DNA of 64,000 bases from Janibacter cremeus (GTDB lineage Bacteria > Actinomycetota > Actinomycetes > Actinomycetales > Dermatophilaceae). Position 1 is the first letter of the stretch. The number at the start of each line of letters is the position of its first letter. This document shows positions 1 to 64,000 of the stretch, one piece after another. Location: contig NZ_JACCAE010000001.1 in NCBI RefSeq assembly GCF_013409205.1, forward strand, positions 248,001 through 312,000, read 5' to 3'. Position numbers and translations under genes: made by a program. A model generated the notes under the pieces. It ran no database searches and had not been told where the DNA came from. It was given only the letters and a program-made list of their open reading frames with translations.

Positions 1-780
1 GGCGTCGGGGAGGACGTCGACTCCTTCACTCCCGGTGACCGGGTGTGCGGCTTCGTCGATGGTCGCCCCGGAGCGCACGCCGAGCTGGTCGCGGTCGCGG
101 CGGACGGTCTGATCACCCGGGTACCGGCGACGTGGGACTTGGCGGAGGCCGCGCCCATCATGGAGGGCGCCCTCTACTCGCACGCCTGCCTGCGGGTGAC
201 GCGGGTCGCCCGAGGTGACCGCGCCCTGGTCCACGGGGCCACCGGGGCCATCGGCGTAGCGCTCGTCCAGCTCCTGCACGCCGAGGGCGTCGAGGTGGTG
301 GCCGTGTGTGATCGCCCGCCACCCGACCTCGGACTGCTGACCGACCTCGGCGCCTCGCAGGTGGTCGCCCTGGACCGGGACGATCTGCAGTCGGCGGGGC
401 GCGGCTTCGACGCCGCCGTCAGCGCGACCGGGCACCTGTCCTTTGAGACCGCCCGGCGGTTGATCCGACCCGGCGGCACCTTCGCCTCCTCGGACCTGGG
501 GCCCATGGGCGTCAACCTCGCGCTCGCCGCGGTCGGCCCGGTTGCAAGGGCGCTGGGGCACCGTCATGTCCGGTTCCCTCTCCCGCGTGCGAACGCCACC
601 CTGGCGGCGCACGTGGGCCAGCTCATGGACAGCGGCGCACTTCGTCCCGTGGTCGATCGCACCTACGACTTCGACGAGCTCCGTGACGCCTACGCCTACG
701 TCGACTCCGGCCGCAAGGTGGGCTCGGTCGTGATCCGGATGCCCGCTGCCCGCCCTCAGGCAAGTCGACGCGAGACCTGA
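1..780 (+). CDS. Zinc-type alcohol dehydrogenase / quinone oxidoreductase (MDR family), 5' truncated
   Basis: The frame is open from base 1, so the start lies upstream of the window and about 259 C-terminal residues are visible. The first residues carry the GDRV strand of the GroES-like substrate domain. A nucleotide-binding stretch HGATGAIGVALV begins near visible residue 78, and a later segment reads RLIRPGGTF, as in the Rossmann half of medium-chain dehydrogenases. It probably reduces a carbonyl or quinone using NAD(P)H in the cytoplasm; the substrate cannot be told. No structural or catalytic zinc ligands can be judged because the N-terminus is missing. The end overlaps the convergent macrodomain gene by 25 bases. 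Confidence 0.85.
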   Translation, partial: GVGEDVDSFTPGDRVCGFVDGRPGAHAELVAVAADGLITRVPATWDLAEAAPIMEGALYSHACLRVTRVARGDRALVHGATGAIGVALVQLLHAEGVEVVAVCDRPPPDLGLLTDLGASQVVALDRDDLQSAGRGFDAAVSATGHLSFETARRLIRPGGTFASSDLGPMGVNLALAAVGPVARALGHRHVRFPLPRANATLAAHVGQLMDSGALRPVVDRTYDFDELRDAYAYVDSGRKVGSVVIRMPAARPQASRRET

Positions 781-1253
781 TCGAACGTCCCCTCGTCGAA
801 GGCCACGATGCGCACGTCCTGAACCGCGGTCCGCGCACCCGAGATCGTCTCGACCGCTGCGGCGATCGCGTCGTCCTTGGGCCAGCCGTAGATCCCGGCA
901 CTGATCAAGGGGAAGGCGATGCTGCGCGCCCCGAGCTCGTCGGCGACCTCGAGCGAGCGTCGGTAGCACGAGGTCAGCAGTGACCGGTCGGTCTGCCCGG
1001 CACGGTGGTTCGGGCCGACGGTGTGGATGACCCAGCGCGAAGGGAGGTCCCCGCCGGTCGTCCACCCGGCCTCCCCGGTCGGCAGCCCGTCAGGGAATCG
1101 ATCGATGCAGTCCCGGAGCACGGCCGGCCCGCCGGCGCGGTGGATCGCGCCGTCCACTCCCCCACCCCCACGCATGGCGCTGTTGGCGGCGTTGACGATG
1201 GCGTCGACCTGCTGGGTGGTGATGTCTCCCCGGACGGCAGTGGGCATGACCAT
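756..1253 (-). CDS. Macrodomain protein (O-acetyl-ADP-ribose deacetylase-like)
   Basis: The 165-residue protein is a single macrodomain. It opens with a GDIT motif, followed by VDAIVNAAN, the glycine loop RGGGGVDGAIH and, further on, GIYGWP, all in the order seen in MacroD/YmdB-type enzymes that bind ADP-ribose and hydrolyse O-acetyl-ADP-ribose or remove mono-ADP-ribose. The asparagine of NAAN and the aspartate of GGVDGAI are the usual catalytic and binding positions. The ATG at 1253 is preceded by GGGAGA at a suitable distance; a second in-frame ATG at 1247 is the alternative start. An open frame extends far upstream but lacks coding character because it is antisense to the dipeptidase gene. 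The 3' end overlaps the preceding oxidoreductase gene tail to tail. Confidence 0.9.
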   Translation of the reverse strand: MVMPTAVRGDITTQQVDAIVNAANSAMRGGGGVDGAIHRAGGPAVLRDCIDRFPDGLPTGEAGWTTGGDLPSRWVIHTVGPNHRAGQTDRSLLTSCYRRSLEVADELGARSIAFPLISAGIYGWPKDDAIAAAVETISGARTAVQDVRIVAFDEGTFDQVSRRLA

Positions 1254-1341
1254 CGATCCAGTCTCCCGCGGTCCGCATCTGCGCTCAAGGGCGTGAAGGG
1301 GGTGGGTCAGGGGCCGTCCACCCGTTGACGCCGCCCTCGGC

Positions 1342-2709
1342 TCAGCTCCGCGGCATCGCGCCCAGGCGCGCGAGCAGCAGCGCCTCGGCGACGCACACCT
1401 TCTCGAACTCGCCCAGGTGCAGCGACTCGTTGGCGCCGTGGGCGCGGGTGTCGGGGTCCTCGACCCCGGTGACGAGGATGGCCGCGTCGGGGAACTTCTC
1501 CGCGAAGGCCTGGACGAAGGGGATCGATCCGCCGATGCCGACGTCGACGGGGTCTGTGCCCCACGCGTCGGCGAAAGCGGCGCGGGCCTGGTCGTAGACC
1601 GGACCGTTCGCGTCGGCGGCGAAGCCCCAGCCCTGCTCGTCGAGCTCGACCTCGACGGTCGCGCCCCACGGGGCGTAGTCGGCCAGGTGCGTCTGCAGCG
1701 CGGCCCACGCCTGAAGCGGGTCCTGGCTCGGGTTGAGGCGCAGGTTGATCTTGGCGCTGGCGCTGGCAGCCAGGACGTTGCCGGCCTCGTCGACCGCAGG
1801 GGCGTCGATGCCGATGACGACCGCAGCGGGCTTGGTCCACAGGCGGGAGGGGATCGAGCCGGTGCCGATGAGCTCGGTGTCGGGCAGCAGGCCGGACTCC
1901 TCACGCAGGCGCGCCTCGTCGTACTCGATCTCCGGGGCGTCGGTGTGCACGAGCCCCTCGATCGCGACGTCGCCCTGGTCGTCGTGGAGCGTGGCCATCA
2001 GGCGGCACAGCGTGGTGATCGCGTCCGGGCAGGCCCCGCCGAACATCCCCGAGTGCACGCCGTGGTCGAGGGTGCGCACGGTGACGACGGCGCGAAGGGA
2101 GCCGCGCAGGGTGGTCGTCAGTGCGGGCGTCCCGATCGCCCAGTTGAGCGAGTCGGCGAGGACGATCGCGTCCGAGGTCAGCTTCTCGCCGTGGCGCGCC
2201 AGGATCCGCGGCAACGACTCGCTGGCGATCTCCTCCTCACCCTCGACGAAGACCGTCACCCCCACGGGCAACTCACCCGAGTGGGCGCGCAGGGCGGCGA
2301 TGTGGGCCATGACGCCGGCCTTGTCGTCGGCCGCACCACGGCCGTAGAGGCGTCCGTCGACCTCGGTCGGCTCGAAGGGGTCGGTGTCCCAGTCCGCCCG
2401 CTCCCCGGGCGGCTGGACGTCGTGGTGCGCGTAGAGCAGGACGGTCGGCGCTCCCTTCGGCCCGTCGACGTGGCCGATGACGGCCGGGCGCCCCCCTTCC
2501 TCCACGATCTCCACGTCGAGGCCCTCCGCGCGCAGCAGCTGCGCGGTGCGCTCGGCGGAGGCCTGCACGTTGGCCTGGTCGAAGGAGTCGAGGCTGACGC
2601 TCGGGATCCGGGTGAGGTCCTCGAGGTCGGCGCGCACCTGCGGCATCAGCTCGCGGACGCGGCCGCGCACGGTCTCGATCTGGTCTGCGGTGAGAGTGGT
2701 GTCGGTCAC
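1342..2709 (-). CDS. M20-family dipeptidase
   Basis: This cytoplasmic metallopeptidase of about 455 residues cleaves dipeptides or related amide bonds using two metal ions. Visible M20 signatures are LLYAHHDVQPPG (first metal histidine and aspartate), GRGAADDKAG (bridging aspartate) and FVEGEEEIAS (catalytic and metal glutamates); GVHSGMFGG belongs to the dimerisation lid. The GTG at 2709 is chosen because family proteins begin just ahead of the sequence TDTTLTADQIE; an upstream ATG at 2739 would add ten residues without conservation. It is divergent from the DUF3043 gene, whose leaderless promoter occupies the short intergenic gap. The exact peptide substrate is unknown. Confidence 0.92.
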   Translation of the reverse strand: MTDTTLTADQIETVRGRVRELMPQVRADLEDLTRIPSVSLDSFDQANVQASAERTAQLLRAEGLDVEIVEEGGRPAVIGHVDGPKGAPTVLLYAHHDVQPPGERADWDTDPFEPTEVDGRLYGRGAADDKAGVMAHIAALRAHSGELPVGVTVFVEGEEEIASESLPRILARHGEKLTSDAIVLADSLNWAIGTPALTTTLRGSLRAVVTVRTLDHGVHSGMFGGACPDAITTLCRLMATLHDDQGDVAIEGLVHTDAPEIEYDEARLREESGLLPDTELIGTGSIPSRLWTKPAAVVIGIDAPAVDEAGNVLAASASAKINLRLNPSQDPLQAWAALQTHLADYAPWGATVEVELDEQGWGFAADANGPVYDQARAAFADAWGTDPVDVGIGGSIPFVQAFAEKFPDAAILVTGVEDPDTRAHGANESLHLGEFEKVCVAEALLLARLGAMPRS

Positions 2710-2761
2710 GGCCCCGACGCTATCGCGTACGGCCGACAACCACTGCCGGAGGGCATACGCC

Positions 2762-2767
2762 TAGAGT
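2762..2767 (+). promoter_or_regulatory. -10 box of a leaderless promoter (DUF3043 gene)
   Basis: TAGAGT lies seven bases before the GTG at 2775. A start site placed on that GTG gives the leaderless arrangement common in actinobacteria, and no Shine-Dalgarno sequence is present. This spacing is the reason for choosing 2775 rather than the in-frame GTG at 2766, which lies inside the box. Confidence 0.6.
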
Positions 2768-2774
2768 GCACCTC

Positions 2775-3347
2775 GTGTTCGGACGCAAGAAGGATGACAA
2801 GGCCACCGCCCCTCAGCAGGACCAGCAGCACCGCGAGGGGGCGAAGAACCGACCGACTCCCAAGCGCAAGGACCAGGAGGCGGCCCGCAAGCGGCCCCTC
2901 GTGCAGAACGACCGCAAGGCCGCGAAGGCCGCCGACCGGGAGGCCCGTCGCGCCCAGGGCCAGAAGGTCCGCCAGGCGATGGTCACCGGCGACGACCGGC
3001 ACCTGCCCCCGCGCGACAAGGGACCGGTCCGTCGCTACGCCCGCGACATCGTCGACGCGCGCTGGAGCCTGGGTGAGCTGCTGCTGCCGCTGATGCTCGC
3101 CGTCCTCGTCCTCAGCCTCTTCGCCGGCTCGTGGGCGACGTTCGTCTTCCTCGCCGTCTACGTGCTGATCATCATCGCGATCCTCGACGCCTGGTTCCTG
3201 TGGCGCCGCACCAAGCCCAAGATCCTCGCGCGCTTCGGTGAGGACACCGAGCTGCGCGGCGTCGGGATGTACCAGGCGATGCGCGCCTTCCAGATGCGCC
3301 GTACCCGCCTGCCCAAGCCGAAGGTCGACCGGGGCGCCAAGGTCTGA
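2775..3347 (+). CDS. DUF3043 family membrane protein
   Basis: A 190-residue protein whose first ~90 residues are very rich in lysine, arginine and alanine and look disordered, then RRYARDIVDARWSLGE, two closely spaced hydrophobic helices (about residues 100-145) and a basic C-terminal tail. This layout is that of the actinobacterial DUF3043 family, whose role is not known; the charged N-terminus probably lies in the cytoplasm. Translation is predicted to start leaderlessly at 2775, with 2766 as an alternative. A strong bidirectional hairpin follows the gene, so it is probably monocistronic. Confidence 0.88.
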   Translation: MFGRKKDDKATAPQQDQQHREGAKNRPTPKRKDQEAARKRPLVQNDRKAAKAADREARRAQGQKVRQAMVTGDDRHLPPRDKGPVRRYARDIVDARWSLGELLLPLMLAVLVLSLFAGSWATFVFLAVYVLIIIAILDAWFLWRRTKPKILARFGEDTELRGVGMYQAMRAFQMRRTRLPKPKVDRGAKV

Positions 3348-3364
3348 TCGAGCGCATCCGCAGT

Positions 3365-3406
3365 GACGAAGGGCCGCACCTGCTCCAGCAGGTGCGGCCC
3401 TTCGTC
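3365..3406. terminator. Bidirectional hairpin terminator
   Basis: A perfect 20-base inverted repeat (3365-3384 with 3387-3406) is centred between two convergent genes. The base of the stem reads GACGAAGGGC, a motif also used in the terminators near 24.2 and 26.5 kb. No long T-run follows, as is usual for high-GC actinobacteria. Confidence 0.8.
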
Positions 3407-3416
3407 AATGCGGCAA

Positions 3417-3629
3417 CTACTCGGCGGACAGGGGCATCGGCCCGTAGACCACCTCGGCCTCGCACAGCAGACTCACCTGGGCGACGCCGGCCCCGGCCAG
3501 GTCCTCCCACGACTCGGCGAACCACGCCTCGGCGTCGGCCTGGGTCGGGAAGGGCACGGAGTGCTCGGGACGGTCGGTCAGCGCCTGACCCGAGGCGTCC
3601 TCGAGTCGCCAGCGGTATGCGTCGGTCAT
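3417..3629 (-). CDS. Small conserved hypothetical protein downstream of gcvT
   Basis: A 70-residue acidic protein with no signal or membrane segment. The pattern of aromatic residues, a stretch reading PTQADAEAWFAESW and the terminal VYGPMPL give it coding character. Its ATG overlaps the gcvT stop codon by four bases (ATGA), so it is translationally coupled to gcvT. I do not recognise a functional family. The length, overlap and codon bias support it as real, and a role linked to one-carbon or glycine metabolism is only a guess from position. Confidence 0.75.
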   Translation of the reverse strand: MTDAYRWRLEDASGQALTDRPEHSVPFPTQADAEAWFAESWEDLAGAGVAQVSLLCEAEVVYGPMPLSAE

Positions 3630-4735
3630 GACTTCACCTGCACTTCGACGAAGGGGGGCTTGGTCACGGTGGCAGCGACGTCGCGACCGCGCACGTCGAT
3701 GACGATCTCGTCGTCCCAGGTGACGACCCGGTCGACCAGGATCAGCGCGATGCCCTGCTTCAGGGTCGGGCTGAAGGTGCCGGAGGTGACCACACCGACC
3801 TCGGTGCCCTCGCTGTCGCGGACCGCACAGCCGGGGCGCGGGATGCCGCGACCGGTCACCTTGGCGCCACGCAGCAAGCGCGAGGACTTCGCGACGCGCT
3901 GGCTGACGAGCGCGTCCTTGCCCCAGAAGCGCTCCTTGTCCCACCCGACCGCCCACGCGGCGCGGGCCATGACCGGGGTGATCTGCGGGCCGAGGTCGTT
4001 GCCGTGCAGCGGGTAGCCCATCTCGGTGCGCAGGGTGTCGCGCGAGCCGAGACCGCAGGGCAGGCCCTCGTACGGGGCCATCGCCTCGACGAGCGCGTCC
4101 CACAGCTCCAGGCCGGCGGCGGCGGGCGCGACGAGCTCGTACCCACGCTCACCCGTGTAGCCGGTGCGGCAGATCGTCAGCTCGTGGTCGCGCCAGCGAG
4201 CGGTGTCGTAGGACATGAAGTCGTGGTCGACGGGCAGGTCGAGAGCGGTGAGGACCTCATCGCTCCTGGGGCCCTGCACTGCCAGGACGACGAAGTCGTC
4301 GTGATGGTCCTCGACCTCGACACCCTCGGGCGCCTCGGCCCGCAGCTTGTCGACGACGGTGGCGGAGTTCGCTGCATTGGGCATGAGGAAGAGGTCGCCG
4401 ACGCCGCGCAGGTAGACGATCAGGTCGTCGATGACACCCCCGGAGTCGTTGCAGCACATCGTGTACTGCGCCTGCCCGGGGCCGATCCGGGTGAGGTCGT
4501 TCGTCAGCGTCGTGTTGACCAGCTCGGCCGCGCCCTCACCCCGGATGAAGACCTTGCCCAGGTGGCTGACGTCGAAGAGGCCGACCCGTTCGCGGACGGC
4601 CGCGTGCTCGGCGACGACGCCGCCGCCGGGGTACTCGATCGGCATCTCCCAGCCGCCGAAATCAGCGATCTTGGCGTTGAGGGCGACGTGCCGGTCATGG
4701 ATCGGTGACGTGCGCAGTGCGGAAGATTCGCTCAT
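3626..4735 (-). CDS. gcvT: Aminomethyltransferase, T protein of the glycine cleavage system
   Basis: This 369-residue enzyme moves the aminomethyl group from lipoylated H protein to tetrahydrofolate, releasing ammonia and methylene-THF. Family signatures are DFGGWEMPIEY near the N-terminus, LFDVSHLGKV, the GYTGERGYEL loop and CGLGSRDTLRTEMGYPL, which holds the folate-site arginine. The ATG at 4735 matches the family start (SPIHDRH shortly after); earlier methionines are in non-conserved sequence. The gene is divergent from pepA and overlaps the small downstream gene by four bases. H and P protein genes are not in the window. Its lipoyl dependence fits the lipA/lipB genes some 10 kb away, and the gcvT-pepA pairing is conserved in actinobacteria. 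Confidence 0.96.
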   Translation of the reverse strand: MSESSALRTSPIHDRHVALNAKIADFGGWEMPIEYPGGGVVAEHAAVRERVGLFDVSHLGKVFIRGEGAAELVNTTLTNDLTRIGPGQAQYTMCCNDSGGVIDDLIVYLRGVGDLFLMPNAANSATVVDKLRAEAPEGVEVEDHHDDFVVLAVQGPRSDEVLTALDLPVDHDFMSYDTARWRDHELTICRTGYTGERGYELVAPAAAGLELWDALVEAMAPYEGLPCGLGSRDTLRTEMGYPLHGNDLGPQITPVMARAAWAVGWDKERFWGKDALVSQRVAKSSRLLRGAKVTGRGIPRPGCAVRDSEGTEVGVVTSGTFSPTLKQGIALILVDRVVTWDDEIVIDVRGRDVAATVTKPPFVEVQVKS

Positions 4736-4791
4736 GTGACGCACGCTACCGTCTCGCACTACGGGATAACCTTCCTGTTGGAACAACCACC

Positions 4792-6318
4792 ATGACCCGA
4801 CCGAAAGGTTCCTCCGACGTGACCTCGTTGATGCTCGGCACCCGCTCCTACTCCGCCTGGTCCGGGCGATCTCTGGTGATCGGTGTCGTCGGCTCCGGGG
4901 GCGAGGTGGCCGTACGCGCCTCGTCCGCCGTGCCGAAGACCGCCGCGAAGCACCTGGACGCCGTCCTGCCCTCGCTCGACCTCGACGCCAAGGTCGCCAC
5001 CACGACGATCATCCCGGCCGTCCCCGGCCTCAAGGCGGACAAGGTCGTCCTCGTCGGCCTCGGTTCCCACGAGGCGGGCGAAGGGGGCACGCAGGCACTT
5101 CGTCGCGCTGCCGGTGCGGCCGTGCGCAGTGCCGGCAAGGGCTCCGTCGCGCTTGCCCTCCCCCACGACGACGCGGCCGGTCTGGCCGCGATCGCCGAGG
5201 GCGCCGCCTCCGGTGCCTACACCTTCACCGCGCACAAGTCCGCCGATGACGAGGGCGCCGAGCGCGAGATCACGGTCTTCTCCGACCTCGACCGCAAGGC
5301 CTCCCCCAAGGACGTCATCGAGCACGCGACCACAGTCGCGCGCAACGTCTCCTGGGCCCGCGACCTGGTCAACACCGCGCCGAACCTGCTCTACCCGCAG
5401 TCCTTCACCGAGGCCGTGCAGAAGGTCGCGAAGGCCTCCTCCGGCAAGCTCACCGTCAAGGTGCTCGACGAGAAGGCACTGGCCGAGGGCGGCTTCGGCG
5501 GCATCACCGGGGTCGGCCAGGGCAGCACGCGTCCGCCCCGGATCGTCACCCTGAGCTACACGCCCCGCTCGAAGAAGGTTCCCCACGTCGCGCTGGTCGG
5601 CAAGGGCATCACCTTCGACACCGGTGGCGTGTGCCTCAAGCCCTCCGCAGGCATGCTGACGATGAAGTCCGACATGGCCGGCGCTGCCGCCGTCGCCGCG
5701 ACCGTCGTCGCCGCTGCCGAGCTGGGTCTGCCCGTCGCCGTCACCGGCTACCTCTGCCTCGCCGAGAACATGCCCGGCGCCAACGCCCAGCGCCCCAGCG
5801 ACGTCGTCACCATGCGCAACGGCACGACCGTGGAGATCCTGGACACCGACGCCGAGGGCCGCATGGTCCTCGCCGACGGCATGGCCCTGGCCGCAGAGTC
5901 CGGCCCCGACCAGATCCTCGACGTCGCCACCCTCACCGGCGCCTGCGTCGTCGCCCTCGGCCCGAAGATCTTCGGTGTGATGAGCAACGACGACACGGTC
6001 CGCCAGTCGATCACCAGCGCCTCCGAGCGTGCCGACGAGCCGAGCTGGCCGCTGCCGCTGCCGACCGACCTGCGCGCCACGCTGGACTCCGCCGTCGCGG
6101 ACATCGCCCACAAGGGTGACCGCATGGGCGGCGCCCTGACCGCCGGCCTGTTCCTGCAGGAGTTCGCCAAGGACGCGAAGGGGGAGAACATCCCCTGGGC
6201 GCACCTCGACATCGCCGGTCCCTCCTTCAACGAGGGCAGCCCGTGGAGCCACGTGCCCAAGGGCGGTACCGGCGTCGCCGTCGGCACCCTCCTGGAGCAC
6301 CTCGCCGGCCTGGCCTGA
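4792..6318 (+). CDS. pepA: Leucyl aminopeptidase (M17)
   Basis: A 508-residue cytoplasmic dinuclear-metal aminopeptidase that releases N-terminal residues from peptides. The catalytic half shows GKGITFDTGGVCLKP (metal lysine and aspartate), MKSDMAGAAAV (metal aspartate) and the signature NTDAEGR-like DTDAEGRMVLAD at about residues 353-364, with the bicarbonate-site arginine. The N-terminal macro-like domain is present, so the length is normal. The ATG at 4792 is given, but the GTG at 4819 has a better ribosome site (AAAGG ten bases upstream) and would yield 499 residues. The gene is divergent from gcvT, and a hairpin terminator follows. Confidence 0.94.
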   Translation: MTRPKGSSDVTSLMLGTRSYSAWSGRSLVIGVVGSGGEVAVRASSAVPKTAAKHLDAVLPSLDLDAKVATTTIIPAVPGLKADKVVLVGLGSHEAGEGGTQALRRAAGAAVRSAGKGSVALALPHDDAAGLAAIAEGAASGAYTFTAHKSADDEGAEREITVFSDLDRKASPKDVIEHATTVARNVSWARDLVNTAPNLLYPQSFTEAVQKVAKASSGKLTVKVLDEKALAEGGFGGITGVGQGSTRPPRIVTLSYTPRSKKVPHVALVGKGITFDTGGVCLKPSAGMLTMKSDMAGAAAVAATVVAAAELGLPVAVTGYLCLAENMPGANAQRPSDVVTMRNGTTVEILDTDAEGRMVLADGMALAAESGPDQILDVATLTGACVVALGPKIFGVMSNDDTVRQSITSASERADEPSWPLPLPTDLRATLDSAVADIAHKGDRMGGALTAGLFLQEFAKDAKGENIPWAHLDIAGPSFNEGSPWSHVPKGGTGVAVGTLLEHLAGLA

Positions 6319-6336
6319 TCCTCCCTTCGGACGCAC

Positions 6337-6379
6337 GCACGAGACCCCCTGCCCGTCCTGTCGGACAGGGGTCTCGTGC
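6337..6379. terminator. Hairpin terminator between convergent genes
   Basis: A 12-base stem (6337-6348 with 6368-6379) reading GCACGAGACCCC, extendable with one bulge, lies between pepA and the leftward secreted-protein gene and can serve both. Confidence 0.7.
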
Positions 6380-6389
6380 ATGCGCGCCG

Positions 6390-7427
6390 TCAGGGCGTGG
6401 GACCGGCCGACGCTCTGTTGTTTGTGTCATCCCTGTCGCGCGAGGTCGAAAAGGACACTGACGGACCGCTGTAGACGTACTCGCGAGTCCTGGTGCTGAC
6501 GTCGGCCTCGACGCCCACGACCAACTGCTGCCCACCAGCGATCGCCACATTGACCCGCCACGAGTAGCTGTCCTGGGGGTCGCTGGAGGTCTCGTCGATG
6601 ATCGAGTCGAGGACGTCCTGCCCATCGAGGGTGGCGCTGACGATCCGCAGTTCGTCATAGACGTCATAGGTGTACGCACTTCCGTCATAGACGGTGCCGG
6701 CACTGAAGTACAGGCCGCCTCCTGAGGGCACGTCCCCGGGTGAGTTCGCCGTGATGGTGACGGTGTCCTGCACGTTGAGAGGCAGTGGGTCGCCTTCGGC
6801 AGTGAACAGGGTGTGCTCCCGCCAGGTTGCGGACAGGACTGCATCAACCGTGTCGTGGTAGCGGGCCGCCGACGACGAGCTGTTGTTACCGGGGTTGGCG
6901 TCCTCGATTCCCGCCGGAGGCGAGATCGTCACCGTGTACGGCTCGATGTTCGTGGCCCACGGGAGCGGGTCGGCGAAAGTGAAGTCCGGATCGAGGGACA
7001 CCATGCCGCCGGCCGGGATCTCGACGGGGAGCAGGAAGGAGGCCACGGTGGCGTTCCCGTCAGTCCGGGTCCCGGCCGACTCGAGCGCCGCGCCATCCGC
7101 ATTCACCGTGGATTCGCCCATCATGCGCGAGTCGAACGACAGCGTCACGATGGTGCCCGTCGGGACCGGCGCAGCTCCCACGTTGACGGCGTCGAATCCA
7201 CTGGTCATGCTCAACTCGTACATCTGGAGCCTGTCGGGGCTGTAGGCCGGGATGACGCTCCCGGACTGGTGCCCCTGTAGATCCAGGTCGACCGTCTCAC
7301 TCGTACTCGCCGCCAAGGTGGGCGCCGCCAGCGCGGTCGTGACGACGGGCACCGACCACGCCGCCGTCCTCGCCACGGTCCGTCGTGGGACACCACCGGA
7401 CGGCTGGGTGCCGGGTTCTGCAGTCAT
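6390..7427 (-). CDS. Secreted protein with twin-arginine-type signal, function unknown
   Basis: A 345-residue protein opening with a basic RRTVARTAAWS segment, a hydrophobic stretch and an alanine-rich cleavage region ending in TLAAS, the form of many actinobacterial exported surface proteins; the paired arginines allow the Tat route. The mature part is acidic, rich in Thr, Ser, Gly and Asp, lacks cysteines, and contains beta-rich stretches such as TVTISPPAGIEDANPGNN that resemble DUF11/CARDB-like immunoglobulin-fold repeats. No catalytic motif or sortase signal is visible. The ATG at 7427 follows GAGGAGA. A role in the cell envelope is inference from the signal only. Confidence 0.78.
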   Translation of the reverse strand: MTAEPGTQPSGGVPRRTVARTAAWSVPVVTTALAAPTLAASTSETVDLDLQGHQSGSVIPAYSPDRLQMYELSMTSGFDAVNVGAAPVPTGTIVTLSFDSRMMGESTVNADGAALESAGTRTDGNATVASFLLPVEIPAGGMVSLDPDFTFADPLPWATNIEPYTVTISPPAGIEDANPGNNSSSSAARYHDTVDAVLSATWREHTLFTAEGDPLPLNVQDTVTITANSPGDVPSGGGLYFSAGTVYDGSAYTYDVYDELRIVSATLDGQDVLDSIIDETSSDPQDSYSWRVNVAIAGGQQLVVGVEADVSTRTREYVYSGPSVSFSTSRDRDDTNNRASAGPTP

Positions 7428-7510
7428 GAAATCTCCTCATCTGGGGTAAGGGCAAGGGAGCCCCGACGACAATACGTCGCCCTGTGCCTCCGCGCGTGAG
7501 CACATGCGCT

Positions 7511-7516
7511 TACGCT
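7511..7516 (+). promoter_or_regulatory. Probable -10 box of lpdA
   Basis: TACGCT lies about 48 bases before the lpdA start, in the divergent gap with the secreted-protein gene. It fits the actinobacterial TAnnnT consensus and leaves a short leader containing AAGGAG. Confidence 0.45.
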
Positions 7517-7563
7517 GGGGCCATCCGTGACCCCGGACACAGTCCACCCATAAGGAGCACCCC

Positions 7564-8964
7564 GTGGCCGACCCCACGAACTCGTCCTCGTCCCCCTTCG
7601 ACCTCGTCATCCTCGGCGCCGGCAGCGGCGGGTACGCCTGCGCCCTGCGCGCAGCCCAGCTCGACCTGAAGGTCGCGCTGGTGGAGGAGGACAAGATCGG
7701 CGGGACCTGCCTGCACCGCGGGTGCATCCCGACCAAGGCGCTGCTGCACGCCGCCGAGATCGCCGACGGGGCCCGCAACGGAGCCGCACACGGGGTGCGC
7801 ACGACCTTCGAGGGGATCGACACCGAGGCGCTGCACGCCCGCAAGGACAAGATCATCGGGCAGCTGCACAAGGGTCTGACCGGGCTCGTCGGGCAGGCGG
7901 ACATCGAGGTCGTCACGGGTCGCGGGCGCCTCGTGGACTCCCACACCGTCTCGGTCGAGACAGCCGACGGAACCCGTGAGGTGACCGGGACGACTCTCGT
8001 GCTGGCCACCGGCTCCTACGCGAAGACCATCCCCGGCATCGAGCTCGGGCCACGGGTGATGACCAGCGACCAGGCGATGGACCTCGCCGAGATCCCGCAG
8101 CGCGTGGCCGTCCTCGGCGGCGGGGTCATCGGCGTGGAGTTCGCCTCGATGCTGCGCAGCTTCGGAGCCGAGGTGACGATCGTCGAGGCGCTCGACCGGA
8201 TCGTCGCGGCCGAGGAGCCGGCCCTGTCCAAGCAGCTCACGCGCGAGTTCAAGAAGCGCAAGATCAAGGCCCTGACCTCCACCAAGGTCGCCTCGGTCGA
8301 GGCCGACGACGCACGTGCGCTCGTCCACCTCGAGGAGGGTGACCCGCTCGAGGTGGACCTCGTCCTCGTCGCCGTCGGGCGTGGCCCCCGCAGCGAGGGC
8401 ATCGGTCTGGAGGAGGCCGGCGTCGCGACAGACCGCGGTTTCGTCCCCACCGACGAGCGGCTGCGCACCAACGTCGAGGGCGTACGTGCGGTCGGTGACC
8501 TCGTCCCGGGACTGCAGCTGGCGCACCGCGGCTTCGCGCACGGCATCTTCGTCGCCGAGGACGTCGCCGGGCTCGAGCCGGCACCGATCGAGGACGTGAG
8601 CGTCCCCAAGGTCACCTACTGCGACCCGGAGATCGCCTCCGTGGGCCTGACGGCGGACGCGGCGAAGGGGGCCGGCATGGAGGTCGAGACCGTCACCTAC
8701 CCATTGGGGGGCAACGGCCGCAGCCTCATCCGCGGCACGAGCGGATCGGTGGTCCTCGTGCGCGAGAAGGATGGCCCGGTGCTGGGCGTGCACATGATCG
8801 GCCTCGGTGTCAGCGAGCTGATCAGCGAGGCCCAGCTGACCGTCGGGTGGGAGGCCCACCCGGAGGACATCGCCCCGATGGTCCATGCGCACCCCACCCA
8901 GAGCGAGGCGCTCGGCGAAGCCGCCATGCTCGCTGCCGGGCATCCGCTGCACGCGCACGCATAG
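7564..8964 (+). CDS. lpdA: Dihydrolipoyl dehydrogenase (E3)
   Basis: This 466-residue FAD enzyme reoxidises dihydrolipoyl groups of the 2-oxo-acid dehydrogenase complexes and passes electrons to NAD+. Visible are the FAD fingerprint GAGSGG (residues 18-23), the redox disulfide GGTCLHRGC with Cys49 and Cys54, an NAD-binding GGGVIGVEFAS, and the C-terminal HAHPTQSE pair that forms the His-Glu dyad of the partner subunit. The GTG at 7564 is preceded by AAGGAGCAC. It lies directly upstream of sucB, its E2 partner, which supports a joint role. The M. tuberculosis dlaT region lacks an lpd at this spot, so its placement differs between lineages. Confidence 0.96.
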   Translation: MADPTNSSSSPFDLVILGAGSGGYACALRAAQLDLKVALVEEDKIGGTCLHRGCIPTKALLHAAEIADGARNGAAHGVRTTFEGIDTEALHARKDKIIGQLHKGLTGLVGQADIEVVTGRGRLVDSHTVSVETADGTREVTGTTLVLATGSYAKTIPGIELGPRVMTSDQAMDLAEIPQRVAVLGGGVIGVEFASMLRSFGAEVTIVEALDRIVAAEEPALSKQLTREFKKRKIKALTSTKVASVEADDARALVHLEEGDPLEVDLVLVAVGRGPRSEGIGLEEAGVATDRGFVPTDERLRTNVEGVRAVGDLVPGLQLAHRGFAHGIFVAEDVAGLEPAPIEDVSVPKVTYCDPEIASVGLTADAAKGAGMEVETVTYPLGGNGRSLIRGTSGSVVLVREKDGPVLGVHMIGLGVSELISEAQLTVGWEAHPEDIAPMVHAHPTQSEALGEAAMLAAGHPLHAHA

Positions 8965-8967
8965 GCT
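8962..8967 (+). promoter_or_regulatory. Possible -10 box upstream of sucB
   Basis: TAGGCT overlaps the lpdA stop codon and matches the actinobacterial TAnnnT box. It would give sucB a leader of roughly 210 bases. The leader contains a start-like ATG at 9001 with GGAGAG upstream, but its 66-codon frame does not look protein-like. Confidence 0.4.
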
Positions 8968-9184
8968 GTACGAGAACACCACGAGCGACGCGGAGAGACA
9001 TGAGCACGCAGACCTGCTCCACCCACCCGGGCAGCGCCCGCGTGCGGGTGCATCAGGTCACGGTCGGCCGCGTCCTCTGGCGACACCGGGATCGGGCCGA
9101 CACGTGGCGGGCCCGCAGACCATCTGGACCAGGACTCGTGAGAGTCTGTGACGTACCCCATCTCGATAGAAGGAGCAGAGGCGC

Positions 9185-11029
9185 ATGTCTGAGCGGGTGA
9201 CCATGCCGGCGCTGGGTGAGTCCGTGACCGAGGGCACCGTGACGCGATGGCTGAAGAACGTCGGCGACACGGTCGAGGTGGATGAGCCTCTGCTCGAGGT
9301 CTCCACCGACAAGGTCGACACGGAGATCCCCTCGCCCGTGGCGGGGACCCTCCAGGAGATCCTTGCCGAGGAGGACGACACCATCGAGGTCGGAGCCGAC
9401 CTCGCGGTCATCGGTGACGGTGACGCACCGGCCTCGTCCGGTGACGACTCCGCCGGCGAGTCCGAGGACGAGCAGGCCGAGGAGTCCGAGGAGTCCGAGT
9501 CCGAGGAGAAGTCCGAGGATGAGGCCCCGGCCGAGGAGTCCTCTGACGACACGCAGGCGGAGCCGGCCCCGTCCGAGTCCTCCGACGAGGCCGACGAGTC
9601 GCAGTCCGCACCCGCCGCACAGGAGTCCGACGGTGACGGTGGCGACGGCACGACCGTGTCGATGCCGGCCCTGGGTGAGTCCGTGACCGAGGGCACCATC
9701 TCGCGTTGGCTGAAGGCCGAGGGCGACGAGGTCGAGGTCGACGAGCCGCTGCTCGAGGTCTCCACCGACAAGGTCGACACCGAGATCCCCTCCCCCGTGG
9801 CCGGGACGCTGACCAAGATCCTCGTCGAGGAGGACCAGACAGTCGAGGTCGGCGCCGATCTCGCGGTCGTCGGTGGCTCCGGTGGTGGGTCCGCTCCCAA
9901 GGAGGAGGCCAAGCCCGAGCCGAAGGAAGAGCCCAAGGCCGAGGAGCCGAAGGAAGAGGCCGAGCCCGAGCCCAAGGCCGAGGCCAAGCCCGAGCCGAAG
10001 GAAGAGCCCAAGCCCGAGCCGAAGGAGCAGGCTCCCAAGCAGGAGTCCCCGCCGACGAGCAGCGGGTCCTCCGACGCTGCCGCCTACGTCACGCCGCTGG
10101 TGCGCAAGCTCGCCGGGGACAACGACATCGACCTCGCGCAGGTCGAGGGCACCGGCATCGGCGGTCGCATCCGCAAGCAGGACGTCCTCGACGCAGCCAA
10201 GGCCAAGAACCAGCCGCAGGAGGCGGCTCCGGCCGCGCAGGAGGCCCCGGCCGCATCCGCACCGGCGGCTCCCTCCGGTGGCAACGCCGTCCCCGCGGGT
10301 CTGGAGTCCAGCGTCCCGCAGTCCAAGCGCGGCACCCGTGAGCCCATGTCGCGCCTGCGCAAGGTCATCGCCAAGCGGATGGTCGAGTCGCTGCAGGTCA
10401 GCGCCCAGCTGACCACGGTCGTCGAGGTCGACATGACCAAGGTCTCGCGCGTGCGTGACGCCGCCAAGGCGGAGTTCCAGCGTCGCGAGGGCACGAAGCT
10501 GTCCTTCCTGCCCTTCATCGCCCTGGCCACGGCCGAGGCGCTCAAGGCACACCCGGGCGTCAACGCCAGCGTCGAGGACGAGGAGATCGTCTACCACAAG
10601 GACGAGAACCTCTCGATCGCCGTGGACACCGAAGGTGGTCTGATCACCCCGGTGGTCAAGAACGCCGGTGACCTCAACATCGCCGGTCTCGCCCGCGCGA
10701 TCGCAGACGTCGCCGACCGCACCCGCAACAAGAAGATCACGCCGGACGACCTGGCTGGTGGCACCTTCACCATCACCAACACCGGTAGCCGCGGGGCGCT
10801 CTTCGACACGCCGATCCTCAACCAGCCGCAGGTCGGCATGCTCGGCACCGGCTCGATCGTGCGTCGTCCGGTCGTCGTCAACTCGGAGGACGGCGGCGAG
10901 ACCATCGCCATCCGTTCGATGATGTACCTGGCGATGTCCTACGACCACCGGATCGTCGACGGCGCCGACGCCGCCCGCTTCCTCGGGACGATCAAGGCCC
11001 GCCTCGAGGAGGGGAACTTCGAGGCCTGA
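9185..11029 (+). CDS. sucB: 2-oxoglutarate dehydrogenase E2 (dihydrolipoamide succinyl/acyltransferase) with two lipoyl domains
   Basis: This 614-residue core subunit carries acyl groups on lipoyl-lysine and hands them to CoA. Two near-identical lipoyl domains sit at about residues 1-78 and 158-235, each with DKVD; the lipoylated lysines are Lys43 and about Lys196. They are joined by very acidic Glu/Ser and Glu/Pro/Lys linkers. A peripheral-subunit-binding domain ([11 protein letters not shown], about 300-335) precedes the catalytic domain, which ends with the [11 protein letters not shown] active site near residue 588. The ATG follows GAAGGAG. In actinobacteria this gene serves as shared E2 (dlaT) for pyruvate and 2-oxoglutarate complexes, so the substrate is not fixed. 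lipB and lipA nearby provide its cofactor. Confidence 0.95.
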
Positions 11030-11030
11030 C

Positions 11031-11939
11031 ATGCCCACACCCCGGCAGCGCGTCGCCATCACCGGTTCATCCGGTCTGATCGGTGGCGCGCTGTCGCGTT
11101 CCCTGCGCGAGCGCGGCCACGACGTCCTCCACCTCGTGCGCCGGGAGCCCACCGCCGCCCACGAGCGCCGATGGAACCCGGAGTCAGGTCACCTCACCCC
11201 CGGTCACCTCGCGGACGTCGACACCGTCGTGCACCTGGCCGGCGCCGGAGTCGGCGATCACCGCTGGACACCGGAGTACAAGGCCACGATCCACGCCTCC
11301 CGCGTCGACGGCACGGACCTGATCTCCCGGGTGGTCGCCGAGGGCGCCGGGCCGACCCGACTCGTCAGTGCCTCCGCGATCGGCATCTACGGCGACCGTG
11401 GCGACGAGATCCTCACCGAGCAGTCGCTCGGGGCCGCGACCTTCCTGGCCAATGTCGTGCGCGACTGGGAGGGCGCGACGACTCCGGCGCAGGACGCCGG
11501 GATACCCGTCGCGCACGCCCGTACGGGCATCGTGCTGACCCGGACGGGCGGTGCCCTGACTCCGATGCTTCGTGTCGGCAGGCTCGGCATCGGTGGCCCG
11601 CTCGGCTCGGGCCGACAGTGGATGCCGTGGGTCACCCTCGCCGACGTCGTCGCCGCGTACACCCGGCTGATCGAGGACGACTCGATCACCGGACCGGTCA
11701 ACCTCACCGCTCCCCATCCCGTGCGCCAGCGGGATCTGGCCCGCGCGCTGGGCAAGCGGCTGCACCGCCCGGCGGTGCTGCCGACGCCGCGCGCGGCGAT
11801 CCGCCTCGCCCTCGGGGAGTTCGCCGAGGAGGCCCTGGCCTCCGCCCGGGTCGTGCCGGACCGGCTCCTGCGTGCCGGCTTCGAGCACGCCCACCCTCGA
11901 CTCGACGACGCGATGGACTGGCTCTTCAGCCGCACCTGA
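11031..11939 (+). CDS. TIGR01777-family epimerase (SDR superfamily)
   Basis: A 302-residue extended short-chain dehydrogenase-like protein with the NAD(P) fingerprint TGSSGLIGGAL near the N-terminus, VVHLAGAGVGD and a C-terminal DUF1731-type region. The family is present in most actinobacteria (Rv2216 in M. tuberculosis) but has no established substrate. It starts one base after the sucB stop, so the two are probably cotranscribed. Its stop lies three bases from the end of the convergent kinase gene. The usual YxxxK pair is not obvious; the SASAIGIYGDRG segment takes the place of the catalytic serine/tyrosine region. Confidence 0.9.
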   Translation: MPTPRQRVAITGSSGLIGGALSRSLRERGHDVLHLVRREPTAAHERRWNPESGHLTPGHLADVDTVVHLAGAGVGDHRWTPEYKATIHASRVDGTDLISRVVAEGAGPTRLVSASAIGIYGDRGDEILTEQSLGAATFLANVVRDWEGATTPAQDAGIPVAHARTGIVLTRTGGALTPMLRVGRLGIGGPLGSGRQWMPWVTLADVVAAYTRLIEDDSITGPVNLTAPHPVRQRDLARALGKRLHRPAVLPTPRAAIRLALGEFAEEALASARVVPDRLLRAGFEHAHPRLDDAMDWLFSRT

Positions 11940-11942
11940 TCC

Positions 11943-13589
11943 TCAGCGCACCTCCCGCACCCGCCAGGCCCCCTCGTCCCAGACGAGCACGAGCTCGACC
12001 TGCCGACCGTGCGTCGCCGGTCGCTGTTCCTTCCCCTCCGGGCCGACGACCGTGTAGGCGTCGGCATCGCTGGTCATCCTCAGCACCGCGACCCGCCCCT
12101 TCGAGCGCTGGAGGTGGGTCGAGCGCACCCGCAGGTCGACACCGCGGTAGTGCGACCCGCTGGCCGTGAGCGTCTCGAGGATCTCCCGGTCGCGCTCGGC
12201 CGCCGGGGATCCTGCCTCGTCGAGCCGCTCCAGCAGGTCGTGGTCGAGCTCGCGGATCATCTGCTCGCGGGTCGCGGTCAGCTCCCGGGCGAGCTGCGTC
12301 GGTGACGTGTCCGGCGCCGACCTGTCGGCCAGGACCCCGGCGTCCTGGTCATCGGTGGCGGTCGCCACCGAGGTCTGCGGGGTGGCCTCGCCCTGGGCGT
12401 CACCGGCACTGGCGAGCTGCCACGGCACGAGCACCGCGAGGACGAGCCCGACGCCGATGGCGAGGAGCAGGGGCACCCGTCCCGGCCCCGACTGCTCTAC
12501 TGCATCGCGGGCGATCGCGCGGGGTGGACTCAGCGCGCGGGGTGGACTCAGCGGGTTCTCCCCCCGGGCCGGTGCCGGGCGCGACCCACCTACCGTCGAT
12601 GCTGCGTCCGGCTTCGGTGATGCGTGGCGAGCCGGCCGGGGAGTGCCGGGTGGTGCCCCCTTCGCTCGCGGCCTGCGCTGCCACCAGCGTCGTGCGTGCG
12701 TGGCCTGCGGCGGGGACAAGAGTTCTCGCTGCCACTGCGGCACCGCGAGGGAACCGGCGGCCGCCGACTCACGGATGCGACGCGTCAGACCGCTGGCGAC
12801 ATCGCCGGGTGAGGTCATACGTATCGGCTCGGCGGGTACGGAGTCGAAGACGGCCCGCGCGACCTCGTCGGCCTCGGGCCGCGATGTCGGGTGGCCGAGG
12901 AGGCACGACTGGATCACGTCGACCAACTCCGGGGCGTCGGGGACGAGGACCTGCAGGTCGCCGCGCTCGACGATGTGCCCGGGCGGGGCGCCGGTCAGGC
13001 ACAACCACGCCAGCGCACCGAGCGCATGGACGTCGCTCCCCCGGTTCGGCTCGCCGCCCTCGAGGACCTCTGGCGCGACGTAGCCGTCGGTACCGTGCAC
13101 CTCCCCGGGAGGTTCGCCGGTGAGGCGCGAGAAGCCGAGGTCGCTGAGTGCGGGCCGCCCGGTGCAGGTGAGCAGGACGTTGCCGGGACTCAGGTCGCCG
13201 TGGACGATGCCCAGGTCGTGCAGGCCGCTGAGCGCCTGGGCGATCGGGGCGATGATCGTGACCGTCTCCCCCGGCGTGAGGTGGCCGCGGGCAGCGACGA
13301 CCTGACCGAGGCTCCCACCGGAGAGCAGCTCGAGCACGAGTGCGGTGGCCGGTCCGTGCGGGCCCTCGATGGCGAGGGTCTCGTGGAGGGCGACGACGTG
13401 CTCGTGTGCCGCCTGCTGCAGCAGGGCGAACTCGCGCACGGCGGCCTCGTCGGCCTCGCCCGGCAGGATCTTCACGGCCACGAGCGAGTCGTCGACGGTC
13501 CGTCTCGCCCGCCACACCTGCGACGTCGCACCGGTGCCCAGCAGTGCGCTCAGGTGGTAGCCGGGGACCTCGGGTGGGATCTCGTCCAT
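11943..13589 (-). CDS. Membrane-anchored serine/threonine protein kinase, atypical
   Basis: A 548-residue protein: kinase domain at about 1-265, a Pro/Arg-rich linker, one transmembrane helix at about 370-392 and an extracellular C-terminal domain. The ATP lysine is Lys40 (LVAVKIL). The catalytic loop reads HGDLSPGN (Asp132, Asn137) instead of HRD, and the metal motif is DLG (Asp150) instead of DFG; an APE-like APEVLE follows. Loss of the HRD arginine means it does not need activation-loop phosphorylation or may be weakly active. The linker contains a short direct repeat encoding LSPPRA twice. The ATG at 13589 is the first methionine before the domain. The extracellular tail has an NTF2-like feel but I cannot name it. 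Confidence 0.88.
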   Translation of the reverse strand: MDEIPPEVPGYHLSALLGTGATSQVWRARRTVDDSLVAVKILPGEADEAAVREFALLQQAAHEHVVALHETLAIEGPHGPATALVLELLSGGSLGQVVAARGHLTPGETVTIIAPIAQALSGLHDLGIVHGDLSPGNVLLTCTGRPALSDLGFSRLTGEPPGEVHGTDGYVAPEVLEGGEPNRGSDVHALGALAWLCLTGAPPGHIVERGDLQVLVPDAPELVDVIQSCLLGHPTSRPEADEVARAVFDSVPAEPIRMTSPGDVASGLTRRIRESAAAGSLAVPQWQRELLSPPQATHARRWWQRRPRAKGAPPGTPRPARHASPKPDAASTVGGSRPAPARGENPLSPPRALSPPRAIARDAVEQSGPGRVPLLLAIGVGLVLAVLVPWQLASAGDAQGEATPQTSVATATDDQDAGVLADRSAPDTSPTQLARELTATREQMIRELDHDLLERLDEAGSPAAERDREILETLTASGSHYRGVDLRVRSTHLQRSKGRVAVLRMTSDADAYTVVGPEGKEQRPATHGRQVELVLVWDEGAWRVREVR

Positions 13590-13664
13590 GGATCCACGAT
13601 GGCGCAGATCGCGTGTCCGCCCGCCGAGTTGTCCACAGCGGCGGTCGACGGAGCCCGAGTCGCC

Positions 13665-13670
13665 TAGCCT
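13665..13670 (+). promoter_or_regulatory. -10 box of leaderless promoter (peptidase E gene)
   Basis: TAGCCT lies six bases before the ATG at 13677, with no Shine-Dalgarno sequence, so transcription probably starts on the start codon. Confidence 0.6.
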
Positions 13671-13676
13671 GCGCTC

Positions 13677-14408
13677 ATGCCTGCGGACTCCCCCACGATC
13701 CTCGCCACCTCCGGTGGCTACCTCCGGCCCGAGCGCGGTGACCTCGCCTTCGCCGGTCTCGTCCACCACGCCGTCGACCTGTCGGGCACGACCTCGCAGC
13801 CGAAGGTCTGCCAGCTCGGCACCGCGAGTGGCGACCCGCGCCCCTTCAACGCCGCCTTCTGCGAGGCCGGGGCCGTGGCGGGCTACGACGTCACGAACCT
13901 CAACCTCTTCCCGATGCCGAGCATCGAGGACATCGAGGGTCATCTGCTCGCACAGGACGTCGTGTGGGTCAATGGCGGCTCCGTCGCCAACCTCCTCGCC
14001 GTGTGGCGCGTGCACGATCTCGACACGATCTTCCGTCGCGTGTGGGAGGCGGGAGTCGTGCTCGCCGGAGTGAGCGCCGGCTCGATCTGCTGGTACCGGG
14101 GCGGGACGACCGACTCCTTCGGGCCCGAGCTGCGGGCCGTCACCAACGGCCTCGGCCTGCTCCCCTATGACAACGGCATCCACTACGACAGCGAGGAGTG
14201 TCGCCGCCCGACCGTGCACGCGCTCGTCGAGGACGGCACGCTGCGCGAGACGCACTGCACCGACGACGGCGTCGGCCTGGTCTACCGCGGGAGCGAGCTG
14301 GTCGAGGCCGTCACCGAGCAGGACGGCAAGAGCGGCTACATCGTGGCGAAGGGGGATGACGGCCGGGTGGTCGAGACTCCCCTCGACACCCGCCGGCTCC
14401 CCCGCTGA
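13677..14408 (+). CDS. Peptidase E (S51 family, type 1 glutamine amidotransferase fold)
   Basis: A 243-residue cytoplasmic serine peptidase of the PepE/cyanophycinase superfamily, which as a family cleaves Asp-X dipeptides or isoaspartyl bonds. The nucleophile elbow is AGVSAGSICW with Ser133, preceded by VWVNGGSVANLL and followed by an HYDSEECRRP segment likely to hold the catalytic histidine. The length is normal for bacterial peptidase E. It is expressed from a leaderless promoter and is followed after 32 bases by lipB, which has its own promoter box. Confidence 0.9.
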   Translation: MPADSPTILATSGGYLRPERGDLAFAGLVHHAVDLSGTTSQPKVCQLGTASGDPRPFNAAFCEAGAVAGYDVTNLNLFPMPSIEDIEGHLLAQDVVWVNGGSVANLLAVWRVHDLDTIFRRVWEAGVVLAGVSAGSICWYRGGTTDSFGPELRAVTNGLGLLPYDNGIHYDSEECRRPTVHALVEDGTLRETHCTDDGVGLVYRGSELVEAVTEQDGKSGYIVAKGDDGRVVETPLDTRRLPR

Positions 14409-14427
14409 GCAGTGGTCGGGCCCGGCG

Positions 14428-14433
14428 TAGGGT
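14428..14433 (+). promoter_or_regulatory. -10 box of leaderless promoter (lipB)
   Basis: TAGGGT lies seven bases before the ATG at 14441. It decides the lipB start: an in-frame GTG at 14432 lies inside this box and would be untranscribed. Confidence 0.6.
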
Positions 14434-14440
14434 GACGACC

Positions 14441-15097
14441 ATGCGCTTCGAGGAGCTCGGCTTCGCCCCCGACACCGTCGACTACCTGACCGCCTGGGAG
14501 CACCAGAAGCAGGTGCATGCAGCAGTCGTCGCCGGTGACCTCGAGGACACCACCCTGCTGCTGGAGCACACCGCGGTCTACACCGCGGGCAAGCGCACCG
14601 AGCCGCACGAGCGGCCCTTCGACGGCACCCCGGTCATCGACGTGGACCGCGGCGGCAAGATCACCTGGCACGGTCCCGGGCAGCTCGTCGGCTACCCGAT
14701 CGCGCACCTGCCCGGCCGTCGCGACGTCATCGCCCACGTGCGGCGCCTGGAGGAGATGATGATCCGCGTCGCCGCGGACGTCGGCGTCACCGCCACACGC
14801 GTACCGGGCCGCTCCGGCATCTGGGTGCCGGGCACCGGCGGTGACCAGGACCGCAAGCTCGGCCAGGTCGGTATCCGGGTCTCCCGGGACGTGGCGATGC
14901 ACGGCTTCAGCCTCAACGTGAACTGCGACCTGTCGTGGACGCAGACGATCGTCCCGTGCGGTATCCCCGATGCGCAGGTCTCCACCCTCGCCCTCGAGAC
15001 CGGGCGCGAGATCACCGTGGCCGACATCCTCCCTTCGGCCAAGGCGCACCTCACCGAGGTCATGACCCAGGACCTGCCCCTGACGAAGGGGGCCTGA
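14441..15097 (+). CDS. lipB: Lipoyl(octanoyl) transferase
   Basis: This 218-residue enzyme moves octanoyl groups from acyl carrier protein to lipoyl domains of E2 and H proteins, the first step of lipoate assembly. The family signatures are present: GGKITWHGPGQLVGYPI, the catalytic lysine in DRKLGQVGIRVSR and the catalytic cysteine in IVPCGIPDAQVSTL. The start is set by the leaderless promoter box upstream. Substrates in this window are SucB and, through the H protein, the GcvT system; LipA, encoded 2.3 kb downstream, finishes the cofactor. The unrelated acyltransferase gene between lipB and lipA is an insertion relative to the usual lipB-lipA order. Confidence 0.96.
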   Translation: MRFEELGFAPDTVDYLTAWEHQKQVHAAVVAGDLEDTTLLLEHTAVYTAGKRTEPHERPFDGTPVIDVDRGGKITWHGPGQLVGYPIAHLPGRRDVIAHVRRLEEMMIRVAADVGVTATRVPGRSGIWVPGTGGDQDRKLGQVGIRVSRDVAMHGFSLNVNCDLSWTQTIVPCGIPDAQVSTLALETGREITVADILPSAKAHLTEVMTQDLPLTKGA

Positions 15098-15145
15098 GGG
15101 GCTCACTCCGTGTGGGTGGTGTCACACGAGCCCGACTGGCGTATT

Positions 15146-15151
15146 TATAAC
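15146..15151 (+). promoter_or_regulatory. Candidate -10 box of the acyltransferase gene
   Basis: TATAAC lies within a short A/T-rich patch (15142-15151) that stands out in a GC-rich setting. An inverted repeat CGTCGA-4-TCGACG (15162-15177) follows close to the expected start of transcription and could be an operator. Confidence 0.4.
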
Positions 15152-15209
15152 GACGCGGTAACGTCGATGGTTCGACGGCCCCCGACCGCAATCCGAAGGA
15201 CCTCCGCGG

Positions 15210-17345
15210 ATGACCGCCGCCACCACGGCTCCACCACGACCCACGACACCGCCGGCCCGATCCGCCGGTCTGCGCAAGGACATCCAGGGCCTGCGGGCCC
15301 TTGCCGTCGCCCTGGTCGTGCTCTTCCACCTCTGGCCGGGGACCATCAGCGGCGGGTACGTGGGAGTGGACGTCTTCCTCGTGATCTCCGGGTACCTCAT
15401 CACCACCCACCTGCTGAAGAAGCCGCCGCGCACCGGCCATGACCTGTGGGTGTTCTGGGCACGCCGACTGCGCCGGTTGCTGCCGGCGGCCCTGACGGTG
15501 CTGGCGACCACCGCGGTCGCGACCCGGCTCGTGGCGCCGAGCACGGCCTGGGAGGAGATCTCGCGGCAGATCATCGCCTCGACCCTCTACGTGCAGAACT
15601 GGTCGCTGGCTTCCAGCTCGGTCAACTACATGGACGCGGGGGCCATGGCCAGCCCCGTCCAGCACTTCTGGTCGCTGTCGGTGGAGGAGCAGTTCTACCT
15701 CGTGTGGCCGCTGCTGGTCTTCGGCGTGACGTGGGTGGCCGTACGGCTCAGCGGCCGCTTCGTCGGTGCCCACGCCGACCCCGGTGCCGACGATCTGCGA
15801 CGCATCCGCCTGACTCGCACCATGATCGCCGCCGTGGTCGTCGCCTCCCTGACCTTCTCCGTGTGGTTCACCGCCGTCCAGCCGGCCGCCGCGTACTTCG
15901 TCACCCCCACGCGCATGTGGGAGCTCGCCCTGGGTGGGCTCATCGCCACCGTCGCGAGCGTTGGCAGCCGCCGGCCCGGCGGCATCACGGGAGCCGCAGT
16001 GGCGTGGGCCGGGATCGCGGCGATCCTCGCCGCCGCCTACCTCTACACCTCTGCCACCCCCTTCCCCGGCGCAGCCGCACTGCTGCCGGTGCTCGGCGCT
16101 GCCGCAGTGATCATCGCCGACACCGACCACCCGCTCTCCCCCACGGGGCTGCTGAGGAACCGGCCCGTCCAGTGGCTCGGCGACGTGTCCTACTCGGTCT
16201 ACCTGTGGCACTGGCCACTGATCGCCCTGCTGCCGTATGTCAGCGGAGGCAGCCTCGGCATCCTCGACAAGTCGGCCATCGTGGTGGCCACCGTGGTGCT
16301 CTCCGGGTTGAGCAAGGTCCATGTCGAGGACCGGTTCCGCTTCGCCAGGCCGCACGCCCCCGTGCGGTACAGCTACCAGTTCTCCGCCGTGGGGATGATC
16401 GCGGTCGTGCTCCTGGCCTCCCTGCAGTGGACCGAGGCGGGAGTGCGCAAGGAAGTGGCGAAGGATGAGCTGGCCGCGGTGGAGCACGAGGAGACCCCGT
16501 GCCTCGGGGCCGCCGCACTGGCGAAGGGCACCGACAGCTGTGACCCGGACGCCGATGGGGAGATCGTCCCGAGCCCGGAGCTGGCCAAGAACGACAAGGC
16601 CGACATCGACGAGAAGAAGTGCTTCCCGGGAGGCAGCTACGACGAGCAGCTGTCCTGCTCCTTCGGGTCCGGGGAGACGCGGATCGCCCTCGTCGGCAAT
16701 TCCCACGCCCGGCACTGGCTGCCAGCGCTGCGCGAGCTGGGCAAGGAGAAGGGATGGACGATCGACACGTACATCATCTCCCGGTGCACGGCGACCGACG
16801 CGGAGCAGGAGTTCGATACCGACACGATGACCTCCAACTGCCACGACTGGGGCCAGTGGGCCCTGGACGAGACCAAGGGCGACGCGTACGACCTCGTGAT
16901 CACCTCCGAGCGTCAGGCCGCCCCCATCGACGGGTACAGCCTGACCGACAGCGGTCCGCCCGCCGTCACCGGCTACGAGAGCTACCTGCAGAAGTGGGCG
17001 GACGCCGACACCAACGTGCTGGCCATCAAGGACCCGACCTACCCGCGCATCGACGTGCCCGAGTGCGTGGCGGAGAACCCGGACGACGTCCAGGCGTGCT
17101 CCGGCTCGCCCGAGGACTGGAAGATCCAGCCGGACCCGTTGATCGAGGCGGTCGAGAGCGTCGATCGCGAGAACGTCGACCACGTCAGCTTCGACGACCT
17201 GGTCTGCGACTCCGACCGGTGCCGCGGAGTGACCGGTGGGGTGATCACCTACTACGACGACTCACACCTCTCGGCGACGTACGTGAAGACGATGGCCCCG
17301 TACATGGCGGGACCGATCGAGAAGGCCCTGCAGCAGGCGGGCTGA
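15210..17345 (+). CDS. Acyltransferase-3 family membrane protein with SGNH domain (OafA/YrhL-like)
   Basis: A 711-residue integral membrane enzyme that likely O-acetylates an extracellular polysaccharide or peptidoglycan. The N-terminus has the family motif DIQGLRALAVALVVLFH (catalytic histidine), GVDVFLVISGYLIT, and about ten hydrophobic helices down to residue ~405. The C-terminal third is an exported SGNH hydrolase-like domain starting near residue 490 with the GNSHARHW block and ending with a DDSHLS dyad (Asp and His). This two-domain form is typical of OatA/OafA-type transferases. It lies between lipB and lipA, whose order is otherwise conserved without it, so it is probably a later insertion. 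Confidence 0.92.
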   Translation: MTAATTAPPRPTTPPARSAGLRKDIQGLRALAVALVVLFHLWPGTISGGYVGVDVFLVISGYLITTHLLKKPPRTGHDLWVFWARRLRRLLPAALTVLATTAVATRLVAPSTAWEEISRQIIASTLYVQNWSLASSSVNYMDAGAMASPVQHFWSLSVEEQFYLVWPLLVFGVTWVAVRLSGRFVGAHADPGADDLRRIRLTRTMIAAVVVASLTFSVWFTAVQPAAAYFVTPTRMWELALGGLIATVASVGSRRPGGITGAAVAWAGIAAILAAAYLYTSATPFPGAAALLPVLGAAAVIIADTDHPLSPTGLLRNRPVQWLGDVSYSVYLWHWPLIALLPYVSGGSLGILDKSAIVVATVVLSGLSKVHVEDRFRFARPHAPVRYSYQFSAVGMIAVVLLASLQWTEAGVRKEVAKDELAAVEHEETPCLGAAALAKGTDSCDPDADGEIVPSPELAKNDKADIDEKKCFPGGSYDEQLSCSFGSGETRIALVGNSHARHWLPALRELGKEKGWTIDTYIISRCTATDAEQEFDTDTMTSNCHDWGQWALDETKGDAYDLVITSERQAAPIDGYSLTDSGPPAVTGYESYLQKWADADTNVLAIKDPTYPRIDVPECVAENPDDVQACSGSPEDWKIQPDPLIEAVESVDRENVDHVSFDDLVCDSDRCRGVTGGVITYYDDSHLSATYVKTMAPYMAGPIEKALQQAG

Positions 17346-17380
17346 CGGCCACCCGTTCGTCCCCCCGGTGGGCCGCGGCG

Positions 17381-17386
17381 TAGGCT
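17381..17386 (+). promoter_or_regulatory. -10 box of lipA
   Basis: TAGGCT lies about 52 bases before the lipA GTG, leaving a leader with CCAGGAGAG as ribosome site. Confidence 0.5.
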
Positions 17387-17438
17387 GGGAGTGAGCCCGG
17401 CCACCTTCCGGGCCGTCGATCAGTGCCAGGAGAGTTGC

Positions 17439-18479
17439 GTGACCGTCGCACCCGAAGGACGTCGTCTGCTGCGTGTCGAGGCGCGCAATGCGCAGACCCC
17501 CATCGAGCGCAAGCCGGAGTGGATCCGGACCACTGCCAAGATGGGCCCCGAGTTCAACGCGATGAAGGGCCGCGTCAGCGGAGCGGGCCTGCACACCGTG
17601 TGCGAGGAAGCCGGCTGCCCCAACATCTTCGAGTGCTGGGAGGACCGCGAGGCGACCTTCCTCATCGGTGGGGACGTGTGCACCCGTCGCTGCGACTTCT
17701 GCGACATCGCCACCGGCCGCCCGACGGGCCTGGACATGGACGAGCCGCGCCGTGTCGCGGAGTCCGTCCAGGAGATGGGCCTGCGCTACTCCACCGTCAC
17801 CGGCGTCGCCCGGGACGACCAGCCCGACGGCGCCGCGGGCCTGTACGCGGAGACGATCCGAGCGATCCACGCGCTCAACCCCAACACCGGCGTCGAGATC
17901 CTCCCGCCCGACTTCGGCGCGAAGCCGGAACTGGTCCAGCAGGTCTTCGACGCCCGCCCGGAGGTCTTCGCGCACAACCTCGAGACGGTGCCGCGGATCT
18001 TCCGTGCGATCCGCCCCGCCTTCACCTACGAGAAGTCGTTGAAGGTGCTGTCCATGGCCCGTGACGACGGGCTGGTGACCAAGTCCAACCTCATCCTCGG
18101 GATGGGCGAGGAGGAGGCCGAGATCGAGGAGGCCATCCGCGACCTCAACGACGCCGGCTGCGACATCCTCACCATCACCCAGTACCTGCGCCCCTCCAAG
18201 CTGCACCACCCGATCGACCGGTGGGCCAAGCCCGAGGAGTTCGTCCACTGGAGCGAGTTCGCCAAGGAGATCGGGTTCAAGGGCGTCATGGCCGGCCCGC
18301 TGGTGCGGTCGAGCTACCGCGCCGGTCGTCTTTACGCCACGGCGATGCGCAAGTGGGGTCGTGAGATCCCGGAGCACCTCTCCCACCTCGCCGACGCGAT
18401 CGACGAGCCTGCCCGTCAGGAGGCCTCGACCCTCGTGGCGAAGGCCGCTGCCCAGCAGGCCACCGGCACGGACGGCTGA
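17439..18479 (+). CDS. lipA: Lipoyl synthase
   Basis: This 346-residue radical SAM enzyme inserts two sulfur atoms into protein-bound octanoyl chains. Both iron-sulfur sites are visible: the auxiliary cluster in [12 protein letters not shown] and the radical SAM cluster in CTRRCDFC; the conserved C-terminal RSSYRAG supplies the serine ligand of the auxiliary cluster. The GTG at 17439 is preceded by AGGAGAG and is preferred over the longer in-frame start at 17391, which lies ahead of the ribosome site. It acts on the octanoyl groups installed by LipB on SucB and the glycine cleavage H protein. Confidence 0.97.
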
Positions 18480-18501
18480 CCGGGTCACCCCGGGAAGGAA
18501 C

Positions 18502-18507
18502 TAGACT
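18502..18507 (+). promoter_or_regulatory. -10 box of leaderless promoter (DUF4191 gene)
   Basis: TAGACT lies eight bases before the ATG at 18516, with no ribosome site between. Confidence 0.6.
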
Positions 18508-18515
18508 CACCCCCC

Positions 18516-19238
18516 ATGGCCAGAAAGTCCGACAAGCCCAAGAAGCAGAAGCGCGAGAACCCTTTCAAGAGGTTCTGGTCCGTCTACAAGACGATCAAGC
18601 AGATCGACCCGCAGGTGAACCTGTGGATGCTGCTTGCCTTCGTCGGTGTCCTCGCCGTGGGCGCCGTCATCGGTCTGCTGCTGGGCCACTTCTGGTCCTC
18701 CTTCTTCATCGCCCTGCCGATCGGCCTGCTCGCCGCCATGATCGTGCTCTCCCGACGCGGTGAGCGTGCCGCGTTCAACCAGATGGACGGTCAGCGCGGC
18801 GCCGCGATCGGGGGTCTGTCGGCGATCAAGCGCGGTTGGTACTACGACCAGGAGCCCGTCGCCGCCGACGCGACCAAGCCCAACGACATCCAGACCGCCG
18901 CCATGGTCTTCCGCGCCCTGGGCCGCCCGGGTGTCGTGCTGCTGGGCGAGGGCCCGAAGCACCGCGTGGACAAGCTCTTCGCCAAGGAGGCCAAGAAGGT
19001 GGGCCGGGTCGCCCCGGGCGTGCCGGTCCACACCTACATCGTCGGCACCGGCGACGGCGAGCTGCCCGCCCGCAAGATCCGCACCACGCTGATCCGGTTG
19101 AAGCCGCAGCTGTCGAAGGAGGAGATGTCGGTCGTCAACAAGCGGCTGAAGTCCCTCCCCGGCTTGCGCCAGGGCGTGCCCGCCGGCGTCGACCCGAACA
19201 AGGCCCGGATGGACCGCAAGGCACTGCGCGGACGCTGA
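18516..19238 (+). CDS. DUF4191 family membrane protein
   Basis: A 240-residue protein with a lysine-rich N-terminus (ARKSDKPKKQKR), two adjacent transmembrane helices at about residues 38-78, and a basic cytoplasmic C-terminal domain. It follows lipA in most actinobacteria (Rv2219 in M. tuberculosis) and belongs to DUF4191; its role is unknown. It has its own leaderless promoter despite lying 36 bases after lipA. No enzymatic motif is visible. Confidence 0.9.
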   Translation: MARKSDKPKKQKRENPFKRFWSVYKTIKQIDPQVNLWMLLAFVGVLAVGAVIGLLLGHFWSSFFIALPIGLLAAMIVLSRRGERAAFNQMDGQRGAAIGGLSAIKRGWYYDQEPVAADATKPNDIQTAAMVFRALGRPGVVLLGEGPKHRVDKLFAKEAKKVGRVAPGVPVHTYIVGTGDGELPARKIRTTLIRLKPQLSKEEMSVVNKRLKSLPGLRQGVPAGVDPNKARMDRKALRGR

Positions 19239-19283
19239 CCGGCGAGCACGACCGCACCCGCCCGACCCTCCAGGAGAGCACCC

Positions 19284-20561
19284 GTGCCCACAGCACCGAT
19301 CGCCCACGCCGAGGACCTGGCCGCCTTCGTCGACGCGTCCCCGTCCAGCTATCACGCAGCGGCCGAGGTGGCCCGCCGCCTGCAGGACGCGGGCTTCACG
19401 GCCCTGGACGAGACGAGCGCCTGGCCGCACACCGCCGGCAGGTACTTCGTCCTGCGCGACGGCGCCCTCATCGCGTGGGTGATGCCCGCGTCGGCGAGCG
19501 GGACGACGCCCGTGCACGTCTTCGGCGCGCACAGCGACTCCCCCGGCTTCAAGCTCAAGCCGCAGCCGAGCACCGGCCGGCACGGCTGGCTGCAGGCGGG
19601 TGTCGAGGTCTATGGCGGCCCGCTGTTGAACTCATGGCTCGACCGTGAGCTGCGTCTGGCCGGCCGGCTGGTCCTGGACGACGGGACCGAGGCACTGGCC
19701 GACTCGGGGCCGTTGCTGCGGCTGCCACAGCTGGCAATTCACCTCGACCGCGAGGCAAACGAGCGCTTCGCCCTCGACAAGCAGGCACACACGCAGCCCG
19801 TGTGGGGTGTGGGCGCCGCCGACTCCGCGGACCTGCTCGCCGAGCTGGCCGCGTCCGCCGACGTCGACGCCTCCCGCATTCGCGGGTACGACCTCGTCAC
19901 CGCCGACAGCGCCCGTGGTGCCGTCTTCGGTCGGGATGACGCGTTCTTCGCAGCCGGTCGCCTCGACGACCTCGCGAGCGTCCACGCCGGCACCGTGGCC
20001 ATCACCGCTCTCGGCGACGACATCGCGGCCGACCACATCCCGATGCTGGCCGTCTTCGACCACGAGGAGGTCGGCTCCGCGACCCGGTCGGGCGCCGCCG
20101 GACCCTTCCTGCAGGACGTGCTCGAGCGCGTGGGGCTGGCCCTCGGTGCGGACCGGGCCGACCGGATGCGCGCGCTCGCCTCGTCGTGGTGCGTCTCCAG
20201 CGACGTCGGCCACTCGATCCATCCGAACTTCCCCGAGAAGCACGACCCCCACGTGCGGCCGCTGCTCGGCTCCGGGCCGATCCTGAAGCTCAACGCCAAC
20301 CAGCGCTACGCCAGCGACGGCGCCGGATCCGCCGCCTGGCACCGGTGGTGTGACGCGGCCGGGGTGACCAGCCAGGACTTCGTCTCCAACAACACCGTGC
20401 CCTGCGGGTCGACGATCGGCCCGATCACCGCGACCCGGCTGGGGATCCGCACCGTCGACGTGGGCATCCCGATCCTGTCGATGCACTCGGCGCGCGAGCT
20501 CGCCGGCACGAGCGACCTGCTCGACCTGACGCACGTGGCGCAGACCTTCTTCCGCGGCTGA
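19284..20561 (+). CDS. M18 family aminopeptidase
   Basis: A 425-residue dinuclear-zinc aminopeptidase, typically favouring acidic or neutral N-terminal residues. Motifs are VFGAHSDSPGFKLKP (metal His-x-Asp), FDHEEVGSATRSGA (catalytic and metal glutamates), HSIHPNFPEKHDP and the C-terminal SMHSARELAG with a metal histidine. The GTG at 19284 has CAGGAGAG upstream. The length matches the ~430-residue bacterial M18 enzymes. It is not coupled to the DUF4191 gene (45-base gap) and probably has a housekeeping role in peptide turnover. Confidence 0.94.
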   Translation: MPTAPIAHAEDLAAFVDASPSSYHAAAEVARRLQDAGFTALDETSAWPHTAGRYFVLRDGALIAWVMPASASGTTPVHVFGAHSDSPGFKLKPQPSTGRHGWLQAGVEVYGGPLLNSWLDRELRLAGRLVLDDGTEALADSGPLLRLPQLAIHLDREANERFALDKQAHTQPVWGVGAADSADLLAELAASADVDASRIRGYDLVTADSARGAVFGRDDAFFAAGRLDDLASVHAGTVAITALGDDIAADHIPMLAVFDHEEVGSATRSGAAGPFLQDVLERVGLALGADRADRMRALASSWCVSSDVGHSIHPNFPEKHDPHVRPLLGSGPILKLNANQRYASDGAGSAAWHRWCDAAGVTSQDFVSNNTVPCGSTIGPITATRLGIRTVDVGIPILSMHSARELAGTSDLLDLTHVAQTFFRG

Positions 20562-20729
20562 ACGGGCCTTTCGTCCTGATCGGCACGGCCCACGCTCAGC
20601 CGTGGGTCGGCAGGTCTGCCGGCCGGAAGGCGTACAGTGCCTGCAGCCGTGCGCGGGTCGCGGCGGCTGTTCCGGGCACCGCCCAGCCCTGCCGTACCCG
20701 CGGGTGTCGACGAATGCGACGATCTCGGC

Positions 20730-21146
20730 ATGGACCCTGGGAACGCCCTGACCGCGCTCATCGCACTGTGCGCCGGAGCAGTGCTGGCTCTGGCGGCGGC
20801 CCTGTGCCGGCGGGGACGCAGCAGGCGTGCCCGGTTCTGGGCGCGGACGTACGGCCTGGACCACCCCAGCGGCTACGACTACCGCGAGATCACGGTGCTC
20901 GTCGTCCTCCCGCTCCTGGCGCAGACGCTGCTCGTCTGGGGGCTCGTGGCGGGGGTTCTCTCGGTGGACGTGCTGCGGGAGTCCGGGGCGACGGTGCTGA
21001 TCCCGATCGCGGTGATCGCCGAGGTGATCCTGTGGAACGTGCTCCTGGTCGCGACCGTCTACCGGGACATCATGCCTCTGTGGGTCTATCCGTCCTGGCT
21101 GCGGTCGGAGCGGCGGCGCGAGCGGGACCTCATCCGTTCCCGCTGA
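20730..21146 (+). CDS. Small membrane protein, unknown
   Basis: A 138-residue protein with three hydrophobic stretches, one at the N-terminus (about 6-22) and two around residues 55-105, and a basic C-terminal tail of alternating Arg and Glu. No family is recognised. The ATG at 20730 begins just before the first membrane helix but has no good ribosome site. GTG codons at 20637 and 20649 would add up to 31 residues, and a TACAGT box at 20633-20638 could drive a leaderless start near 20649. The true start is therefore open. Confidence 0.6.
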   Translation: MDPGNALTALIALCAGAVLALAAALCRRGRSRRARFWARTYGLDHPSGYDYREITVLVVLPLLAQTLLVWGLVAGVLSVDVLRESGATVLIPIAVIAEVILWNVLLVATVYRDIMPLWVYPSWLRSERRRERDLIRSR

Positions 21147-21248
21147 GCGTCGAGCGCCTCCTTCGCGGGGACGACCCCGAGTGTCTCCGCGGCGGCACCC
21201 TCGCCGAGAGTCAGCTGCGCCCCGTGGCCGCGCGTGCCGGTGCTTCGG

Positions 21249-22043
21249 TCATGACTCCACCATGCGGCCCGGGCCGCGGCTGCGTTGACGCACGAGATCG
21301 GGATGCTTGGCCGTGCGCCCGTCCCCCGTGGAGCGCCCCCGCAGACGCCGCCACGTCCAGGGCCACACGTACTCCCTGGTCCAGGCCACCTCGGTGCGCA
21401 CGGTCCGCCGCGGCGGAGGCCCGTCGGGCAGGCCGGCCCAGTCGGTCGTCGCCGGCACCCCCATCAGCTCGGCCGCGGCGACCGCCAGGCGGGTGTGGCC
21501 GAGCTCGGAGAGGTGCAGGCGGTCCTCGGCCCAGGCGCGTCGGTCCTCGAAGACCGTGCCGGTCGTCACCGTCGGCGGGATCATCTCGTGCTCCTGCGCC
21601 AAGCCGTCGTAGAGCTCGTTGAGCAGCAGACGTCGCCGTTGCAGCAGCCGTCCGGCCGGAGTGACACCACGAAGATCGGGGATCGGGACGACGGCGACGC
21701 GGACCCCCTTCGCGGTGAAGGGGGCGACGATGTCCACCAGCCGTTGCCGCAGCGCCGCCACGTCCAGCCGCGGACGCAGGATGTCGTTCATCCCCGCGGT
21801 GAGGGTGACGATGTCCGGGTCGAGGGCGAGGGCGGGCTGCGCCTGGGTCGCGAGGACCTCCACGGTCCGGTGCCCGCGGATGGCGAGATTGGCGTAGTCG
21901 AGCCCACCGTGGTGGTCGGCCAGCACCTGCGCGAGGCGGTCGGCCCACCCACGCGGGGTGCCGTCCGGCCACGGGAGGTCGCCCACGCCCTCGGAGAGGG
22001 AGTCGCCGATCGCGACATAACGCAGGGTCCGCACGGCACTCAT
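21249..22043 (-). CDS. SGNH/GDSL hydrolase
   Basis: A 264-residue esterase-type hydrolase. Block I is YVAIGDSLSEGVGD with the nucleophile serine at about residue 14, block III is TLTAGMNDIL with the oxyanion asparagine, and the catalytic Asp-His pair is in DRLHLSELGH near residue 195. No signal peptide is present, so it is cytoplasmic, and it probably acts on an acyl or acetyl ester. Its ATG overlaps the stop codon of the RDD gene by one base (TGATG), making the two a coupled pair. The basic C-terminal tail (about 50 residues) is extra relative to small family members. Confidence 0.9.
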   Translation of the reverse strand: MSAVRTLRYVAIGDSLSEGVGDLPWPDGTPRGWADRLAQVLADHHGGLDYANLAIRGHRTVEVLATQAQPALALDPDIVTLTAGMNDILRPRLDVAALRQRLVDIVAPFTAKGVRVAVVPIPDLRGVTPAGRLLQRRRLLLNELYDGLAQEHEMIPPTVTTGTVFEDRRAWAEDRLHLSELGHTRLAVAAAELMGVPATTDWAGLPDGPPPRRTVRTEVAWTREYVWPWTWRRLRGRSTGDGRTAKHPDLVRQRSRGPGRMVES

Positions 22044-22450
22044 CAGACGTGGACGATCCGGGTACCGGCAACTCGGTCGTGCAGGCCCCGGCCGTCCTCG
22101 GACAGCACGAGGATCGGCGGGATCACCAGGCACAGCAGGGCGGCGCGCACGGCCGAGCGAAGGGGGGTGACCCACTCCCCGTGCATCGGCACCACCTGCA
22201 GCCCCAGGAGTCGGTGCCCGAAGGAGGCCCCGCCGAGGGTGACACCGACGAGGTGGACGAGGAAGAGCAGCCCGAGCGGGAGGAAGGAGAAAGCGGCCGG
22301 GCTGAGGTCGACGAGCTGGCTGATCAGCCCGTTGGTGATGAGCAGGCAGGCGGCCCAGTCGATGATCAGGGCGATGAGGCGACGCCCGAAGGAGGCGCGA
22401 CTTCCCCCTTCGCCCGAGGTCGGTCCGCGATGGTGCCCTGTGCTGCTCAC
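22043..22450 (-). CDS. RDD family membrane protein
   Basis: A 135-residue protein with the RDD signature: FGRRLIALIIDWAAC in the first helix, a second helix before GVTLGGASFGHRLLGL, and a third hydrophobic stretch near the C-terminus. RDD proteins are small multi-span membrane proteins, some linked to ion exchange; the role of the actinobacterial copy beside glnA (Rv2219A in M. tuberculosis) is not known. It is divergent from glnA, so the GlnR operator between them could affect both. Confidence 0.88.
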   Translation of the reverse strand: MSSTGHHRGPTSGEGGSRASFGRRLIALIIDWAACLLITNGLISQLVDLSPAAFSFLPLGLLFLVHLVGVTLGGASFGHRLLGLQVVPMHGEWVTPLRSAVRAALLCLVIPPILVLSEDGRGLHDRVAGTRIVHV

Positions 22451-22545
22451 CCGAGCAGCCTATGTGTCCCGATCGTGGTCGCTCCCACCGCCCGGGGCGT
22501 CCACTCGGTAGTGTTGTGACGCAGCAGACGTGACGCCGGACGCGC

Positions 22546-22583
22546 GTAACACCGGTGAAACATCTGGGTCATGGTCGGGAAAC
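22546..22583 (+). promoter_or_regulatory. Tandem GlnR operator upstream of glnA
   Basis: The layout is GTAAC-n6-GAAAC-n6-GTCAT-n6-GAAAC, matching the published Streptomyces a1-b1-a2-b2 GlnR consensus (gTnAC-n6-GaAAC repeated) at all four half-sites with a single deviation (T for C at the end of the third). It ends ten bases before the predicted -10 box. GlnR controls nitrogen assimilation genes in actinobacteria. Confidence 0.8.
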
Positions 22584-22593
22584 CAGCCGTGGT

Positions 22594-22599
22594 TAGTGT
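22594..22599 (+). promoter_or_regulatory. Predicted -10 box of glnA
   Basis: TAGTGT lies about 60 bases before the TTG start and just downstream of the GlnR operator, which would cover the -35 region. A second TAGTGT at 22509-22514 is an alternative upstream promoter. Confidence 0.45.
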
Positions 22600-22659
22600 C
22601 ATGGCCGACACCAGTTGCGGCAGGTCACCGTGGGCTGCCGCCCCACCCAGGAGGAAAGT

Positions 22660-24084
22660 TTGTTCAGCTCCCCTGACGAGGTTCTTGACTTCATCAAGGC
22701 CGAGGACGTCAAGTTCATCGACATCCGATTCTGTGACCTGCCGGGCATCATGCAGCACTTCAACGTGCCCGCCGAGACCGTCGACGAGGACTTCTTCATC
22801 GAAGGCCAGATGTTCGACGGGTCCTCGATCCGCGGCTTCCAGGCCATCCACGAGTCCGACATGAAGCTCGTGCCGGACATCGGGACGGCCTTCGTCGACC
22901 CCTTCCGGGCGGAGAAGACGCTCGTCCTCAACTTCTCCATCGTCGATCCCTTCACCGGGGAGCAGTACAGCCGCGACCCGCGCAACGTCGCGGCGAAGGC
23001 GGAGGCGTACCTGAAGTCCACGGGCATCGCCGACACGGCCTTCTTCGGCGCCGAGGCGGAGTTCTACGTCTTCGACGACGTGCGCTTCGACACCCAGCCG
23101 CAGGGCAGCTACTACTTCCTCGACTCGATCGAGGCGGCGTGGAACACCGGCCGCAAGGAGGAGGGCGGCAACCAGGGCTACAAGACGGCCTTCAAGGGTG
23201 GGTACTTCCCCGTCCCGCCGGTCGACCACTTCGCCGACCTGCGCGACAAGATCTGCCTCAACCTCAAGGACGTCGGCCTGCAGGTCGAACGCAGCCACCA
23301 CGAGGTCGGCACCGCCGGCCAGCAGGAGATCAACTACACGTTCAACACCCTGCAGCAGTCCGGCGACGACATCATGAAGTTCAAGTACGTCGTCAAGAGC
23401 ACCGCGTGGGACGACGGTCGGACCGCAACCTTCATGCCCAAGCCGATCTACGGCGACAACGGCTCGGGCATGCACACCCACCAGAGCCTGTGGAAGGACG
23501 GCGAGCCGCTCTTCTACGACGAGAAGGGATACGGCGGCCTGTCCGACATCGCCCGTTGGTACATCGGTGGCCTGCTCAAGCACGCCCCCGCGCTGCTCGC
23601 CTTCACCAACCCGACGGCCAACAGCTACCGCCGGCTCGTGCCGGGCTACGAGGCCCCGATCAACCTCGTGTACTCGGCGCGCAACCGCTCCGCGTGCATC
23701 CGCATCCCGATCGCGGGCAACTCCCCCAAGGCCAAGCGCGTGGAGTTCCGCATCCCGGACCCCTCGAGCAACCCGTACCTGTGCTTCGCCGCACAGCTGA
23801 TGGCCGGGCTCGACGGCATCAAGAACCGCATCGAGCCCCCGGAGCCGATCGACAAGGACCTCTACGAGCTGCCGCCGGACGAGCACGAGGCCATCGAGCA
23901 GGTCCCCACGACCCTGCCCGAGGTGCTCAAGGCGCTGGAGGCCGACCACGAGTTCCTGCTCGAGGGTGACGTCTTCACCGCCGACCTGATCGAGACCTGG
24001 ATCGCGTGGAAGCGCGAGAACGAGGTCCTCCCGCTGCAGATCCGCCCCCACCCGCACGAGTTCGAGATGTACTTCGATATTTGA
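22660..24084 (+). CDS. glnA: Type I glutamine synthetase
   Basis: This 474-residue enzyme makes glutamine from glutamate, ammonia and ATP as a dodecamer. The TTG at 22660 is the start: it gives the standard N-terminus (L)[18 protein letters not shown] and has GGAGGAAAG directly upstream. Visible are [22 protein letters not shown], the nucleotide loop, [12 protein letters not shown], and near residue 400 the adenylylation site DKDLYELPP (tyrosine), marking the GlnE-regulated actinobacterial GlnA1 type. A tandem GlnR box lies upstream, so nitrogen control acts on both transcription and enzyme. The start codon is unusual but well supported. Confidence 0.97.
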
Positions 24085-24207
24085 TCCGCGTGTAGCGGAG
24101 GTCGGGCGTGCTGTGAGGGACGAGCAGTGCGCCCGGCCGGAGCGGAGCCCGGATCAAATGTCGAACAACAACGCAGTGACATCTGAGCCGAGCGGCACCT
24201 GGTCAAC

Positions 24208-24247
24208 GGTGGCTGAGGAGGTCGCGCAGCGACCGTCTCGAAGCCAC
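24208..24247 (+). repeat. Dispersed palindromic repeat, copy A
   Basis: Starts GGTGGCTGAGG, ends TCTCGAAGCCAC, with GCGCAGCGA between. The arms are imperfectly complementary. It lies in the glnA downstream region directly before the terminator stem. Confidence 0.65.
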
Positions 24248-24283
24248 GAAGGGCGGGACTCCCAGAGGGGGCCCGCCCTTCGT
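24246..24283. terminator. Hairpin terminator after glnA
   Basis: A 12-base stem, ACGAAGGGCGGG (24246-24257) with its complement at 24272-24283, lies between glnA and the convergent MarR-type gene. It is nearly identical to the terminator at 26484-26522. Confidence 0.75.
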
Positions 24284-24355
24284 CGTGCGTCGGCGTCAGA
24301 TCACCGCAGGCAACCCACCCTCCCCGCAGCCGAGCAACCGGAGCGACCGGCGGGG

Positions 24356-24814
24356 TCAGACAGGCGGAAGGTTGCCGTCGAGAGCGCGGGTGACCTGGTG
24401 CAGGGTGTCACGAAGTCGCTCCTCCTCGGCAAGGTCCAGGCCCAGTTGTGGCGCGATCTGACACGGGATCGTCGAGGCACGATCACGCATCTGCACACCC
24501 GCGGTGGTCAACGAGACGAGGACGCGCCGCTCGTCGTCCGGGTCGCGATCGCGCTTCACGAGGTCAAGGCTCTCCAGTCGCTTCAGGAGCGGGGTCAGGG
24601 TGCTCGAACTGAGGTGCAGGCGAGCCCCGATCGACCCGACCGGCACGGCATCGGGCGCCTCCCACAGCACCAGCATCGTGATGTATTGCGGGTAGGTCAG
24701 ACCCAGGTCGCTCAGCAACGGCCCGTACGCCCTGATCACCGCCCGGCTGGCGTCATACAGGGCGAAGCAGAGCTGGTGGTCAAGCTCGAGATCAAGGGCG
24801 GGAGTGGATCTCAT
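24356..24814 (-). CDS. MarR-family regulator, OhrR-like
   Basis: A 152-residue winged-helix regulator. The N-terminal segment LDHQLCFALYDASRAV matches the OhrR subgroup, where the cysteine (here at about residue 16) senses organic peroxides; LTYPQYITMLVLWE and the wing region KRDRDPDDERRVLVSLT complete the MarR fold. The ATG at 24814 precedes this conserved start. No ohr peroxidase gene is adjacent; the divergent neighbour is an aldehyde dehydrogenase, so the target may be that gene. Two palindromes in the 271-base divergent gap are candidate operators. Redox sensing is inferred from the conserved cysteine only. Confidence 0.88.
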   Translation of the reverse strand: MRSTPALDLELDHQLCFALYDASRAVIRAYGPLLSDLGLTYPQYITMLVLWEAPDAVPVGSIGARLHLSSSTLTPLLKRLESLDLVKRDRDPDDERRVLVSLTTAGVQMRDRASTIPCQIAPQLGLDLAEEERLRDTLHQVTRALDGNLPPV

Positions 24815-24850
24815 GGAGACAGCGTACCGGTTTAAATCTTGGCGTATCTG

Positions 24851-24882
24851 ATCGTGCACGATAGAGTCGAGATGTACTCGAC
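24851..24882. promoter_or_regulatory. Candidate MarR/OhrR operators (two palindromes)
   Basis: ATCGTGCACGAT (24851-24862) is a perfect 12-base palindrome. Four bases later GTCGAG-5-CTCGAC (24866-24882) forms a second inverted repeat. Both lie 37-68 bases upstream of the regulator's start in the divergent gap shared with the dehydrogenase gene. Confidence 0.5.
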
Positions 24883-25085
24883 GGAATCGTTGAGTTGACC
24901 AGACAGTGTTGAGGACCGAATCATTCGACGCCCCGCGCCCAGAGGCTGCGAGCGCAGCTGAACACCACGAGGGCGCACAAGCCCTCTCGCCGAGGGCGTG
25001 ACTCCCTACGACGGCCGATCGACGGCTCGCCGCGGAGCCCTGGCATGAGGATCACACCCATGCCGTCCAAGGAAAGGCACCACAC

Positions 25086-26468
25086 ATGTCCGCATACATG
25101 ACAGCAAACCCGACCACCGGTGAGACCGAGCGCAAGTTCGACGAGCTGACCGACGCCGAAGTCCCCCAGATCCTCGCCCGAGCGACCGACGCGTTCGCCT
25201 CGTGGCGGACCACCTCGGCCACCGAGCGCGCGCAGCTGCTGACCCGCGTCGCGGATGCCTACGACGCGCGTCGGGACGAGCTCGCCACCGTGATCTCCAC
25301 CGAGATGGGCAAGCCCCTGGCCGAGGCGCAGGGCGAGGTAGACCTCGCCGGAGCGATCTACCGCTGGTACGCGGACAACGGCCCGGCCCTGCTCGCCGAC
25401 GAGGTTCTCGATCCGCAGGGCTCCGAAGAGTCGCTCGTCGAGACCGCACCGATCGGCCCGCTCGTCGGGGTGATGCCGTGGAACTACCCGTACTACCAGG
25501 TTGCCCGGTTCGTGGGCCCGAACCTCATGGCCGGAAACACCATCGTCCTCAAGCACGCCCCGATCTGCGCGGCCTCTGCCGAGGTCATGGCTGAGATCGT
25601 CCACGAGGCCGGGGTCCCCCAGGACGCCTACATCAACGTCTTCGCGACCAACGACCAGATCGCGCAGATGATCGCCGACCCCCGGGTGCAGGGCATCTCC
25701 CTGACCGGAAGCGAGCGCGCGGGATCCTCCGTCGCCGAGACGGCCGGCAGGAACCTGAAGAAGGCCGTCCTCGAGCTGGGTGGTTCGGATGCGCTGATCG
25801 TGCTCGACGACGGCGATGTCCAGACCACCGCCAAGATCGCCGCGACCGCCCGACTGTCGAACACCGGGCAGGCATGCAACTCGCCCAAGCGCATGATCGT
25901 CCCGAATGATCACGTCGACGACTTCGTCTCCACGATCGTCGATGCGTTCGAGTCCGCGCACATCGGGGATCCCACCGACCCGGAGACGACGGTGGGACCG
26001 CTGTCCTCGGTCACGGCCCGCGACACCGTCGTGGAACAGGTCCAGCGCGCCGTCGAGCAGGGCGCGACACTGCACACCGGGGGCGACGCGATCGACGGCA
26101 ACGGCGCCTTCATGCGCCCGGCGGTGCTGACCGGCGTCACCAAGGACATGGACGCCTACAGCGAGGAGATCTTCGGCCCCGTCGCCGTCGTCTACGGCGT
26201 CGACTCGCCCGATGAGGCGGTCACCCTCGCCAACGACGTCAGCTTCGGCCTGTCCGGTTCGGTGTGGGGCTCGGACATCTCCCGCGCCCAGCAGGTCGCC
26301 GACCAGCTCGAGGTCGGGATGGCCTACATCAACGAGCACGGCACGACCCTGCCCGGGTTGCCCTTCGGCGGGGTCAAGCGCTCCGGCTTCGGCCGCGAGC
26401 TCGGCCGCTGGGGCATGGGCGAGTTCGTCAACACCCGCCTGCGCCGCACCTCGAACGTCAAGAAGTAG
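25086..26468 (+). CDS. NAD(P)-dependent succinate-semialdehyde / aldehyde dehydrogenase
   Basis: A 460-residue aldehyde dehydrogenase of the short succinate-semialdehyde type, which begins directly with ANPTTGE rather than a long N-terminal arm. The active site shows LELGGSDALIV with Glu230 as general base and NTGQACNSPKR with Cys264 as nucleophile; GVMPWNYPYYQV holds the catalytic-site asparagine. It oxidises succinate semialdehyde or a related aldehyde to the acid. The ATG at 25086 was chosen; a second methionine lies at residue 5. The divergent OhrR-like regulator suggests induction by reactive aldehydes or peroxides. Exact substrate uncertain. Confidence 0.9.
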   Translation: MSAYMTANPTTGETERKFDELTDAEVPQILARATDAFASWRTTSATERAQLLTRVADAYDARRDELATVISTEMGKPLAEAQGEVDLAGAIYRWYADNGPALLADEVLDPQGSEESLVETAPIGPLVGVMPWNYPYYQVARFVGPNLMAGNTIVLKHAPICAASAEVMAEIVHEAGVPQDAYINVFATNDQIAQMIADPRVQGISLTGSERAGSSVAETAGRNLKKAVLELGGSDALIVLDDGDVQTTAKIAATARLSNTGQACNSPKRMIVPNDHVDDFVSTIVDAFESAHIGDPTDPETTVGPLSSVTARDTVVEQVQRAVEQGATLHTGGDAIDGNGAFMRPAVLTGVTKDMDAYSEEIFGPVAVVYGVDSPDEAVTLANDVSFGLSGSVWGSDISRAQQVADQLEVGMAYINEHGTTLPGLPFGGVKRSGFGRELGRWGMGEFVNTRLRRTSNVKK

Positions 26469-26483
26469 AGGACGACCGCGAGC

Positions 26484-26522
26484 GAAGGGCGGGACTCCCC
26501 TCACGGGGGTCCCGCCCTTCGT
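26484..26522. terminator. Hairpin terminator between convergent genes
   Basis: The stem CGAAGGGCGGGAC (13 bases, extendable through a G-U pair) pairs 26484-26496 with 26510-26522. It serves the dehydrogenase gene and the convergent SpoIID-domain gene, and shares its stem with the terminator after glnA. Confidence 0.78.
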
Positions 26523-26544
26523 CGTGCGTTGACATCTGATCACC

Positions 26545-26583
26545 GCTGGCTGAGGAAGTCCGCTCGTGGACCGACTCGGGGCC
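26545..26583 (+). repeat. Dispersed palindromic repeat, copy B (degenerate)
   Basis: Starts CGCTGGCTGAGGAAG and continues to GACTCGGGG; only the left half matches the family well. As with copy A, it sits immediately beside a terminator. Confidence 0.45.
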
Positions 26584-26589
26584 GGTCCA

Positions 26590-28347
26590 CTACAGCATGT
26601 TGCGCGAGCGGTACAGGAACGCCGCCATCGCCTCGCGGGTGATCTTGCTCTTCGGGCGGAACGTCCCGTCGGCGTGGCCCGTGGTCAGGCCCTGATCCGC
26701 GATCCAGGCGATGTGGTCCTCGAACTGGGTCCCGGCGACGTCACTGAACTCGTAGGGGGCGGTGGCGTCGGGCACCCTCCCCTCGAGGAGGAACCTCGTC
26801 ATGAAGGCCGCCATCGCCTCCCGGGTGATCCTCTTCGTGGGACCGAACGTGCCGTCGGCAAAGCCCGTGGTGATCCGCTCATCCTGCAGCCAGGCAATCT
26901 CCTTGGCGAACTTGCTCGACGAGTCGACATCCGTGAAGTCGGGCGCACTCTTCACGGCGGGCCTGCCCGCCGCCCGGTAGAGGAACGCCGCCATGGCCTC
27001 ACGCGAGATGTTGTGCTTCGGGCCGAAGGTCCCGTCGGCGTACCCCGTCGTGATCCCCTCGCTCTTGAGCCAGGCGATGGCCCTGGTGAAGTCGGTCGTC
27101 GCCTGAGTCACATCCGGGAACGGCCCCGGCCCCTTGATCGGGGAGACCACGTACGAGCTCGACAGGCCGAGCCCACGTCGCATCTGCTCGCCCGTCATCG
27201 ACGCCTGCTTGCCCTTGGCGGACGTGGCGACCACCTCAGCGACGCCACCACCGGTGGTACGGCGGGTGATCTCCACGGCCACGACGTCCGGCAGTCCGAA
27301 TGCCGAAGCGACCTTCGCCTCCGGGACAGTCGTCCTCCACGACCTGCGCGGGTTCTCCGCTCGCAGCGAGTACGGGTCGTTGACCGAGCGCAGGTACGGC
27401 AGGGGCCGGCCACCGAACACGTCCTCGTTGGCCTGCGTCCGGCCGCCGCTGCTGGAGGAGTAGACAGCGTCGATCAGGTCACCCCGGTACCGCGGCACCA
27501 TCCCCGTGGTGCTCGTACCGCCGGACCGCACCGCAGCCTTCCATCGGTCCCACCCGTACGCACCCGCGCCCGGGTACGTGCCGAACACCTGGTCGCTGGT
27601 GCTGTCGTGGACGTGGCACTCACAGGCGGAGCGGATGCCGCGGTTGACCTTGCGCAGCGCATACCCACGGGCTGCTGCCGCCTGCGCCTGCAGCGACGCC
27701 GCCGGCCACGACCACGGCATCTCAGCCACGTTGTCCAGGTACTGGTCGTGCAGGCGCACCTTCATCACCGCGTGCACCCCTCCACCGGAGGCGGGCACCA
27801 CCCGCGCCGACCCCGACAGGTACTTCTTGCCGTCGATCGACAACAGCGTCTTCCCGTCATCGAAGGTCACCTCCGCCGATGAGGCGGTCGCATGCACGGT
27901 CTTCTTGCCGAGCGTGTGCGACACCTTCACCTTCGAGCCGGAACGCACCACCTTCACGCTCGACCTGTTCGACGCCTTCAGTGTCCTGCTACCCACCGTG
28001 ACCGTGAACGCGCCGCCGCCGGAACGTTCCGCCGAGCTCCGCAGCGTCACCGACGAACGCGACGAGGCGACGTTGACGTGGACCATCTGGTCGTCGCGCA
28101 CTCGGTCGACCGAGATGCCCCGGTAGTAGTACTTCAGGATCTGCGCGGCACTCTTGCCGTCATCCGCCATCGCCTTCGCGCCGTACTGCGACATCCCCAC
28201 CCCGTGGCCGAAGCCCGAGCCGGAGAAGACCCAAGATGGCTCCGACGCGGTCGGGGCGGCGTGTGCCGGGAGCGACCCGCCACCGAGCACCATCCCCGAC
28301 AGCAGCGCACCAACACCAGCAACACGCACGGACCGAACCACCACCAC
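26590..28347 (-). CDS. Secreted SpoIID/LytB-domain protein with three SLH repeats
   Basis: A 585-residue exported protein. A signal peptide ends at LPAHA (about residue 32), followed at residues 38-57 by GFGHGVGMSQYGA, the SpoIID/LytB signature. The central part includes MPWSWPAASLQAQAAAARGYAL and VYSSSSGGRT as in SpoIID transglycosylase-like domains. The last ~175 residues are three S-layer homology repeats, each with an ITxGxADGTFxPxxxITREAMAAF core. It probably cuts or remodels peptidoglycan while the SLH repeats hold it at the cell wall. The GTG at 28347 is used (GAGAAGG upstream); GTGs at 28344 and 28341 are alternatives. Insertion sequence copy 1 sits 163 bases upstream and may alter expression. 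Confidence 0.9.
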   Translation of the reverse strand: MVVVRSVRVAGVGALLSGMVLGGGSLPAHAAPTASEPSWVFSGSGFGHGVGMSQYGAKAMADDGKSAAQILKYYYRGISVDRVRDDQMVHVNVASSRSSVTLRSSAERSGGGAFTVTVGSRTLKASNRSSVKVVRSGSKVKVSHTLGKKTVHATASSAEVTFDDGKTLLSIDGKKYLSGSARVVPASGGGVHAVMKVRLHDQYLDNVAEMPWSWPAASLQAQAAAARGYALRKVNRGIRSACECHVHDSTSDQVFGTYPGAGAYGWDRWKAAVRSGGTSTTGMVPRYRGDLIDAVYSSSSGGRTQANEDVFGGRPLPYLRSVNDPYSLRAENPRRSWRTTVPEAKVASAFGLPDVVAVEITRRTTGGGVAEVVATSAKGKQASMTGEQMRRGLGLSSSYVVSPIKGPGPFPDVTQATTDFTRAIAWLKSEGITTGYADGTFGPKHNISREAMAAFLYRAAGRPAVKSAPDFTDVDSSSKFAKEIAWLQDERITTGFADGTFGPTKRITREAMAAFMTRFLLEGRVPDATAPYEFSDVAGTQFEDHIAWIADQGLTTGHADGTFRPKSKITREAMAAFLYRSRNML

Positions 28348-28504
28348 GACGGACCAACCTTCTCGCGCCACAAGCGCAGCAGGGGACAACAACGAGATGC
28401 CGCCACCGGCGGCTGCCGCAGGGAGACCACGACAACAGGTGCGGGCGCGACTGCGCCCTCCTCCCCGCACGGGGAATCATCCCCCAAGCCTCCCCGGACC
28501 GCTA

Positions 28505-28510
28505 CCCCCC
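28505..28510 (+). repeat. Target site duplication, left, IS copy 1
   Basis: CCCCCC, matched by CCCCCC at 29948-29953 on the other side of the element. The homopolymer makes this less decisive than the copy 2 duplication. Confidence 0.6.
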
Positions 28511-29947
28511 GACGAGACTCACGAAGAGTGCCCGCGAACCACCCTCGGTGCCTCACGAAGAAATGCCCGCGAAATCGGTGGATGCTGTTGGGGCATGGGA
28601 AGTGAGCTCTCGATGGCCTCTCGTGCGGACGTGACGAACAAGTACGCCAAGGCGTACGCGAAGGCGAGCAAGACCGATAAGGGCTTGATGCTCGATGAGG
28701 TCGTCTCGGTGACGGGCTGGTCGCGCGACAACGCTCGTCGACGTCTGGTGGCGGCGGCCACGACCCCGCCCGGGGCCGGTCACGCGGTGGCCAGGTCGGT
28801 ACGCAAGCCGCGGGCGCCGAAGTTCTCCTACGACGCGCGCAAGGTGCTGCAGCGAGTGTGGGCCGCCTCGGGCGGGCAGTGCGGGAAGTACCTGGTGGTC
28901 TCGATGCGCGCGCATCTGGACGCGCTGGAGCGCCACGGTGAACTCGTCGAAGGAGTCGATCGCTACAGCGCCGCGGTGCGGGCTGAGTTGCTGAAGATCA
29001 GCGCCGCGTCGATCGATCGATACCTGGCCCCGATCAGGGCCAAGGACGCGGTCGGTGGGATATCGACGACCAAGCCCTCGCCGTTGCTGCGCTCATCGAT
29101 CACGATCCGCAGGGCCGGGGATGAGGTCGAGGACGAGCCGGGGTTCTTCGAGGGCGACACCGTCGCGCACTGCGGCCCGACGCTGAAGGGCGAGTTCGCG
29201 CGCACGGTGAACCTGACCGACGTGCACACCGGGTGGGTATTCACCCGCACCATCCGCAACAACGCGCACACCCACATCCTGACCGCGTTGCAGGCTGCGG
29301 TGAATGAAATCCCTTGCGCCGTCACGGGATTGGACTTCGACAACGGCAGCGAGTTCCTCAACAAGCCCGTGATCACCTGGGCCGGCGACCTGGGGATCTA
29401 CTTCACCCGCTCGCGTCCGTACAAGAAGAACGACCAGGCGACCATCGAGTCGAAGAACAACCATCTGGTGCGCAAGTACGCCTTCTACTATCGCTACGAC
29501 ACTCCCGAAGAGCGTGCCGTCCTGGCCCGGCTGTGGCCGCTGGTCAACGACCGCCTGAACTACCTGACCCCGACGAAGAAGCCGGTCGGGTACGGCACCG
29601 ACCGCAACGGTCGGCGCACCCGCCTCTACGACAAGCCGCGCACGCCCTTCGACCGGCTCCTGGCGGCAGGCGTGCTGGCCCCCGCGCAGGAAGCCGAGCT
29701 GACTGCCTACCGCGACATCCTCAACCCCGCCGACCTGGCCCGGCGGATCGGCGACCTGCAAGACCGACTGGTCCTGCTGGCCAAGGACAAGACCGAACAG
29801 CTCTACCTCGCCAGCTTCCCCTCAGCCCTACCCGACGTCCGTCGAGGCATCCGCGTACAAGCCAGCTGACCCGGGCCCCTCCTTCGCGGGCATTCCTATC
29901 TGAGGCACGGGTCCACTTTCGCGGGCATCTTGACGTGAGGCACTACG
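28511..29947 (+). mobile_element. Insertion sequence, DDE integrase type, copy 1 (1437 bp)
   Basis: The boundaries are set by comparing both copies: each begins GACGAGACTCACGAAG, ends TGAGGCACTACG, and is flanked by a 6-bp direct repeat. Each end carries two related ~27-base units. At the left, GACTCACGAAG...GCCCGCGAA (outer) and GTGCCTCACGAAG...GCCCGCGAAA (28548-28574, inner). At the right, their complements lie at about 29881-29907 (inner) and 29917-29943 (outer). One transposase gene fills the element. Such doubled ends suggest two transposase binding sites per end. The family is uncertain; it may belong near the IS481 or IS1202 groups. Confidence 0.88.
28595..29869 (+). CDS. Transposase of IS copy 1 (rve/DDE integrase domain)
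   Basis: A 424-residue transposase. The N-terminal ~80 residues hold a helix-turn-helix-like region (LDEVVSVTGWSRDNARRRL) for end binding. The RNase H-like catalytic domain has Asp188 (FFEGDTVAHCG), Asp249 (GLDFDNGSEF) and Glu285 (NDQATIESKNN), the classic DD35E spacing, and all three are intact, so the enzyme may be active. The ATG at 28595 begins MGSELSMASR in both copies. It is about 90 % identical by eye to the copy at 43719-44993, with differences concentrated in the N-terminal half. Confidence 0.92.
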   Translation: MGSELSMASRADVTNKYAKAYAKASKTDKGLMLDEVVSVTGWSRDNARRRLVAAATTPPGAGHAVARSVRKPRAPKFSYDARKVLQRVWAASGGQCGKYLVVSMRAHLDALERHGELVEGVDRYSAAVRAELLKISAASIDRYLAPIRAKDAVGGISTTKPSPLLRSSITIRRAGDEVEDEPGFFEGDTVAHCGPTLKGEFARTVNLTDVHTGWVFTRTIRNNAHTHILTALQAAVNEIPCAVTGLDFDNGSEFLNKPVITWAGDLGIYFTRSRPYKKNDQATIESKNNHLVRKYAFYYRYDTPEERAVLARLWPLVNDRLNYLTPTKKPVGYGTDRNGRRTRLYDKPRTPFDRLLAAGVLAPAQEAELTAYRDILNPADLARRIGDLQDRLVLLAKDKTEQLYLASFPSALPDVRRGIRVQAS

Positions 29948-29953
29948 CCCCCC
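29948..29953 (+). repeat. Target site duplication, right, IS copy 1
   Basis: CCCCCC following the right end TGAGGCACTACG; it pairs with 28505-28510. Confidence 0.6.
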
Positions 29954-30010
29954 AAGGCCCTTGATGCACATCCAGCCTGGTTCAGCAGGTGCGGCCAGAC
30001 GCCGCCACCC

Positions 30011-31198
30011 TCAGCGGAAGGCTCCCACCCCGGTCAGCGCCTTGCCGATCGTCAGCTGGTGCACCTCCGAGGTGCCTTCGTAGGTCAGGACGGACTCGAG
30101 GTTGTTGGCGTGGCGCAGCACCGGGTACTCCAGGGTGATCCCGTTGGCGCCGAGCAGGGTTCGGCACTCGCGGGCGATGGCGATGGCCTCGCGCACGTTG
30201 TTGAGCTTGCCCAGGCTGACCTGCTCCGGCCGCAGCGTCCCGGCGTCCTTCAGGCGGCCGAGGTGGATCGCCAGGAGCATCGCCTTGCCGAGCTCGAGAC
30301 TCATGTCCGCCAGCTTGGCCTGGGTGAGCTGGTACGCCGCCAGGGGCTTGTCGAAGATCTCGCGGTCGCCGACGTAGGACAGGGCCACCTCGAGGCAGTC
30401 ACGGGCCGCGCCGACCGCGCCGAAGATGATCCCGAAGCGGGCCTCGTTGAGGCAGGACAGCGGGCCGGAGAGGCCGGCCGCCTCGGGCAGCATCGCCGAG
30501 GCGGGCAGGCGCACGTCGTCCAGCACGATCTCACCGGTGACCGAGGCGCGCAGGGAGAGCTTCTGGGCGATCTCGGGAGCGGAGAAACCGGGGGTGTCGG
30601 TGGGGACGAGGAACCCACGCACGCCGCGGGAGCCCTCCCCCTCGTCGGTGTTGGCCCAGACCACGGCGACGTCGGCGATCGGGGCGTTCGTGATCCACAT
30701 CTTGGTGCCGTTGAGCACCCAGTCCTGCCCGTCCCGGCGGGCTCGGGTGCGCATCCCGCCCGGGTCGGAGCCGAAGTCCGGCTCGGTCAGCCCGAAGCAC
30801 CCGATGGCCTCGCCCGCGGCCATCCGCGGCAGCCATTCCTGCTTCTGCTCTTCGCTGCCCCAGCGGTGGATCGCGAACATCGCCAGCGACCCCTGCACCG
30901 ACACCAGGCTGCGCAGACCGGAGTCGGCCGCCTCCAGCTCCAGGCACGCCAGACCGTAGGCCGTGGCGCTCGTCCCGGCGCAGCCATATCCCTGAAGGTG
31001 CATCCCGAGCACGCCCAGGTCACCGAGCTCCTTGGCCAGCTCCCGTGCCGGCAGGTCTCCCGCCTCGTACCAGGCGGCGAGGTCGGGCCGGAGCCGGTCG
31101 GCGGCGAAACGGGCGACGGTCTGCTGCATGGCACGCTCCTCCTCGCCCAGGAGCGTGTCGATCCCGAACAGTGCAGTGGGAGTCTGGGTCGAGCTCAT
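30011..31198 (-). CDS. gcdH: Glutaryl-CoA dehydrogenase-type acyl-CoA dehydrogenase
   Basis: A 395-residue FAD enzyme that oxidises and decarboxylates glutaryl-CoA to crotonyl-CoA in lysine, tryptophan and glutarate breakdown. It shows CFGLTEPDFGSDPGGM (flavin/substrate loop), KMWITNAPIADVAVVWA and the catalytic base in LTYEGTSEVHQ (Glu374). The EPDFGSDPGGM segment and the DSGLRSLVSVQGSLAM region are closer to glutaryl-CoA dehydrogenase than to straight-chain enzymes. Its ATG has GGAGGAAACC upstream. It is divergent from a TetR gene across a palindrome that overlaps both promoters, so it is probably repressed by that regulator. Another acyl-CoA substrate remains possible. Confidence 0.85.
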   Translation of the reverse strand: MSSTQTPTALFGIDTLLGEEERAMQQTVARFAADRLRPDLAAWYEAGDLPARELAKELGDLGVLGMHLQGYGCAGTSATAYGLACLELEAADSGLRSLVSVQGSLAMFAIHRWGSEEQKQEWLPRMAAGEAIGCFGLTEPDFGSDPGGMRTRARRDGQDWVLNGTKMWITNAPIADVAVVWANTDEGEGSRGVRGFLVPTDTPGFSAPEIAQKLSLRASVTGEIVLDDVRLPASAMLPEAAGLSGPLSCLNEARFGIIFGAVGAARDCLEVALSYVGDREIFDKPLAAYQLTQAKLADMSLELGKAMLLAIHLGRLKDAGTLRPEQVSLGKLNNVREAIAIARECRTLLGANGITLEYPVLRHANNLESVLTYEGTSEVHQLTIGKALTGVGAFR

Positions 31199-31229
31199 GA
31201 GGTTTCCTCCGAGGATGGGGCGAACAGCG

Positions 31230-31255
31230 TAAGGTTTCGACCTACGGTAACCTTA
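31230..31255. promoter_or_regulatory. TetR-type operator between gcdH and its regulator
   Basis: A perfect inverted repeat TAAGGTT-n12-AACCTTA lies in the 89-base gap between the gcdH start and the regulator start. A third half-site, AGGTT, lies just downstream at about 31265. The right arm overlaps the predicted -10 box TAACCT (31248-31253) of the regulator gene, which fits autorepression. Confidence 0.7.
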
Positions 31256-31287
31256 TGCCGTTAGGTTCTGCAACGAAGGGATGGTCC

Positions 31288-31923
31288 GTGGCTCGCCCCA
31301 CCACTGCGATCCTCAGCCGGGAGCGCATCCGCGATGCCGCGCTCCGGCTCATCGACGACGAGGGCCTGGCGGGGTTCTCCATGCGTGGCCTCGCCCGCGC
31401 GCTCGGTGTGCAGGCTCCCTCCCTCTACAGCCACTACGCCAACCGCGACGAGGTCCTCGACGCGGTCGCCAACCTGCTCACCCGGCAGGTCGACACGAGC
31501 GGCTTCGCCGATGGCCGGTGGCGAAGGGGGGTGGAGACCTGGGCGCGCTCCTACCGTGCCTCGCTGGCTGCCCACCCGAACGCCGTGCCGCTCGTCGCCT
31601 CGGGAGCGGGCCGACGCGAGGACTTCCTGGCCATGTCGGAGCAGGTGCACGCCGGCCTGCTGTCAGCCGGCTGGCCGGCCCGCCACGCGACCGAGATCGC
31701 CGGCGCGGTGAAGTACCTGGTCGTCGGGGCGGCGTCGACCCCCTTCGCCAGCGGCTTCGCCGACGACGCCCGGGTCTACCTCGAGCGCTATCCCGCACTG
31801 GCACAGGCGCACCGCCTGCCCGAGCTCGCCGAGGAGATCGACTCGGAGAGCTTCGAGCTCGGTCTGGCCTGCCTGCTGGACGGCCTGGCAGCCCGACACG
31901 CAGGCGTGCGGCACCTAGAGTGA
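31288..31923 (+). CDS. TetR-family transcriptional regulator
   Basis: A 211-residue repressor with an N-terminal TetR helix-turn-helix (SRERIRDAALRLIDDEGLAGFSM, then LGVQAPSLYSHYANRDEVLDAV) and a TetR_C-type ligand domain with helix-rich, alanine-rich sequence. The GTG at 31288 is preferred: it has GAAGGG upstream and lies after the predicted start of transcription near 31260. The ATG at 31255 would fall before it and overlaps the operator. Given its position it most likely controls gcdH and itself, with an acyl-CoA or dicarboxylate-derived ligand; that is inference. Confidence 0.88.
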   Translation: MARPTTAILSRERIRDAALRLIDDEGLAGFSMRGLARALGVQAPSLYSHYANRDEVLDAVANLLTRQVDTSGFADGRWRRGVETWARSYRASLAAHPNAVPLVASGAGRREDFLAMSEQVHAGLLSAGWPARHATEIAGAVKYLVVGAASTPFASGFADDARVYLERYPALAQAHRLPELAEEIDSESFELGLACLLDGLAARHAGVRHLE

Positions 31924-31998
31924 GCCACGTGACGGGGCCACGATCGCGCGGGCGTCAGGGAACGACCTGTCCTCGCGTCCACGCCGGGCAGATCCCCC

Positions 31999-32655
31999 AT
32001 GTCGACGGAGGTCGCACCCTTGTCTGACCAACACCCCGTCGATCAGGACCCCGCCCGTGGGCGCGTCGTGGGGGGCCGCTTCCCGCTGCTCGACCCCACG
32101 CAGCTCGACGCCGCGCAGCAGTCGCTCTACGACACCATCACCCGCCCTCCCCGCACGGACGGCCCCTTCCTCGTCGTCGACGACGACGGTCACCTGGCCG
32201 GCCCCTTCAACGCCATGCTCCATGCGCCCGCCATCGGCGAGGCACTGCAGTCCCTGGGCTCCTCGTTGCGGTTCGGGGGACACCTACCCGCACGTACGCG
32301 GGAGCTGGTGGTCTGCACCGTCGCGACCATCCTGTCCAGTGACTACGAGTGGTACGCACACAGCCGCGTGGCGCTCGAGGTCGGCGTGGACGAGGACGAG
32401 CTGGACGCACTCGCTCGCGGCGAGATCCGCCCTTCGCTCTCCTCGGCGGAGGCCGCCGCCCTCGATCTGGCCACGGCGTTGCTCGCCGGACGGGGTGTCG
32501 ACGATGCGGTGCACGCGAGCGCTCATTCGCATCTCGGACATGCCGGGATCACCGAGCTGACGGTCCTCGTCGGCTACTACCAGACCCTGGCGGGCCTGCT
32601 CGCCGTGGGAGATGTCCCCGCACCATCGCGACCCCCTGACGCCACACCCGGTTGA
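31999..32655 (+). CDS. Carboxymuconolactone decarboxylase (AhpD-like) family protein
   Basis: A 218-residue all-helical protein. The region FNAMLHAPAIGEALQSLGSSLRF followed by RTRELVVCTVATILSSDYEWYAHSRVAL is the CMD core, with the conserved Glu and His; the paired cysteines of AhpD peroxidases are absent, so a decarboxylase-like or unknown role fits better. The ATG at 31999 starts MSTEVAPLSD; a TTG at 32023 is an alternative. It may be cotranscribed with the TetR gene upstream (75-base gap) or form a unit with the hydroxyglutarate oxidase gene downstream. Confidence 0.82.
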   Translation: MSTEVAPLSDQHPVDQDPARGRVVGGRFPLLDPTQLDAAQQSLYDTITRPPRTDGPFLVVDDDGHLAGPFNAMLHAPAIGEALQSLGSSLRFGGHLPARTRELVVCTVATILSSDYEWYAHSRVALEVGVDEDELDALARGEIRPSLSSAEAAALDLATALLAGRGVDDAVHASAHSHLGHAGITELTVLVGYYQTLAGLLAVGDVPAPSRPPDATPG

Positions 32656-32675
32656 CCCGATCGAAGGAGGTCACC

Positions 32676-32756
32676 ATGACCACCGGCGGGACGTGGATGT
32701 CCCTCGCCGCGGCGAGGTGCCGCTCCGCCTGCCGTCGGCCGTGCCACCGTCATTGA
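32676..32756 (+). CDS. Candidate 26-residue Cys/Arg-rich leader peptide
   Basis: A short frame beginning MTTGGTWMSL and ending in a segment with three cysteines and many arginines (RCRSACRRPCHRH). It has an excellent Shine-Dalgarno sequence (AAGGAGGT, seven bases upstream), better than that of most genes here, and ends twelve bases before the hydroxyglutarate oxidase ATG. Size and position fit a regulatory leader peptide, possibly a sensor of cysteine or arginine supply, or a coupling peptide. No family is recognised and codon statistics cannot be judged at this length. Confidence 0.4.
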   Translation: MTTGGTWMSLAAARCRSACRRPCHRH

Positions 32757-32768
32757 CAGGGAGAGGAC

Positions 32769-33965
32769 ATGAGCCCCACCACCTACGCCGTCGTCGGCGG
32801 CGGGATCCTCGGGGTGGCCATCGCCCGGCGGATCCTGCAGCTGCAGCCGCACGCCGAGGTGACCGTGCTCGAGAAGGAGCCGCGCCTGGCCGCCCACCAG
32901 ACGGGCCACAACAGCGGCGTGGTGCACGCCGGCCTGTACTACGTGCCGGGGTCGCTGAAGGCCCGGCTGTGCCGCCGCGGGGTCCACCTGCTGCAGGAGT
33001 TGTGTACCGAGCACGGGCTGGCCTACGACGAGTGCGGCAAGGTCCTGGTGGCACTCGACGAGGACGAGCGGACCCGGCTGTCCGACATCACCGAACGGGC
33101 GCGCGCCAACGGCGTGCCCGGTGTGCGCGAGATCGGCCCGGACGAGCTGCGCGAGATCGAACCGCACGTCACCGGCGTGGCGGCCCTGCACTCACCCCAC
33201 ACCGCGATCGTCGACTACGCGGCGGTCACCCGGGCGATGGCGCAGGAGGTCACCGCGGCGGGAGGGAGGATACGCACGTCCTTCGAGGTCACCGGTATCC
33301 GCCCCGACGGGGAGCGGACCGTGCTGACCGGGGCCGAGGGCCAGGCGGTGCGTGCCGAGCAGGTCGTGCTCTGCGCCGGTCTGCAGGCCGACCGGGTCGC
33401 CGCCCTGGCCGGGGACGAGGAGGACCCGCGCATCGTCCCCTTCCGCGGCGAGTACCACCTGCTGCGCCCCGAGCGTCGCGACCTGGTGCGTGGCCTGGTC
33501 TATCCCGTCCCCGATCCGCGCTACCCCTTCCTCGGGGTGCACCTGACGCCCCGCGTCGACGGGGAGGTGATGGTCGGCCCGAACGCCGTCCTCGCCCTGG
33601 CCCGCGAGGGGTACGGCTGGTCCCACGTCTCCGCGACCGACCTGCGGGACGTGATCGGGTGGCCGGGGTTCCGACGCTTCGCGGCCCGCCACTGGCGTAC
33701 CGGGGTGAGCGAGATGCTCGGGTCCGTCAGCAGGGAACGCTTCGTCGGTGCGGCCCGCCGTTACGTGCCCGAGCTGACGAGCGACGACGTGGTCCCGGGG
33801 CCGCGCGGCGTGCGCGCCCAGGCCCTGGGCGTGGACGGCGCCCTCGTGGACGACTTCCGGATCACCCGTCACGGTCCGGTGCTGGCCCTGCGCAACGCAC
33901 CCTCCCCCGCAGCCACGTCGTCCCTGGCGATCGCCGAGCACGTCGTGGACCTCCTGCGCGGTTGA
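32769..33965 (+). CDS. lhgO: L-2-hydroxyglutarate oxidase
   Basis: A 398-residue FAD-dependent oxidase of the DAO superfamily that oxidises L-2-hydroxyglutarate to 2-oxoglutarate, passing electrons to the quinone pool. The FAD fingerprint GGGILG is at residues 10-15, then LEKEPRLAAHQTGHNSGVVHAG, the LhgO signature, and a C-terminal ALGVDGALVDDF segment. In E. coli lhgO lies with csiD and gabD in glutarate/lysine breakdown; here gcdH lies just upstream and a SSADH-type gene 6 kb away, but no csiD is seen. The ATG has GGGAGAGG upstream. Confidence 0.92.
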   Translation: MSPTTYAVVGGGILGVAIARRILQLQPHAEVTVLEKEPRLAAHQTGHNSGVVHAGLYYVPGSLKARLCRRGVHLLQELCTEHGLAYDECGKVLVALDEDERTRLSDITERARANGVPGVREIGPDELREIEPHVTGVAALHSPHTAIVDYAAVTRAMAQEVTAAGGRIRTSFEVTGIRPDGERTVLTGAEGQAVRAEQVVLCAGLQADRVAALAGDEEDPRIVPFRGEYHLLRPERRDLVRGLVYPVPDPRYPFLGVHLTPRVDGEVMVGPNAVLALAREGYGWSHVSATDLRDVIGWPGFRRFAARHWRTGVSEMLGSVSRERFVGAARRYVPELTSDDVVPGPRGVRAQALGVDGALVDDFRITRHGPVLALRNAPSPAATSSLAIAEHVVDLLRG

Positions 33966-33976
33966 CGGCCAGCCGG

Positions 33977-34014
33977 GACGGGGGTCGACCCCGTCGGGGC
34001 GAAGGGGACCCCTT
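33977..34014 (+). terminator. Paired stem-loops between lhgO and the SDR gene
   Basis: GACGGGG-5-CCCCGTC (33977-33995) is followed by AAGGGG-A-CCCCTT (34002-34014). They may terminate the lhgO transcript or act as an operator for the next gene, which begins 35 bases later. Confidence 0.4.
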
Positions 34015-34048
34015 GGCGGCAACCCCCAATGGGAGCACAGTGGGTGGC

Positions 34049-34825
34049 ATGAGCCATCGACGCATCCTCATCACCGGATCGACGGGCGGAGTGGGTTCGA
34101 TCCTCACGCAGCGCCTGAAGGACGAGTACGACGTCACCGGCCACGACCGGACCACCCGACCGGACGCCGACCCGGTGGTCCTCGGCGCCGACCTCGCCGA
34201 CTACGACGCCGTGCGCAGTCTCATGGACGGTATCGACACGGTCGTCCACCTCGCCGGTGCCGCCTCCCCCGAGTCACCGTGGGAGGCGGTGCTCGACGCG
34301 AACATCATCGGTACCCGCAACGTGCTGGAGGCAGCGCGTGACGCCGGCGTGCAGCGGGTGGTCTACGCCTCGTCCAACCACACGATGGGCATGTACGACC
34401 GCTACGAGCAGTGGCCGGTCTACCCGGACACTCCCCCGCGCCCGGACTCGTTCTACGGGGTGTCCAAGGTCTTCGGCGAGACGCTCGGGCGCTACTACCA
34501 CGACGAGTACGGCTTGTCGGTCATCGCGTTGCGCATCGGTTGGGTGGCCCAAGACCCCACGATCACCGGCGTCGACGTGCTGCACGCGATGTGGCTCAGC
34601 GAGGCGGACACCGCCCAGGTCGTGCGGTGCGCCATCGAGGCGGACGTCGACTTCGGGATCTACTACGCGATCTCCGACAACCCCAACCGCCGCTGGAGCA
34701 TGACCAACACCAACCTCGAGCTCGGCTACCGTCCGCGGGACTCGTGGGCCGACTTCGCCCCCGAGGGCGAGCCGGTCGTCACGGGTGGCGTGGACGTCCC
34801 GGACAGCTGGCCGAAGGGGTCGTGA
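34049..34825 (+). CDS. NAD-dependent SDR oxidoreductase, uronate dehydrogenase-like
   Basis: A 258-residue extended SDR. The NAD fingerprint ITGSTGGVGS is at residues 8-17, VVHLAGAASPES and YASSNHTMGMY follow, and the catalytic pair is YGVSK (Tyr and Lys). The SNHTMGMY block and short length resemble uronate dehydrogenases, which oxidise glucuronate or galacturonate to lactones; the substrate here is not proven. Its last 100 bases overlap the 3' end of the convergent sulfatase-like gene. That is unusually long for two real genes, but both frames look coding to their ends. Confidence 0.86.
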   Translation: MSHRRILITGSTGGVGSILTQRLKDEYDVTGHDRTTRPDADPVVLGADLADYDAVRSLMDGIDTVVHLAGAASPESPWEAVLDANIIGTRNVLEAARDAGVQRVVYASSNHTMGMYDRYEQWPVYPDTPPRPDSFYGVSKVFGETLGRYYHDEYGLSVIALRIGWVAQDPTITGVDVLHAMWLSEADTAQVVRCAIEADVDFGIYYAISDNPNRRWSMTNTNLELGYRPRDSWADFAPEGEPVVTGGVDVPDSWPKGS

Positions 34826-36432
34826 CCTACGGCGGGTGGCGTCGAGAACGCCCGCAGGAAGTGGTCCCGGACGATGTCCATCCGCCACTGCGGCGACTGC
34901 TCCTGCGGCACGAGCCCGGGGGTCCACAACCACCACGCCATCGCGTCCCGCACCGCCGGGTCCCCGGTGATCAGCGACACCGGGACGTCGTGGCCGGCCT
35001 CCTCGCCGGCGACGTGGCCCCACGGCTGGTGGTCCCCCACGAGCAGCACGACGAGATCGGGGTCCGGGTGCTCGACGACGAAGGAGATCACCGACTCCAG
35101 CGAGTACCCGATCGACGCGGCGTAGCGCGAGCGCACGTCGTCATCACCCTCGTCGGCGCAGCCGGGCATGCACGCGTACACCGACCCGTCGCCGACGCCC
35201 TCCCACGGCACCTGGGGCGGTGGTTGCGGCCACGGGTTGTGGCTGGTGACGAGGTCGATCTCCGCCATGACGGGCCCATCGCCCTGCGAGAGCACCTCCC
35301 GCTGGAACCACGACAGCGTGTACTGGTCGGGCACGCCACCCCACCCCAGCGGTGGCCCCCGGTAGTCCAGGTCGTCGGCGGCGTACAGCTCGTCGAACCC
35401 GTAGAACGCCTGCCCCTGCGGCCACTGCTCCTGCACCGCCGGCTGCACGAAGCTCGTGCGCCACCCTGCGTCGTCGAACGCCCGGGTCAAGGTCAGCCGG
35501 TCCGAGGAGAGCAGCTGATCGTGGCGGCGGTCGCTGTCCACCCACAGCCCCGACTGCAGGCTCGCGTGCGCCAGCCACGACCCCGCGCCGAAGGTCGGCG
35601 ACGTCAGCCAGGCGCTGCGCGCCGTGAACCCCACCTCGCCCAAGGACTGCTCGCCGGCGGTCAGGACGGGGGTGACCCCCTTCGCCAGCTCCGGGTCTCT
35701 CAGCGCCGCCCGGCCGTAGCTCTCGACGAAGACGACGAGGACGTCCTTGCCCGCCAGTCCCCGCAGCGACCCGGCTCGCGCCGCGACGGGGTCGGTGGCG
35801 ATGGCTTCGGCGAAGACCCCCTCGTCGCGGTAGTCGTTCACGCCGTCGGCGACGTGGTCGTGGACGAGCTGCGCCGTGGCTCGGGAGGTCACCGGCTCGC
35901 CGGCCACCTGCGCACCCGTGGCCGCGAGCGTGCCGCCGGCGAGTGTCCCGACGAGCAGCACCACGACGGCCCGGGTGCGGTGGACGGTCACCAGGCGCGC
36001 CAGCCGCGCCATCGCGAGCACCAGCAGGGCCGCCAGGAGCAGCGTCGCCACGACCGACGCGACGACGGCGAGCACCGCCCAGCCCGGCCCGGCCCACCCG
36101 GAGAGCACCTCATACCCCCGGACGAGGTTGGTCAGGTCGTAGTAGACGTGGAACCGGCGGTCCGCCACGACGGAGAAGCCGATGTCCAGTGCCTTGAGGA
36201 CCACGACGAGCGCGAGCAGTGCCCCCAAGGTCATCGCCACCGCCGGCCGGGCCACCCGCGGCACGACGATCAGCACCGCGAGCCCCACCAGGAGCGTCAA
36301 CGGCAGGCTCACCAGCGAGACCCACGTCAGCTGCGCCACCGACGACGGCAGCACCAGCGCACCCCACACGAGGGCAGCGGCGAGCACGCTCCAGCCCGCG
36401 GCCGCGAGCCGACCTGCTCTGTCCCGAACCAT
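34726..36432 (-). CDS. Membrane sulfatase / LTA-synthase-like enzyme
   Basis: A 568-residue protein with about five transmembrane helices in its first ~175 residues and a large extracellular alkaline-phosphatase-superfamily domain. That domain starts DVLVVFVESYGR near residue 228, as in LtaS/phosphoglycerol transferases (NVIYIHLES-like), with a later LLVGDHQPWGH metal motif near residue 480. LtaS relatives transfer phosphoglycerol or phosphoethanolamine from lipids to glycans on the outer face. It is divergent from the pterin/glycosyltransferase operon and is probably its membrane-modifying partner. The Thr nucleophile position is not certain from sight. The C-terminal tail overlaps the SDR gene. 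Confidence 0.85.
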   Translation of the reverse strand: MVRDRAGRLAAAGWSVLAAALVWGALVLPSSVAQLTWVSLVSLPLTLLVGLAVLIVVPRVARPAVAMTLGALLALVVVLKALDIGFSVVADRRFHVYYDLTNLVRGYEVLSGWAGPGWAVLAVVASVVATLLLAALLVLAMARLARLVTVHRTRAVVVLLVGTLAGGTLAATGAQVAGEPVTSRATAQLVHDHVADGVNDYRDEGVFAEAIATDPVAARAGSLRGLAGKDVLVVFVESYGRAALRDPELAKGVTPVLTAGEQSLGEVGFTARSAWLTSPTFGAGSWLAHASLQSGLWVDSDRRHDQLLSSDRLTLTRAFDDAGWRTSFVQPAVQEQWPQGQAFYGFDELYAADDLDYRGPPLGWGGVPDQYTLSWFQREVLSQGDGPVMAEIDLVTSHNPWPQPPPQVPWEGVGDGSVYACMPGCADEGDDDVRSRYAASIGYSLESVISFVVEHPDPDLVVLLVGDHQPWGHVAGEEAGHDVPVSLITGDPAVRDAMAWWLWTPGLVPQEQSPQWRMDIVRDHFLRAFSTPPAVGHDPFGQLSGTSTPPVTTGSPSGAKSAHESRGR

Positions 36433-36448
36433 GACGCCTCCGTGGTCC

Positions 36449-36454
36449 TACGAT
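36449..36454 (+). promoter_or_regulatory. Candidate -10 box of the pterin/glycolipid operon
   Basis: TACGAT lies 44 bases before the GTG at 36498 in the short divergent gap with the sulfatase-like gene. It is the only clear TAnnnT box in this gap. Confidence 0.4.
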
Positions 36455-36497
36455 AGGGAGGACAGCGGCAGCGCCGTCGCGTCAGGAGGTGTCGGAG

Positions 36498-37502
36498 GTG
36501 AGTGCCCCGGCCCGCCACGCGCGCGCCTACTGGGTGGTCGAGCCCGGACGCGGTGAGATCCGCTCCGCGCCACTGCCCTCCCCCGGTCCCGACGAGGTCC
36601 TCGTGCGGGCGCTCTTCTCGGGGATCAGTCGCGGCACCGAGGCCCTCGTCCTGCGCGGGGAGGTCCCGCCGGACCAGTACGAGGTGATGCGGGCGCCGTT
36701 GCAGCAGGGGGACTTCCCGGGCCCGGTGAAGTACGGCTACCTGTCCGTCGGGGTCGTCGAGGACGGGCCGGCGCACCTGCTCGACCGGACCGTCTTCTGC
36801 CTGCACCCGCACCAGACGCGCTACGTCGTCCCGGCCGACGCGGTCGTCCCCGTCCCCGACGACGTTCCCGCGCAGCGAGCGGTGCTCACGGGCGCGCTCG
36901 AGACGGCGGTCAACGGTCTGTGGGACGTCCCGCCGCTGATCGGTGACCGGATCAGCGTCGTCGGTGGCGGGATGGTGGGGTGTTGTGCCGCACGGCTGCT
37001 CGCGCGTTTCCCCGGGGTCGAGGTCACCCTCGTCGACGTGGACGACGCCCGCGGGTCGGTGGCAGAGGCGCTGGGGGTGGGCTTCGCCCGACCGGAGCAG
37101 GCGAAGGGGGGCCAGGACCTCGTCATCCACACCAGCGCGTCCTCGGCCGGCCTGCAGACGTCGCTGGACCTGCTGCGCAGTGAGGGCACCGTGCTCGACC
37201 TCAGCTGGTACGGCACCCGCGGCGTCGAGCTCGCCCTCGGCGGCAGCTACCACTCCGGGCGGCTGCGGATCCGCTCCAGCCAGGTCGGCACGGTCGCCGA
37301 CGCCCGGCGCGGGCACCGCTCCCCGACCGAGCGCACGGCGGTCTCGCTCCAGCTGTTGCGGGACAACGCCTTCGACGTGCTGCTGACGGGGGCGACCCCC
37401 TTCGCGCAGCTGCCGCAGGTCATGACCGAGGTGTGCGAAGGGCGGCGCCCGGCCATCTGCCACGTCGTCACCTACGAGGGAGAGAGTGAGAGGCCCGGAT
37501 GA
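36498..37502 (+). CDS. MDR-family zinc-type alcohol dehydrogenase-like oxidoreductase
   Basis: A 334-residue medium-chain reductase. The GroES-like half includes [23 protein letters not shown]; the Rossmann half has [20 protein letters not shown] near residue 155, then [18 protein letters not shown]. The usual catalytic zinc cysteine after the first strand is replaced by Ser in SGISRGTE, as in the bacteriochlorophyllide/threonine-type clade often called zinc-binding but lacking the classic ligands. The GTG at 36498 is preferred over that at 36489, which lies within the AGGAGG ribosome site. It overlaps the next gene by four bases and heads the operon. Confidence 0.86.
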
Positions 37503-37906
37503 AACACGCGAAGTTCTCCGCGACGGTGCGCGACCACATGATGATCGCGCACAGCCTGGGCGGTGAGGTCTTCGGTCCGGCGCAGCGGCTGCACGGCGCG
37601 ACGTACGTCGTGGACGCGACCTTCCACAGCGCGACGCTGACACCGGACGGGATCGTCGTCGACATCGGCCGGGCGGCCGAGGAGCTGAAGGACTCGCTCG
37701 CCGGGTTGAACTACCGCAACCTGGACGAGGAGCCGGACTTCGCCGGTCGCAACACGACGACCGAGGCGCTGGCCTTCGCCGTCGCCGAGCAGCTCGCCCG
37801 GCGGGTGGCCGAGGGCCGTCTGGGGCCGGGCGAGCACCTGAGCCGGATCACGGTCACCCTGCACGAGTCGCACATCGCCTCCGCGAGCTGCGAGGTGGTG
37901 TTGTGA
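37499..37906 (+). CDS. 6-pyruvoyl-tetrahydropterin synthase / QueD homologue with degenerate active site
   Basis: A 135-residue T-fold protein. PTPS/QueD features are MIAHSL (first zinc histidine), [26 protein letters not shown], an NTTTEALA substrate segment and [14 protein letters not shown] with the pterin-anchoring glutamate. Against E. coli QueD several key residues differ: the catalytic Cys of CGRLHGH is Ala (AQRLHGA), the second zinc histidine is Ala, and the LDHHYLN catalytic histidine region reads LNYRNLD. So it binds a pterin or related GTP-derived compound but probably runs different chemistry. ATGA overlaps couple it to both neighbours. Confidence 0.85.
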
Positions 37907-38952
37907 GCACCGTGCACGTCGTGCTGCCGGGCGACATCGACGACCCCCTCCATCCCAGCGGGGGGAACGCCTACGACCGGGAGGTGTGCACCGGCCTGGC
38001 GGCGCTCGGGTGGAGCGTGCGCGAGCACCCGGTGGCCGGGTCGTGGCCGCACCCGGAGCCGGAGTCACGGGCGGGGTTGGCGACGACCTTCGCGGGACTG
38101 CCTGACGGCGCGGTGGTGCTGCTGGATGGACTGGTCGCGCTCGCGGCGCCGACGCAGACGGCCGTGGCGAGCGAGCGGCTGCGGGTGGTCGTGCTCGCGC
38201 ACATGGTGGGCCCGGACGAGGACGCCCCGGCGGAGCGGGTCGCGCTGCTGTCCGCGGCCGGGGTCGTGACGACGAGTGCGTGGACGCGGGACCAGCTGGT
38301 GGAGCGGCACGCCCTGCCGGCCGAGCGGGTGCACGTCGCCGAACCGGGCGCTCACCACGCCGAGGCCACCGTCGGCAGCGAGGCCGGCGGTCGGCTGTTG
38401 TGCGTCGGGCCGATCTCCCGGGCCAAGGGTCACGACGTGCTCCTCGAGGCCCTCGCGGACGTCGCCGACCTGCCGTGGACGTGCACGTGCGTCGGGCCGC
38501 TCGACCGGGACCCGGTCCTGGTGGGCACGCTGCGCGATCGTGTCGAGCAGCTCGGCCTGACCGACCGGGTCACCCTCACCGGGGCGCTGCCCGACCTGTC
38601 CGAGCAGTACGCCGACACCGACCTGCTGGTCCACCCCACCCGAGCCGAGGCCTACGGGATGGTCGTCACCGAGGCCCTCGCCCATGCGGTGCCGGTCCTG
38701 GCCTCCGACGTCGGCGGGGTGCCGCTGGCGCTGGGGCACGCCGAGAGCCACCGGCCGGGGATGCTCGTGCCTCCCGGGGACCCGCACGCCCTGGCCGAGG
38801 CGCTGCGGCTGTGGCTCGACGACGCGGACACCCGTGCCCGGTTGCGCAGTGCCGCCGGTGCGCGGCGGCGGGAGCTGACGCCCTGGCGGGAAACGGTCAC
38901 CCGCGTGGCGCAGGTGCTGAGTGAGGTGGCGGATGGCCCGCGCAGTCCCTGA
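37903..38952 (+). CDS. GT4-family glycosyltransferase
   Basis: A 349-residue GT-B fold enzyme that transfers a sugar from a nucleotide donor. The C-terminal half has [20 protein letters not shown] and [29 protein letters not shown], with the GT4 E-x7-E pair and donor loop. The N-terminal acceptor half includes [12 protein letters not shown]. No membrane helix is present. The GTG start overlaps the preceding stop (GTGA), and its own end overlaps the next gene by 20 bases. In the cluster it may glycosylate the pterin/pyrimidine product or a lipid acceptor. Confidence 0.9.
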
Positions 38953-40084
38953 CCCCCCACGCTCCCCGAGCCCCACACGCTCCCTGAGGTGCGAGCGCCC
39001 CCCGGGCGTGAGCCTCGAAGGGACCCGAGCGCACTACGCGAGGTGGCTCCGCCCCGCCGTCGGCGCAGCCATCCTCGCGGTGCTGCTGTGGCAGGTGGGC
39101 GCCGAACCCTTCGTCACCGCGCTGACCGAGGTCACGTGGCCGGCGCTGCTGGCCGCGCTGGCGATCACGGTCGTGACGACGGTGTGCGCCGCGTGGCGGT
39201 GGAGCGTGGTCGCGACCGGTCTGGGCGTGCGGATCGCACCTCCCGCCGCGGTCACCGCGTACTACCGCTCGCAGTTCCTCAACTCGGTGCTGCCGGGCGG
39301 GGTCCTCGGCGACGTCCACCGCGCGGTGCGCCACGGCCACGACGTGGACCGGATGGGACGGGGGGTCCGCTCGGTGGTCTGGGAGCGCGTCCTCGGGCAG
39401 GTGGTCCAGGTGGTGCTGACCGTGGTCGTGCTGGTCGTGCTGCCCTCGCCGGTGCGCGCGATTGCGGTGGTCGCAGTCGTCGGTCTGGTGGCCGTGGGTC
39501 TCGCGGCCGGAGTCATCCGGTCGCTGAGGCGCGAGCGCCCCCCGGTGGCTGAGGCGGGAGCGCCTCCGGTGGCTGAGGTGGGAGCGCCCCCGGGCGCGAC
39601 CCTCGAAGCCACAACCGTCGTCATCCTCACCTCCGTCCTGGCCGTGCTCGGTCACGTCACGGTCCTGCTCGTGGCGATGTCCGCGGCGGGTGTCGAGGTC
39701 TCGTTGGGTCGGCGGGTGGCGTTGGCGCTGATCGTGCTGCTGGGGGCGGCGATCCCGGCGAGCCTCGCCGGGTGGGGCCCGCGCGAAGGGGTGGCCGCGT
39801 ACGCCTTCGAAGCGGCCGGTCTGGGCGCGGCAACCGGGGTGAGCGTCGCCGTGCTCTACGGGGTGCTCGCGCTCGTGGCCACGCTGCCCGGCGCGCTCCT
39901 CCTGGTGACTCCTCGACCCCGGTGGCTGACACGCGACTCCAACCCAACCCCACGCTCGCTGAGGTATGAGCGCCCGCAGCGTCTCTCCCGGTGGTTAAGG
40001 CGCGAGTCCGCCCCAACCCCCCGCTCGCTGAGGTGTGAGCGCCCGCTAGGGCGCGAACCTCGAAGCGACAGAGCCCAAACATGA
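38933..40084 (+). CDS. Lysylphosphatidylglycerol-synthase-like (UPF0104) membrane protein carrying in-frame repeats
   Basis: A 383-residue protein with about eight transmembrane helices and the UPF0104/LPG-synthase core: YYRSQFLNSVLPGGVLGDVHRAVRHG, WERVLGQVVQV and, later, GWGPREGVAAYAF. Relatives act as lipid flippases or glycolipid transporters. Three clusters of the dispersed palindromic repeat lie inside the frame: at residues ~16-30, ~196-224 (reading PPVAEAGAPPVAEVGAPPG, a hydrophilic loop) and over the last ~55 residues. All keep the frame open but add non-native Arg/Pro/Glu sequence. The ATG at 38933 is used; a GTG at 38921 is possible. ATGA overlap with the next gene. Confidence 0.82.
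   Translation: MARAVPDPPRSPSPTRSLRCERPPGVSLEGTRAHYARWLRPAVGAAILAVLLWQVGAEPFVTALTEVTWPALLAALAITVVTTVCAAWRWSVVATGLGVRIAPPAAVTAYYRSQFLNSVLPGGVLGDVHRAVRHGHDVDRMGRGVRSVVWERVLGQVVQVVLTVVVLVVLPSPVRAIAVVAVVGLVAVGLAAGVIRSLRRERPPVAEAGAPPVAEVGAPPGATLEATTVVILTSVLAVLGHVTVLLVAMSAAGVEVSLGRRVALALIVLLGAAIPASLAGWGPREGVAAYAFEAAGLGAATGVSVAVLYGVLALVATLPGALLLVTPRPRWLTRDSNPTPRSLRYERPQRLSRWLRRESAPTPRSLRCERPLGREPRSDRAQT
38979..39020 (+). repeat. Dispersed palindromic repeat, copy C (in coding sequence)
   Basis: GCTCCCTGAGGTGCGAGCG at the left and GTGAGCCTCGAAG at the right, inside the N-terminal codons of the UPF0104 gene. Confidence 0.65.
39519..39612 (+). repeat. Dispersed palindromic repeat, triple array D (in coding sequence)
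   Basis: Three left arms follow each other: GGTCGCTGAGGCGCGAG, GGTGGCTGAGGCGGGAG and GGTGGCTGAGGTGGGAG, then one right arm CCTCGAAGCCAC. The array lies in frame between two membrane helices of the UPF0104 protein. Confidence 0.75.
39920..40070 (+). repeat. Dispersed palindromic repeat, compound array E (gene 3' end)
   Basis: Left-arm variants at 39920 (GGTGGCTGACACGCGA), 39954 (CGCTCGCTGAGGTATGAG), 39990 (GGTGGTTAAGGCGCGAG) and 40022 (CGCTCGCTGAGGTGTGAG), closed by AACCTCGAAGCGAC. The array encodes the arginine-rich tail of the UPF0104 protein. Confidence 0.7.
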
Positions 40085-40767
40085 CCCGCCCCTACACCAC
40101 CCTCAGCTGCGCCGTCTCCCTCGACGGCTATCTCGACGACACGTCACCGCAGCGGCTGTTGCTCTCCAACGACGCGGACTTCGATCGGGTCGACCAGGTC
40201 CGCGCGGACAGCGACGCGATCCTCGTGGGCGCCTGCACCCTGCGCCAGGACGACCCTCGGCTGCTCGTGCGCAGCGAGGCGCGGGTGCGCGAGCGGCTCA
40301 CGGCCGGACGTACGTCCTCGCCGGTGAAGGTGACGGTGAGCGAGCGGGCCGACTTCGACCCGGGCGCGAGGTTCTTCACCCGAGGCGATGTCGACAAGCT
40401 CGTCTACTGCGGGCGGGATGGGTTCTCTGACGCTCGTGCCCGGATCGGGTCGGCAGCGACGGTCGTCGACGCAGGCCGACCGGTGGCCATGGGATGGGTG
40501 TGCGCCGACCTGGCCGAGCGGGGTGTCGAGCGCCTGCTCGTCGAGGGTGGCGGGACGGTGTTGACGCAGTTCCCCGCGCAGGGGTTGGCCGACGAGCTGC
40601 ACCTGGTGGTGGCGCCCTTCCTCGTCGGGGACTCGCGGGCACGGCGGTTCATCGACGACGGGCACTTCCCGTGGCGGGCCGACTCCCCCGCGCGTCTGGT
40701 CGAGACGCGCGCGATCGGTGACGTGGTGCTGCTGCGCTATGCGCTGTCCGAGCGCTGCCCGGGCTGA
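40081..40767 (+). CDS. Dihydrofolate reductase-fold protein, RibD C-terminal type
   Basis: A 228-residue reductase of the RibD_C family, which reduces the ribosyl group of pyrimidine intermediates derived from GTP in riboflavin synthesis. It shows LSCAVSLDGYLDD, ILVGACTLRQDDPRLLVR and LLVEGGGTVLTQF (NADPH site), then LHLVVAPFLVGDS. There is no N-terminal deaminase domain, so it is not a full RibD. With the PTPS homologue in the same operon, it points to a GTP-derived heterocycle as the cluster's substrate. ATGA overlap upstream; its 3' end overlaps the convergent fusion gene by 31 bases. Confidence 0.88.
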   Translation: MTRPYTTLSCAVSLDGYLDDTSPQRLLLSNDADFDRVDQVRADSDAILVGACTLRQDDPRLLVRSEARVRERLTAGRTSSPVKVTVSERADFDPGARFFTRGDVDKLVYCGRDGFSDARARIGSAATVVDAGRPVAMGWVCADLAERGVERLLVEGGGTVLTQFPAQGLADELHLVVAPFLVGDSRARRFIDDGHFPWRADSPARLVETRAIGDVVLLRYALSERCPG

Positions 40768-42206
40768 GGTGTGAGGGCGTCCGCGCCCGCCCCTCGAAGC
40801 GCGGGCTGAGCGACCGCGACGATCGCGAACTTGCGGATCCTGCCCGACCGCAGCCACTCGCTCCAGAGGCGGTGGGAGGTCAGCAGGTGCTCGATCCGGC
40901 TTGGGCCGATCTGGGCGGTGATGGCCGGCTCGCGCGTAGTCAACTCGGTCAGCAGCGAGTCGACGACCTCGCGGTGGGCGGCGCTGCGGTCCCGCTGCGA
41001 GGTGATGGTGAATCCGGACCGCTCGAGCACCTCGTGCAACTGGGGCAACGGGATCGGCCAGACGGTGTCGGCGGCGGGCATGGCAGCACGTTCGTGCTCG
41101 ATGAGGGGCTGGCCCTCCTCGACGGTGAAGGCGAACCGGCCACCGGGTGCCAGTGCCGCGTGGACCTCGCGCAGCAGGGTCTCCTTGTCGCGGAAGGCGA
41201 GCATCGTCTCCAGCAGGAGGACTATGTCGAAGAGCCCGTGCGGGAGGGGCGGAATCTGCCCGACCTCGTAGTGGCAGGTCACGTCGCCGGCACGGGCCCG
41301 GGCCGTGGCCACAGCGGAGTCGTCGGCGTCTACGCCGAGCAGCTCGCAGCCGGACTCGCTCGCGATGAGGCGGCCGGGTCCGCCTCTGCCGCAGCAGAGG
41401 TCGAGCACGCGCGTGCCCGGAGCGATGCCCGCTGCGGCGGCGAGGTCGCAGATCTGGCTGGCGGTCATGAATCCCTGCTGGTCGACGAACTCCCCCGACC
41501 CGTAGGCAGCGCGCCGTGCCTCCTGGAGTGCGTTCTCGGTGGGGTGTCGGTGGCGCCACAGCCACCAGACGTCCCGGCCGAAGGACTCGGCGATCAGGGC
41601 GAGTGCGACTAGCAGTGCGACGACCATGACGGGTGATGGGACGACACCGGCGGTGGCGACGACGAGGACGATGCTCGTGACGGCGGTGACGACCTTGCGC
41701 CAGTACCGCGGCGGCAGCTGCGCGCGCATCCACGGAAGGACCCACCCGGCGGCGCCGAAGGCGTAGCGCGCCAGGCCGATCAGCAGCACCCACCAGCCGT
41801 AGGTGGGGGCGGCCCAGATGCTCAGGACGAGCATGAGCGCGGCGTCGGCCTCCCCGTCGAACCGCGCGCCGAAGGGGGTCTCGCTCCCGGTCCACCGCGC
41901 TACCCACCCATCGACGAGGTCGAGGAAGAGCGAGACCGCCGCGAGGGCCGTGATGGTGATCGTCCACGGTGAGCCACCGACGACCAGAGCAGCGACCGCA
42001 CACGTGAGCGTGGCTCGAGTGACCGTCACCAGATCAGCAGGGTCGAGCGCATCAGCGTTGTAGTGACGCATCCCCAAGACGACGAGGACATCCAAGGCGA
42101 CGGCCGCAGCAAGAGCCACGCCCCACCCGACGGGACCCCACGATGCCAGCAGCCCAATGGCCAGGAGCAAGAGTGCCTGCGGGAGCAGCACCGTCCGAAG
42201 ACCCAT
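40737..42206 (-). CDS. CDP-alcohol phosphatidyltransferase fused to a SAM methyltransferase
   Basis: A 489-residue two-domain protein. Residues ~1-225 hold about six membrane helices and the complete CDP-alcohol phosphotransferase motif (DLVDGWVAR, then GARFDGEAD; D-x2-DG-x2-AR-x8-G-x3-D-x3-D). Residues ~245-470 are a class I methyltransferase with motif I VLDLCCGRGGPG, GVDADDSAV and FDIVLLLETM. The first half joins a polar alcohol to a CDP-activated lipid or sugar in the membrane; the second probably methylates the same product. No frameshift or stop separates them, so the fusion is real in this sequence and links both steps. ATG at 42206. Confidence 0.87.
   Translation of the reverse strand: MGLRTVLLPQALLLLAIGLLASWGPVGWGVALAAAVALDVLVVLGMRHYNADALDPADLVTVTRATLTCAVAALVVGGSPWTITITALAAVSLFLDLVDGWVARWTGSETPFGARFDGEADAALMLVLSIWAAPTYGWWVLLIGLARYAFGAAGWVLPWMRAQLPPRYWRKVVTAVTSIVLVVATAGVVPSPVMVVALLVALALIAESFGRDVWWLWRHRHPTENALQEARRAAYGSGEFVDQQGFMTASQICDLAAAAGIAPGTRVLDLCCGRGGPGRLIASESGCELLGVDADDSAVATARARAGDVTCHYEVGQIPPLPHGLFDIVLLLETMLAFRDKETLLREVHAALAPGGRFAFTVEEGQPLIEHERAAMPAADTVWPIPLPQLHEVLERSGFTITSQRDRSAAHREVVDSLLTELTTREPAITAQIGPSRIEHLLTSHRLWSEWLRSGRIRKFAIVAVAQPALRGAGADALTPQPGQRSDSA
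40761..40810 (+). repeat. Dispersed palindromic repeat, copy F
   Basis: GGGCTGAGGTGTGAGGGCG at the left and CCCCTCGAAGC at the right. It spans the stop codon of the RibD-type gene and the last codons of the convergent fusion gene. Confidence 0.65.
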
Positions 42207-42240
42207 CTGCCGAGTCTATGGAAGGCGCACCCGCCCACAA

Positions 42241-42286
42241 CGCTGGCTGAGGTGTGAGTCCGCGCAGCGGGCGAGCCTCGAAGCGA
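42241..42286 (+). repeat. Dispersed palindromic repeat, copy G
   Basis: CGCTGGCTGAGGTGTGAG at the left, GCGCAGCGGGCGAG in the middle, CCTCGAAGCGAC at the right. It fills most of the divergent gap before the methyltransferase gene. Confidence 0.7.
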
Positions 42287-42305
42287 CTTGCGAGAAGATG
42301 GCCCC

Positions 42306-43124
42306 GTGTCCGACGAAGTCGCCCGCGCCGATGCCGACTGGCTCGCTCTCCGCGAACCAGCCGACGCAGCAGCCCGCTCGACAGAGCTCGTGGAAGCCCT
42401 CCGCCCCCACCTGCCGACGGATGGGTTGGTCATCCACGACCTCGGCTGCGGCACCGGCTCGATGGCCCGCTGGCTCGCACCACAGCTGCCGGGCAACCAG
42501 CGCTGGATCGGCTACGAGCGCGACGAGGACCTCCTCAACCGCGCAGCCGCTGCTCCCCCACCGGTGTCACTCGACGGACTCACAGTCACCACCGAGACGC
42601 GCCTACGCGACATCACCCACCTCCCCACCGAGGACCTCGACGGCGCGTCACTGATCACCGCGTCGGCGCTGCTCGACATGATGACGCGCGAGGAGCTCGA
42701 GCGCATGGTCGCGAGCATCGCCGCGGCCGGGTGCCCGGCACTGATCACGCTGAGTGTCATTGGCCAGGTGGACCTGGCACCGGCGCACCCCCTCGACGAC
42801 CAGATCGCCGTCGCCTTCAACGCGCACCAGAGGCGCGACACCGGCCACGGGCCCCTGGCTGGCCCAGACGCTGTATACGTGGCCGCGCACGCCCTAAGGC
42901 TGGCTGGCTACACCCTTCACCTGACCCCGAGCCCATGGCGACTGGACTCAAGCGATACCGCCCTGCTGAAGGCGTGGCTCAAGGGCTGGGTCGACGCTGC
43001 TTGCGAGCAGGACCCTTCCCTCCGCGCCGATGCTTCCGAGTACCGAGGTCGCCGCATCCAACAGATCGGGAGCCGTGAGTTGACGGCGATGATCCACCAC
43101 CGGGAACTCCTCGCCCTGCCATGA
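42306..43124 (+). CDS. Class I SAM-dependent methyltransferase
   Basis: A 272-residue methyltransferase with motif I VIHDLGCGTGSMARWLAP, an acidic GYERDEDLLNRA for SAM ribose binding and ITASALLDMM as motif IV-like sequence; the C-terminal half lacks a clear relative, so the acceptor is unknown. The GTG at 42306 follows GAGAAG. Position next to the fusion gene and the pterin/glycosyltransferase operon suggests it modifies the same product. A small-molecule methylase is more likely than an RNA one, but this is inference. Confidence 0.83.
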   Translation: MSDEVARADADWLALREPADAAARSTELVEALRPHLPTDGLVIHDLGCGTGSMARWLAPQLPGNQRWIGYERDEDLLNRAAAAPPPVSLDGLTVTTETRLRDITHLPTEDLDGASLITASALLDMMTREELERMVASIAAAGCPALITLSVIGQVDLAPAHPLDDQIAVAFNAHQRRDTGHGPLAGPDAVYVAAHALRLAGYTLHLTPSPWRLDSSDTALLKAWLKGWVDAACEQDPSLRADASEYRGRRIQQIGSRELTAMIHHRELLALP

Positions 43125-43157
43125 TCCTTGGTCAACGGGCAATGGCTCAGGGGAGGT

Positions 43158-43466
43158 TCAGACCGCCAAGCCCACCTGATCGCCCACGGGTGAGAGCAGG
43201 ATGATCTCGGGCGGACCCTGCACGAGGGTTTTGGTCGCCTCGCCAAATGCAGCAAATTCGTCCATCGAGCTGTGCCTGCGCAGAGACTCCTTCGAGTCGT
43301 AGCTCTCCAGGAGGACGTAGTCCCCGTCGCTCTTCACGACGCGCTGGAGGTCGTAACGCAGGCAGCCGGCATCCGCGAGGAAGGGTGCACGAGCTGCCGC
43401 GACGGCTGCCTCGAAGTCCTCGGTGAACTCGGGCTTGACGGAGATACGGGCGATGACGTTGATCAT
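43158..43466 (-). CDS. Putative quinol monooxygenase (ABM domain)
   Basis: A 102-residue dimeric alpha/beta-barrel protein: INVIARISVKPEFTEDFEAAV at the start, GCLRYDLQRVV and YVLLESYDSKESLRRHSSMDEF, the standard antibiotic-biosynthesis-monooxygenase order with the histidine that shapes the pocket. Such proteins oxidise small quinols or act as heme-free oxygenases, often in stress response. ATG at 43466 chosen; a GTG at 43472 is possible. It is convergent with the methyltransferase gene, 33 bases apart. Confidence 0.85.
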   Translation of the reverse strand: MINVIARISVKPEFTEDFEAAVAAARAPFLADAGCLRYDLQRVVKSDGDYVLLESYDSKESLRRHSSMDEFAAFGEATKTLVQGPPEIILLSPVGDQVGLAV

Positions 43467-43559
43467 GTCCACACCATAGGTGAATCCAGCCTCAGGTCGA
43501 GCCCCGCTCCAGCGACAGCCACCCACCACCCGTGAGGTTCACGGCAACGTGAATCGGGC

Positions 43560-43602
43560 GGCTTCGAGGTTCGGCCGGGGACGACCTCACACCTCAGCCA
43601 AC
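43560..43602 (-). repeat. Dispersed palindromic repeat, copy H (reverse orientation)
   Basis: On this strand it reads GGCTTCGAGG then CCTCACACCTCAGCCAACG, the family in reverse. It lies 32 bases before the copy 2 target site. Confidence 0.65.
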
Positions 43603-43633
43603 GTGGGGCGCGATCAAGCCTCCCCGGTGTGTC

Positions 43634-43639
43634 GATGCA
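43634..43639 (+). repeat. Target site duplication, IS copy 2 (low-coordinate side)
   Basis: GATGCA, matched exactly at 45079-45084. Confidence 0.85.
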
Positions 43640-45078
43640 CGTAGTGCCTCACGTCAAGATGCCCGCGAAATGAGATCCGTGCCTCAGGTAGGAAGTGCCC
43701 GCGAAAGTGGGTGGCGTGTCAGCTGGCTCGCACGCGGATGCCTTTGTGGACGTTGGGCAGGGCTGAGGGGAAGCTGGCCAGGTAGAGCTGTTCGGTCTTG
43801 TCCTTGGCCAGCAGGACCAGTCGCTCTTGCAGGTCGCCGATCCGGCGGGCGAGCTCGGCGGGGTTGAGCGTGTCGCGGTAGGCGGTCAGCTCGGCCTGCT
43901 GGGCGGGCGAGAGGACGTCGGCGGTCAGGAGCCGGTCCAGCGGGGTCTGGGGCGGGTCGTACAGGCGGGTGCGGCGCCCGTTGTGGTCGCTGCCGTACCC
44001 GATCGGCTTCTTCGTCGGGGTCAGGTAGTTCAGCCGGTCGTTGACCAGCGGCCACAGCCGGGCCAGGACGGCGCGTTCCTCGGGGGTGTCGTAGCGGTAG
44101 TAGAAGGCGTACTTGCGCACCAGGTGGTTGTTCTTCGACTCGACGGTGGCCTGGTCGTTCTTCTTGTACGGCCGGGACCGGGTGAAGTAGATCTTGCGGT
44201 CGGCGGCCCAGTCGATGACGGGATGGTTGAGGAACTCGCCACCGTTGTCGAAGTCGAGTCCCGTTACCGCGCAAGGGATTTCATTCACGGCGGCCTGCAG
44301 CGCGGTCAGGATGTGGGTGTGCGCGTTGTTGCGGATGGTGCGGGTGAAGACCCAGCCGGTGTGCACATCGGTCAGGTTGACCGTGCGCGCGAACTCACCC
44401 TTGAGGGTGGGTCCGCAGTGCGCGACGGTGTCGCCCTCGAAGAACCCCGGCTCGTCCTCGACCTCGTCCCCGGCCCGGCGGATGGCGATGCTCGAACGAA
44501 GCAGCGGCGAGGGCTTGGTCGTGGCGACCCCACCGATGGCGTCCTTGGCCTTGGCCGGGGCGAGGTACCGGTCGATCGACGCGGCGCTCATCGACAGCAG
44601 TTCGGTGCGTACCGCGCGACTGTAGCGATCGACGCCGTCGACGAGCTCGCCGTGGCGCTCCAGCGCGTCCAGGTGCACGCGCATCGAGACCACCAGGTAC
44701 TTCCCGCACTGCCCGCCAGAGGCGGCCCACACCCGTTGCAGCACCTTGCGCGCGTCGTAGGAGAACTTCGGCGCCCGCGGTTTGCGCATCGCCGCCGCGA
44801 CCACCCGGCCCGGCCCCGGCGGCGCCGTGGCGGCTGCGACAAGCCGGCGGCGGGCGTTGTCCCGGGACCAGCCGGTCACCGAGACCACCTCATCGAGCAT
44901 TCGGCCCCGATCCTTCTTGCTCGCCTTCGCGTACGCCTTGGCGTACTTGTTCGTCACCTCGGCACGAGAGGCCATCGACAACTCACTTCCCATGCCCCAG
45001 CAGCATCCACCGATTTCGCGGGCATTTCCTTCGTGAGGCACCGAGGGCGGTTCGCGGGCATCCTTCGTGAGTCTCGTC
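43640..45078 (-). mobile_element. Insertion sequence, DDE integrase type, copy 2 (1439 bp)
   Basis: Same element type as at 28511-29947, in the opposite orientation. The 6-bp duplication GATGCA flanks it exactly, which fixes the boundaries. Ends again carry two ~27-base units each. Sequence divergence from copy 1 shows that the two were separate insertions rather than a recent local duplication. Confidence 0.9.
43719..44993 (-). CDS. Transposase of IS copy 2 (rve/DDE integrase domain)
   Basis: A 424-residue protein of the same length and layout as the copy 1 transposase, with Asp188, Asp249 (GLDFDNGGEF) and Glu285 (NDQATVESKNN) intact. Differences cluster at residues 26-33, 57-69 and 119-158. 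The ATG at 44993 matches that of copy 1; an in-frame extension upstream reaches into the element's left end and beyond and is not likely to be translated. Nothing suggests inactivation. Confidence 0.92.
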   Translation of the reverse strand: MGSELSMASRAEVTNKYAKAYAKASKKDRGRMLDEVVSVTGWSRDNARRRLVAAATAPPGPGRVVAAAMRKPRAPKFSYDARKVLQRVWAASGGQCGKYLVVSMRVHLDALERHGELVDGVDRYSRAVRTELLSMSAASIDRYLAPAKAKDAIGGVATTKPSPLLRSSIAIRRAGDEVEDEPGFFEGDTVAHCGPTLKGEFARTVNLTDVHTGWVFTRTIRNNAHTHILTALQAAVNEIPCAVTGLDFDNGGEFLNHPVIDWAADRKIYFTRSRPYKKNDQATVESKNNHLVRKYAFYYRYDTPEERAVLARLWPLVNDRLNYLTPTKKPIGYGSDHNGRRTRLYDPPQTPLDRLLTADVLSPAQQAELTAYRDTLNPAELARRIGDLQERLVLLAKDKTEQLYLASFPSALPNVHKGIRVRAS

Positions 45079-45084
45079 GATGCA
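45079..45084 (+). repeat. Target site duplication, IS copy 2 (high-coordinate side)
   Basis: GATGCA, identical to 43634-43639. Confidence 0.85.
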
Positions 45085-45107
45085 TTGCGCACCCGATCGG
45101 CCGCACC

Positions 45108-45113
45108 TAGGCT
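45108..45113 (+). promoter_or_regulatory. Probable -10 box of the MFS transporter gene
   Basis: TAGGCT lies 42 bases before the ATG at 45156, just outside the insertion sequence, so the promoter survived the insertion. Confidence 0.45.
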
Positions 45114-45155
45114 CGGCGTCGGGCCACGGGCGATCGCACCCGTCCGGGAGGGTTG

Positions 45156-46385
45156 ATGAGGCAGGGCAGCTTGGCGCACACACGCTCTGTCGTCACCCCA
45201 TCATCCAGTCGCATTCGATCGATCTGGATCACACTCGCGGCCCTGCTGGCCGCGGGGTGGTCGACGAACCACTTCGCCGCCCTCCTGCCCGTGCTCGCGG
45301 AGGTCGCGCACATCTCCAAGCCGGGTCTGGATGCGGCATTCGGCCTCTACGCCCTCGGTCTGCTGCCGGGTCTGCTGCTCGGCGGGGGCCTGTCGGATCG
45401 TCGGGGTCGACGGCCGGTCGTGCTGACCGGGCTGGTCCTGTGCGCCGCGGGCAACGTGGTGATGCTGCTCTGGCCGACGCTGGCCGGGGTGCTGATCGGC
45501 AGGCTCGTCGTCGGCGCGGGTGTCGGTTTGGTGGCGAGTGCGGGGACTGCGTGGGCAGCCGACCAAGACTGGACGAAGGGAGCCGCCCGAGCTGGTGTCG
45601 TGCTCACCACCGGGTTCGCGGCCGGCCCGCTGGCCTCCGGGCTGATCGGTCAGTTCACCCCCGGCCGGATCGGTCTGGTGGTGGCCTTCACCGTCCCCGT
45701 ACTCCTGACCGGACTCTCGGCGCTGCTCTGCCTGTTCCCGGACCATGCGAGTGTCGTGGTTCCCGTCACGAAACCTCATCAGGCTCGCGTCGGCAGCTCA
45801 CCCCCATTCGTCGAGGACCGGCGCATCGGCCCCGCCCTCGCCGCCGCTGTGCCCATGGGGCTGTGGGTCTTCTCCTGCGTCACCGTCGCCATGATCGTGC
45901 TGACCGAGCGGATCGGTGGCCAGTACGGGGGGCCGATGCTGCCGGCGGTGGCGGCCGTCCTGGCTCTGGGCACCGGGATCCTCGTGCAGCTCGGGACACG
46001 TCGACTCGCCGGCTGGCGACCGCTCGGGGTCGTCGGCGCAGGGCTGGCGGCCATCGCCTTCGTCATCTCCGGCGTGGCCGGTGGTCAGATGAGCATCGCG
46101 ACGTTCGTCTTGTGCTCGCTCATCTTCGGGGCCGCGTACGGCCTGTGCCTCGGGCAGGGCCTGCGCGACGTCGACCGGCTCGCACCCCGCTCCACCCGAG
46201 GGCTGGTCATCGGCATCTTCTACGTTGTCACCTACACGGGCTTCGCCCTGCCCTTCGTCCTCAACACCTACGAGGACACCATCGGCGCCTCGGCGCCGAT
46301 GGTGGTGCTCGCGGGGCTCGCCGCGGCCAGCGCACTGGCCCGCCTCGTGCAGGCGCGGCGAGGTGACAGCCGTCATTTCGAGTAG
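45156..46385 (+). CDS. Major facilitator superfamily transporter
   Basis: A 409-residue membrane protein with 12 predicted helices. Between helices 2 and 3 it has the MFS signature GLLLGGGLSDRRGRRPVVLTG. Helix 4 is LAGVLIGRLVVGAGVGLVASAGTAW, and a central cytoplasmic loop around residue 210 precedes the second half. The N-terminal half resembles drug/sugar efflux permeases, but the substrate is not evident. GGGAGG lies before the ATG at 45156; a TTG at 45153 is an alternative. Confidence 0.88.
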   Translation: MRQGSLAHTRSVVTPSSSRIRSIWITLAALLAAGWSTNHFAALLPVLAEVAHISKPGLDAAFGLYALGLLPGLLLGGGLSDRRGRRPVVLTGLVLCAAGNVVMLLWPTLAGVLIGRLVVGAGVGLVASAGTAWAADQDWTKGAARAGVVLTTGFAAGPLASGLIGQFTPGRIGLVVAFTVPVLLTGLSALLCLFPDHASVVVPVTKPHQARVGSSPPFVEDRRIGPALAAAVPMGLWVFSCVTVAMIVLTERIGGQYGGPMLPAVAAVLALGTGILVQLGTRRLAGWRPLGVVGAGLAAIAFVISGVAGGQMSIATFVLCSLIFGAAYGLCLGQGLRDVDRLAPRSTRGLVIGIFYVVTYTGFALPFVLNTYEDTIGASAPMVVLAGLAAASALARLVQARRGDSRHFE

Positions 46386-46399
46386 TGCTTGGCGTGCGC

Positions 46400-47023
46400 T
46401 CACACCGGATCATCAGGGAACTGCATGGGCAGCAGGTCCAGCGCCTCGGTGGTCAACCGCGCGGTGTGCTCCAGCAGCTCACCGACGGAGGAAGACCGCA
46501 GGAGGGCCAGCTGGTCGAGGGCGCCCAGAGGGGAGATCCAGGCCAGCTGCCAGCTCCTGGTGACCGGGTCGTCGGAGAGCTTGACATCGGACGGCCAGAG
46601 GTCGGCGCGGTACTCACTCGTCACCACCAGGGCCCGTCGCACGGTGCGCTCGGTCTCCGCCAGGTGCGAGAGCTGCTCGCTGCTCCACTCCAGAGCCGGC
46701 AGGGTGCGCACCTCGGCGCATGGGTAGGGATCCTCGGGCAGCCACCTGACGACGTCGAATCGGTCCCCGCCGCGCGCCAGCAGCCGGACGCGACCGTCCG
46801 CCGTCGGCTGCAGCTGCTCGACGGTTGCCACGGTGCCGATCGGGAACCGCTGGTCTCCCCCGCCGACCTCAAAGCCCCGCTCGATCAGCACCACACCGAA
46901 GCGGCCATTACCACCGGCGACGTCACGCAGCATCGTCAGGTAGCGCGGTTCGAAGATCTGCAGGGGCAGCAGGTTGCCGGGGAACAGGACTGACCCCAAC
47001 GGAAACATCGGCAGGGCGTCCAT
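46400..47023 (-). CDS. LON substrate-binding-domain protein
   Basis: A 207-residue protein made of the N-terminal substrate-binding domain of LON protease alone: LPMFPLGSVLFPGNLLPLQIFEPRYLTML at the start, FGVVLIERG and GTVATVEQL. No ATPase or protease part is present. Such stand-alone forms are common in actinobacteria and of unknown role. The ATG at 47023 is the family start. It is convergent with the transporter gene with a 14-base gap. Confidence 0.92.
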   Translation of the reverse strand: MDALPMFPLGSVLFPGNLLPLQIFEPRYLTMLRDVAGGNGRFGVVLIERGFEVGGGDQRFPIGTVATVEQLQPTADGRVRLLARGGDRFDVVRWLPEDPYPCAEVRTLPALEWSSEQLSHLAETERTVRRALVVTSEYRADLWPSDVKLSDDPVTRSWQLAWISPLGALDQLALLRSSSVGELLEHTARLTTEALDLLPMQFPDDPV

Positions 47024-47174
47024 CCGACCAATCTCGCACAGTCTCGGGTCAGACGCGCTCGCCGCGATCGCGCAGTGACGCACTCGGCCCGGCAACTGGG
47101 ACCGAATGGGGCTCTTCACAATTGCCGTGCCGAACACTTGACTTCACTTGAGGCTCTCTGCGTTATGCGTCGGC

Positions 47175-47858
47175 TCAGGGTGACTTGGTCGGATCACTCA
47201 CCTGCGACAGCCGCCGTTCACGCCTAAACTGCAACCGGTCGGCCATCGTTATCCACGACACCCGGACTCGCACGTTCGTGACCACCAACGTGTCGTTGTC
47301 TACGAAGGACATGACCGTTTTCCGATCAAGCACGTTTCGCAGAAACACGGGCATGCCGACGCTCATATTCGTGGATCTTGGCGCAGTCCAAATCGTTGGG
47401 CCTTTATACCCGCCACCGCCTATTCGGAACTTGACCCTATTTCGCGCATGCCACGTCTGTAGAACCCAGAAGCCAAGATAGCTCGCCTGAGTGACCTTCC
47501 AAGGCTGGTGAGATGCCACTGACCGCAGCTCATCCCTCACGTGCTCGACATCCATGCAAGCATGCTTGGGCCAAGGCGGCCCCAAGGAATCGAAATACAC
47601 CTTCCCGCCATAGGAGTTGGAATAGAAGAAGAACTTGACTCCGCAGATGGGGCAGGTTGCATTCGGCGTTGAGTAAAACCTACCCGCCGCGCCTGACGGC
47701 AGGGTCCGCTCCCACCAGTTGCCTGTAGTGGACGACCCAACATCCCGCGAGAAGGTCGCCGCACGCGATGAGTCGCGAGTAACCGAGTGGTCAGTCACCC
47801 AATGAGTGTTGCCGCTCTTACTGGTCCTCCAGTGGCCGCGCCGGTGGAATCTAGCCAT
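47175..47858 (-). CDS. Uncharacterised protein with a CxxC zinc-ribbon-like motif (defence island)
   Basis: A 227-residue protein of unknown family. It begins MARFHRRGHWRTSKSGNTHWV followed by DHSVTRD, an aromatic/basic motif, then a CPICG pair near residue 76 next to FFFYSNSYGGKVYFDSLGPPWPKHAC, likely one half of a zinc site with the later cysteine and histidine. The C-terminal half is beta-rich and basic. The region has visibly lower GC than its neighbours, a sign of transfer. Its ATG overlaps the helicase stop region by eight bases, so it is the last gene of the leftward nuclease-helicase operon. Function cannot be stated. Confidence 0.75.
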   Translation of the reverse strand: MARFHRRGHWRTSKSGNTHWVTDHSVTRDSSRAATFSRDVGSSTTGNWWERTLPSGAAGRFYSTPNATCPICGVKFFFYSNSYGGKVYFDSLGPPWPKHACMDVEHVRDELRSVASHQPWKVTQASYLGFWVLQTWHARNRVKFRIGGGGYKGPTIWTAPRSTNMSVGMPVFLRNVLDRKTVMSFVDNDTLVVTNVRVRVSWITMADRLQFRRERRLSQVSDPTKSP

Positions 47859-49353
47859 TGGCTCGCAGGGACTGAGTCGCCCTAGCAAAGGTTCTCAGGA
47901 TCCGACGGTGAGTCTGTCGAGGCAGCTCGCGCGTACCAGGCTCCCCCAGCGGTGTCCCCGGCACAGCCGGCGAGTTATCCAGCAGCTCATCCAGACCGGA
48001 GCGACTCAGCAAGAGAAGCCCGTGCGTCGCGCGCGTACACGTCACGGCCAACCGTCCGAAGGCAGAGTTGAAGGCATCGAGCTCCGACGCACCCGACAGC
48101 GGATGCACCGCCACAGTGAGCGTGTTGGTCTGCCCCTGCCACGAGTCCACCGTCGAGGCCACGATCCAGCCGTCTGGCACGTCATGCCGGCCAACGAGGC
48201 GGTCGACCATCTCCTGAGCGTCGTCAACCGCCGCGTTACGTGTGGCGAGCACCGCGATCACCGGGTTGTCCCCTTCTCGTTCCCGAGCGGTGACCGAGGT
48301 TCGTTCCTCGGGTGCCCCGTGGCCGTCGTAGTCCGTTGACCAGATCGTCAGGTCCGACTGGATGAGTGCATCCAGATGCGCTTCCAGCACTGACAGCAGA
48401 GGTTGATCGATGTCCGGCGCCTCGGCTTCCGGTAGGCCGTCGACCTCCAGGAGTGTGGGCTGTCCCGTACCGACCTGAGCCCAGAGTTGTGCGGACTCCC
48501 CCGAGATGCCTTCTGCAGCCAGCTCCCGGTCGCCCGGCCCCACGACGCACGTCAGCGACGTCCAGTCGGTGTAGAAGGCCCTCCAGAGCGGAAGTTGCGC
48601 CGCTGTCGGCCGCCATACGGCCGGAAGTTCCCTGGACCACGTCTGCGAGTCCCCGTCGAACCCTTCCGGCCAAGCCCGGTAGGGGTTGTGCCCGGGATCG
48701 CCCCGCCACGGGTTCTGCGACGGGTCCAACGGCGGCAGCTGGCCGACGTCACCCACACCAACGGTCAATGGCGCCATGCGAGACACTTTGGCGTATCGGT
48801 GATTCGGCAGCTGCCACGCCTCGTCAACGAAGAGCACGTCGAAGAGCGTTTCCTCGTTGGAGGCGTTGCCCAATCGGTCACGGATGTACCGCGCCGAGCC
48901 CTCGAACTTGTGCGTGGTCCCGATGATCACCTCGGCGCTCTCCGGGATCTCCTTGTACCCGATGACGACCGACGCCTTCTCGTGGACCCACTCCGGTACC
49001 CGCTCGTACCACTCCTTCGACACGGCCAGGCACACCCGGTCCCGCCCGAGTTGCTCCCCCAGCTGGCCGGCGAGCGGGATGACCTGCTTGTTGGCGAATG
49101 CGGTGACGCCGACCCGGCTGCAGCTGTCATGGGTCAACGCTTCGCCCACCATGCGTTTGAGGGCAAAGGTCTTCCCCGCTCCTGCGGCAGCCTTGAGGAG
49201 AATCCGCTCGTAGGGCTCGATGCCGTCGAGCACTTCCTGAAGTGCTCCGATCGCTTGCGTCACGACGTCCAAATTCTGGATCGCGGCGGCTGCATGGTGG
49301 ACGGCGGTCGTGTCGGCCGGGGACGAAGGGGGCGTGAAGGTCAACGTGGTCAT
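47851..49353 (-). CDS. SF1-type DNA/RNA helicase
   Basis: A 500-residue P-loop enzyme. Walker A is AAAGAGKTFALKR (Lys61), Walker B FVDEAWQLP (Asp177, Glu178), motif III VGVGDVGQLPP, and a C-terminal STVDSWQGQTNTLTV followed by GRLAVTCTRATHGLLLL gives motifs V and VI. The order is that of Upf1/RecD-like SF1 helicases. The AWQLP in motif II is unusual. It probably unwinds or translocates on nucleic acid to feed the nuclease encoded just upstream, whose stop codon overlaps this ATG by one base (TGATG). No fused nuclease domain is visible. Confidence 0.85.
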   Translation of the reverse strand: MTTLTFTPPSSPADTTAVHHAAAAIQNLDVVTQAIGALQEVLDGIEPYERILLKAAAGAGKTFALKRMVGEALTHDSCSRVGVTAFANKQVIPLAGQLGEQLGRDRVCLAVSKEWYERVPEWVHEKASVVIGYKEIPESAEVIIGTTHKFEGSARYIRDRLGNASNEETLFDVLFVDEAWQLPNHRYAKVSRMAPLTVGVGDVGQLPPLDPSQNPWRGDPGHNPYRAWPEGFDGDSQTWSRELPAVWRPTAAQLPLWRAFYTDWTSLTCVVGPGDRELAAEGISGESAQLWAQVGTGQPTLLEVDGLPEAEAPDIDQPLLSVLEAHLDALIQSDLTIWSTDYDGHGAPEERTSVTAREREGDNPVIAVLATRNAAVDDAQEMVDRLVGRHDVPDGWIVASTVDSWQGQTNTLTVAVHPLSGASELDAFNSAFGRLAVTCTRATHGLLLLSRSGLDELLDNSPAVPGTPLGEPGTRELPRQTHRRILRTFARATQSLRANG

Positions 49354-52046
49354 CAGTCGAGGTCATCCGGTGTCTGGTCGAGCGGAACGCTCATGTCGGT
49401 CGTTGGCTCAGTCTGCGAGTCAGTCGGGGTCCCATCTGCCGGTGTGTCGAACTGATCCATGTCGACCACAGGGGGCCAGACTTCCGGATTCATCTCGCCG
49501 GCGGCTCGCCTTTCGGCGATCCAGTCCGAGGTGTTCGCTTCCCGGAACTCGTGAGGCTGACAGCAGTACTGGTGTTCGTCCGGGTCCTCCATGAAGGAGT
49601 CCGAGGTGCAGCTGGGCTTCGGTCCGCTCAGGTCATCGGCGGGTGGACGGCCCACGGCTATTTCATGGCCGGACTTGAATGGACCACCGAGCCACCTCGG
49701 GTTGATGTCCGAGATGACGACCTCATCGCCCACGTCCACGTCGGGCTCGATCTTGGGACTCCACTCGAAGCTCCCATCGATATCGGTGCGCTCATCCGCC
49801 TCGAGTCGGCCGACGGGCCACTGCCCGAACTTGAATGAGCCCGCCTGAATCTTCAGCGTGATGCCATCGTGGTCAACCATTGGCCCCCGGGCGTCAAGGA
49901 TGAGCGCAACGGTGTCGTCAGCCCCCAACCGGCGCGATCGGGGCTTCAGCCTCACCGGCTCCACATCGACGACGTCCGCCAGCGCGATATTGCGAGCGCC
50001 CGCGTCCCGCGCAGCCTCTCGCGCTGCGTGTGGATTACCCAGGATGCGCAACTGCTGGGCGCATGTCGCATCCGTGTCCATCATGGGCACGAGCGAGTTG
50101 CGCCAGAACCAGTTGACCCTGCCGAATCGCACGAGGTCCGACGCGCGGAACTCCATGCGACGGCGCCACACCTGCTGGGCACGCGCCTCGATGGCCCGGT
50201 AGACGGCTCGCAACCGCGAGACAGGCAGGGTGTCCAACGCAGCAACGGCCCGGCTGACGACGTCGGCCTTGTATTCCAGCTCGGCACGGACCAGATCGTC
50301 ATAGTCACCAGCAGGCCGACCGACTCGGTTTCGCTTGGTCCCGGGCGCTGCGCTGTGGATGGCGTCCGACCCGGCGTTGGACAGTCGCGCGCCGGGAGTG
50401 TGCAGCTCCTCAGCGATGCTGTCCGAGACCACGCGGTGGTCGAGATTCCCGTCCGCCTCGGCCCAACGCACGAGGTAGTCCAGACGTCCCGCGTCGCTCA
50501 GGACTCCCCCGGGCACGAAATGACGCCGCACAATCGCGCGAAGATCCACGAAGGACTCCCGCAGCGCCAGAGCACGACCGCGGTCCTGATCCAGCAGGAA
50601 GCTCACCGCGAGTCGCTGTTGCTCGGTGAGCGAGTCCGGGACGGAGGCAGGCTCCCCGTCGAAGGTCAGCGGAGGGCGATCGACCTCGAGGTCGCGTGCC
50701 CACCGCAGCCTGCTGATCTCCGTGCCGGCGAGCGAATCGGCAATCGAGACGAGGAGGTCTCCGGTGGCTGTATCCGGCAGGATCATCTGGATCGGCTCGG
50801 GCAGTTCTGAGTTCGCCTGGAGTTGGTCTGCCAATGCCTCTGAGAGCACAGCCCCCAGCGCTCCCATGATCGCCAACCTGGTGTCCAGCGACTGCGGGTC
50901 CGCGAAGACAACGGGCACCCACGCCTGCGCTGCACCAGAACTGTCGATCCGCTGCAGGGACACGCCATAGCAACCCAGAGCCGCAGCGTCGGACTTGGCC
51001 AGCACAAGGTTGATCGTCGCCGGCTGGCCCACGGGATCGGTTCTGCGCTGCCCGGTCATCACGGGATGCCCGTCGCGGGTGGCGATCACGGCACTGACCA
51101 GACTGTCCGGGACGTCGGCGACATCACTCTTCCCCGCAGCCACCGGGGCAAGAGCCGGCCGCTGCTCGGGGGCGACCCCGATCTCGGTGAGGAGACTCGC
51201 GGGGTCCACCGTGGATCGGACCTGGTCGCGACAGTAGTTGAAGAGACTGCACGTCGGACAGGTCATCGGGTTGAAGGTCCGCTCGAGGTGGTCGACGTAG
51301 GCCTTGAGCTCCGTATCGGAGATGTCTTCACCGAGTTCTTCACGCAGCTGGTGGCGCTCCTCGGCCCGGACCCGTACCTCCGTGCGGTGGTCGTCGAGCC
51401 GCTCGACGACCGCCGACGGCTGCAGGAAGGCGTTGCGAGGTACGGCCAAAGTTCCCCATGGGTGAAGCGTCATACCGTTGGGCAACTTGGACCACTCGTG
51501 GACCGACTCCGCGCCGAGCGCCACCTGCAGGAACCCCTTGAGCATCCGTTGGTCGTCGATGAAGGCGCGCACACGCTCATAGTCCTTGGCGTCGCCCATG
51601 ACCAACCAGCTTCCGACCGGCGTGGTCGCCTCGGCATCGACGTCCGCCTCGGTCTGTCCATCGGTGATGGCGAACCTCGGTGACACCACCGCGAAGTCGG
51701 GCTTGACCGGTGTCGCGCCTGACACGTCCTCGAGACCGACGAAGGGGATGGCCAGGGACGTGATCATCGTGGCGACGCCCTCGTGCACCGCCTTGAGGTG
51801 TGCCTGCGCCAGGACTGTCGCCGTGGTGTCCACCCGCACGTGTGCATCTGCCCGACGCACGGCGACGGGACGCGCGAGGTCGAGCGCACCCACCGTCGTC
51901 GTCAGCAGCCGCGAGACGAAGGCCTCGTGCCTGATGAGCCGCTCGAAGGTCATGGCGCGCATCCAACGGGCTTCCGGGATACCTGCGGTGGTGTCCGGGC
52001 TTCCCAGCTTCGTGGCGATCTCTCGTCGCCCTCGACCCAGCACCAT
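49353..52046 (-). CDS. Large PD-(D/E)XK nuclease-like protein with Cas4/RecB-type cysteine cluster
   Basis: An 897-residue protein. Near the N-terminus KPDFAVVS (Asp117) and WLVMGDAKDYE (Asp152, Lys154) form a PD-(D/E)XK core of RecB type, followed by DDQRMLKGFLQVAL as the RecB motif. Cys263, Cys266 and Cys272 (CPTCSLFNYC) resemble the iron-sulfur cysteines of Cas4/AddB nucleases; a fourth ligand is not obvious. The remaining ~600 residues match nothing I know and end in an acidic Thr/Pro/Asp tail. The ATG at 52046 is a choice among several (MRAMTFERL begins 28 residues later). First gene of the leftward operon. Confidence 0.78.
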   Translation of the reverse strand: MVLGRGRREIATKLGSPDTTAGIPEARWMRAMTFERLIRHEAFVSRLLTTTVGALDLARPVAVRRADAHVRVDTTATVLAQAHLKAVHEGVATMITSLAIPFVGLEDVSGATPVKPDFAVVSPRFAITDGQTEADVDAEATTPVGSWLVMGDAKDYERVRAFIDDQRMLKGFLQVALGAESVHEWSKLPNGMTLHPWGTLAVPRNAFLQPSAVVERLDDHRTEVRVRAEERHQLREELGEDISDTELKAYVDHLERTFNPMTCPTCSLFNYCRDQVRSTVDPASLLTEIGVAPEQRPALAPVAAGKSDVADVPDSLVSAVIATRDGHPVMTGQRRTDPVGQPATINLVLAKSDAAALGCYGVSLQRIDSSGAAQAWVPVVFADPQSLDTRLAIMGALGAVLSEALADQLQANSELPEPIQMILPDTATGDLLVSIADSLAGTEISRLRWARDLEVDRPPLTFDGEPASVPDSLTEQQRLAVSFLLDQDRGRALALRESFVDLRAIVRRHFVPGGVLSDAGRLDYLVRWAEADGNLDHRVVSDSIAEELHTPGARLSNAGSDAIHSAAPGTKRNRVGRPAGDYDDLVRAELEYKADVVSRAVAALDTLPVSRLRAVYRAIEARAQQVWRRRMEFRASDLVRFGRVNWFWRNSLVPMMDTDATCAQQLRILGNPHAAREAARDAGARNIALADVVDVEPVRLKPRSRRLGADDTVALILDARGPMVDHDGITLKIQAGSFKFGQWPVGRLEADERTDIDGSFEWSPKIEPDVDVGDEVVISDINPRWLGGPFKSGHEIAVGRPPADDLSGPKPSCTSDSFMEDPDEHQYCCQPHEFREANTSDWIAERRAAGEMNPEVWPPVVDMDQFDTPADGTPTDSQTEPTTDMSVPLDQTPDDLD

Positions 52047-52234
52047 CCGGTCCGTGCGCCGAAACCTCTCGCAGCCCGCGTGCTGCGACGCTGCCACGGC
52101 GCTGCTGCCGCCACCCGTTGCAAGATTTCCCACCCTCCGCACCCTAGAGCCGATCACCGTCAGCGCAGCGGTTCCGCTGCAACGCAATCAATTCGTGAGG
52201 ACGACGCCCTTCCCATGGCCCTGGCCTTGCGGCG

Positions 52235-52240
52235 CATAAT
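52235..52240 (+). promoter_or_regulatory. Candidate -10 box of the rightward defence operon
   Basis: CATAAT lies 33 bases before the GTG at 52274 and is the most A/T-rich hexamer in the 227-base divergent gap. Confidence 0.4.
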
Positions 52241-52273
52241 GGCGCCACCCGCATTGCTGACGAAGGATTGAAC

Positions 52274-55200
52274 GTGTCTGAATCGACCTACGAGTTGCTC
52301 CTGGAGAAGCTCGACAAGATCTGGAACGGATACGGCGAGGACAAGGTCGGCAAGGGATCGGCCTTCGAGCGGCTCATGGCCAGCTACCTGCGCACCGCCC
52401 CGGAGTACGCCGACCGATTCGACGAGGTCTACCTCTGGCAGGAGTGGCCGGAGCGGGGCAACCAGCACGATCACGGCATCGACATCGTCGCCCGGGACGT
52501 GCACAACGGCGGCTGGTGTGCGATCCAGTGCAAGTTCTACGACCCGCAGCACCATGTGTCCAAGAAGGACATCGATTCCTTCCTCGCCGCGTCAGCGAAG
52601 AGCCAGTACACCAGCCGGATGATGTTCTCCACCGCCAAGGACTGGGGCCCCACCGCGGAGAAGCAGCTGGACGGCCTGACAGTGCCGGTGACCCGCATCG
52701 GGGTCAGCGACCTCCTGGAGTCGAAGGTCGACTGGTCGCAGATCGACTGGCAGGACCCTCAGCAGTACCTGCCGACCACCGGGAAGCACGAGCTGCGTCC
52801 TCACCAGAAGAAGGCCAAGCAGGCCGTGATGGACGGGCTCCTCGAGCACGACCGTGGTCAACTCATCATGGCCTGCGGCACCGGCAAGACCTTCACGAGC
52901 CTGAAGATCGCCGAGCAGTTCGCCACGGACCACAAGAACAAGACCACGACGGTGCTCTTCCTCGTGCCCTCGATCCAGTTGCTGAACCAGACGCTGCGCG
53001 AGTGGAAGCAGGAGACCGAGATCCCCTTCCGGGCCTTTGCCGTGTGCTCCGACACCCGGGTCGGCAAGCGCTCGGACTCCGAGGACATCAGCGTCACCGA
53101 CCTGATCCACCCCGCAACGACGGACACCCAGGCTCTCGCCGAGCAGATCCGCGAGCAGCACGAGGACGAGAACTTCACCGTCGTCTTCTCCACCTACCAG
53201 TCCATCGATGTCGTGGCAGAGGCGCAGAAGGACGGCTTGCCCGAGTTTGACCTCATCGTCGCCGACGAGGCACACCGGACCACCGGCGTCACACTCGCCG
53301 ATGATGAGGATGGGTCCGCCTTCGTCCGTGTGCACGACAACTCCCGCATCAAGGGGGCCAAGCGCCTCTACATGACCGCCACTCCCCGACTCTTCAACCC
53401 GGAGACGAAGGAGAAGGCCGACAACGCCGATGCCGTCCTCGCTTCAATGGATGACGAGTCGGTCTACGGCCCGGTGTTCCACCGGCTGGGCTTCGGTCAG
53501 GCTGTGGAGCAGGACCTGCTGACCGACTACAAGGTCCTGGTCCTCAAGGTCGATCGCGGCACCATCGCCGAGTCCTTCCACCAGGAGCTGGCAGCCTCGA
53601 GCGACATCAAGCTCGATGACGCGACCAAGCTCGTCGGTTGTTGGAACGGTCTGGCCAAGCGCTTCGACACCAAGGACCCCGACAGCCAGCCACTCACTCG
53701 TGCCGCGATGAAGACCGCCGTCGCCTTCGCCGGCAACATCAAGTCGTCAAAGGCAGTCGAGCAGGCCTTCCCCCAGATCGTCGATCGCCTGATCTCCACC
53801 TATGAGGACGACACCGACGCGCAGCACCCCAACAACCTCCAAGTCGACATCCGGCACGTCGACGGCACGATGAATGCGTTGGAGCGAGGCGGTGACCTCC
53901 AGTGGCTCAAGGCGGGGAGTAACTCCGGGGACAACACCTGCCGGTTGCTGACCAACGTCAAGTGCTTGAGCGAAGGGGTGGACGTCCCCTCCCTCGATGC
54001 CGTGATCTTCCTGAGTCCGCGGGCGTCGCAGGTCGACATCGTCCAGTCGGTGGGGCGCGTGATGCGCAAGGACCCGACAGGGCGGAAGAAGACCGGCTAC
54101 ATCATCCTGCCGGTGGTCGTTGACGGGGACACGCCGCCGGAGGCAGCCTTGGCGGACAACAAGGCCTTCCAGACGGTGTGGGAGGTCCTGCAGGCTCTGC
54201 GAGCCCACGATGACCGCTTCAACGCGATGGTAAACCAGCTGGACCTGAACAAGGCCAAGGACACGCACGTCATCTTCGACGACGCGACCCCGGGCAAGGC
54301 GGATTCCGACAAGGAGGACACCCAGCTCACCCTCCCGTTCGGCATCGAGGCGTGGCGTGATGCGATCTACGCCCGGATCGTCAAGAAGGTCGGCGAACGC
54401 CGGTACTGGGAGACCTGGGCCAAGGACATCGCCGAGATCGCACAGACCCACATCGTCCGGATCAATGGTCTGCTCGCCGATCAGGACTCACCTGCCGCGC
54501 AGGAGTTCGAGGCCTTCCTGGAGGGTCTGCGGGGCAACCTCAATGACGGCATCACCCGGGACGATGCCGTCGAGATGCTTGCGCAGCACCTCATCACGCG
54601 CCCGGTCTTCGAGGCGCTCTTCGCCGGCTATGACTTCGCTCAGTCCAACCCCGTCGCCCAGACGATGGAGCGCATGCTCACCGTCCTCGACGAGCACGCA
54701 CTGGACGACGAGAACGAGTCGCTGACCCAGTTCTACGACTCCGTACGCGCCCGCGTCGACGGTGTCGACAACGCCGAAGGGCGCCAGCGGATCATCGTCG
54801 AGCTCTACGACAAGTTCTTCGCCACCGCCTTTAAGAAGACCGTCGACAAACTCGGCATCGTCTACACGCCAGTGGAGATCGTCGACTTCATCCTGCGTTC
54901 GGCTGATGACCTCCTGCGCCAGCACTTCGGGCAGGGGCTCACGGATGAGGCGGTGCACGTCCTCGACGGATTCACCGGCACCGGCACCTTCATGACCCGC
55001 CTCCTCCAGTCGCACCTCATCGAGCCACACGACCTGGCCCGCAAGTACGCCAACGAGCTGCACGCCAACGAGATCCTGCTGCTGGCCTACTACATCGCCG
55101 CGGTCAACATCGAAACCACTTACCAGGACCTCCGCCACGGATCCCTCGACGCAGGCAAGGCGCAGTACGAACCCTTCGAGGGTCTGGTCCTGACCGACAC

Positions 55201-57091
55201 GTTCCAGTCCTACGAGCATGGCGACGAGGACGACCTCGGTGTCTTCCCTGAGAACAATGAGCGCATCAACCGCCAGCGCAAACTCCCCATCACCGTCATC
55301 GTCGGCAACCCGCCCTACTCGTCCGGCCAGGACAGCGCCAATGACGACAATGCCAACGAGAAGTACCCAACGCTCGACGCAGCGATCCGCGAGACATACG
55401 CGGCGGCTTCAACCGCACGGTCAACTTGGAAGTTGTACGACTCCTACATCCGCGCGATCAAGTGGGCGACACTTCGGATCCAGAATCGAGGAATCATCGC
55501 GTATGTGACGAATGGTGGGTTCCTGGACGCCAACAGTGCGGACGGGCTTCGCAAGTCCCTGGCAGAGGAGTTCAGTGAAGTTCACGTCCTTAACCTCCGC
55601 GGCAACCAGCGCACCGCCGGCGAGCAGTCCCGCAAGGAAGGGGGGAAGGTGTTCGGCGCAGGCAGCCGAGCCACCGTCGCGATCACGGTCCTCGTCAAAG
55701 ACCCCAGCCACACCGGACCAGCGACCATCCACTACACGGACATTGGCGATTACCTTTCCCGAGAAGACAAGTTAAGGATGGTCGGAGACGCGCGGAGCAT
55801 CGTCGAACAGACGAGCGTCACGATCGAGGCAAACGAGCATGGCGACTGGCTGAGTCAACGGCGGGATGACTTCGGGAGTTTCATGCCGGCGGTCGGCGAC
55901 GAGCCGGCGCGAATTGGCGCATTTCAGAGCCGAGGCCTGACCACCGGACGAGATTGGTGGGTCTACGGATCTTCTCGTGGGGGCGTGCAATCCACGGTCC
56001 AGACGACCTTAGCGACGTTTAACGAGGTGGTCGATGGTGCGCCCCGAACCAACGACAAGGGTCGCATCGCTTGGAGTGGGGGCCTTCAGACGGTTGCTGG
56101 CCGCGGCAGGCACCTATCCTTCGATCCGAACTTGATCCGCGAGGCGACCTACCGGCCCTTCTTCCGCCAGTTCGTCTACTTCAGCCCCGAGCTGATCGAG
56201 CGGCCAGCACGGTTGTCTGCGCTCCTTCCTACTCCCGACGCGTCCAACAGCGTGATCTCGATGTCGGCACCCGGCGCAGGTGCTCCGTTCACAAGTTTGC
56301 TGGTGAGCGGCCTCCCAGACATCGTGATCCCTGGCGCAGGAAACCCCAGCCACTTCCTGCCCCGATGGCGGTACGAACCTGTCGACGAGGCTGGATCACT
56401 CTTCGGGTCAGGCGTTGATGACCTCGTCGACGGCTATCGCCGGATCGACAACATTACGGACGAGGCGCTGGGACGGTTCCGAGCGGCATATGGGCAGTCG
56501 TTCACGAAGGACGACATCTTCTTCTATGTGTACGGGCTCCTCCACTCCCCGGACTACCGCGAGACGTACGCAGCGGACCTGAAGAAGTCGTTGCCTCGCA
56601 TCCCCCTCGTGGTGGACGCTGCCCCCTTCGTCGAGGCCGGACGCAGGCTCTCCGAGTTGCACCTCGGATACGAAGCCGTCGCGCCGTACCCACTCGACGG
56701 TCTGGAGACCGATCCGGGCAACGCCGACCCATACGAGTACTTCCGGGTCGAGAAGATGAAGTTTGCCAAGGTCCGCGACCCCGAGAGCAAGAAACTCGTC
56801 GCCGACAAGACGACGGTCGTCTACAACGACCGGATCACCCTCAGTGGCATCCCCGAAGAGGCGTACCGGTACATGCTCGGCTCCCGTTCCGCGATCGAGT
56901 GGATCATCGACCGCTACCGCGTCAAGACGGACAAGCCATCGGGCATCGTCAACGACCCCAATGACTGGTCCAAGGAAGTTGAGGACCCCCGCTACATCGT
57001 CGACCTCCTGGCCCGGATCGTCACGGTCAGCCTCGAGACGATGGCCATCGTCGATTCCCTCCCCGCCCTCGACATACTCCAGGAGCAGTAG
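52274..57091 (+). CDS. Single-polypeptide restriction-modification enzyme (type ISP-like)
   Basis: A 1605-residue all-in-one enzyme. Residues ~1-110 are an Mrr-like nuclease (HDHGIDIVARD with Asp70, IQCKFYD with Gln85 and Lys87). Residues ~170-600 are an SF2 translocase (MACGTGKTFTS near 200, DEAH near 331, YMTATPR, QSVGRVMRKDPTGRK). Residues ~860-1130 are an N6-adenine methyltransferase (LDGFTGTGTFMTRLL near 898, GNPPYSSGQ near 1012). The rest is target recognition. This order and size match LlaGI/LlaBIII. It modifies self DNA and cuts unmodified invading DNA. The GTG at 52274 follows GAAGG; a TTG at 52268 is an alternative. Confidence 0.92.
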   Translation: MSESTYELLLEKLDKIWNGYGEDKVGKGSAFERLMASYLRTAPEYADRFDEVYLWQEWPERGNQHDHGIDIVARDVHNGGWCAIQCKFYDPQHHVSKKDIDSFLAASAKSQYTSRMMFSTAKDWGPTAEKQLDGLTVPVTRIGVSDLLESKVDWSQIDWQDPQQYLPTTGKHELRPHQKKAKQAVMDGLLEHDRGQLIMACGTGKTFTSLKIAEQFATDHKNKTTTVLFLVPSIQLLNQTLREWKQETEIPFRAFAVCSDTRVGKRSDSEDISVTDLIHPATTDTQALAEQIREQHEDENFTVVFSTYQSIDVVAEAQKDGLPEFDLIVADEAHRTTGVTLADDEDGSAFVRVHDNSRIKGAKRLYMTATPRLFNPETKEKADNADAVLASMDDESVYGPVFHRLGFGQAVEQDLLTDYKVLVLKVDRGTIAESFHQELAASSDIKLDDATKLVGCWNGLAKRFDTKDPDSQPLTRAAMKTAVAFAGNIKSSKAVEQAFPQIVDRLISTYEDDTDAQHPNNLQVDIRHVDGTMNALERGGDLQWLKAGSNSGDNTCRLLTNVKCLSEGVDVPSLDAVIFLSPRASQVDIVQSVGRVMRKDPTGRKKTGYIILPVVVDGDTPPEAALADNKAFQTVWEVLQALRAHDDRFNAMVNQLDLNKAKDTHVIFDDATPGKADSDKEDTQLTLPFGIEAWRDAIYARIVKKVGERRYWETWAKDIAEIAQTHIVRINGLLADQDSPAAQEFEAFLEGLRGNLNDGITRDDAVEMLAQHLITRPVFEALFAGYDFAQSNPVAQTMERMLTVLDEHALDDENESLTQFYDSVRARVDGVDNAEGRQRIIVELYDKFFATAFKKTVDKLGIVYTPVEIVDFILRSADDLLRQHFGQGLTDEAVHVLDGFTGTGTFMTRLLQSHLIEPHDLARKYANELHANEILLLAYYIAAVNIETTYQDLRHGSLDAGKAQYEPFEGLVLTDTFQSYEHGDEDDLGVFPENNERINRQRKLPITVIVGNPPYSSGQDSANDDNANEKYPTLDAAIRETYAAASTARSTWKLYDSYIRAIKWATLRIQNRGIIAYVTNGGFLDANSADGLRKSLAEEFSEVHVLNLRGNQRTAGEQSRKEGGKVFGAGSRATVAITVLVKDPSHTGPATIHYTDIGDYLSREDKLRMVGDARSIVEQTSVTIEANEHGDWLSQRRDDFGSFMPAVGDEPARIGAFQSRGLTTGRDWWVYGSSRGGVQSTVQTTLATFNEVVDGAPRTNDKGRIAWSGGLQTVAGRGRHLSFDPNLIREATYRPFFRQFVYFSPELIERPARLSALLPTPDASNSVISMSAPGAGAPFTSLLVSGLPDIVIPGAGNPSHFLPRWRYEPVDEAGSLFGSGVDDLVDGYRRIDNITDEALGRFRAAYGQSFTKDDIFFYVYGLLHSPDYRETYAADLKKSLPRIPLVVDAAPFVEAGRRLSELHLGYEAVAPYPLDGLETDPGNADPYEYFRVEKMKFAKVRDPESKKLVADKTTVVYNDRITLSGIPEEAYRYMLGSRSAIEWIIDRYRVKTDKPSGIVNDPNDWSKEVEDPRYIVDLLARIVTVSLETMAIVDSLPALDILQEQ

Positions 57092-57093
57092 GC

Positions 57094-57558
57094 GTGGAGA
57101 AGCACTGCGACCTGTGTGACCTGCCATTCGCCCAATGCGCCCATGGGCTGGCGAAACGTCAACGCAGAGCTGCCCGAAAGGCCGCGAAGGCGCACGCAAC
57201 GAAGGCCAGCAGGAAGTCCAGTAGAGCCTCGAAACCTCCGAAAGAGCGCCAGTTCTCGTCGGCTGAACAGGCAAAGCTGCCCGCAGTGCTGCAGGGAGTC
57301 AATGTGGTGAGAATCGGCCCGAAGGCCGAGCCCACGAAGAGGTCGGGCTGCGTGGAGTGCGGACAGCGTCGATTCAGCCGCTACAACATCTGCGCCAGCT
57401 GTCTGAGGAAGCAAGGTGGCAGGGAGTGCGTGCGCTGCGGTCGTCTCTTCCGACCACCCCCGGGGTCGAAGAAGGCTCGTAAGTGCGGTACCTGTCATGG
57501 CAAGGTCGCATACACGACCACGACAATGGGCGCGCCATCCCTTGGGCATCGGACGTAA
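57094..57558 (+). CDS. Small basic zinc-ribbon protein coupled to the ISP enzyme
   Basis: A 154-residue protein rich in Lys/Arg/Ala with three metal-binding clusters: CDLCDLPFAQCAH at the N-terminus, CVECGQRRFSRYNICASC in the centre and CVRCGRLFRP...CGTC near the end. The first 60 residues include a KAAKAHATKASRKS disordered stretch. The GTG start lies two bases after the restriction enzyme's stop and has AGGAGCAG upstream, so it is cotranslated. A nucleic-acid-binding or adapter role beside the R-M enzyme is likely but not shown; no family is recognised. Confidence 0.75.
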   Translation: MEKHCDLCDLPFAQCAHGLAKRQRRAARKAAKAHATKASRKSSRASKPPKERQFSSAEQAKLPAVLQGVNVVRIGPKAEPTKRSGCVECGQRRFSRYNICASCLRKQGGRECVRCGRLFRPPPGSKKARKCGTCHGKVAYTTTTMGAPSLGHRT

Positions 57559-57666
57559 CGACTGCCAACCACGGTCACCGCGATCCGAACGCGATCACGG
57601 TGTCGGTGGTGTCGGGGAAGATCTGAAGTCGACGCGACGGGGAAGGTCGCAGGGAGGGATGGACAT

Positions 57667-58926
57667 ATGTCGGGGTACACGGTCATCGACGTCGAGACCA
57701 CGGGGCTGTCGCCGGAGCGGCATGACCGCATCGTGGAGATCGGGGTCGTCTACGTCTCCGACGAGGGCCACATCCAGGACAAGTGGTCAACGCTCGTCAA
57801 TCCCGGCCGCGATGTGGGCCCCACTCGGATCCACGGGATCTCAGCGAGCGACGTGCTCGGCGCCCCTCGGTTCGAGGACCTGGCTCCCTACGTGCTCCGT
57901 GCCGTCGCCGGTCGCACGATCGTGGCGCACAACGCCCCCTTCGACCTGCGGTTTCTGACCCACGAGATGCGCCGCGCCGGCATCGACGGAGGAGACCGTC
58001 CCGCCGCGTTGTGCACGATGCAGTGGTCCACCGCCTATCTCGATGCGCCCAGCCGACGGCTCATCGACTGCTGTCACGCCTCGGGTATCCAGTTGGACCA
58101 TGCCCACTCAGCATTGGCGGATGCGACAGCCACGGCGCAACTGCTCGGCCACTACCTGTCCCTGTCGGACCGTCAGCCACCGTGGGACGAGATCCTGCAA
58201 TCGAGTCGAAGCCACCCTTGGCCCCCCTTCGACCGTCCGTATCCAAGGGTCGGGATGGTGTCCAGGAGCGCACCATCCGCCGTCGAGGAGGCATGGATGG
58301 GATCCGTGGTCTCCCAGATGCCGCGCGCCGCAGACGCCCGCACTGACAGCTACCTCGCCGTTCTCGAGACCGCGATGCTCGACGGGGTCCTGGACGAGGA
58401 CGAGCAAGCCGCGCTGGTGAGCCTGGCCGTCGAGTCCGGACTCACCCGTCAGCACGTGCTGCGCATCCACCACCAGTACGTCCTGGACATGGCCAAGGTC
58501 GCCACCCACGACCACGTGGTGACAGCTGCCGAGCACGCTGAGTTGGTGCGTACCTCCCAGATCCTGGGCCTCGGTCCCGATGACCTCGAGCACGCCCTCG
58601 CGGTCGCGTGGCGTGAGGCAGAGGCCGGGCACTCCGCACCGCGGCGTGAATCAACTGCTGACATCACTCTCGAGACAGGCGACCGGGTGTCTTTCACTGG
58701 CGACATGGCGGTCGACCGGCCAGTGTGGGAAGCCCGCGCGCAAACTGCCGGGCTCACCACAGGTGGGGTGACCAAGAAGGCGAAGCTCCTCGTGGCGAGC
58801 GACCCGAACTCACTCAGCTCGAAGGCCAACAAGGCGAGGTCCTACGGGGTTCCGATCGTCTCCGAAGGCGCCTTCGACTCCCTGCTCACCGACTTCGAGC
58901 GGACTACGCTCACCCCGACCGTCTGA
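57667..58926 (+). CDS. DEDDh 3'-5' exonuclease with BRCT domain
   Basis: A 419-residue protein. Residues 1-165 are a DnaQ-type exonuclease: IDVETTGLSPERHDRIVEIG (Asp8, Glu10), HNAPFDLRFL and HAHSALADATATAQLL (His and Asp of the DEDDh set). Residues ~210-305 are an all-helical, acidic region resembling TerB-like domains (ETAMLDGVLDEDEQAALVSLA). Residues ~330-410 form a BRCT domain as in DNA ligase/polymerase (GDRVSFTGDM...GVTKKAKLLVA). It is probably a DNA repair or degradation enzyme. ATG at 57667 with GGGAGG upstream. Confidence 0.85.
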   Translation: MSGYTVIDVETTGLSPERHDRIVEIGVVYVSDEGHIQDKWSTLVNPGRDVGPTRIHGISASDVLGAPRFEDLAPYVLRAVAGRTIVAHNAPFDLRFLTHEMRRAGIDGGDRPAALCTMQWSTAYLDAPSRRLIDCCHASGIQLDHAHSALADATATAQLLGHYLSLSDRQPPWDEILQSSRSHPWPPFDRPYPRVGMVSRSAPSAVEEAWMGSVVSQMPRAADARTDSYLAVLETAMLDGVLDEDEQAALVSLAVESGLTRQHVLRIHHQYVLDMAKVATHDHVVTAAEHAELVRTSQILGLGPDDLEHALAVAWREAEAGHSAPRRESTADITLETGDRVSFTGDMAVDRPVWEARAQTAGLTTGGVTKKAKLLVASDPNSLSSKANKARSYGVPIVSEGAFDSLLTDFERTTLTPTV

Positions 58927-58944
58927 TCCGAAGGACACACCTGC

Positions 58945-61900
58945 ATGCAAGAGCACGACCCGCTCGTCGACAAGGCCACTCGCCTCTTCACCTTCCTTGC
59001 CAAGGCCCAGCGTCTCAAGGAGCGACCGGTACGGGACGTCGAGAAGTACAAGCGCGAAGGCGTGGTGCGCTGGTTCAGCGACCTCCCCGACAACCCGGCC
59101 ATTCGATGGACCGACTCGGACACCGCCATCGACCAACCCCTCCTCGTCATCGATCGGTTGGACAAGATCGACCCGCCTGAGATGCCGGCATCCATGGGCA
59201 TGTGGGTGTCCGGCGGCGGTTTGCGGTGCGATGACCGACCGAAGCTGCGTCCATACATCGTCACGGGGCAGCGCTGGGACGAGGAGACCGACTCGATGGT
59301 GGACGAGCAGGTCACCATCGAGGATCGCGCTGACGTGCAGAAGGCGTTCGACCGCTGGATCGCGCTGTGGGACATGTGGGCCGAGGACGAGAAGGCAGCG
59401 GTCCCCGTGCGTGAGGTGTACCGCGAGGTCTTCGGTGCGCATGTGGAGGCGTCGCAGAACGCTGAGGAGAGCGAGCTCGTGCTCGCGCTGGGGCTCTTGG
59501 CGTGGAACCCGCTCGATCACCAACCGGTGCGTCGACACCTCTTCACCCTCAAGGTCGACGTCCACGTCGACGCCCGTACCGGCCAGCTCGTCGTCGAAGC
59601 CGATCCGGAGGCCATCGGGCTCAAGGCCGAGCTGGACATGCTGGACCCGGCCGCCTTCCCCACTCGCGAGCTGCCGATCCTGACGGAGGAGCGGGCAGCG
59701 GCGTTCTCAGCGCACGGTCTCGACCGGGCTGCTCTGGAAGAGCTCGGTTCGAGGACCATCCACGAGCTCGATGCCGAGGGGCGCTACCTCGACGAAGGGG
59801 GGAGCCACTCCCCCAGCAATGTAGCCACGCTGGCGTGGTCTCCGGCGCTCATCCTGCGGCCACGCCCGAAGATCGGTCTTGCCCAGGCCTTCGAGAAGAT
59901 CGCTGCAGACATTGCCGAGACCGGACGCGTCCCGGCCGGACTCCGTCCCCTACTCGACCCGAGTGAGGCGCCTCCGGCGCAGCCGGACCCGAGCTCCGGC
60001 GCATTGCTGGACGTCGGTGGGGACATCTTCTCGCCGCTGCCCCTCAACGCTGTGCAGCGACAGATCCTCGAGCGAGTCGACCGGAACGCCCAAACCCTGG
60101 TTCAAGGTCCTCCTGGCACCGGCAAGACCCACACTGCTGCGGCGCTGCTGTCGCACCTGCTGGCCCAGGGCAAGCGCGTACTGGTCACCGCTCACACGGA
60201 CCGGGCGCTCTACGAAGTCCGCGGGAAGCTCCCGGAGCTGATCAAACCGCTGGCGGTCTCGGTCATCGGGGCCAGTCGCAGCGACATGGCAGAACTCCGA
60301 ACGGCCGTCGACACGATCTCCCGCAACGCGACGGAGCACGACGTCGGCCAGACCGAGCAGATGGTCGAGCAGACCCTCGGTGATGTCCAGGACCTGCGCC
60401 GGGAGCGCCAGCGCCTCAACCAGCTCCTCCTCAATGCGCGTGAGCGCGAGACCACCGTGCTGTCCCACGCGGGGTACTCCGGCACATTGGCCGCGATCGC
60501 CCAGCAGTACGAAGCCGAGCGGGAGGCCTACAGCTGGGTTGGGACATTCACCCCCGCCTCGTCGACTCCAGTCCAGATCCTCTCCGACAGCGAGGCGCTC
60601 GAGTGGCTCGGCCTGCTGCAGGACGAGCGGTTGCAAGCCCACGGTGCGCAGGCACGCAAGCGCACGCTCGAGGTCAGTGCACTGCCATTACCCGAGGAGT
60701 ACGCCGCGATGGCGGACACGTTGGCCAGCGCGGAGAACCACCAGCAGACATTCCATACGGTTGCGGACCACCCCGCCCGAAAGCCCCTGGCCGACCTGCA
60801 CCCAGAGGACCGGCGCGCCTTCCGTGACCGACTGAACGCAGTGGTGGGCCTCGTCCAGGAGACATCCCAGCTCCGTGCTGCCTGGCTCGACGACGCCATC
60901 GCCGATGTGCGGATGGGGTTCACAGACGTCTGGGACGCCCGTTACCGCGACATCGTTGCCCAGTTGGAGTACCTCGACGTACGGACGAGTTTCCTGGGCT
61001 ACGACACTCGCGTGGAGATGACCGGTGATCCCAACACGAACATGCAGCTGGCGCAGGCGCTTCGTCATCATGTCGCGTCCGGTTCCGAGATCAAGACCAA
61101 CGTCGATGGCTCGGTCAAGACCGGCATGTTCACGCCTTCGATCGTGAAGCAGTGCAAGCCCTTCTTCGACGCCGTCAAGGTCAACGGCCGCGCCGCCACT
61201 ACCACCGATCTCATCGATCGCTTCATGGCGCACCAGGAATCCCTGTGGACGCTCGAGCGCATGGACCGGGGCTGGCCCGCCGGAACGCACGTTCCTCCGG
61301 AGGACACGTTGAGCGAGCGGGCGGCGTGGCACCGCACGCAGGTACAGACGCTGGGGCGAGTCCTCGCAATGCGACAGAAGCTCAACGAGATCGACAGTTT
61401 CGTCCGGGACCACAACATGCCCGCCATCGACTGGACCGACCTCGACCACGTCGTCGAGTACGGCACCGTGGTGGGATCGCTGACCGCCGAGGAGGAGCAC
61501 GGGCAGGCGAGCGCCCCCCTTCGCTTCATCTACGAGCAACTCGCGGCGCTCACCAAGTGGGATGACCACGCCGACTGGATCGTGCCCATGCAACAGGCGG
61601 TCGATGCCGGTGACCACCTCGCCTATGCCCGTGCTCACACGCGGGCGTTGGAGTTGGATGCAGTAGCGCGTGACTGCGACCGGACCGAAGAGCTGACGGC
61701 CCGGGTCGAGGAGGCAACGCCCCGCCTGGCGGAGGCCGTTACCGCTGATGTGCATGCACCCGAATGGCGCTCCCGCTTGGCGCGCCTCGAGGAGGCCGTT
61801 GCCTGGGCAGCGGCCGGCCACTGGATCCTCGAGCAGGAAGCCCTCGATGCCAACGCATTGCAGGACGAGATCGCGCAGGTCGAGGACCGCCTGCAAGGAG

Positions 61901-64000
61901 CCGCCGAGACGGTGGCCGCGATGCGCGCGTGGAACCATGCGGTCGGACCAGAGCGACTGAGCCTCGGCTCTCGTGCTGACCTGACGCAGTACTCGCAACT
62001 GGTCCGCAAGCTCGGCAAGGGAACAGGCAAGTACGCGGCACGACAACGCGCCGAGATCCGCGAATCGCTGGACCGGTGTCGACCGTCCGTCCCGGTGTGG
62101 ATCATGCCGATCTACCGCATCGTCGAGCAGCTGCGTCTGAGCGAGAACATGTTCGACGTCATCCTGATCGATGAGGCGTCACAGGCCGGCCTGGAGGCGT
62201 CATTCCTCCAGTACCTCGCTCCGAAAATCGTCGTGATCGGTGACGACAAGCAGGTCTCCCCCACGGCGGTCGGCGTCGATCAGCAAGCCCTTCGGGACCT
62301 CGCTGATCAGTACCTCCACGACGACCGCTACAAAGCATCGTGGCTCGACCCGGCACGATCACTCTTCGACGAAGCGCTCATGCGGTACGGAGGTCAGCTC
62401 ACGTTGACCGAGCACCGCCGTTGCGTCCCCGAGATCATCGGCTTCTCGAACCGCATCGCATACGAGCCCAACGGGATTCGCCTGGTCCCCGTCCGGCAGT
62501 TCGGCGCCGACCGACTCGAGCCGATCAAGATCACCCGCACCGCCGAGGCCTTCGAAGAGGGACCCAGCGGCAACAAGATCAACCGAGACGAGGCCCGGGC
62601 ACTCGTTGACGCGCTCAAGGAGTGCCTGGAGGATCCGAGCTACGACGGGCGGACCTTTGGCGTCATCTCGTTGCTGGGAACAACCCAGGGCAAGCTCATC
62701 GAGTCCATGCTCCTCGAAGAGGTCGACGCCGACGAGTGGGAGCAGCGGCAGCTGCGCGTCGGCTCTCCCGCGGAGTTCCAGGGCTCAGAGCGCGACGTCA
62801 TCTTCCTCAGCATGGTGTCCTCTGCCGAACCCGGCCGTCGCGTTGCCGCTCTGACGCGCGACATGTACATGCAGCGATACAACGTCGCCGTCAGCCGTGC
62901 CAAGGACCAGGTCTGGCTCTTCCACACGCTGGGGACCCGAGACCTGAGCAACGAGCAGGACATGCGATACCAGCTCCTCGACTACGCCTACGGCGTGAAA
63001 CAGCGAGGGCGCGACCTGGATGTCGGTGAGTCCCCCGTCGTCCCTGAGGACGACCGGGTGGACGGTTTCGACTCGCTCTTCGAGCAGCGGGTGTACAACC
63101 GCGTCGTCGATCGTGGGTTCACCGTGATCCCGCAGTTCGAGGCACAGGGCTATCTCATCGACTTGGTCGTCGTTGGGGCGAATGGCCGTCTGGCCATCGA
63201 GTGCGATGGAGACCGTTGGCACGGGCCAGACGCCTACGAAGCCGACCTCAAGCGCCAACGTGACCTCGAGCGATGCGGCTGGACCTTCTTCAGGGTGCGG
63301 GAATCTGCCTTCTACGTCGACAAGGCTGCAGCCCTCGAGCCCTTGTGGCAGTTGCTCAACGAGCTGGAGATCCGGTCAGCCGATTTCCTCGACGACGCCG
63401 CCGACGCCTACGCGGGCGACGAAGGCGGCGCCGACGAGGTAACGAAATCTGCGATCGCCGAGGACGAGTTCACATCTGAAGTTGGCGTCGTCGTTCCTGC
63501 AGAGGGGATGGCAGTGGATCAGGCAACGTCGGAGTCTGACTTGTCAGCTGAGGATGACGTTCCCGAACCAGCGTCAGCAGACGACTCCTCCCACTGGACC
63601 TCGCAGATCCCTGAGCACAGCGACGACGATGACGCTCTTGGCTCCTCTTCGATCGGTGCGTCGGACTCGTGGGCCTCCGCCGCCTCGTGGCCCTTGACAG
63701 ACCATGCGCCAGCTGCAGTCGGGTCCCCGCCGCCTCCGCCCGCGCCGGTCCCACAGACGATGACCGACACTCAGGCTGAGGTGATGGAAGCAGAAGGCGC
63801 CGCCCTACCCGAGGCAGGAGAAGCCTCGACGGTCGACGGTCGCCTACCGCACTACGACGTCTTCGCCGGGACGACAGTCCCGGTTGGCGACGCAACGACA
63901 GAGGAAATCATCGAAGGTATCGAGCAGATCGTCGCAGCGGAGGGCCCCATCACCGGTGAGCACCTCCAACGGTCTTACGTCGTGGCGTCCGGCGGGAAGC
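58945..64000 (+). CDS. Giant SF1 helicase with MTES_1575-type nuclease domain, 3' truncated by window
   Basis: Open from the ATG at 58945 (GAAGG upstream) through the last base: at least 1685 residues with no stop. Residues ~1-330 are a helical N-terminal region; Walker A QGPPGTGKTHTAAALL has Lys394; a long coiled insertion follows (about 430-1060); Walker B ILIDEASQ has Asp1076 and Glu1077, then GDDKQVSP, LTEHRRCVPEI and the C-terminal motif NVAVSRAKDQ. A Vsr/DUF559-like nuclease (IECDGDRWHGPDAYEADLKR, Glu1419 and Asp1421) lies at ~1385-1450. After an acidic low-complexity stretch, residues ~1655-1685 resemble DUF3320. Relatives appear in defence islands. Confidence 0.86.
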   Translation, partial: MQEHDPLVDKATRLFTFLAKAQRLKERPVRDVEKYKREGVVRWFSDLPDNPAIRWTDSDTAIDQPLLVIDRLDKIDPPEMPASMGMWVSGGGLRCDDRPKLRPYIVTGQRWDEETDSMVDEQVTIEDRADVQKAFDRWIALWDMWAEDEKAAVPVREVYREVFGAHVEASQNAEESELVLALGLLAWNPLDHQPVRRHLFTLKVDVHVDARTGQLVVEADPEAIGLKAELDMLDPAAFPTRELPILTEERAAAFSAHGLDRAALEELGSRTIHELDAEGRYLDEGGSHSPSNVATLAWSPALILRPRPKIGLAQAFEKIAADIAETGRVPAGLRPLLDPSEAPPAQPDPSSGALLDVGGDIFSPLPLNAVQRQILERVDRNAQTLVQGPPGTGKTHTAAALLSHLLAQGKRVLVTAHTDRALYEVRGKLPELIKPLAVSVIGASRSDMAELRTAVDTISRNATEHDVGQTEQMVEQTLGDVQDLRRERQRLNQLLLNARERETTVLSHAGYSGTLAAIAQQYEAEREAYSWVGTFTPASSTPVQILSDSEALEWLGLLQDERLQAHGAQARKRTLEVSALPLPEEYAAMADTLASAENHQQTFHTVADHPARKPLADLHPEDRRAFRDRLNAVVGLVQETSQLRAAWLDDAIADVRMGFTDVWDARYRDIVAQLEYLDVRTSFLGYDTRVEMTGDPNTNMQLAQALRHHVASGSEIKTNVDGSVKTGMFTPSIVKQCKPFFDAVKVNGRAATTTDLIDRFMAHQESLWTLERMDRGWPAGTHVPPEDTLSERAAWHRTQVQTLGRVLAMRQKLNEIDSFVRDHNMPAIDWTDLDHVVEYGTVVGSLTAEEEHGQASAPLRFIYEQLAALTKWDDHADWIVPMQQAVDAGDHLAYARAHTRALELDAVARDCDRTEELTARVEEATPRLAEAVTADVHAPEWRSRLARLEEAVAWAAAGHWILEQEALDANALQDEIAQVEDRLQGAAETVAAMRAWNHAVGPERLSLGSRADLTQYSQLVRKLGKGTGKYAARQRAEIRESLDRCRPSVPVWIMPIYRIVEQLRLSENMFDVILIDEASQAGLEASFLQYLAPKIVVIGDDKQVSPTAVGVDQQALRDLADQYLHDDRYKASWLDPARSLFDEALMRYGGQLTLTEHRRCVPEIIGFSNRIAYEPNGIRLVPVRQFGADRLEPIKITRTAEAFEEGPSGNKINRDEARALVDALKECLEDPSYDGRTFGVISLLGTTQGKLIESMLLEEVDADEWEQRQLRVGSPAEFQGSERDVIFLSMVSSAEPGRRVAALTRDMYMQRYNVAVSRAKDQVWLFHTLGTRDLSNEQDMRYQLLDYAYGVKQRGRDLDVGESPVVPEDDRVDGFDSLFEQRVYNRVVDRGFTVIPQFEAQGYLIDLVVVGANGRLAIECDGDRWHGPDAYEADLKRQRDLERCGWTFFRVRESAFYVDKAAALEPLWQLLNELEIRSADFLDDAADAYAGDEGGADEVTKSAIAEDEFTSEVGVVVPAEGMAVDQATSESDLSAEDDVPEPASADDSSHWTSQIPEHSDDDDALGSSSIGASDSWASAASWPLTDHAPAAVGSPPPPPAPVPQTMTDTQAEVMEAEGAALPEAGEASTVDGRLPHYDVFAGTTVPVGDATTEEIIEGIEQIVAAEGPITGEHLQRSYVVASGGK

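Follow-up and report, generated by a model that had tools for sequence, protein, structure and literature searches.

Eight genes of the Janibacter cremeus genome, contained in a stretch of 64,000 nucleotides (the window; contig NZ_JACCAE010000001.1, positions 248,001 to 312,000), look built for turning GTP into a ring compound, adding a sugar and tethering the result to a membrane lipid, raising the question of whether they form one pathway and what it might make. All eight ORFs of the cluster (34726..43124) were found where a preliminary description had placed them (Table 1). The five genes that it described as joined by overlaps form a plus-strand string, MDR-PTPS-GT4-flippase-RIB7, with overlaps of 4, 4, 20 and 4 bases; the GT4/flippase overlap is 32 instead of 20 bases if GTG 38921 is the flippase start, ATG 38933 being the alternative. 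Pfam matches agree with the enzyme types named for the PTPS, GT4, LPG_synthase_TM, RibD_C, fusion and methyltransferase proteins. The two other identities stood in part, with the MDR protein weakly recognised (ADH_zinc_N, 20.5 bits against a cut-off of 31.8) and the LTA-synthase-like protein, for which there was no Pfam match, backed by the fold of its predicted model. As described, the cluster itself showed no GTP cyclohydrolase, and the complete genome (3.31 Mb) gave a single match to GTP cyclohydrolase II (GCHII), a RibBA protein of the Tyr type encoded outside the cluster.

Table 1. Genes of the J. cremeus cluster (positions in the window)
Gene product	Position	Strand	Length (aa)	Features and model scores
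LTA-synthase-like membrane protein	34726..36432	-	568	N-terminal TM helices and alkaline-phosphatase-superfamily domain
MDR-type oxidoreductase, BchC-like	36489..37502	+	337	TIGR01202 bchC, 41 bits (below cut-off)
PTPS homologue, SCO6650 type, altered active site	37499..37906	+	135	PF01242, 73 bits
GT4 glycosyltransferase	37903..38952	+	349	PF00534, 104 bits
LPG_synthase_TM (UPF0104) flippase-like protein	38921..40084	+	387	PF03706, 109 bits
RibD_C reductase, Rib7-like	40081..40767	+	228	PF01872, 116 bits
CDP-alcohol phosphotransferase-methyltransferase fusion	40737..42206	-	489	Pfam CDP-OH_P_transf and methyltransferase
Class I methyltransferase	42288..43124	+	278	PF13649, 35 bits

With the PTPS protein as query, we collected 56 named loci with both flanks, from 20 genera or labels. 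The MDR gene was present at all 56, GT4 at 55, the LPG_TM flippase at 54 and the CDP-alcohol phosphotransferase at 53. GCHII lay inside the cluster at 49 loci, the family of the window's class I methyltransferase was likewise represented at 49, and the LTA-like gene was optional (32/56). RIB7 was inside the cluster at 38 loci, and we rejected the idea that it always is. The gene set also was present in Thermoleophilia MAGs, and the phosphotransferase-methyltransferase fusion was seen in the window and at one other locus (L142). The preliminary description had been staked beforehand on the clustering of homologues in other genomes, which holds, and had looked to a co-occurring GTP cyclohydrolase, which most of these loci encode. 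Because the same genes cluster in many other genera, the conclusion that the eight genes are one conserved cluster, and more than a chance neighbourhood, is well supported. Many actinobacteria, Streptomyces among them, have this neighbouring gene set: among 392 genomes sampled from a single large genus that is probably Streptomyces, 203 had a SCO6650-type PTPS, one of them by a weak match. The cluster thus appears to encode a widespread pathway of a much-studied group, for which no product was found in the open-licence PMC articles searched.

The distribution also bears on whether the cluster makes one product, and of what kind. Two co-travelling units, one for a GTP-derived small molecule (MDR, PTPS, RIB7, GCHII and creatininase) and one for a phospholipid or glycolipid (phosphotransferase, LTA-like protein, methyltransferases and flippase), would fit the lineage-dependent order and position of the two gene groups, as well as several loci in which the phosphotransferase, the LTA-like gene and a second methyltransferase form a separate block apart from PTPS. 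We consider such a pairing improbable, given a nearly universal phosphotransferase that lies about 2 kb or less from MDR-PTPS in most loci and a flippase gene placed inside the overlapping string of the window. A soluble or secreted pteridine or pyrimidine glycoside, in which the ring would carry no lipid and the membrane genes would export the product or adjust the envelope, is rather unlikely. It agrees with the optional LTA-like gene, with an MFS gene nearby in L137 and L147, and with six loci of the same phylum (PTPS 42-49% identical to that of the window) that have RIB7-MDR-PTPS-GT4 with no match to the phosphotransferase, flippase or LTA-like protein. The high counts of the phosphotransferase and flippase argue against it, and an acyltransferase-family gene beside four distant loci (three of the four above the Pfam cut-off) points to a lipid.

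The PTPS homologue shares the fold family of PTPS and QueD, and differs from them in its active site. Compared with solved structures, the window protein matched 3d7j, the structure of SCO6650 (E 3.8e-46). The catalytic Cys is replaced by Ala28, with Ala at this position in all 110 cluster copies and Cys in both outgroups (L149 and L150), and the catalytic His, in the DHKNLD motif of 1b66, by Tyr72, again in 110 of 110. HGH has become HGA, so that the third metal His is Ala34 in the window; among the 110 copies this position is Ala in 103, Val in one and His in six. Glu123, presumably the ring-anchoring Glu of the family, is kept in 112 of 112 sequences (the cluster copies plus the two outgroups). 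The score against the QueD model was 31.7 bits (cut-off 89.25), and from the lost residues and model scores we judge queuosine, BH4 and folate roles unlikely. This is the only PTPS match in the genome, and without the canonical Cys and His it does not look like the housekeeping copy that would have undercut the earlier reading.

For the RibD_C protein, TIGR01508 was the best model (115.3 bits, cut-off 186.45), and comparison with solved relatives gave 99.8 bits for 5xv5, 75.5 for 6p8c, 45.3 for Rv2671 and 39 for B. subtilis RibD; among solved structures, it is closer to archaeal/fungal-type reductases than to RibD. The genome has three RibD_C matches, including one at 144728 and a stronger one that sits together with the GCHII match at 2.53 Mb, and this pair led us to reject a housekeeping flavin role for the cluster protein. 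A RIB7 profile search of 18 genomes, 14 of them with no RIB7 near the cluster, gave a match in every genome. Fifteen scored at least 246 bits, the next class scoring at most 126; of the other three matches, two were split in two pieces (165+135 and 145+103 bits) and one, in the genome of L056, scored 185 bits. Since the distal RIB7 is fused to a deaminase in G193 (L185) and has a deaminase as the next gene in G688 (L193), and since GCHII was near distal RIB7 in 4 of 15 stretches examined, these distal genes may belong to a different pathway. An auxiliary route to riboflavin, F420 or some other common cofactor, beside which the membrane genes would be unrelated, would account for the GCHII, creatininase-family and RibD_C genes as early flavin-type enzymes, and for the distal RIB7 near a Tyr-type GCHII in Streptomyces-like genomes. 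We regard it as very improbable, given the RibBA and RibD-like genes elsewhere in the J. cremeus genome, the lack of a deaminase among the conserved cluster families, and the presence of PTPS, GT4 and MDR proteins, which to our knowledge have no place in flavin synthesis.

We also read the residue of the cluster-region GCHIIs at the position of SCO6655 Met120, where a non-Tyr residue presumably makes SCO6655 stop at the formylaminopyrimidine. Among 77 readable sequences, 32 were non-Tyr (13 Met, 16 His, one Cys, one Ser and one Leu). All 30 GCHII genes of the Met/His/Cys type had a creatininase-family gene within 11 kb of PTPS, as did none of the 45 of the Tyr type, an association that amounts to about two changes on the tree. 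The cluster GCHIIs come from no fewer than three lineages that lie far apart on the tree, which suggests that this place in the cluster was occupied on more than one occasion. At the locus of the Leu type (L144), a creatininase-family gene lies ~14 kb away, and for the Ser type (L052) a whole-genome search gave a best creatininase-family match of only 102.5 bits. The restriction of the creatininase to non-Tyr GCHIIs is true within 11 kb of PTPS and is broken genome-wide: two of nine Tyr-type genomes searched (L053 and L078, both Actinoplanes, each with three GCHIIs, all Tyr type) have an orphan cluster-type creatininase (335-340 bits) with no cluster gene beside it. None of four genomes whose cluster lacks GCHII has a cluster-type creatininase. 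The cluster creatininases belong to the family (PF02633, 206 bits, cut-off 31.3) and score 34-37 bits against the ArfB deformylase model NF033501 (cut-off 180). Together, the gene pattern lends good support to what would be a GCHII-type precursor of the cluster product. It also provides a rationale for a GCHII whose reaction ends with the formylamino compound, as the adjoining creatininase-family gene probably supplies the missing deformylation.

The remaining enzymes suggest how such a ring might reach the membrane. The GT4 profile was nearest to 6kih and 3c4q/3c48, then to 7qsg (D-inositol 3-phosphate glycosyltransferase), relatives that we take, partly from the profile comparison, to use phosphorylated acceptors. 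The fusion protein has the CDP-alcohol phosphotransferase motif DxxDGxxAR...GxxxDxxxD and a predicted model that agrees in fold and resembles PGP and PIP synthases; against the PIP synthase equivalog NF045883 it scored 20.7 bits (cut-off 170). In the flippase-like protein, PF03706 (residues 42-324 of 387) was the only match, with no MprF-type synthase domain after the TM region. The predicted model of the LTA-like protein combines a TM region with an alkaline-phosphatase-superfamily fold and resembles LtaS and GacH; the protein likely acts outside the cell, transferring a phosphate-linked group.

From the clustering, the families and folds, the residue losses and the GCHII-creatininase pattern, we infer a set of reactions, their order and a product. 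GCHII would open GTP to 2,5-diamino-6-ribosylamino-4(3H)-pyrimidinone 5'-phosphate (DARPP), supplied by the single RibBA in the window genome and by the cluster GCHII in most relatives, directly with the Tyr type or, with the Met/His/Cys type, through a formylamino intermediate and the creatininase-family deformylase. The Rib7-like reductase would convert the ribosyl to a ribityl chain, and, as no deaminase is among the conserved families, the pterin-type 2-amino-4-oxo arrangement would be retained. Together, the altered PTPS homologue and the MDR protein may then turn the pyrimidine into a finished, probably pterin-like, ring. GT4 would add a sugar and the CDP-alcohol phosphotransferase a phosphatidyl group from CDP-diacylglycerol to the phosphorylated polyol, after which methyltransferases would methylate the product, the LPG_TM protein flip it and the LtaS-like enzyme add a phosphate-linked group at the outer face. 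The GTP-derived heterocycle of the preliminary description gains weight from the cluster GCHII of most relatives and from the putative creatininase-family deformylase of some; the glycolipid end product would follow from enzyme types and folds. On this evidence, we see an even chance that the cluster encodes a dedicated actinobacterial pathway redirecting the first riboflavin-type steps to a membrane product. Only tentatively do we propose a lipid whose glycosylated, outward-facing headgroup is the phosphate of a GTP-derived, ribityl-bearing 2-amino-4-oxo pyrimidine or pterin, made by reuse of archaeal-type early riboflavin steps and by a PTPS homologue that has taken on a new catalytic role. 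A lipid with such a pterin-like headgroup would, if true, add a new class to the known components of bacterial membranes, possibly serving as a membrane-anchored redox or light-absorbing group.

Several known systems resemble parts of this scheme. Toxoflavin-type azapteridine synthesis uses GCHII and RibD-like enzymes outside vitamin synthesis; unlike the cluster, it is not known to involve a PTPS or a GT4, nor a phosphotransferase or an LTA-like protein. Synthesis of phosphatidylinositol mannosides and teichoic-type glycolipids, to judge by the predicted folds, shares phosphatidyl transfer to a polyol phosphate, a GT4 enzyme, flipping and LtaS-type transfer, and differs in that the headgroup proposed here is a GTP-derived heterocycle and that the cluster has no equivalog-level PIP synthase match. 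The archaeal riboflavin/F420 route (ArfA GCHIII, ArfB and Rib7/ArfC), outlined in part in PMC9478397, shares GTP opening, separate deformylation and reduction preceding deamination. The cluster instead uses GCHII, has a creatininase that scores below the cut-off for ArfB, and goes on to PTPS, GT4 and the membrane proteins. The BrbF formamidase of Sinorhizobium/Brucella is a creatininase relative that, according to PMC9478397, deformylates the same formylamino intermediate; the likeness is one of family and description, and BrbF serves riboflavin, unlike the role proposed for the cluster creatininase.

The SCO6650-SCO6655 region of S. coelicolor is a partly studied counterpart of the cluster, which the window departs from in having RIB7, the LTA-like gene and the fusion protein and in lacking a cluster GCHII and creatininase. 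The S. coelicolor GCHIIs, with the activity and switch residue of SCO6655, were reportedly described by Spoonamore and colleagues in 2006. The claim that no such system had been described holds only in part, as the SCO6650 structure and three S. coelicolor GCHIIs (as cited in PMC3509567) have been published. SCO6655 is also named in PMC2853524. With a likely precursor and the gene set now named, the purpose of SCO6650 and SCO6655 becomes directly testable. In a genome with a PTPS 99% identical to SCO6650, the genes for PTPS, GT4, methyltransferase, flippase, creatininase and a Met-type GCHII lie in a row, with MDR and the phosphotransferase on its other side, an arrangement that the numbering SCO6650-6655 appears to fit.

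A conserved, dedicated pathway with a GTP cyclohydrolase II (GCHII)-type precursor is well supported. Scanning with the PTPS alignment yielded 80 named loci (the best 80 of 565), across all of which eleven family profiles were run. Of the named loci, 56 have 8 kb or more on each side and represent 20 genera or labels; in these, the genes grouped in the preliminary description were again clustered: MDR in 56/56, PTPS in 56/56 (as the query), GT4 in 55/56 and the flippase-like LPG_synthase_TM protein in 54/56. Profile search also detected the CDP-alcohol phosphotransferase in 53/56, methyltransferase in 49/56, the Rib7-like RibD_C reductase (RIB7) in 38/56, the LTA-like protein in 32/56 and a creatininase-family protein in 22/56; the second methyltransferase was a separate gene in three. 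GTP cyclohydrolase, correctly described as absent from the window cluster, lies inside the cluster as GCHII (PF00925) in 49 of these 56 loci. On the tree the cluster GCHIIs fall into three or more groups with deep divisions between them, long branches leaving the exact topology unsure. The GCHII slot was thus apparently filled on more than one occasion, an argument that the pathway would require GCHII chemistry. A window-type cluster lacking its own GCHII would draw precursor from the genome's RibBA, which in the window genome has Tyr at the switch position (the residue aligned with SCO6655 Met120).

Within the class, 60 of 394 sampled genomes gave a PTPS match, remote in three cases; within one large genus, probably Streptomyces, 203 of 392 did so. 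Six same-phylum loci keep RIB7-MDR-PTPS-GT4, with PTPS 42-49% identical over the matched part; in the two whose region past GT4 was scanned, the methyltransferase is fused to GT4 (L137) or is the next gene (L147). A PlsC-type acyltransferase-family gene lies nearby in L137 (below the Pfam cut-off), L139, L147 and L148; L137 and L147 additionally have an MFS gene close by. No other cluster family was found near the more remote PTPS homologues of L149 and L150. The best single reading, which we hold at about an even chance, is a glycosylated, lipid-linked product of pterin or pyrimidine type; if a lipid, it would be categorically new. Distant clusters without the phosphotransferase favor the strongest rival, a soluble glycoside exported by the membrane genes, which we nonetheless consider rather unlikely.

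The positions proposed for the eight ORFs were borne out, and the family calls held overall, with MDR weakly supported and the LTA-like protein without Pfam support. The five genes of the plus-strand string MDR-PTPS-GT4-flippase-RIB7 overlap successively by 4, 4, 20 (or 32) and 4 bases; the LTA-like gene diverges from this string, and the phosphotransferase-methyltransferase fusion gene converges on it, with the last methyltransferase gene on its far side. The genome, a single 3.31-Mb contig, has one PTPS, one GCHII match and three RibD_C matches. On one side the cluster directly adjoins genes for an epimerase and a DAO-family oxidoreductase, and on the other genes for an ABM protein and an integrase-core protein; none of these belongs to the families conserved in relatives. 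PTPS was matched in one other of seven same-family genomes (53% identical), making the cluster patchy in the family. Given this patchiness and the integrase-core neighbor, the cluster may move between genomes.

The catalytic Cys is replaced by Ala and the catalytic His by Tyr in all 110 cluster PTPS copies, both outgroups having the canonical residues. At the position of the third metal His, 103 copies have Ala and one has Val, while the six distant copies retain His; Glu123 is present in 112/112 sequences. These losses make canonical chemistry unlikely, as judged from the residues, and the cluster PTPS might instead catalyze condensation, tautomerisation or ring closure on a diaminopyrimidine. 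The window RIB7 is closest among solved structures to 5xv5 (99.8 bits), which we take to be M. mazei Rib7, followed by 6p8c (75.5), compared with 45.3 bits for Rv2671 and 39.0 for a RibD (2b3z); an archaeal reductase model ranked first in NCBIfam, below its cut-off. Since the conserved families include no deaminase, the 2-amino-4-oxo pattern would be retained, which would suit a PTPS-type site. RIB7 lies away from PTPS in 18 of the 56 loci, and a RIB7-type match was present somewhere in all 18 genomes searched. Some distal copies, tied to a deaminase or near another GCHII, may belong to another pathway. In L185, L187, L188 and L189, a distal Rib7-like gene is close to a second, Tyr-type GCHII, possibly a second flavin-type unit. 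A MarR-family gene lies between or next to the two in L185 and L187, and the L185 reductase is fused to a cytidine-deaminase-type domain. The in-cluster RIB7s of L052 and L056 share only some 30% identity with that of the window.

As reportedly described by Spoonamore et al. in 2006, Met120 in SCO6655 takes the place of a Tyr, and the enzyme therefore goes no further than the formylamino intermediate. We examined this position in 78 GCHII genes located no more than 11 kb from PTPS, of which one was unreadable. A creatininase-family gene was in the region for 0/45 with Tyr and 30/30 with Met (13), His (16) or Cys (1); on the tree, each of the two traits changes only twice. The single Ser- and Leu-type GCHIIs had none in the region; the Leu-type genome has a creatininase about 14 kb away. 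The Ser-type genome, L052, has just a weak relative and no creatininase of cluster type, and its cluster GCHII is perhaps inactive. The creatininase-related BrbF is a proven formamidase for the formylamino intermediate (PMC9478397). Given this precedent and the co-occurrence, the deformylase required by Met/His-type GCHII is probably the creatininase of the cluster. It scores below the ArfB cut-off and higher, likewise below cut-off, with MftE. Orphan creatininases of cluster type occurred in two of nine Tyr-type genomes searched, both Actinoplanes with all GCHIIs of Tyr type, and no cluster gene was beside them in the fetched stretches.

One genome, whose PTPS shares 99% identity with SCO6650, carries PTPS, GT4, methyltransferase, flippase, creatininase and GCHII one after another, an order that fits SCO6650 to SCO6655 by numbering, with MDR and phosphotransferase on the opposite side. 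Its three GCHIIs, matching the three known from S. coelicolor, carry Tyr, Tyr and, in the cluster copy, Met. By this count SCO6652 would be the methyltransferase; PMC3610822 (Table 3) lists SCO6652 as having raised expression in the second mycelium, with log2 values of 0.8, 4.3 and 4.1 at 24, 48 and 72 h versus MI. The earlier remark that no such system had been described needs amending, as the S. coelicolor cluster has been studied in part. The pathway as a whole begins much like early riboflavin/F420 synthesis in archaea.

Coordinates of individual features
Stretch	Coordinates	Feature
Window	38976-40066	Palindromic repeat
Window	40762-40800	Palindromic repeat
Window	about 42245-42287	Palindromic repeat
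Window genome	843919-844150	Palindromic repeat, four copies
Window	43719-45179	Integrase core domain protein (transposase-like), directly past cluster
L052 (Pseudonocardia bannensis)	14226	GCHII, Ser at switch position, further odd residues GRGVELVDELRAS
L200	9679-10362	Orphan creatininase
L201	1672-2355	Orphan creatininase

A roughly palindromic repeat with the core GCTGAGGTGCGAGCGC has seven copies in the window at up to two mismatches (0.28 expected). Elsewhere in the genome, at up to one mismatch, there are only the four copies tabulated, spaced 72 bp apart. Six of the seven window copies fall within the flippase ORF, adding repeated peptides such as SLRCERP.
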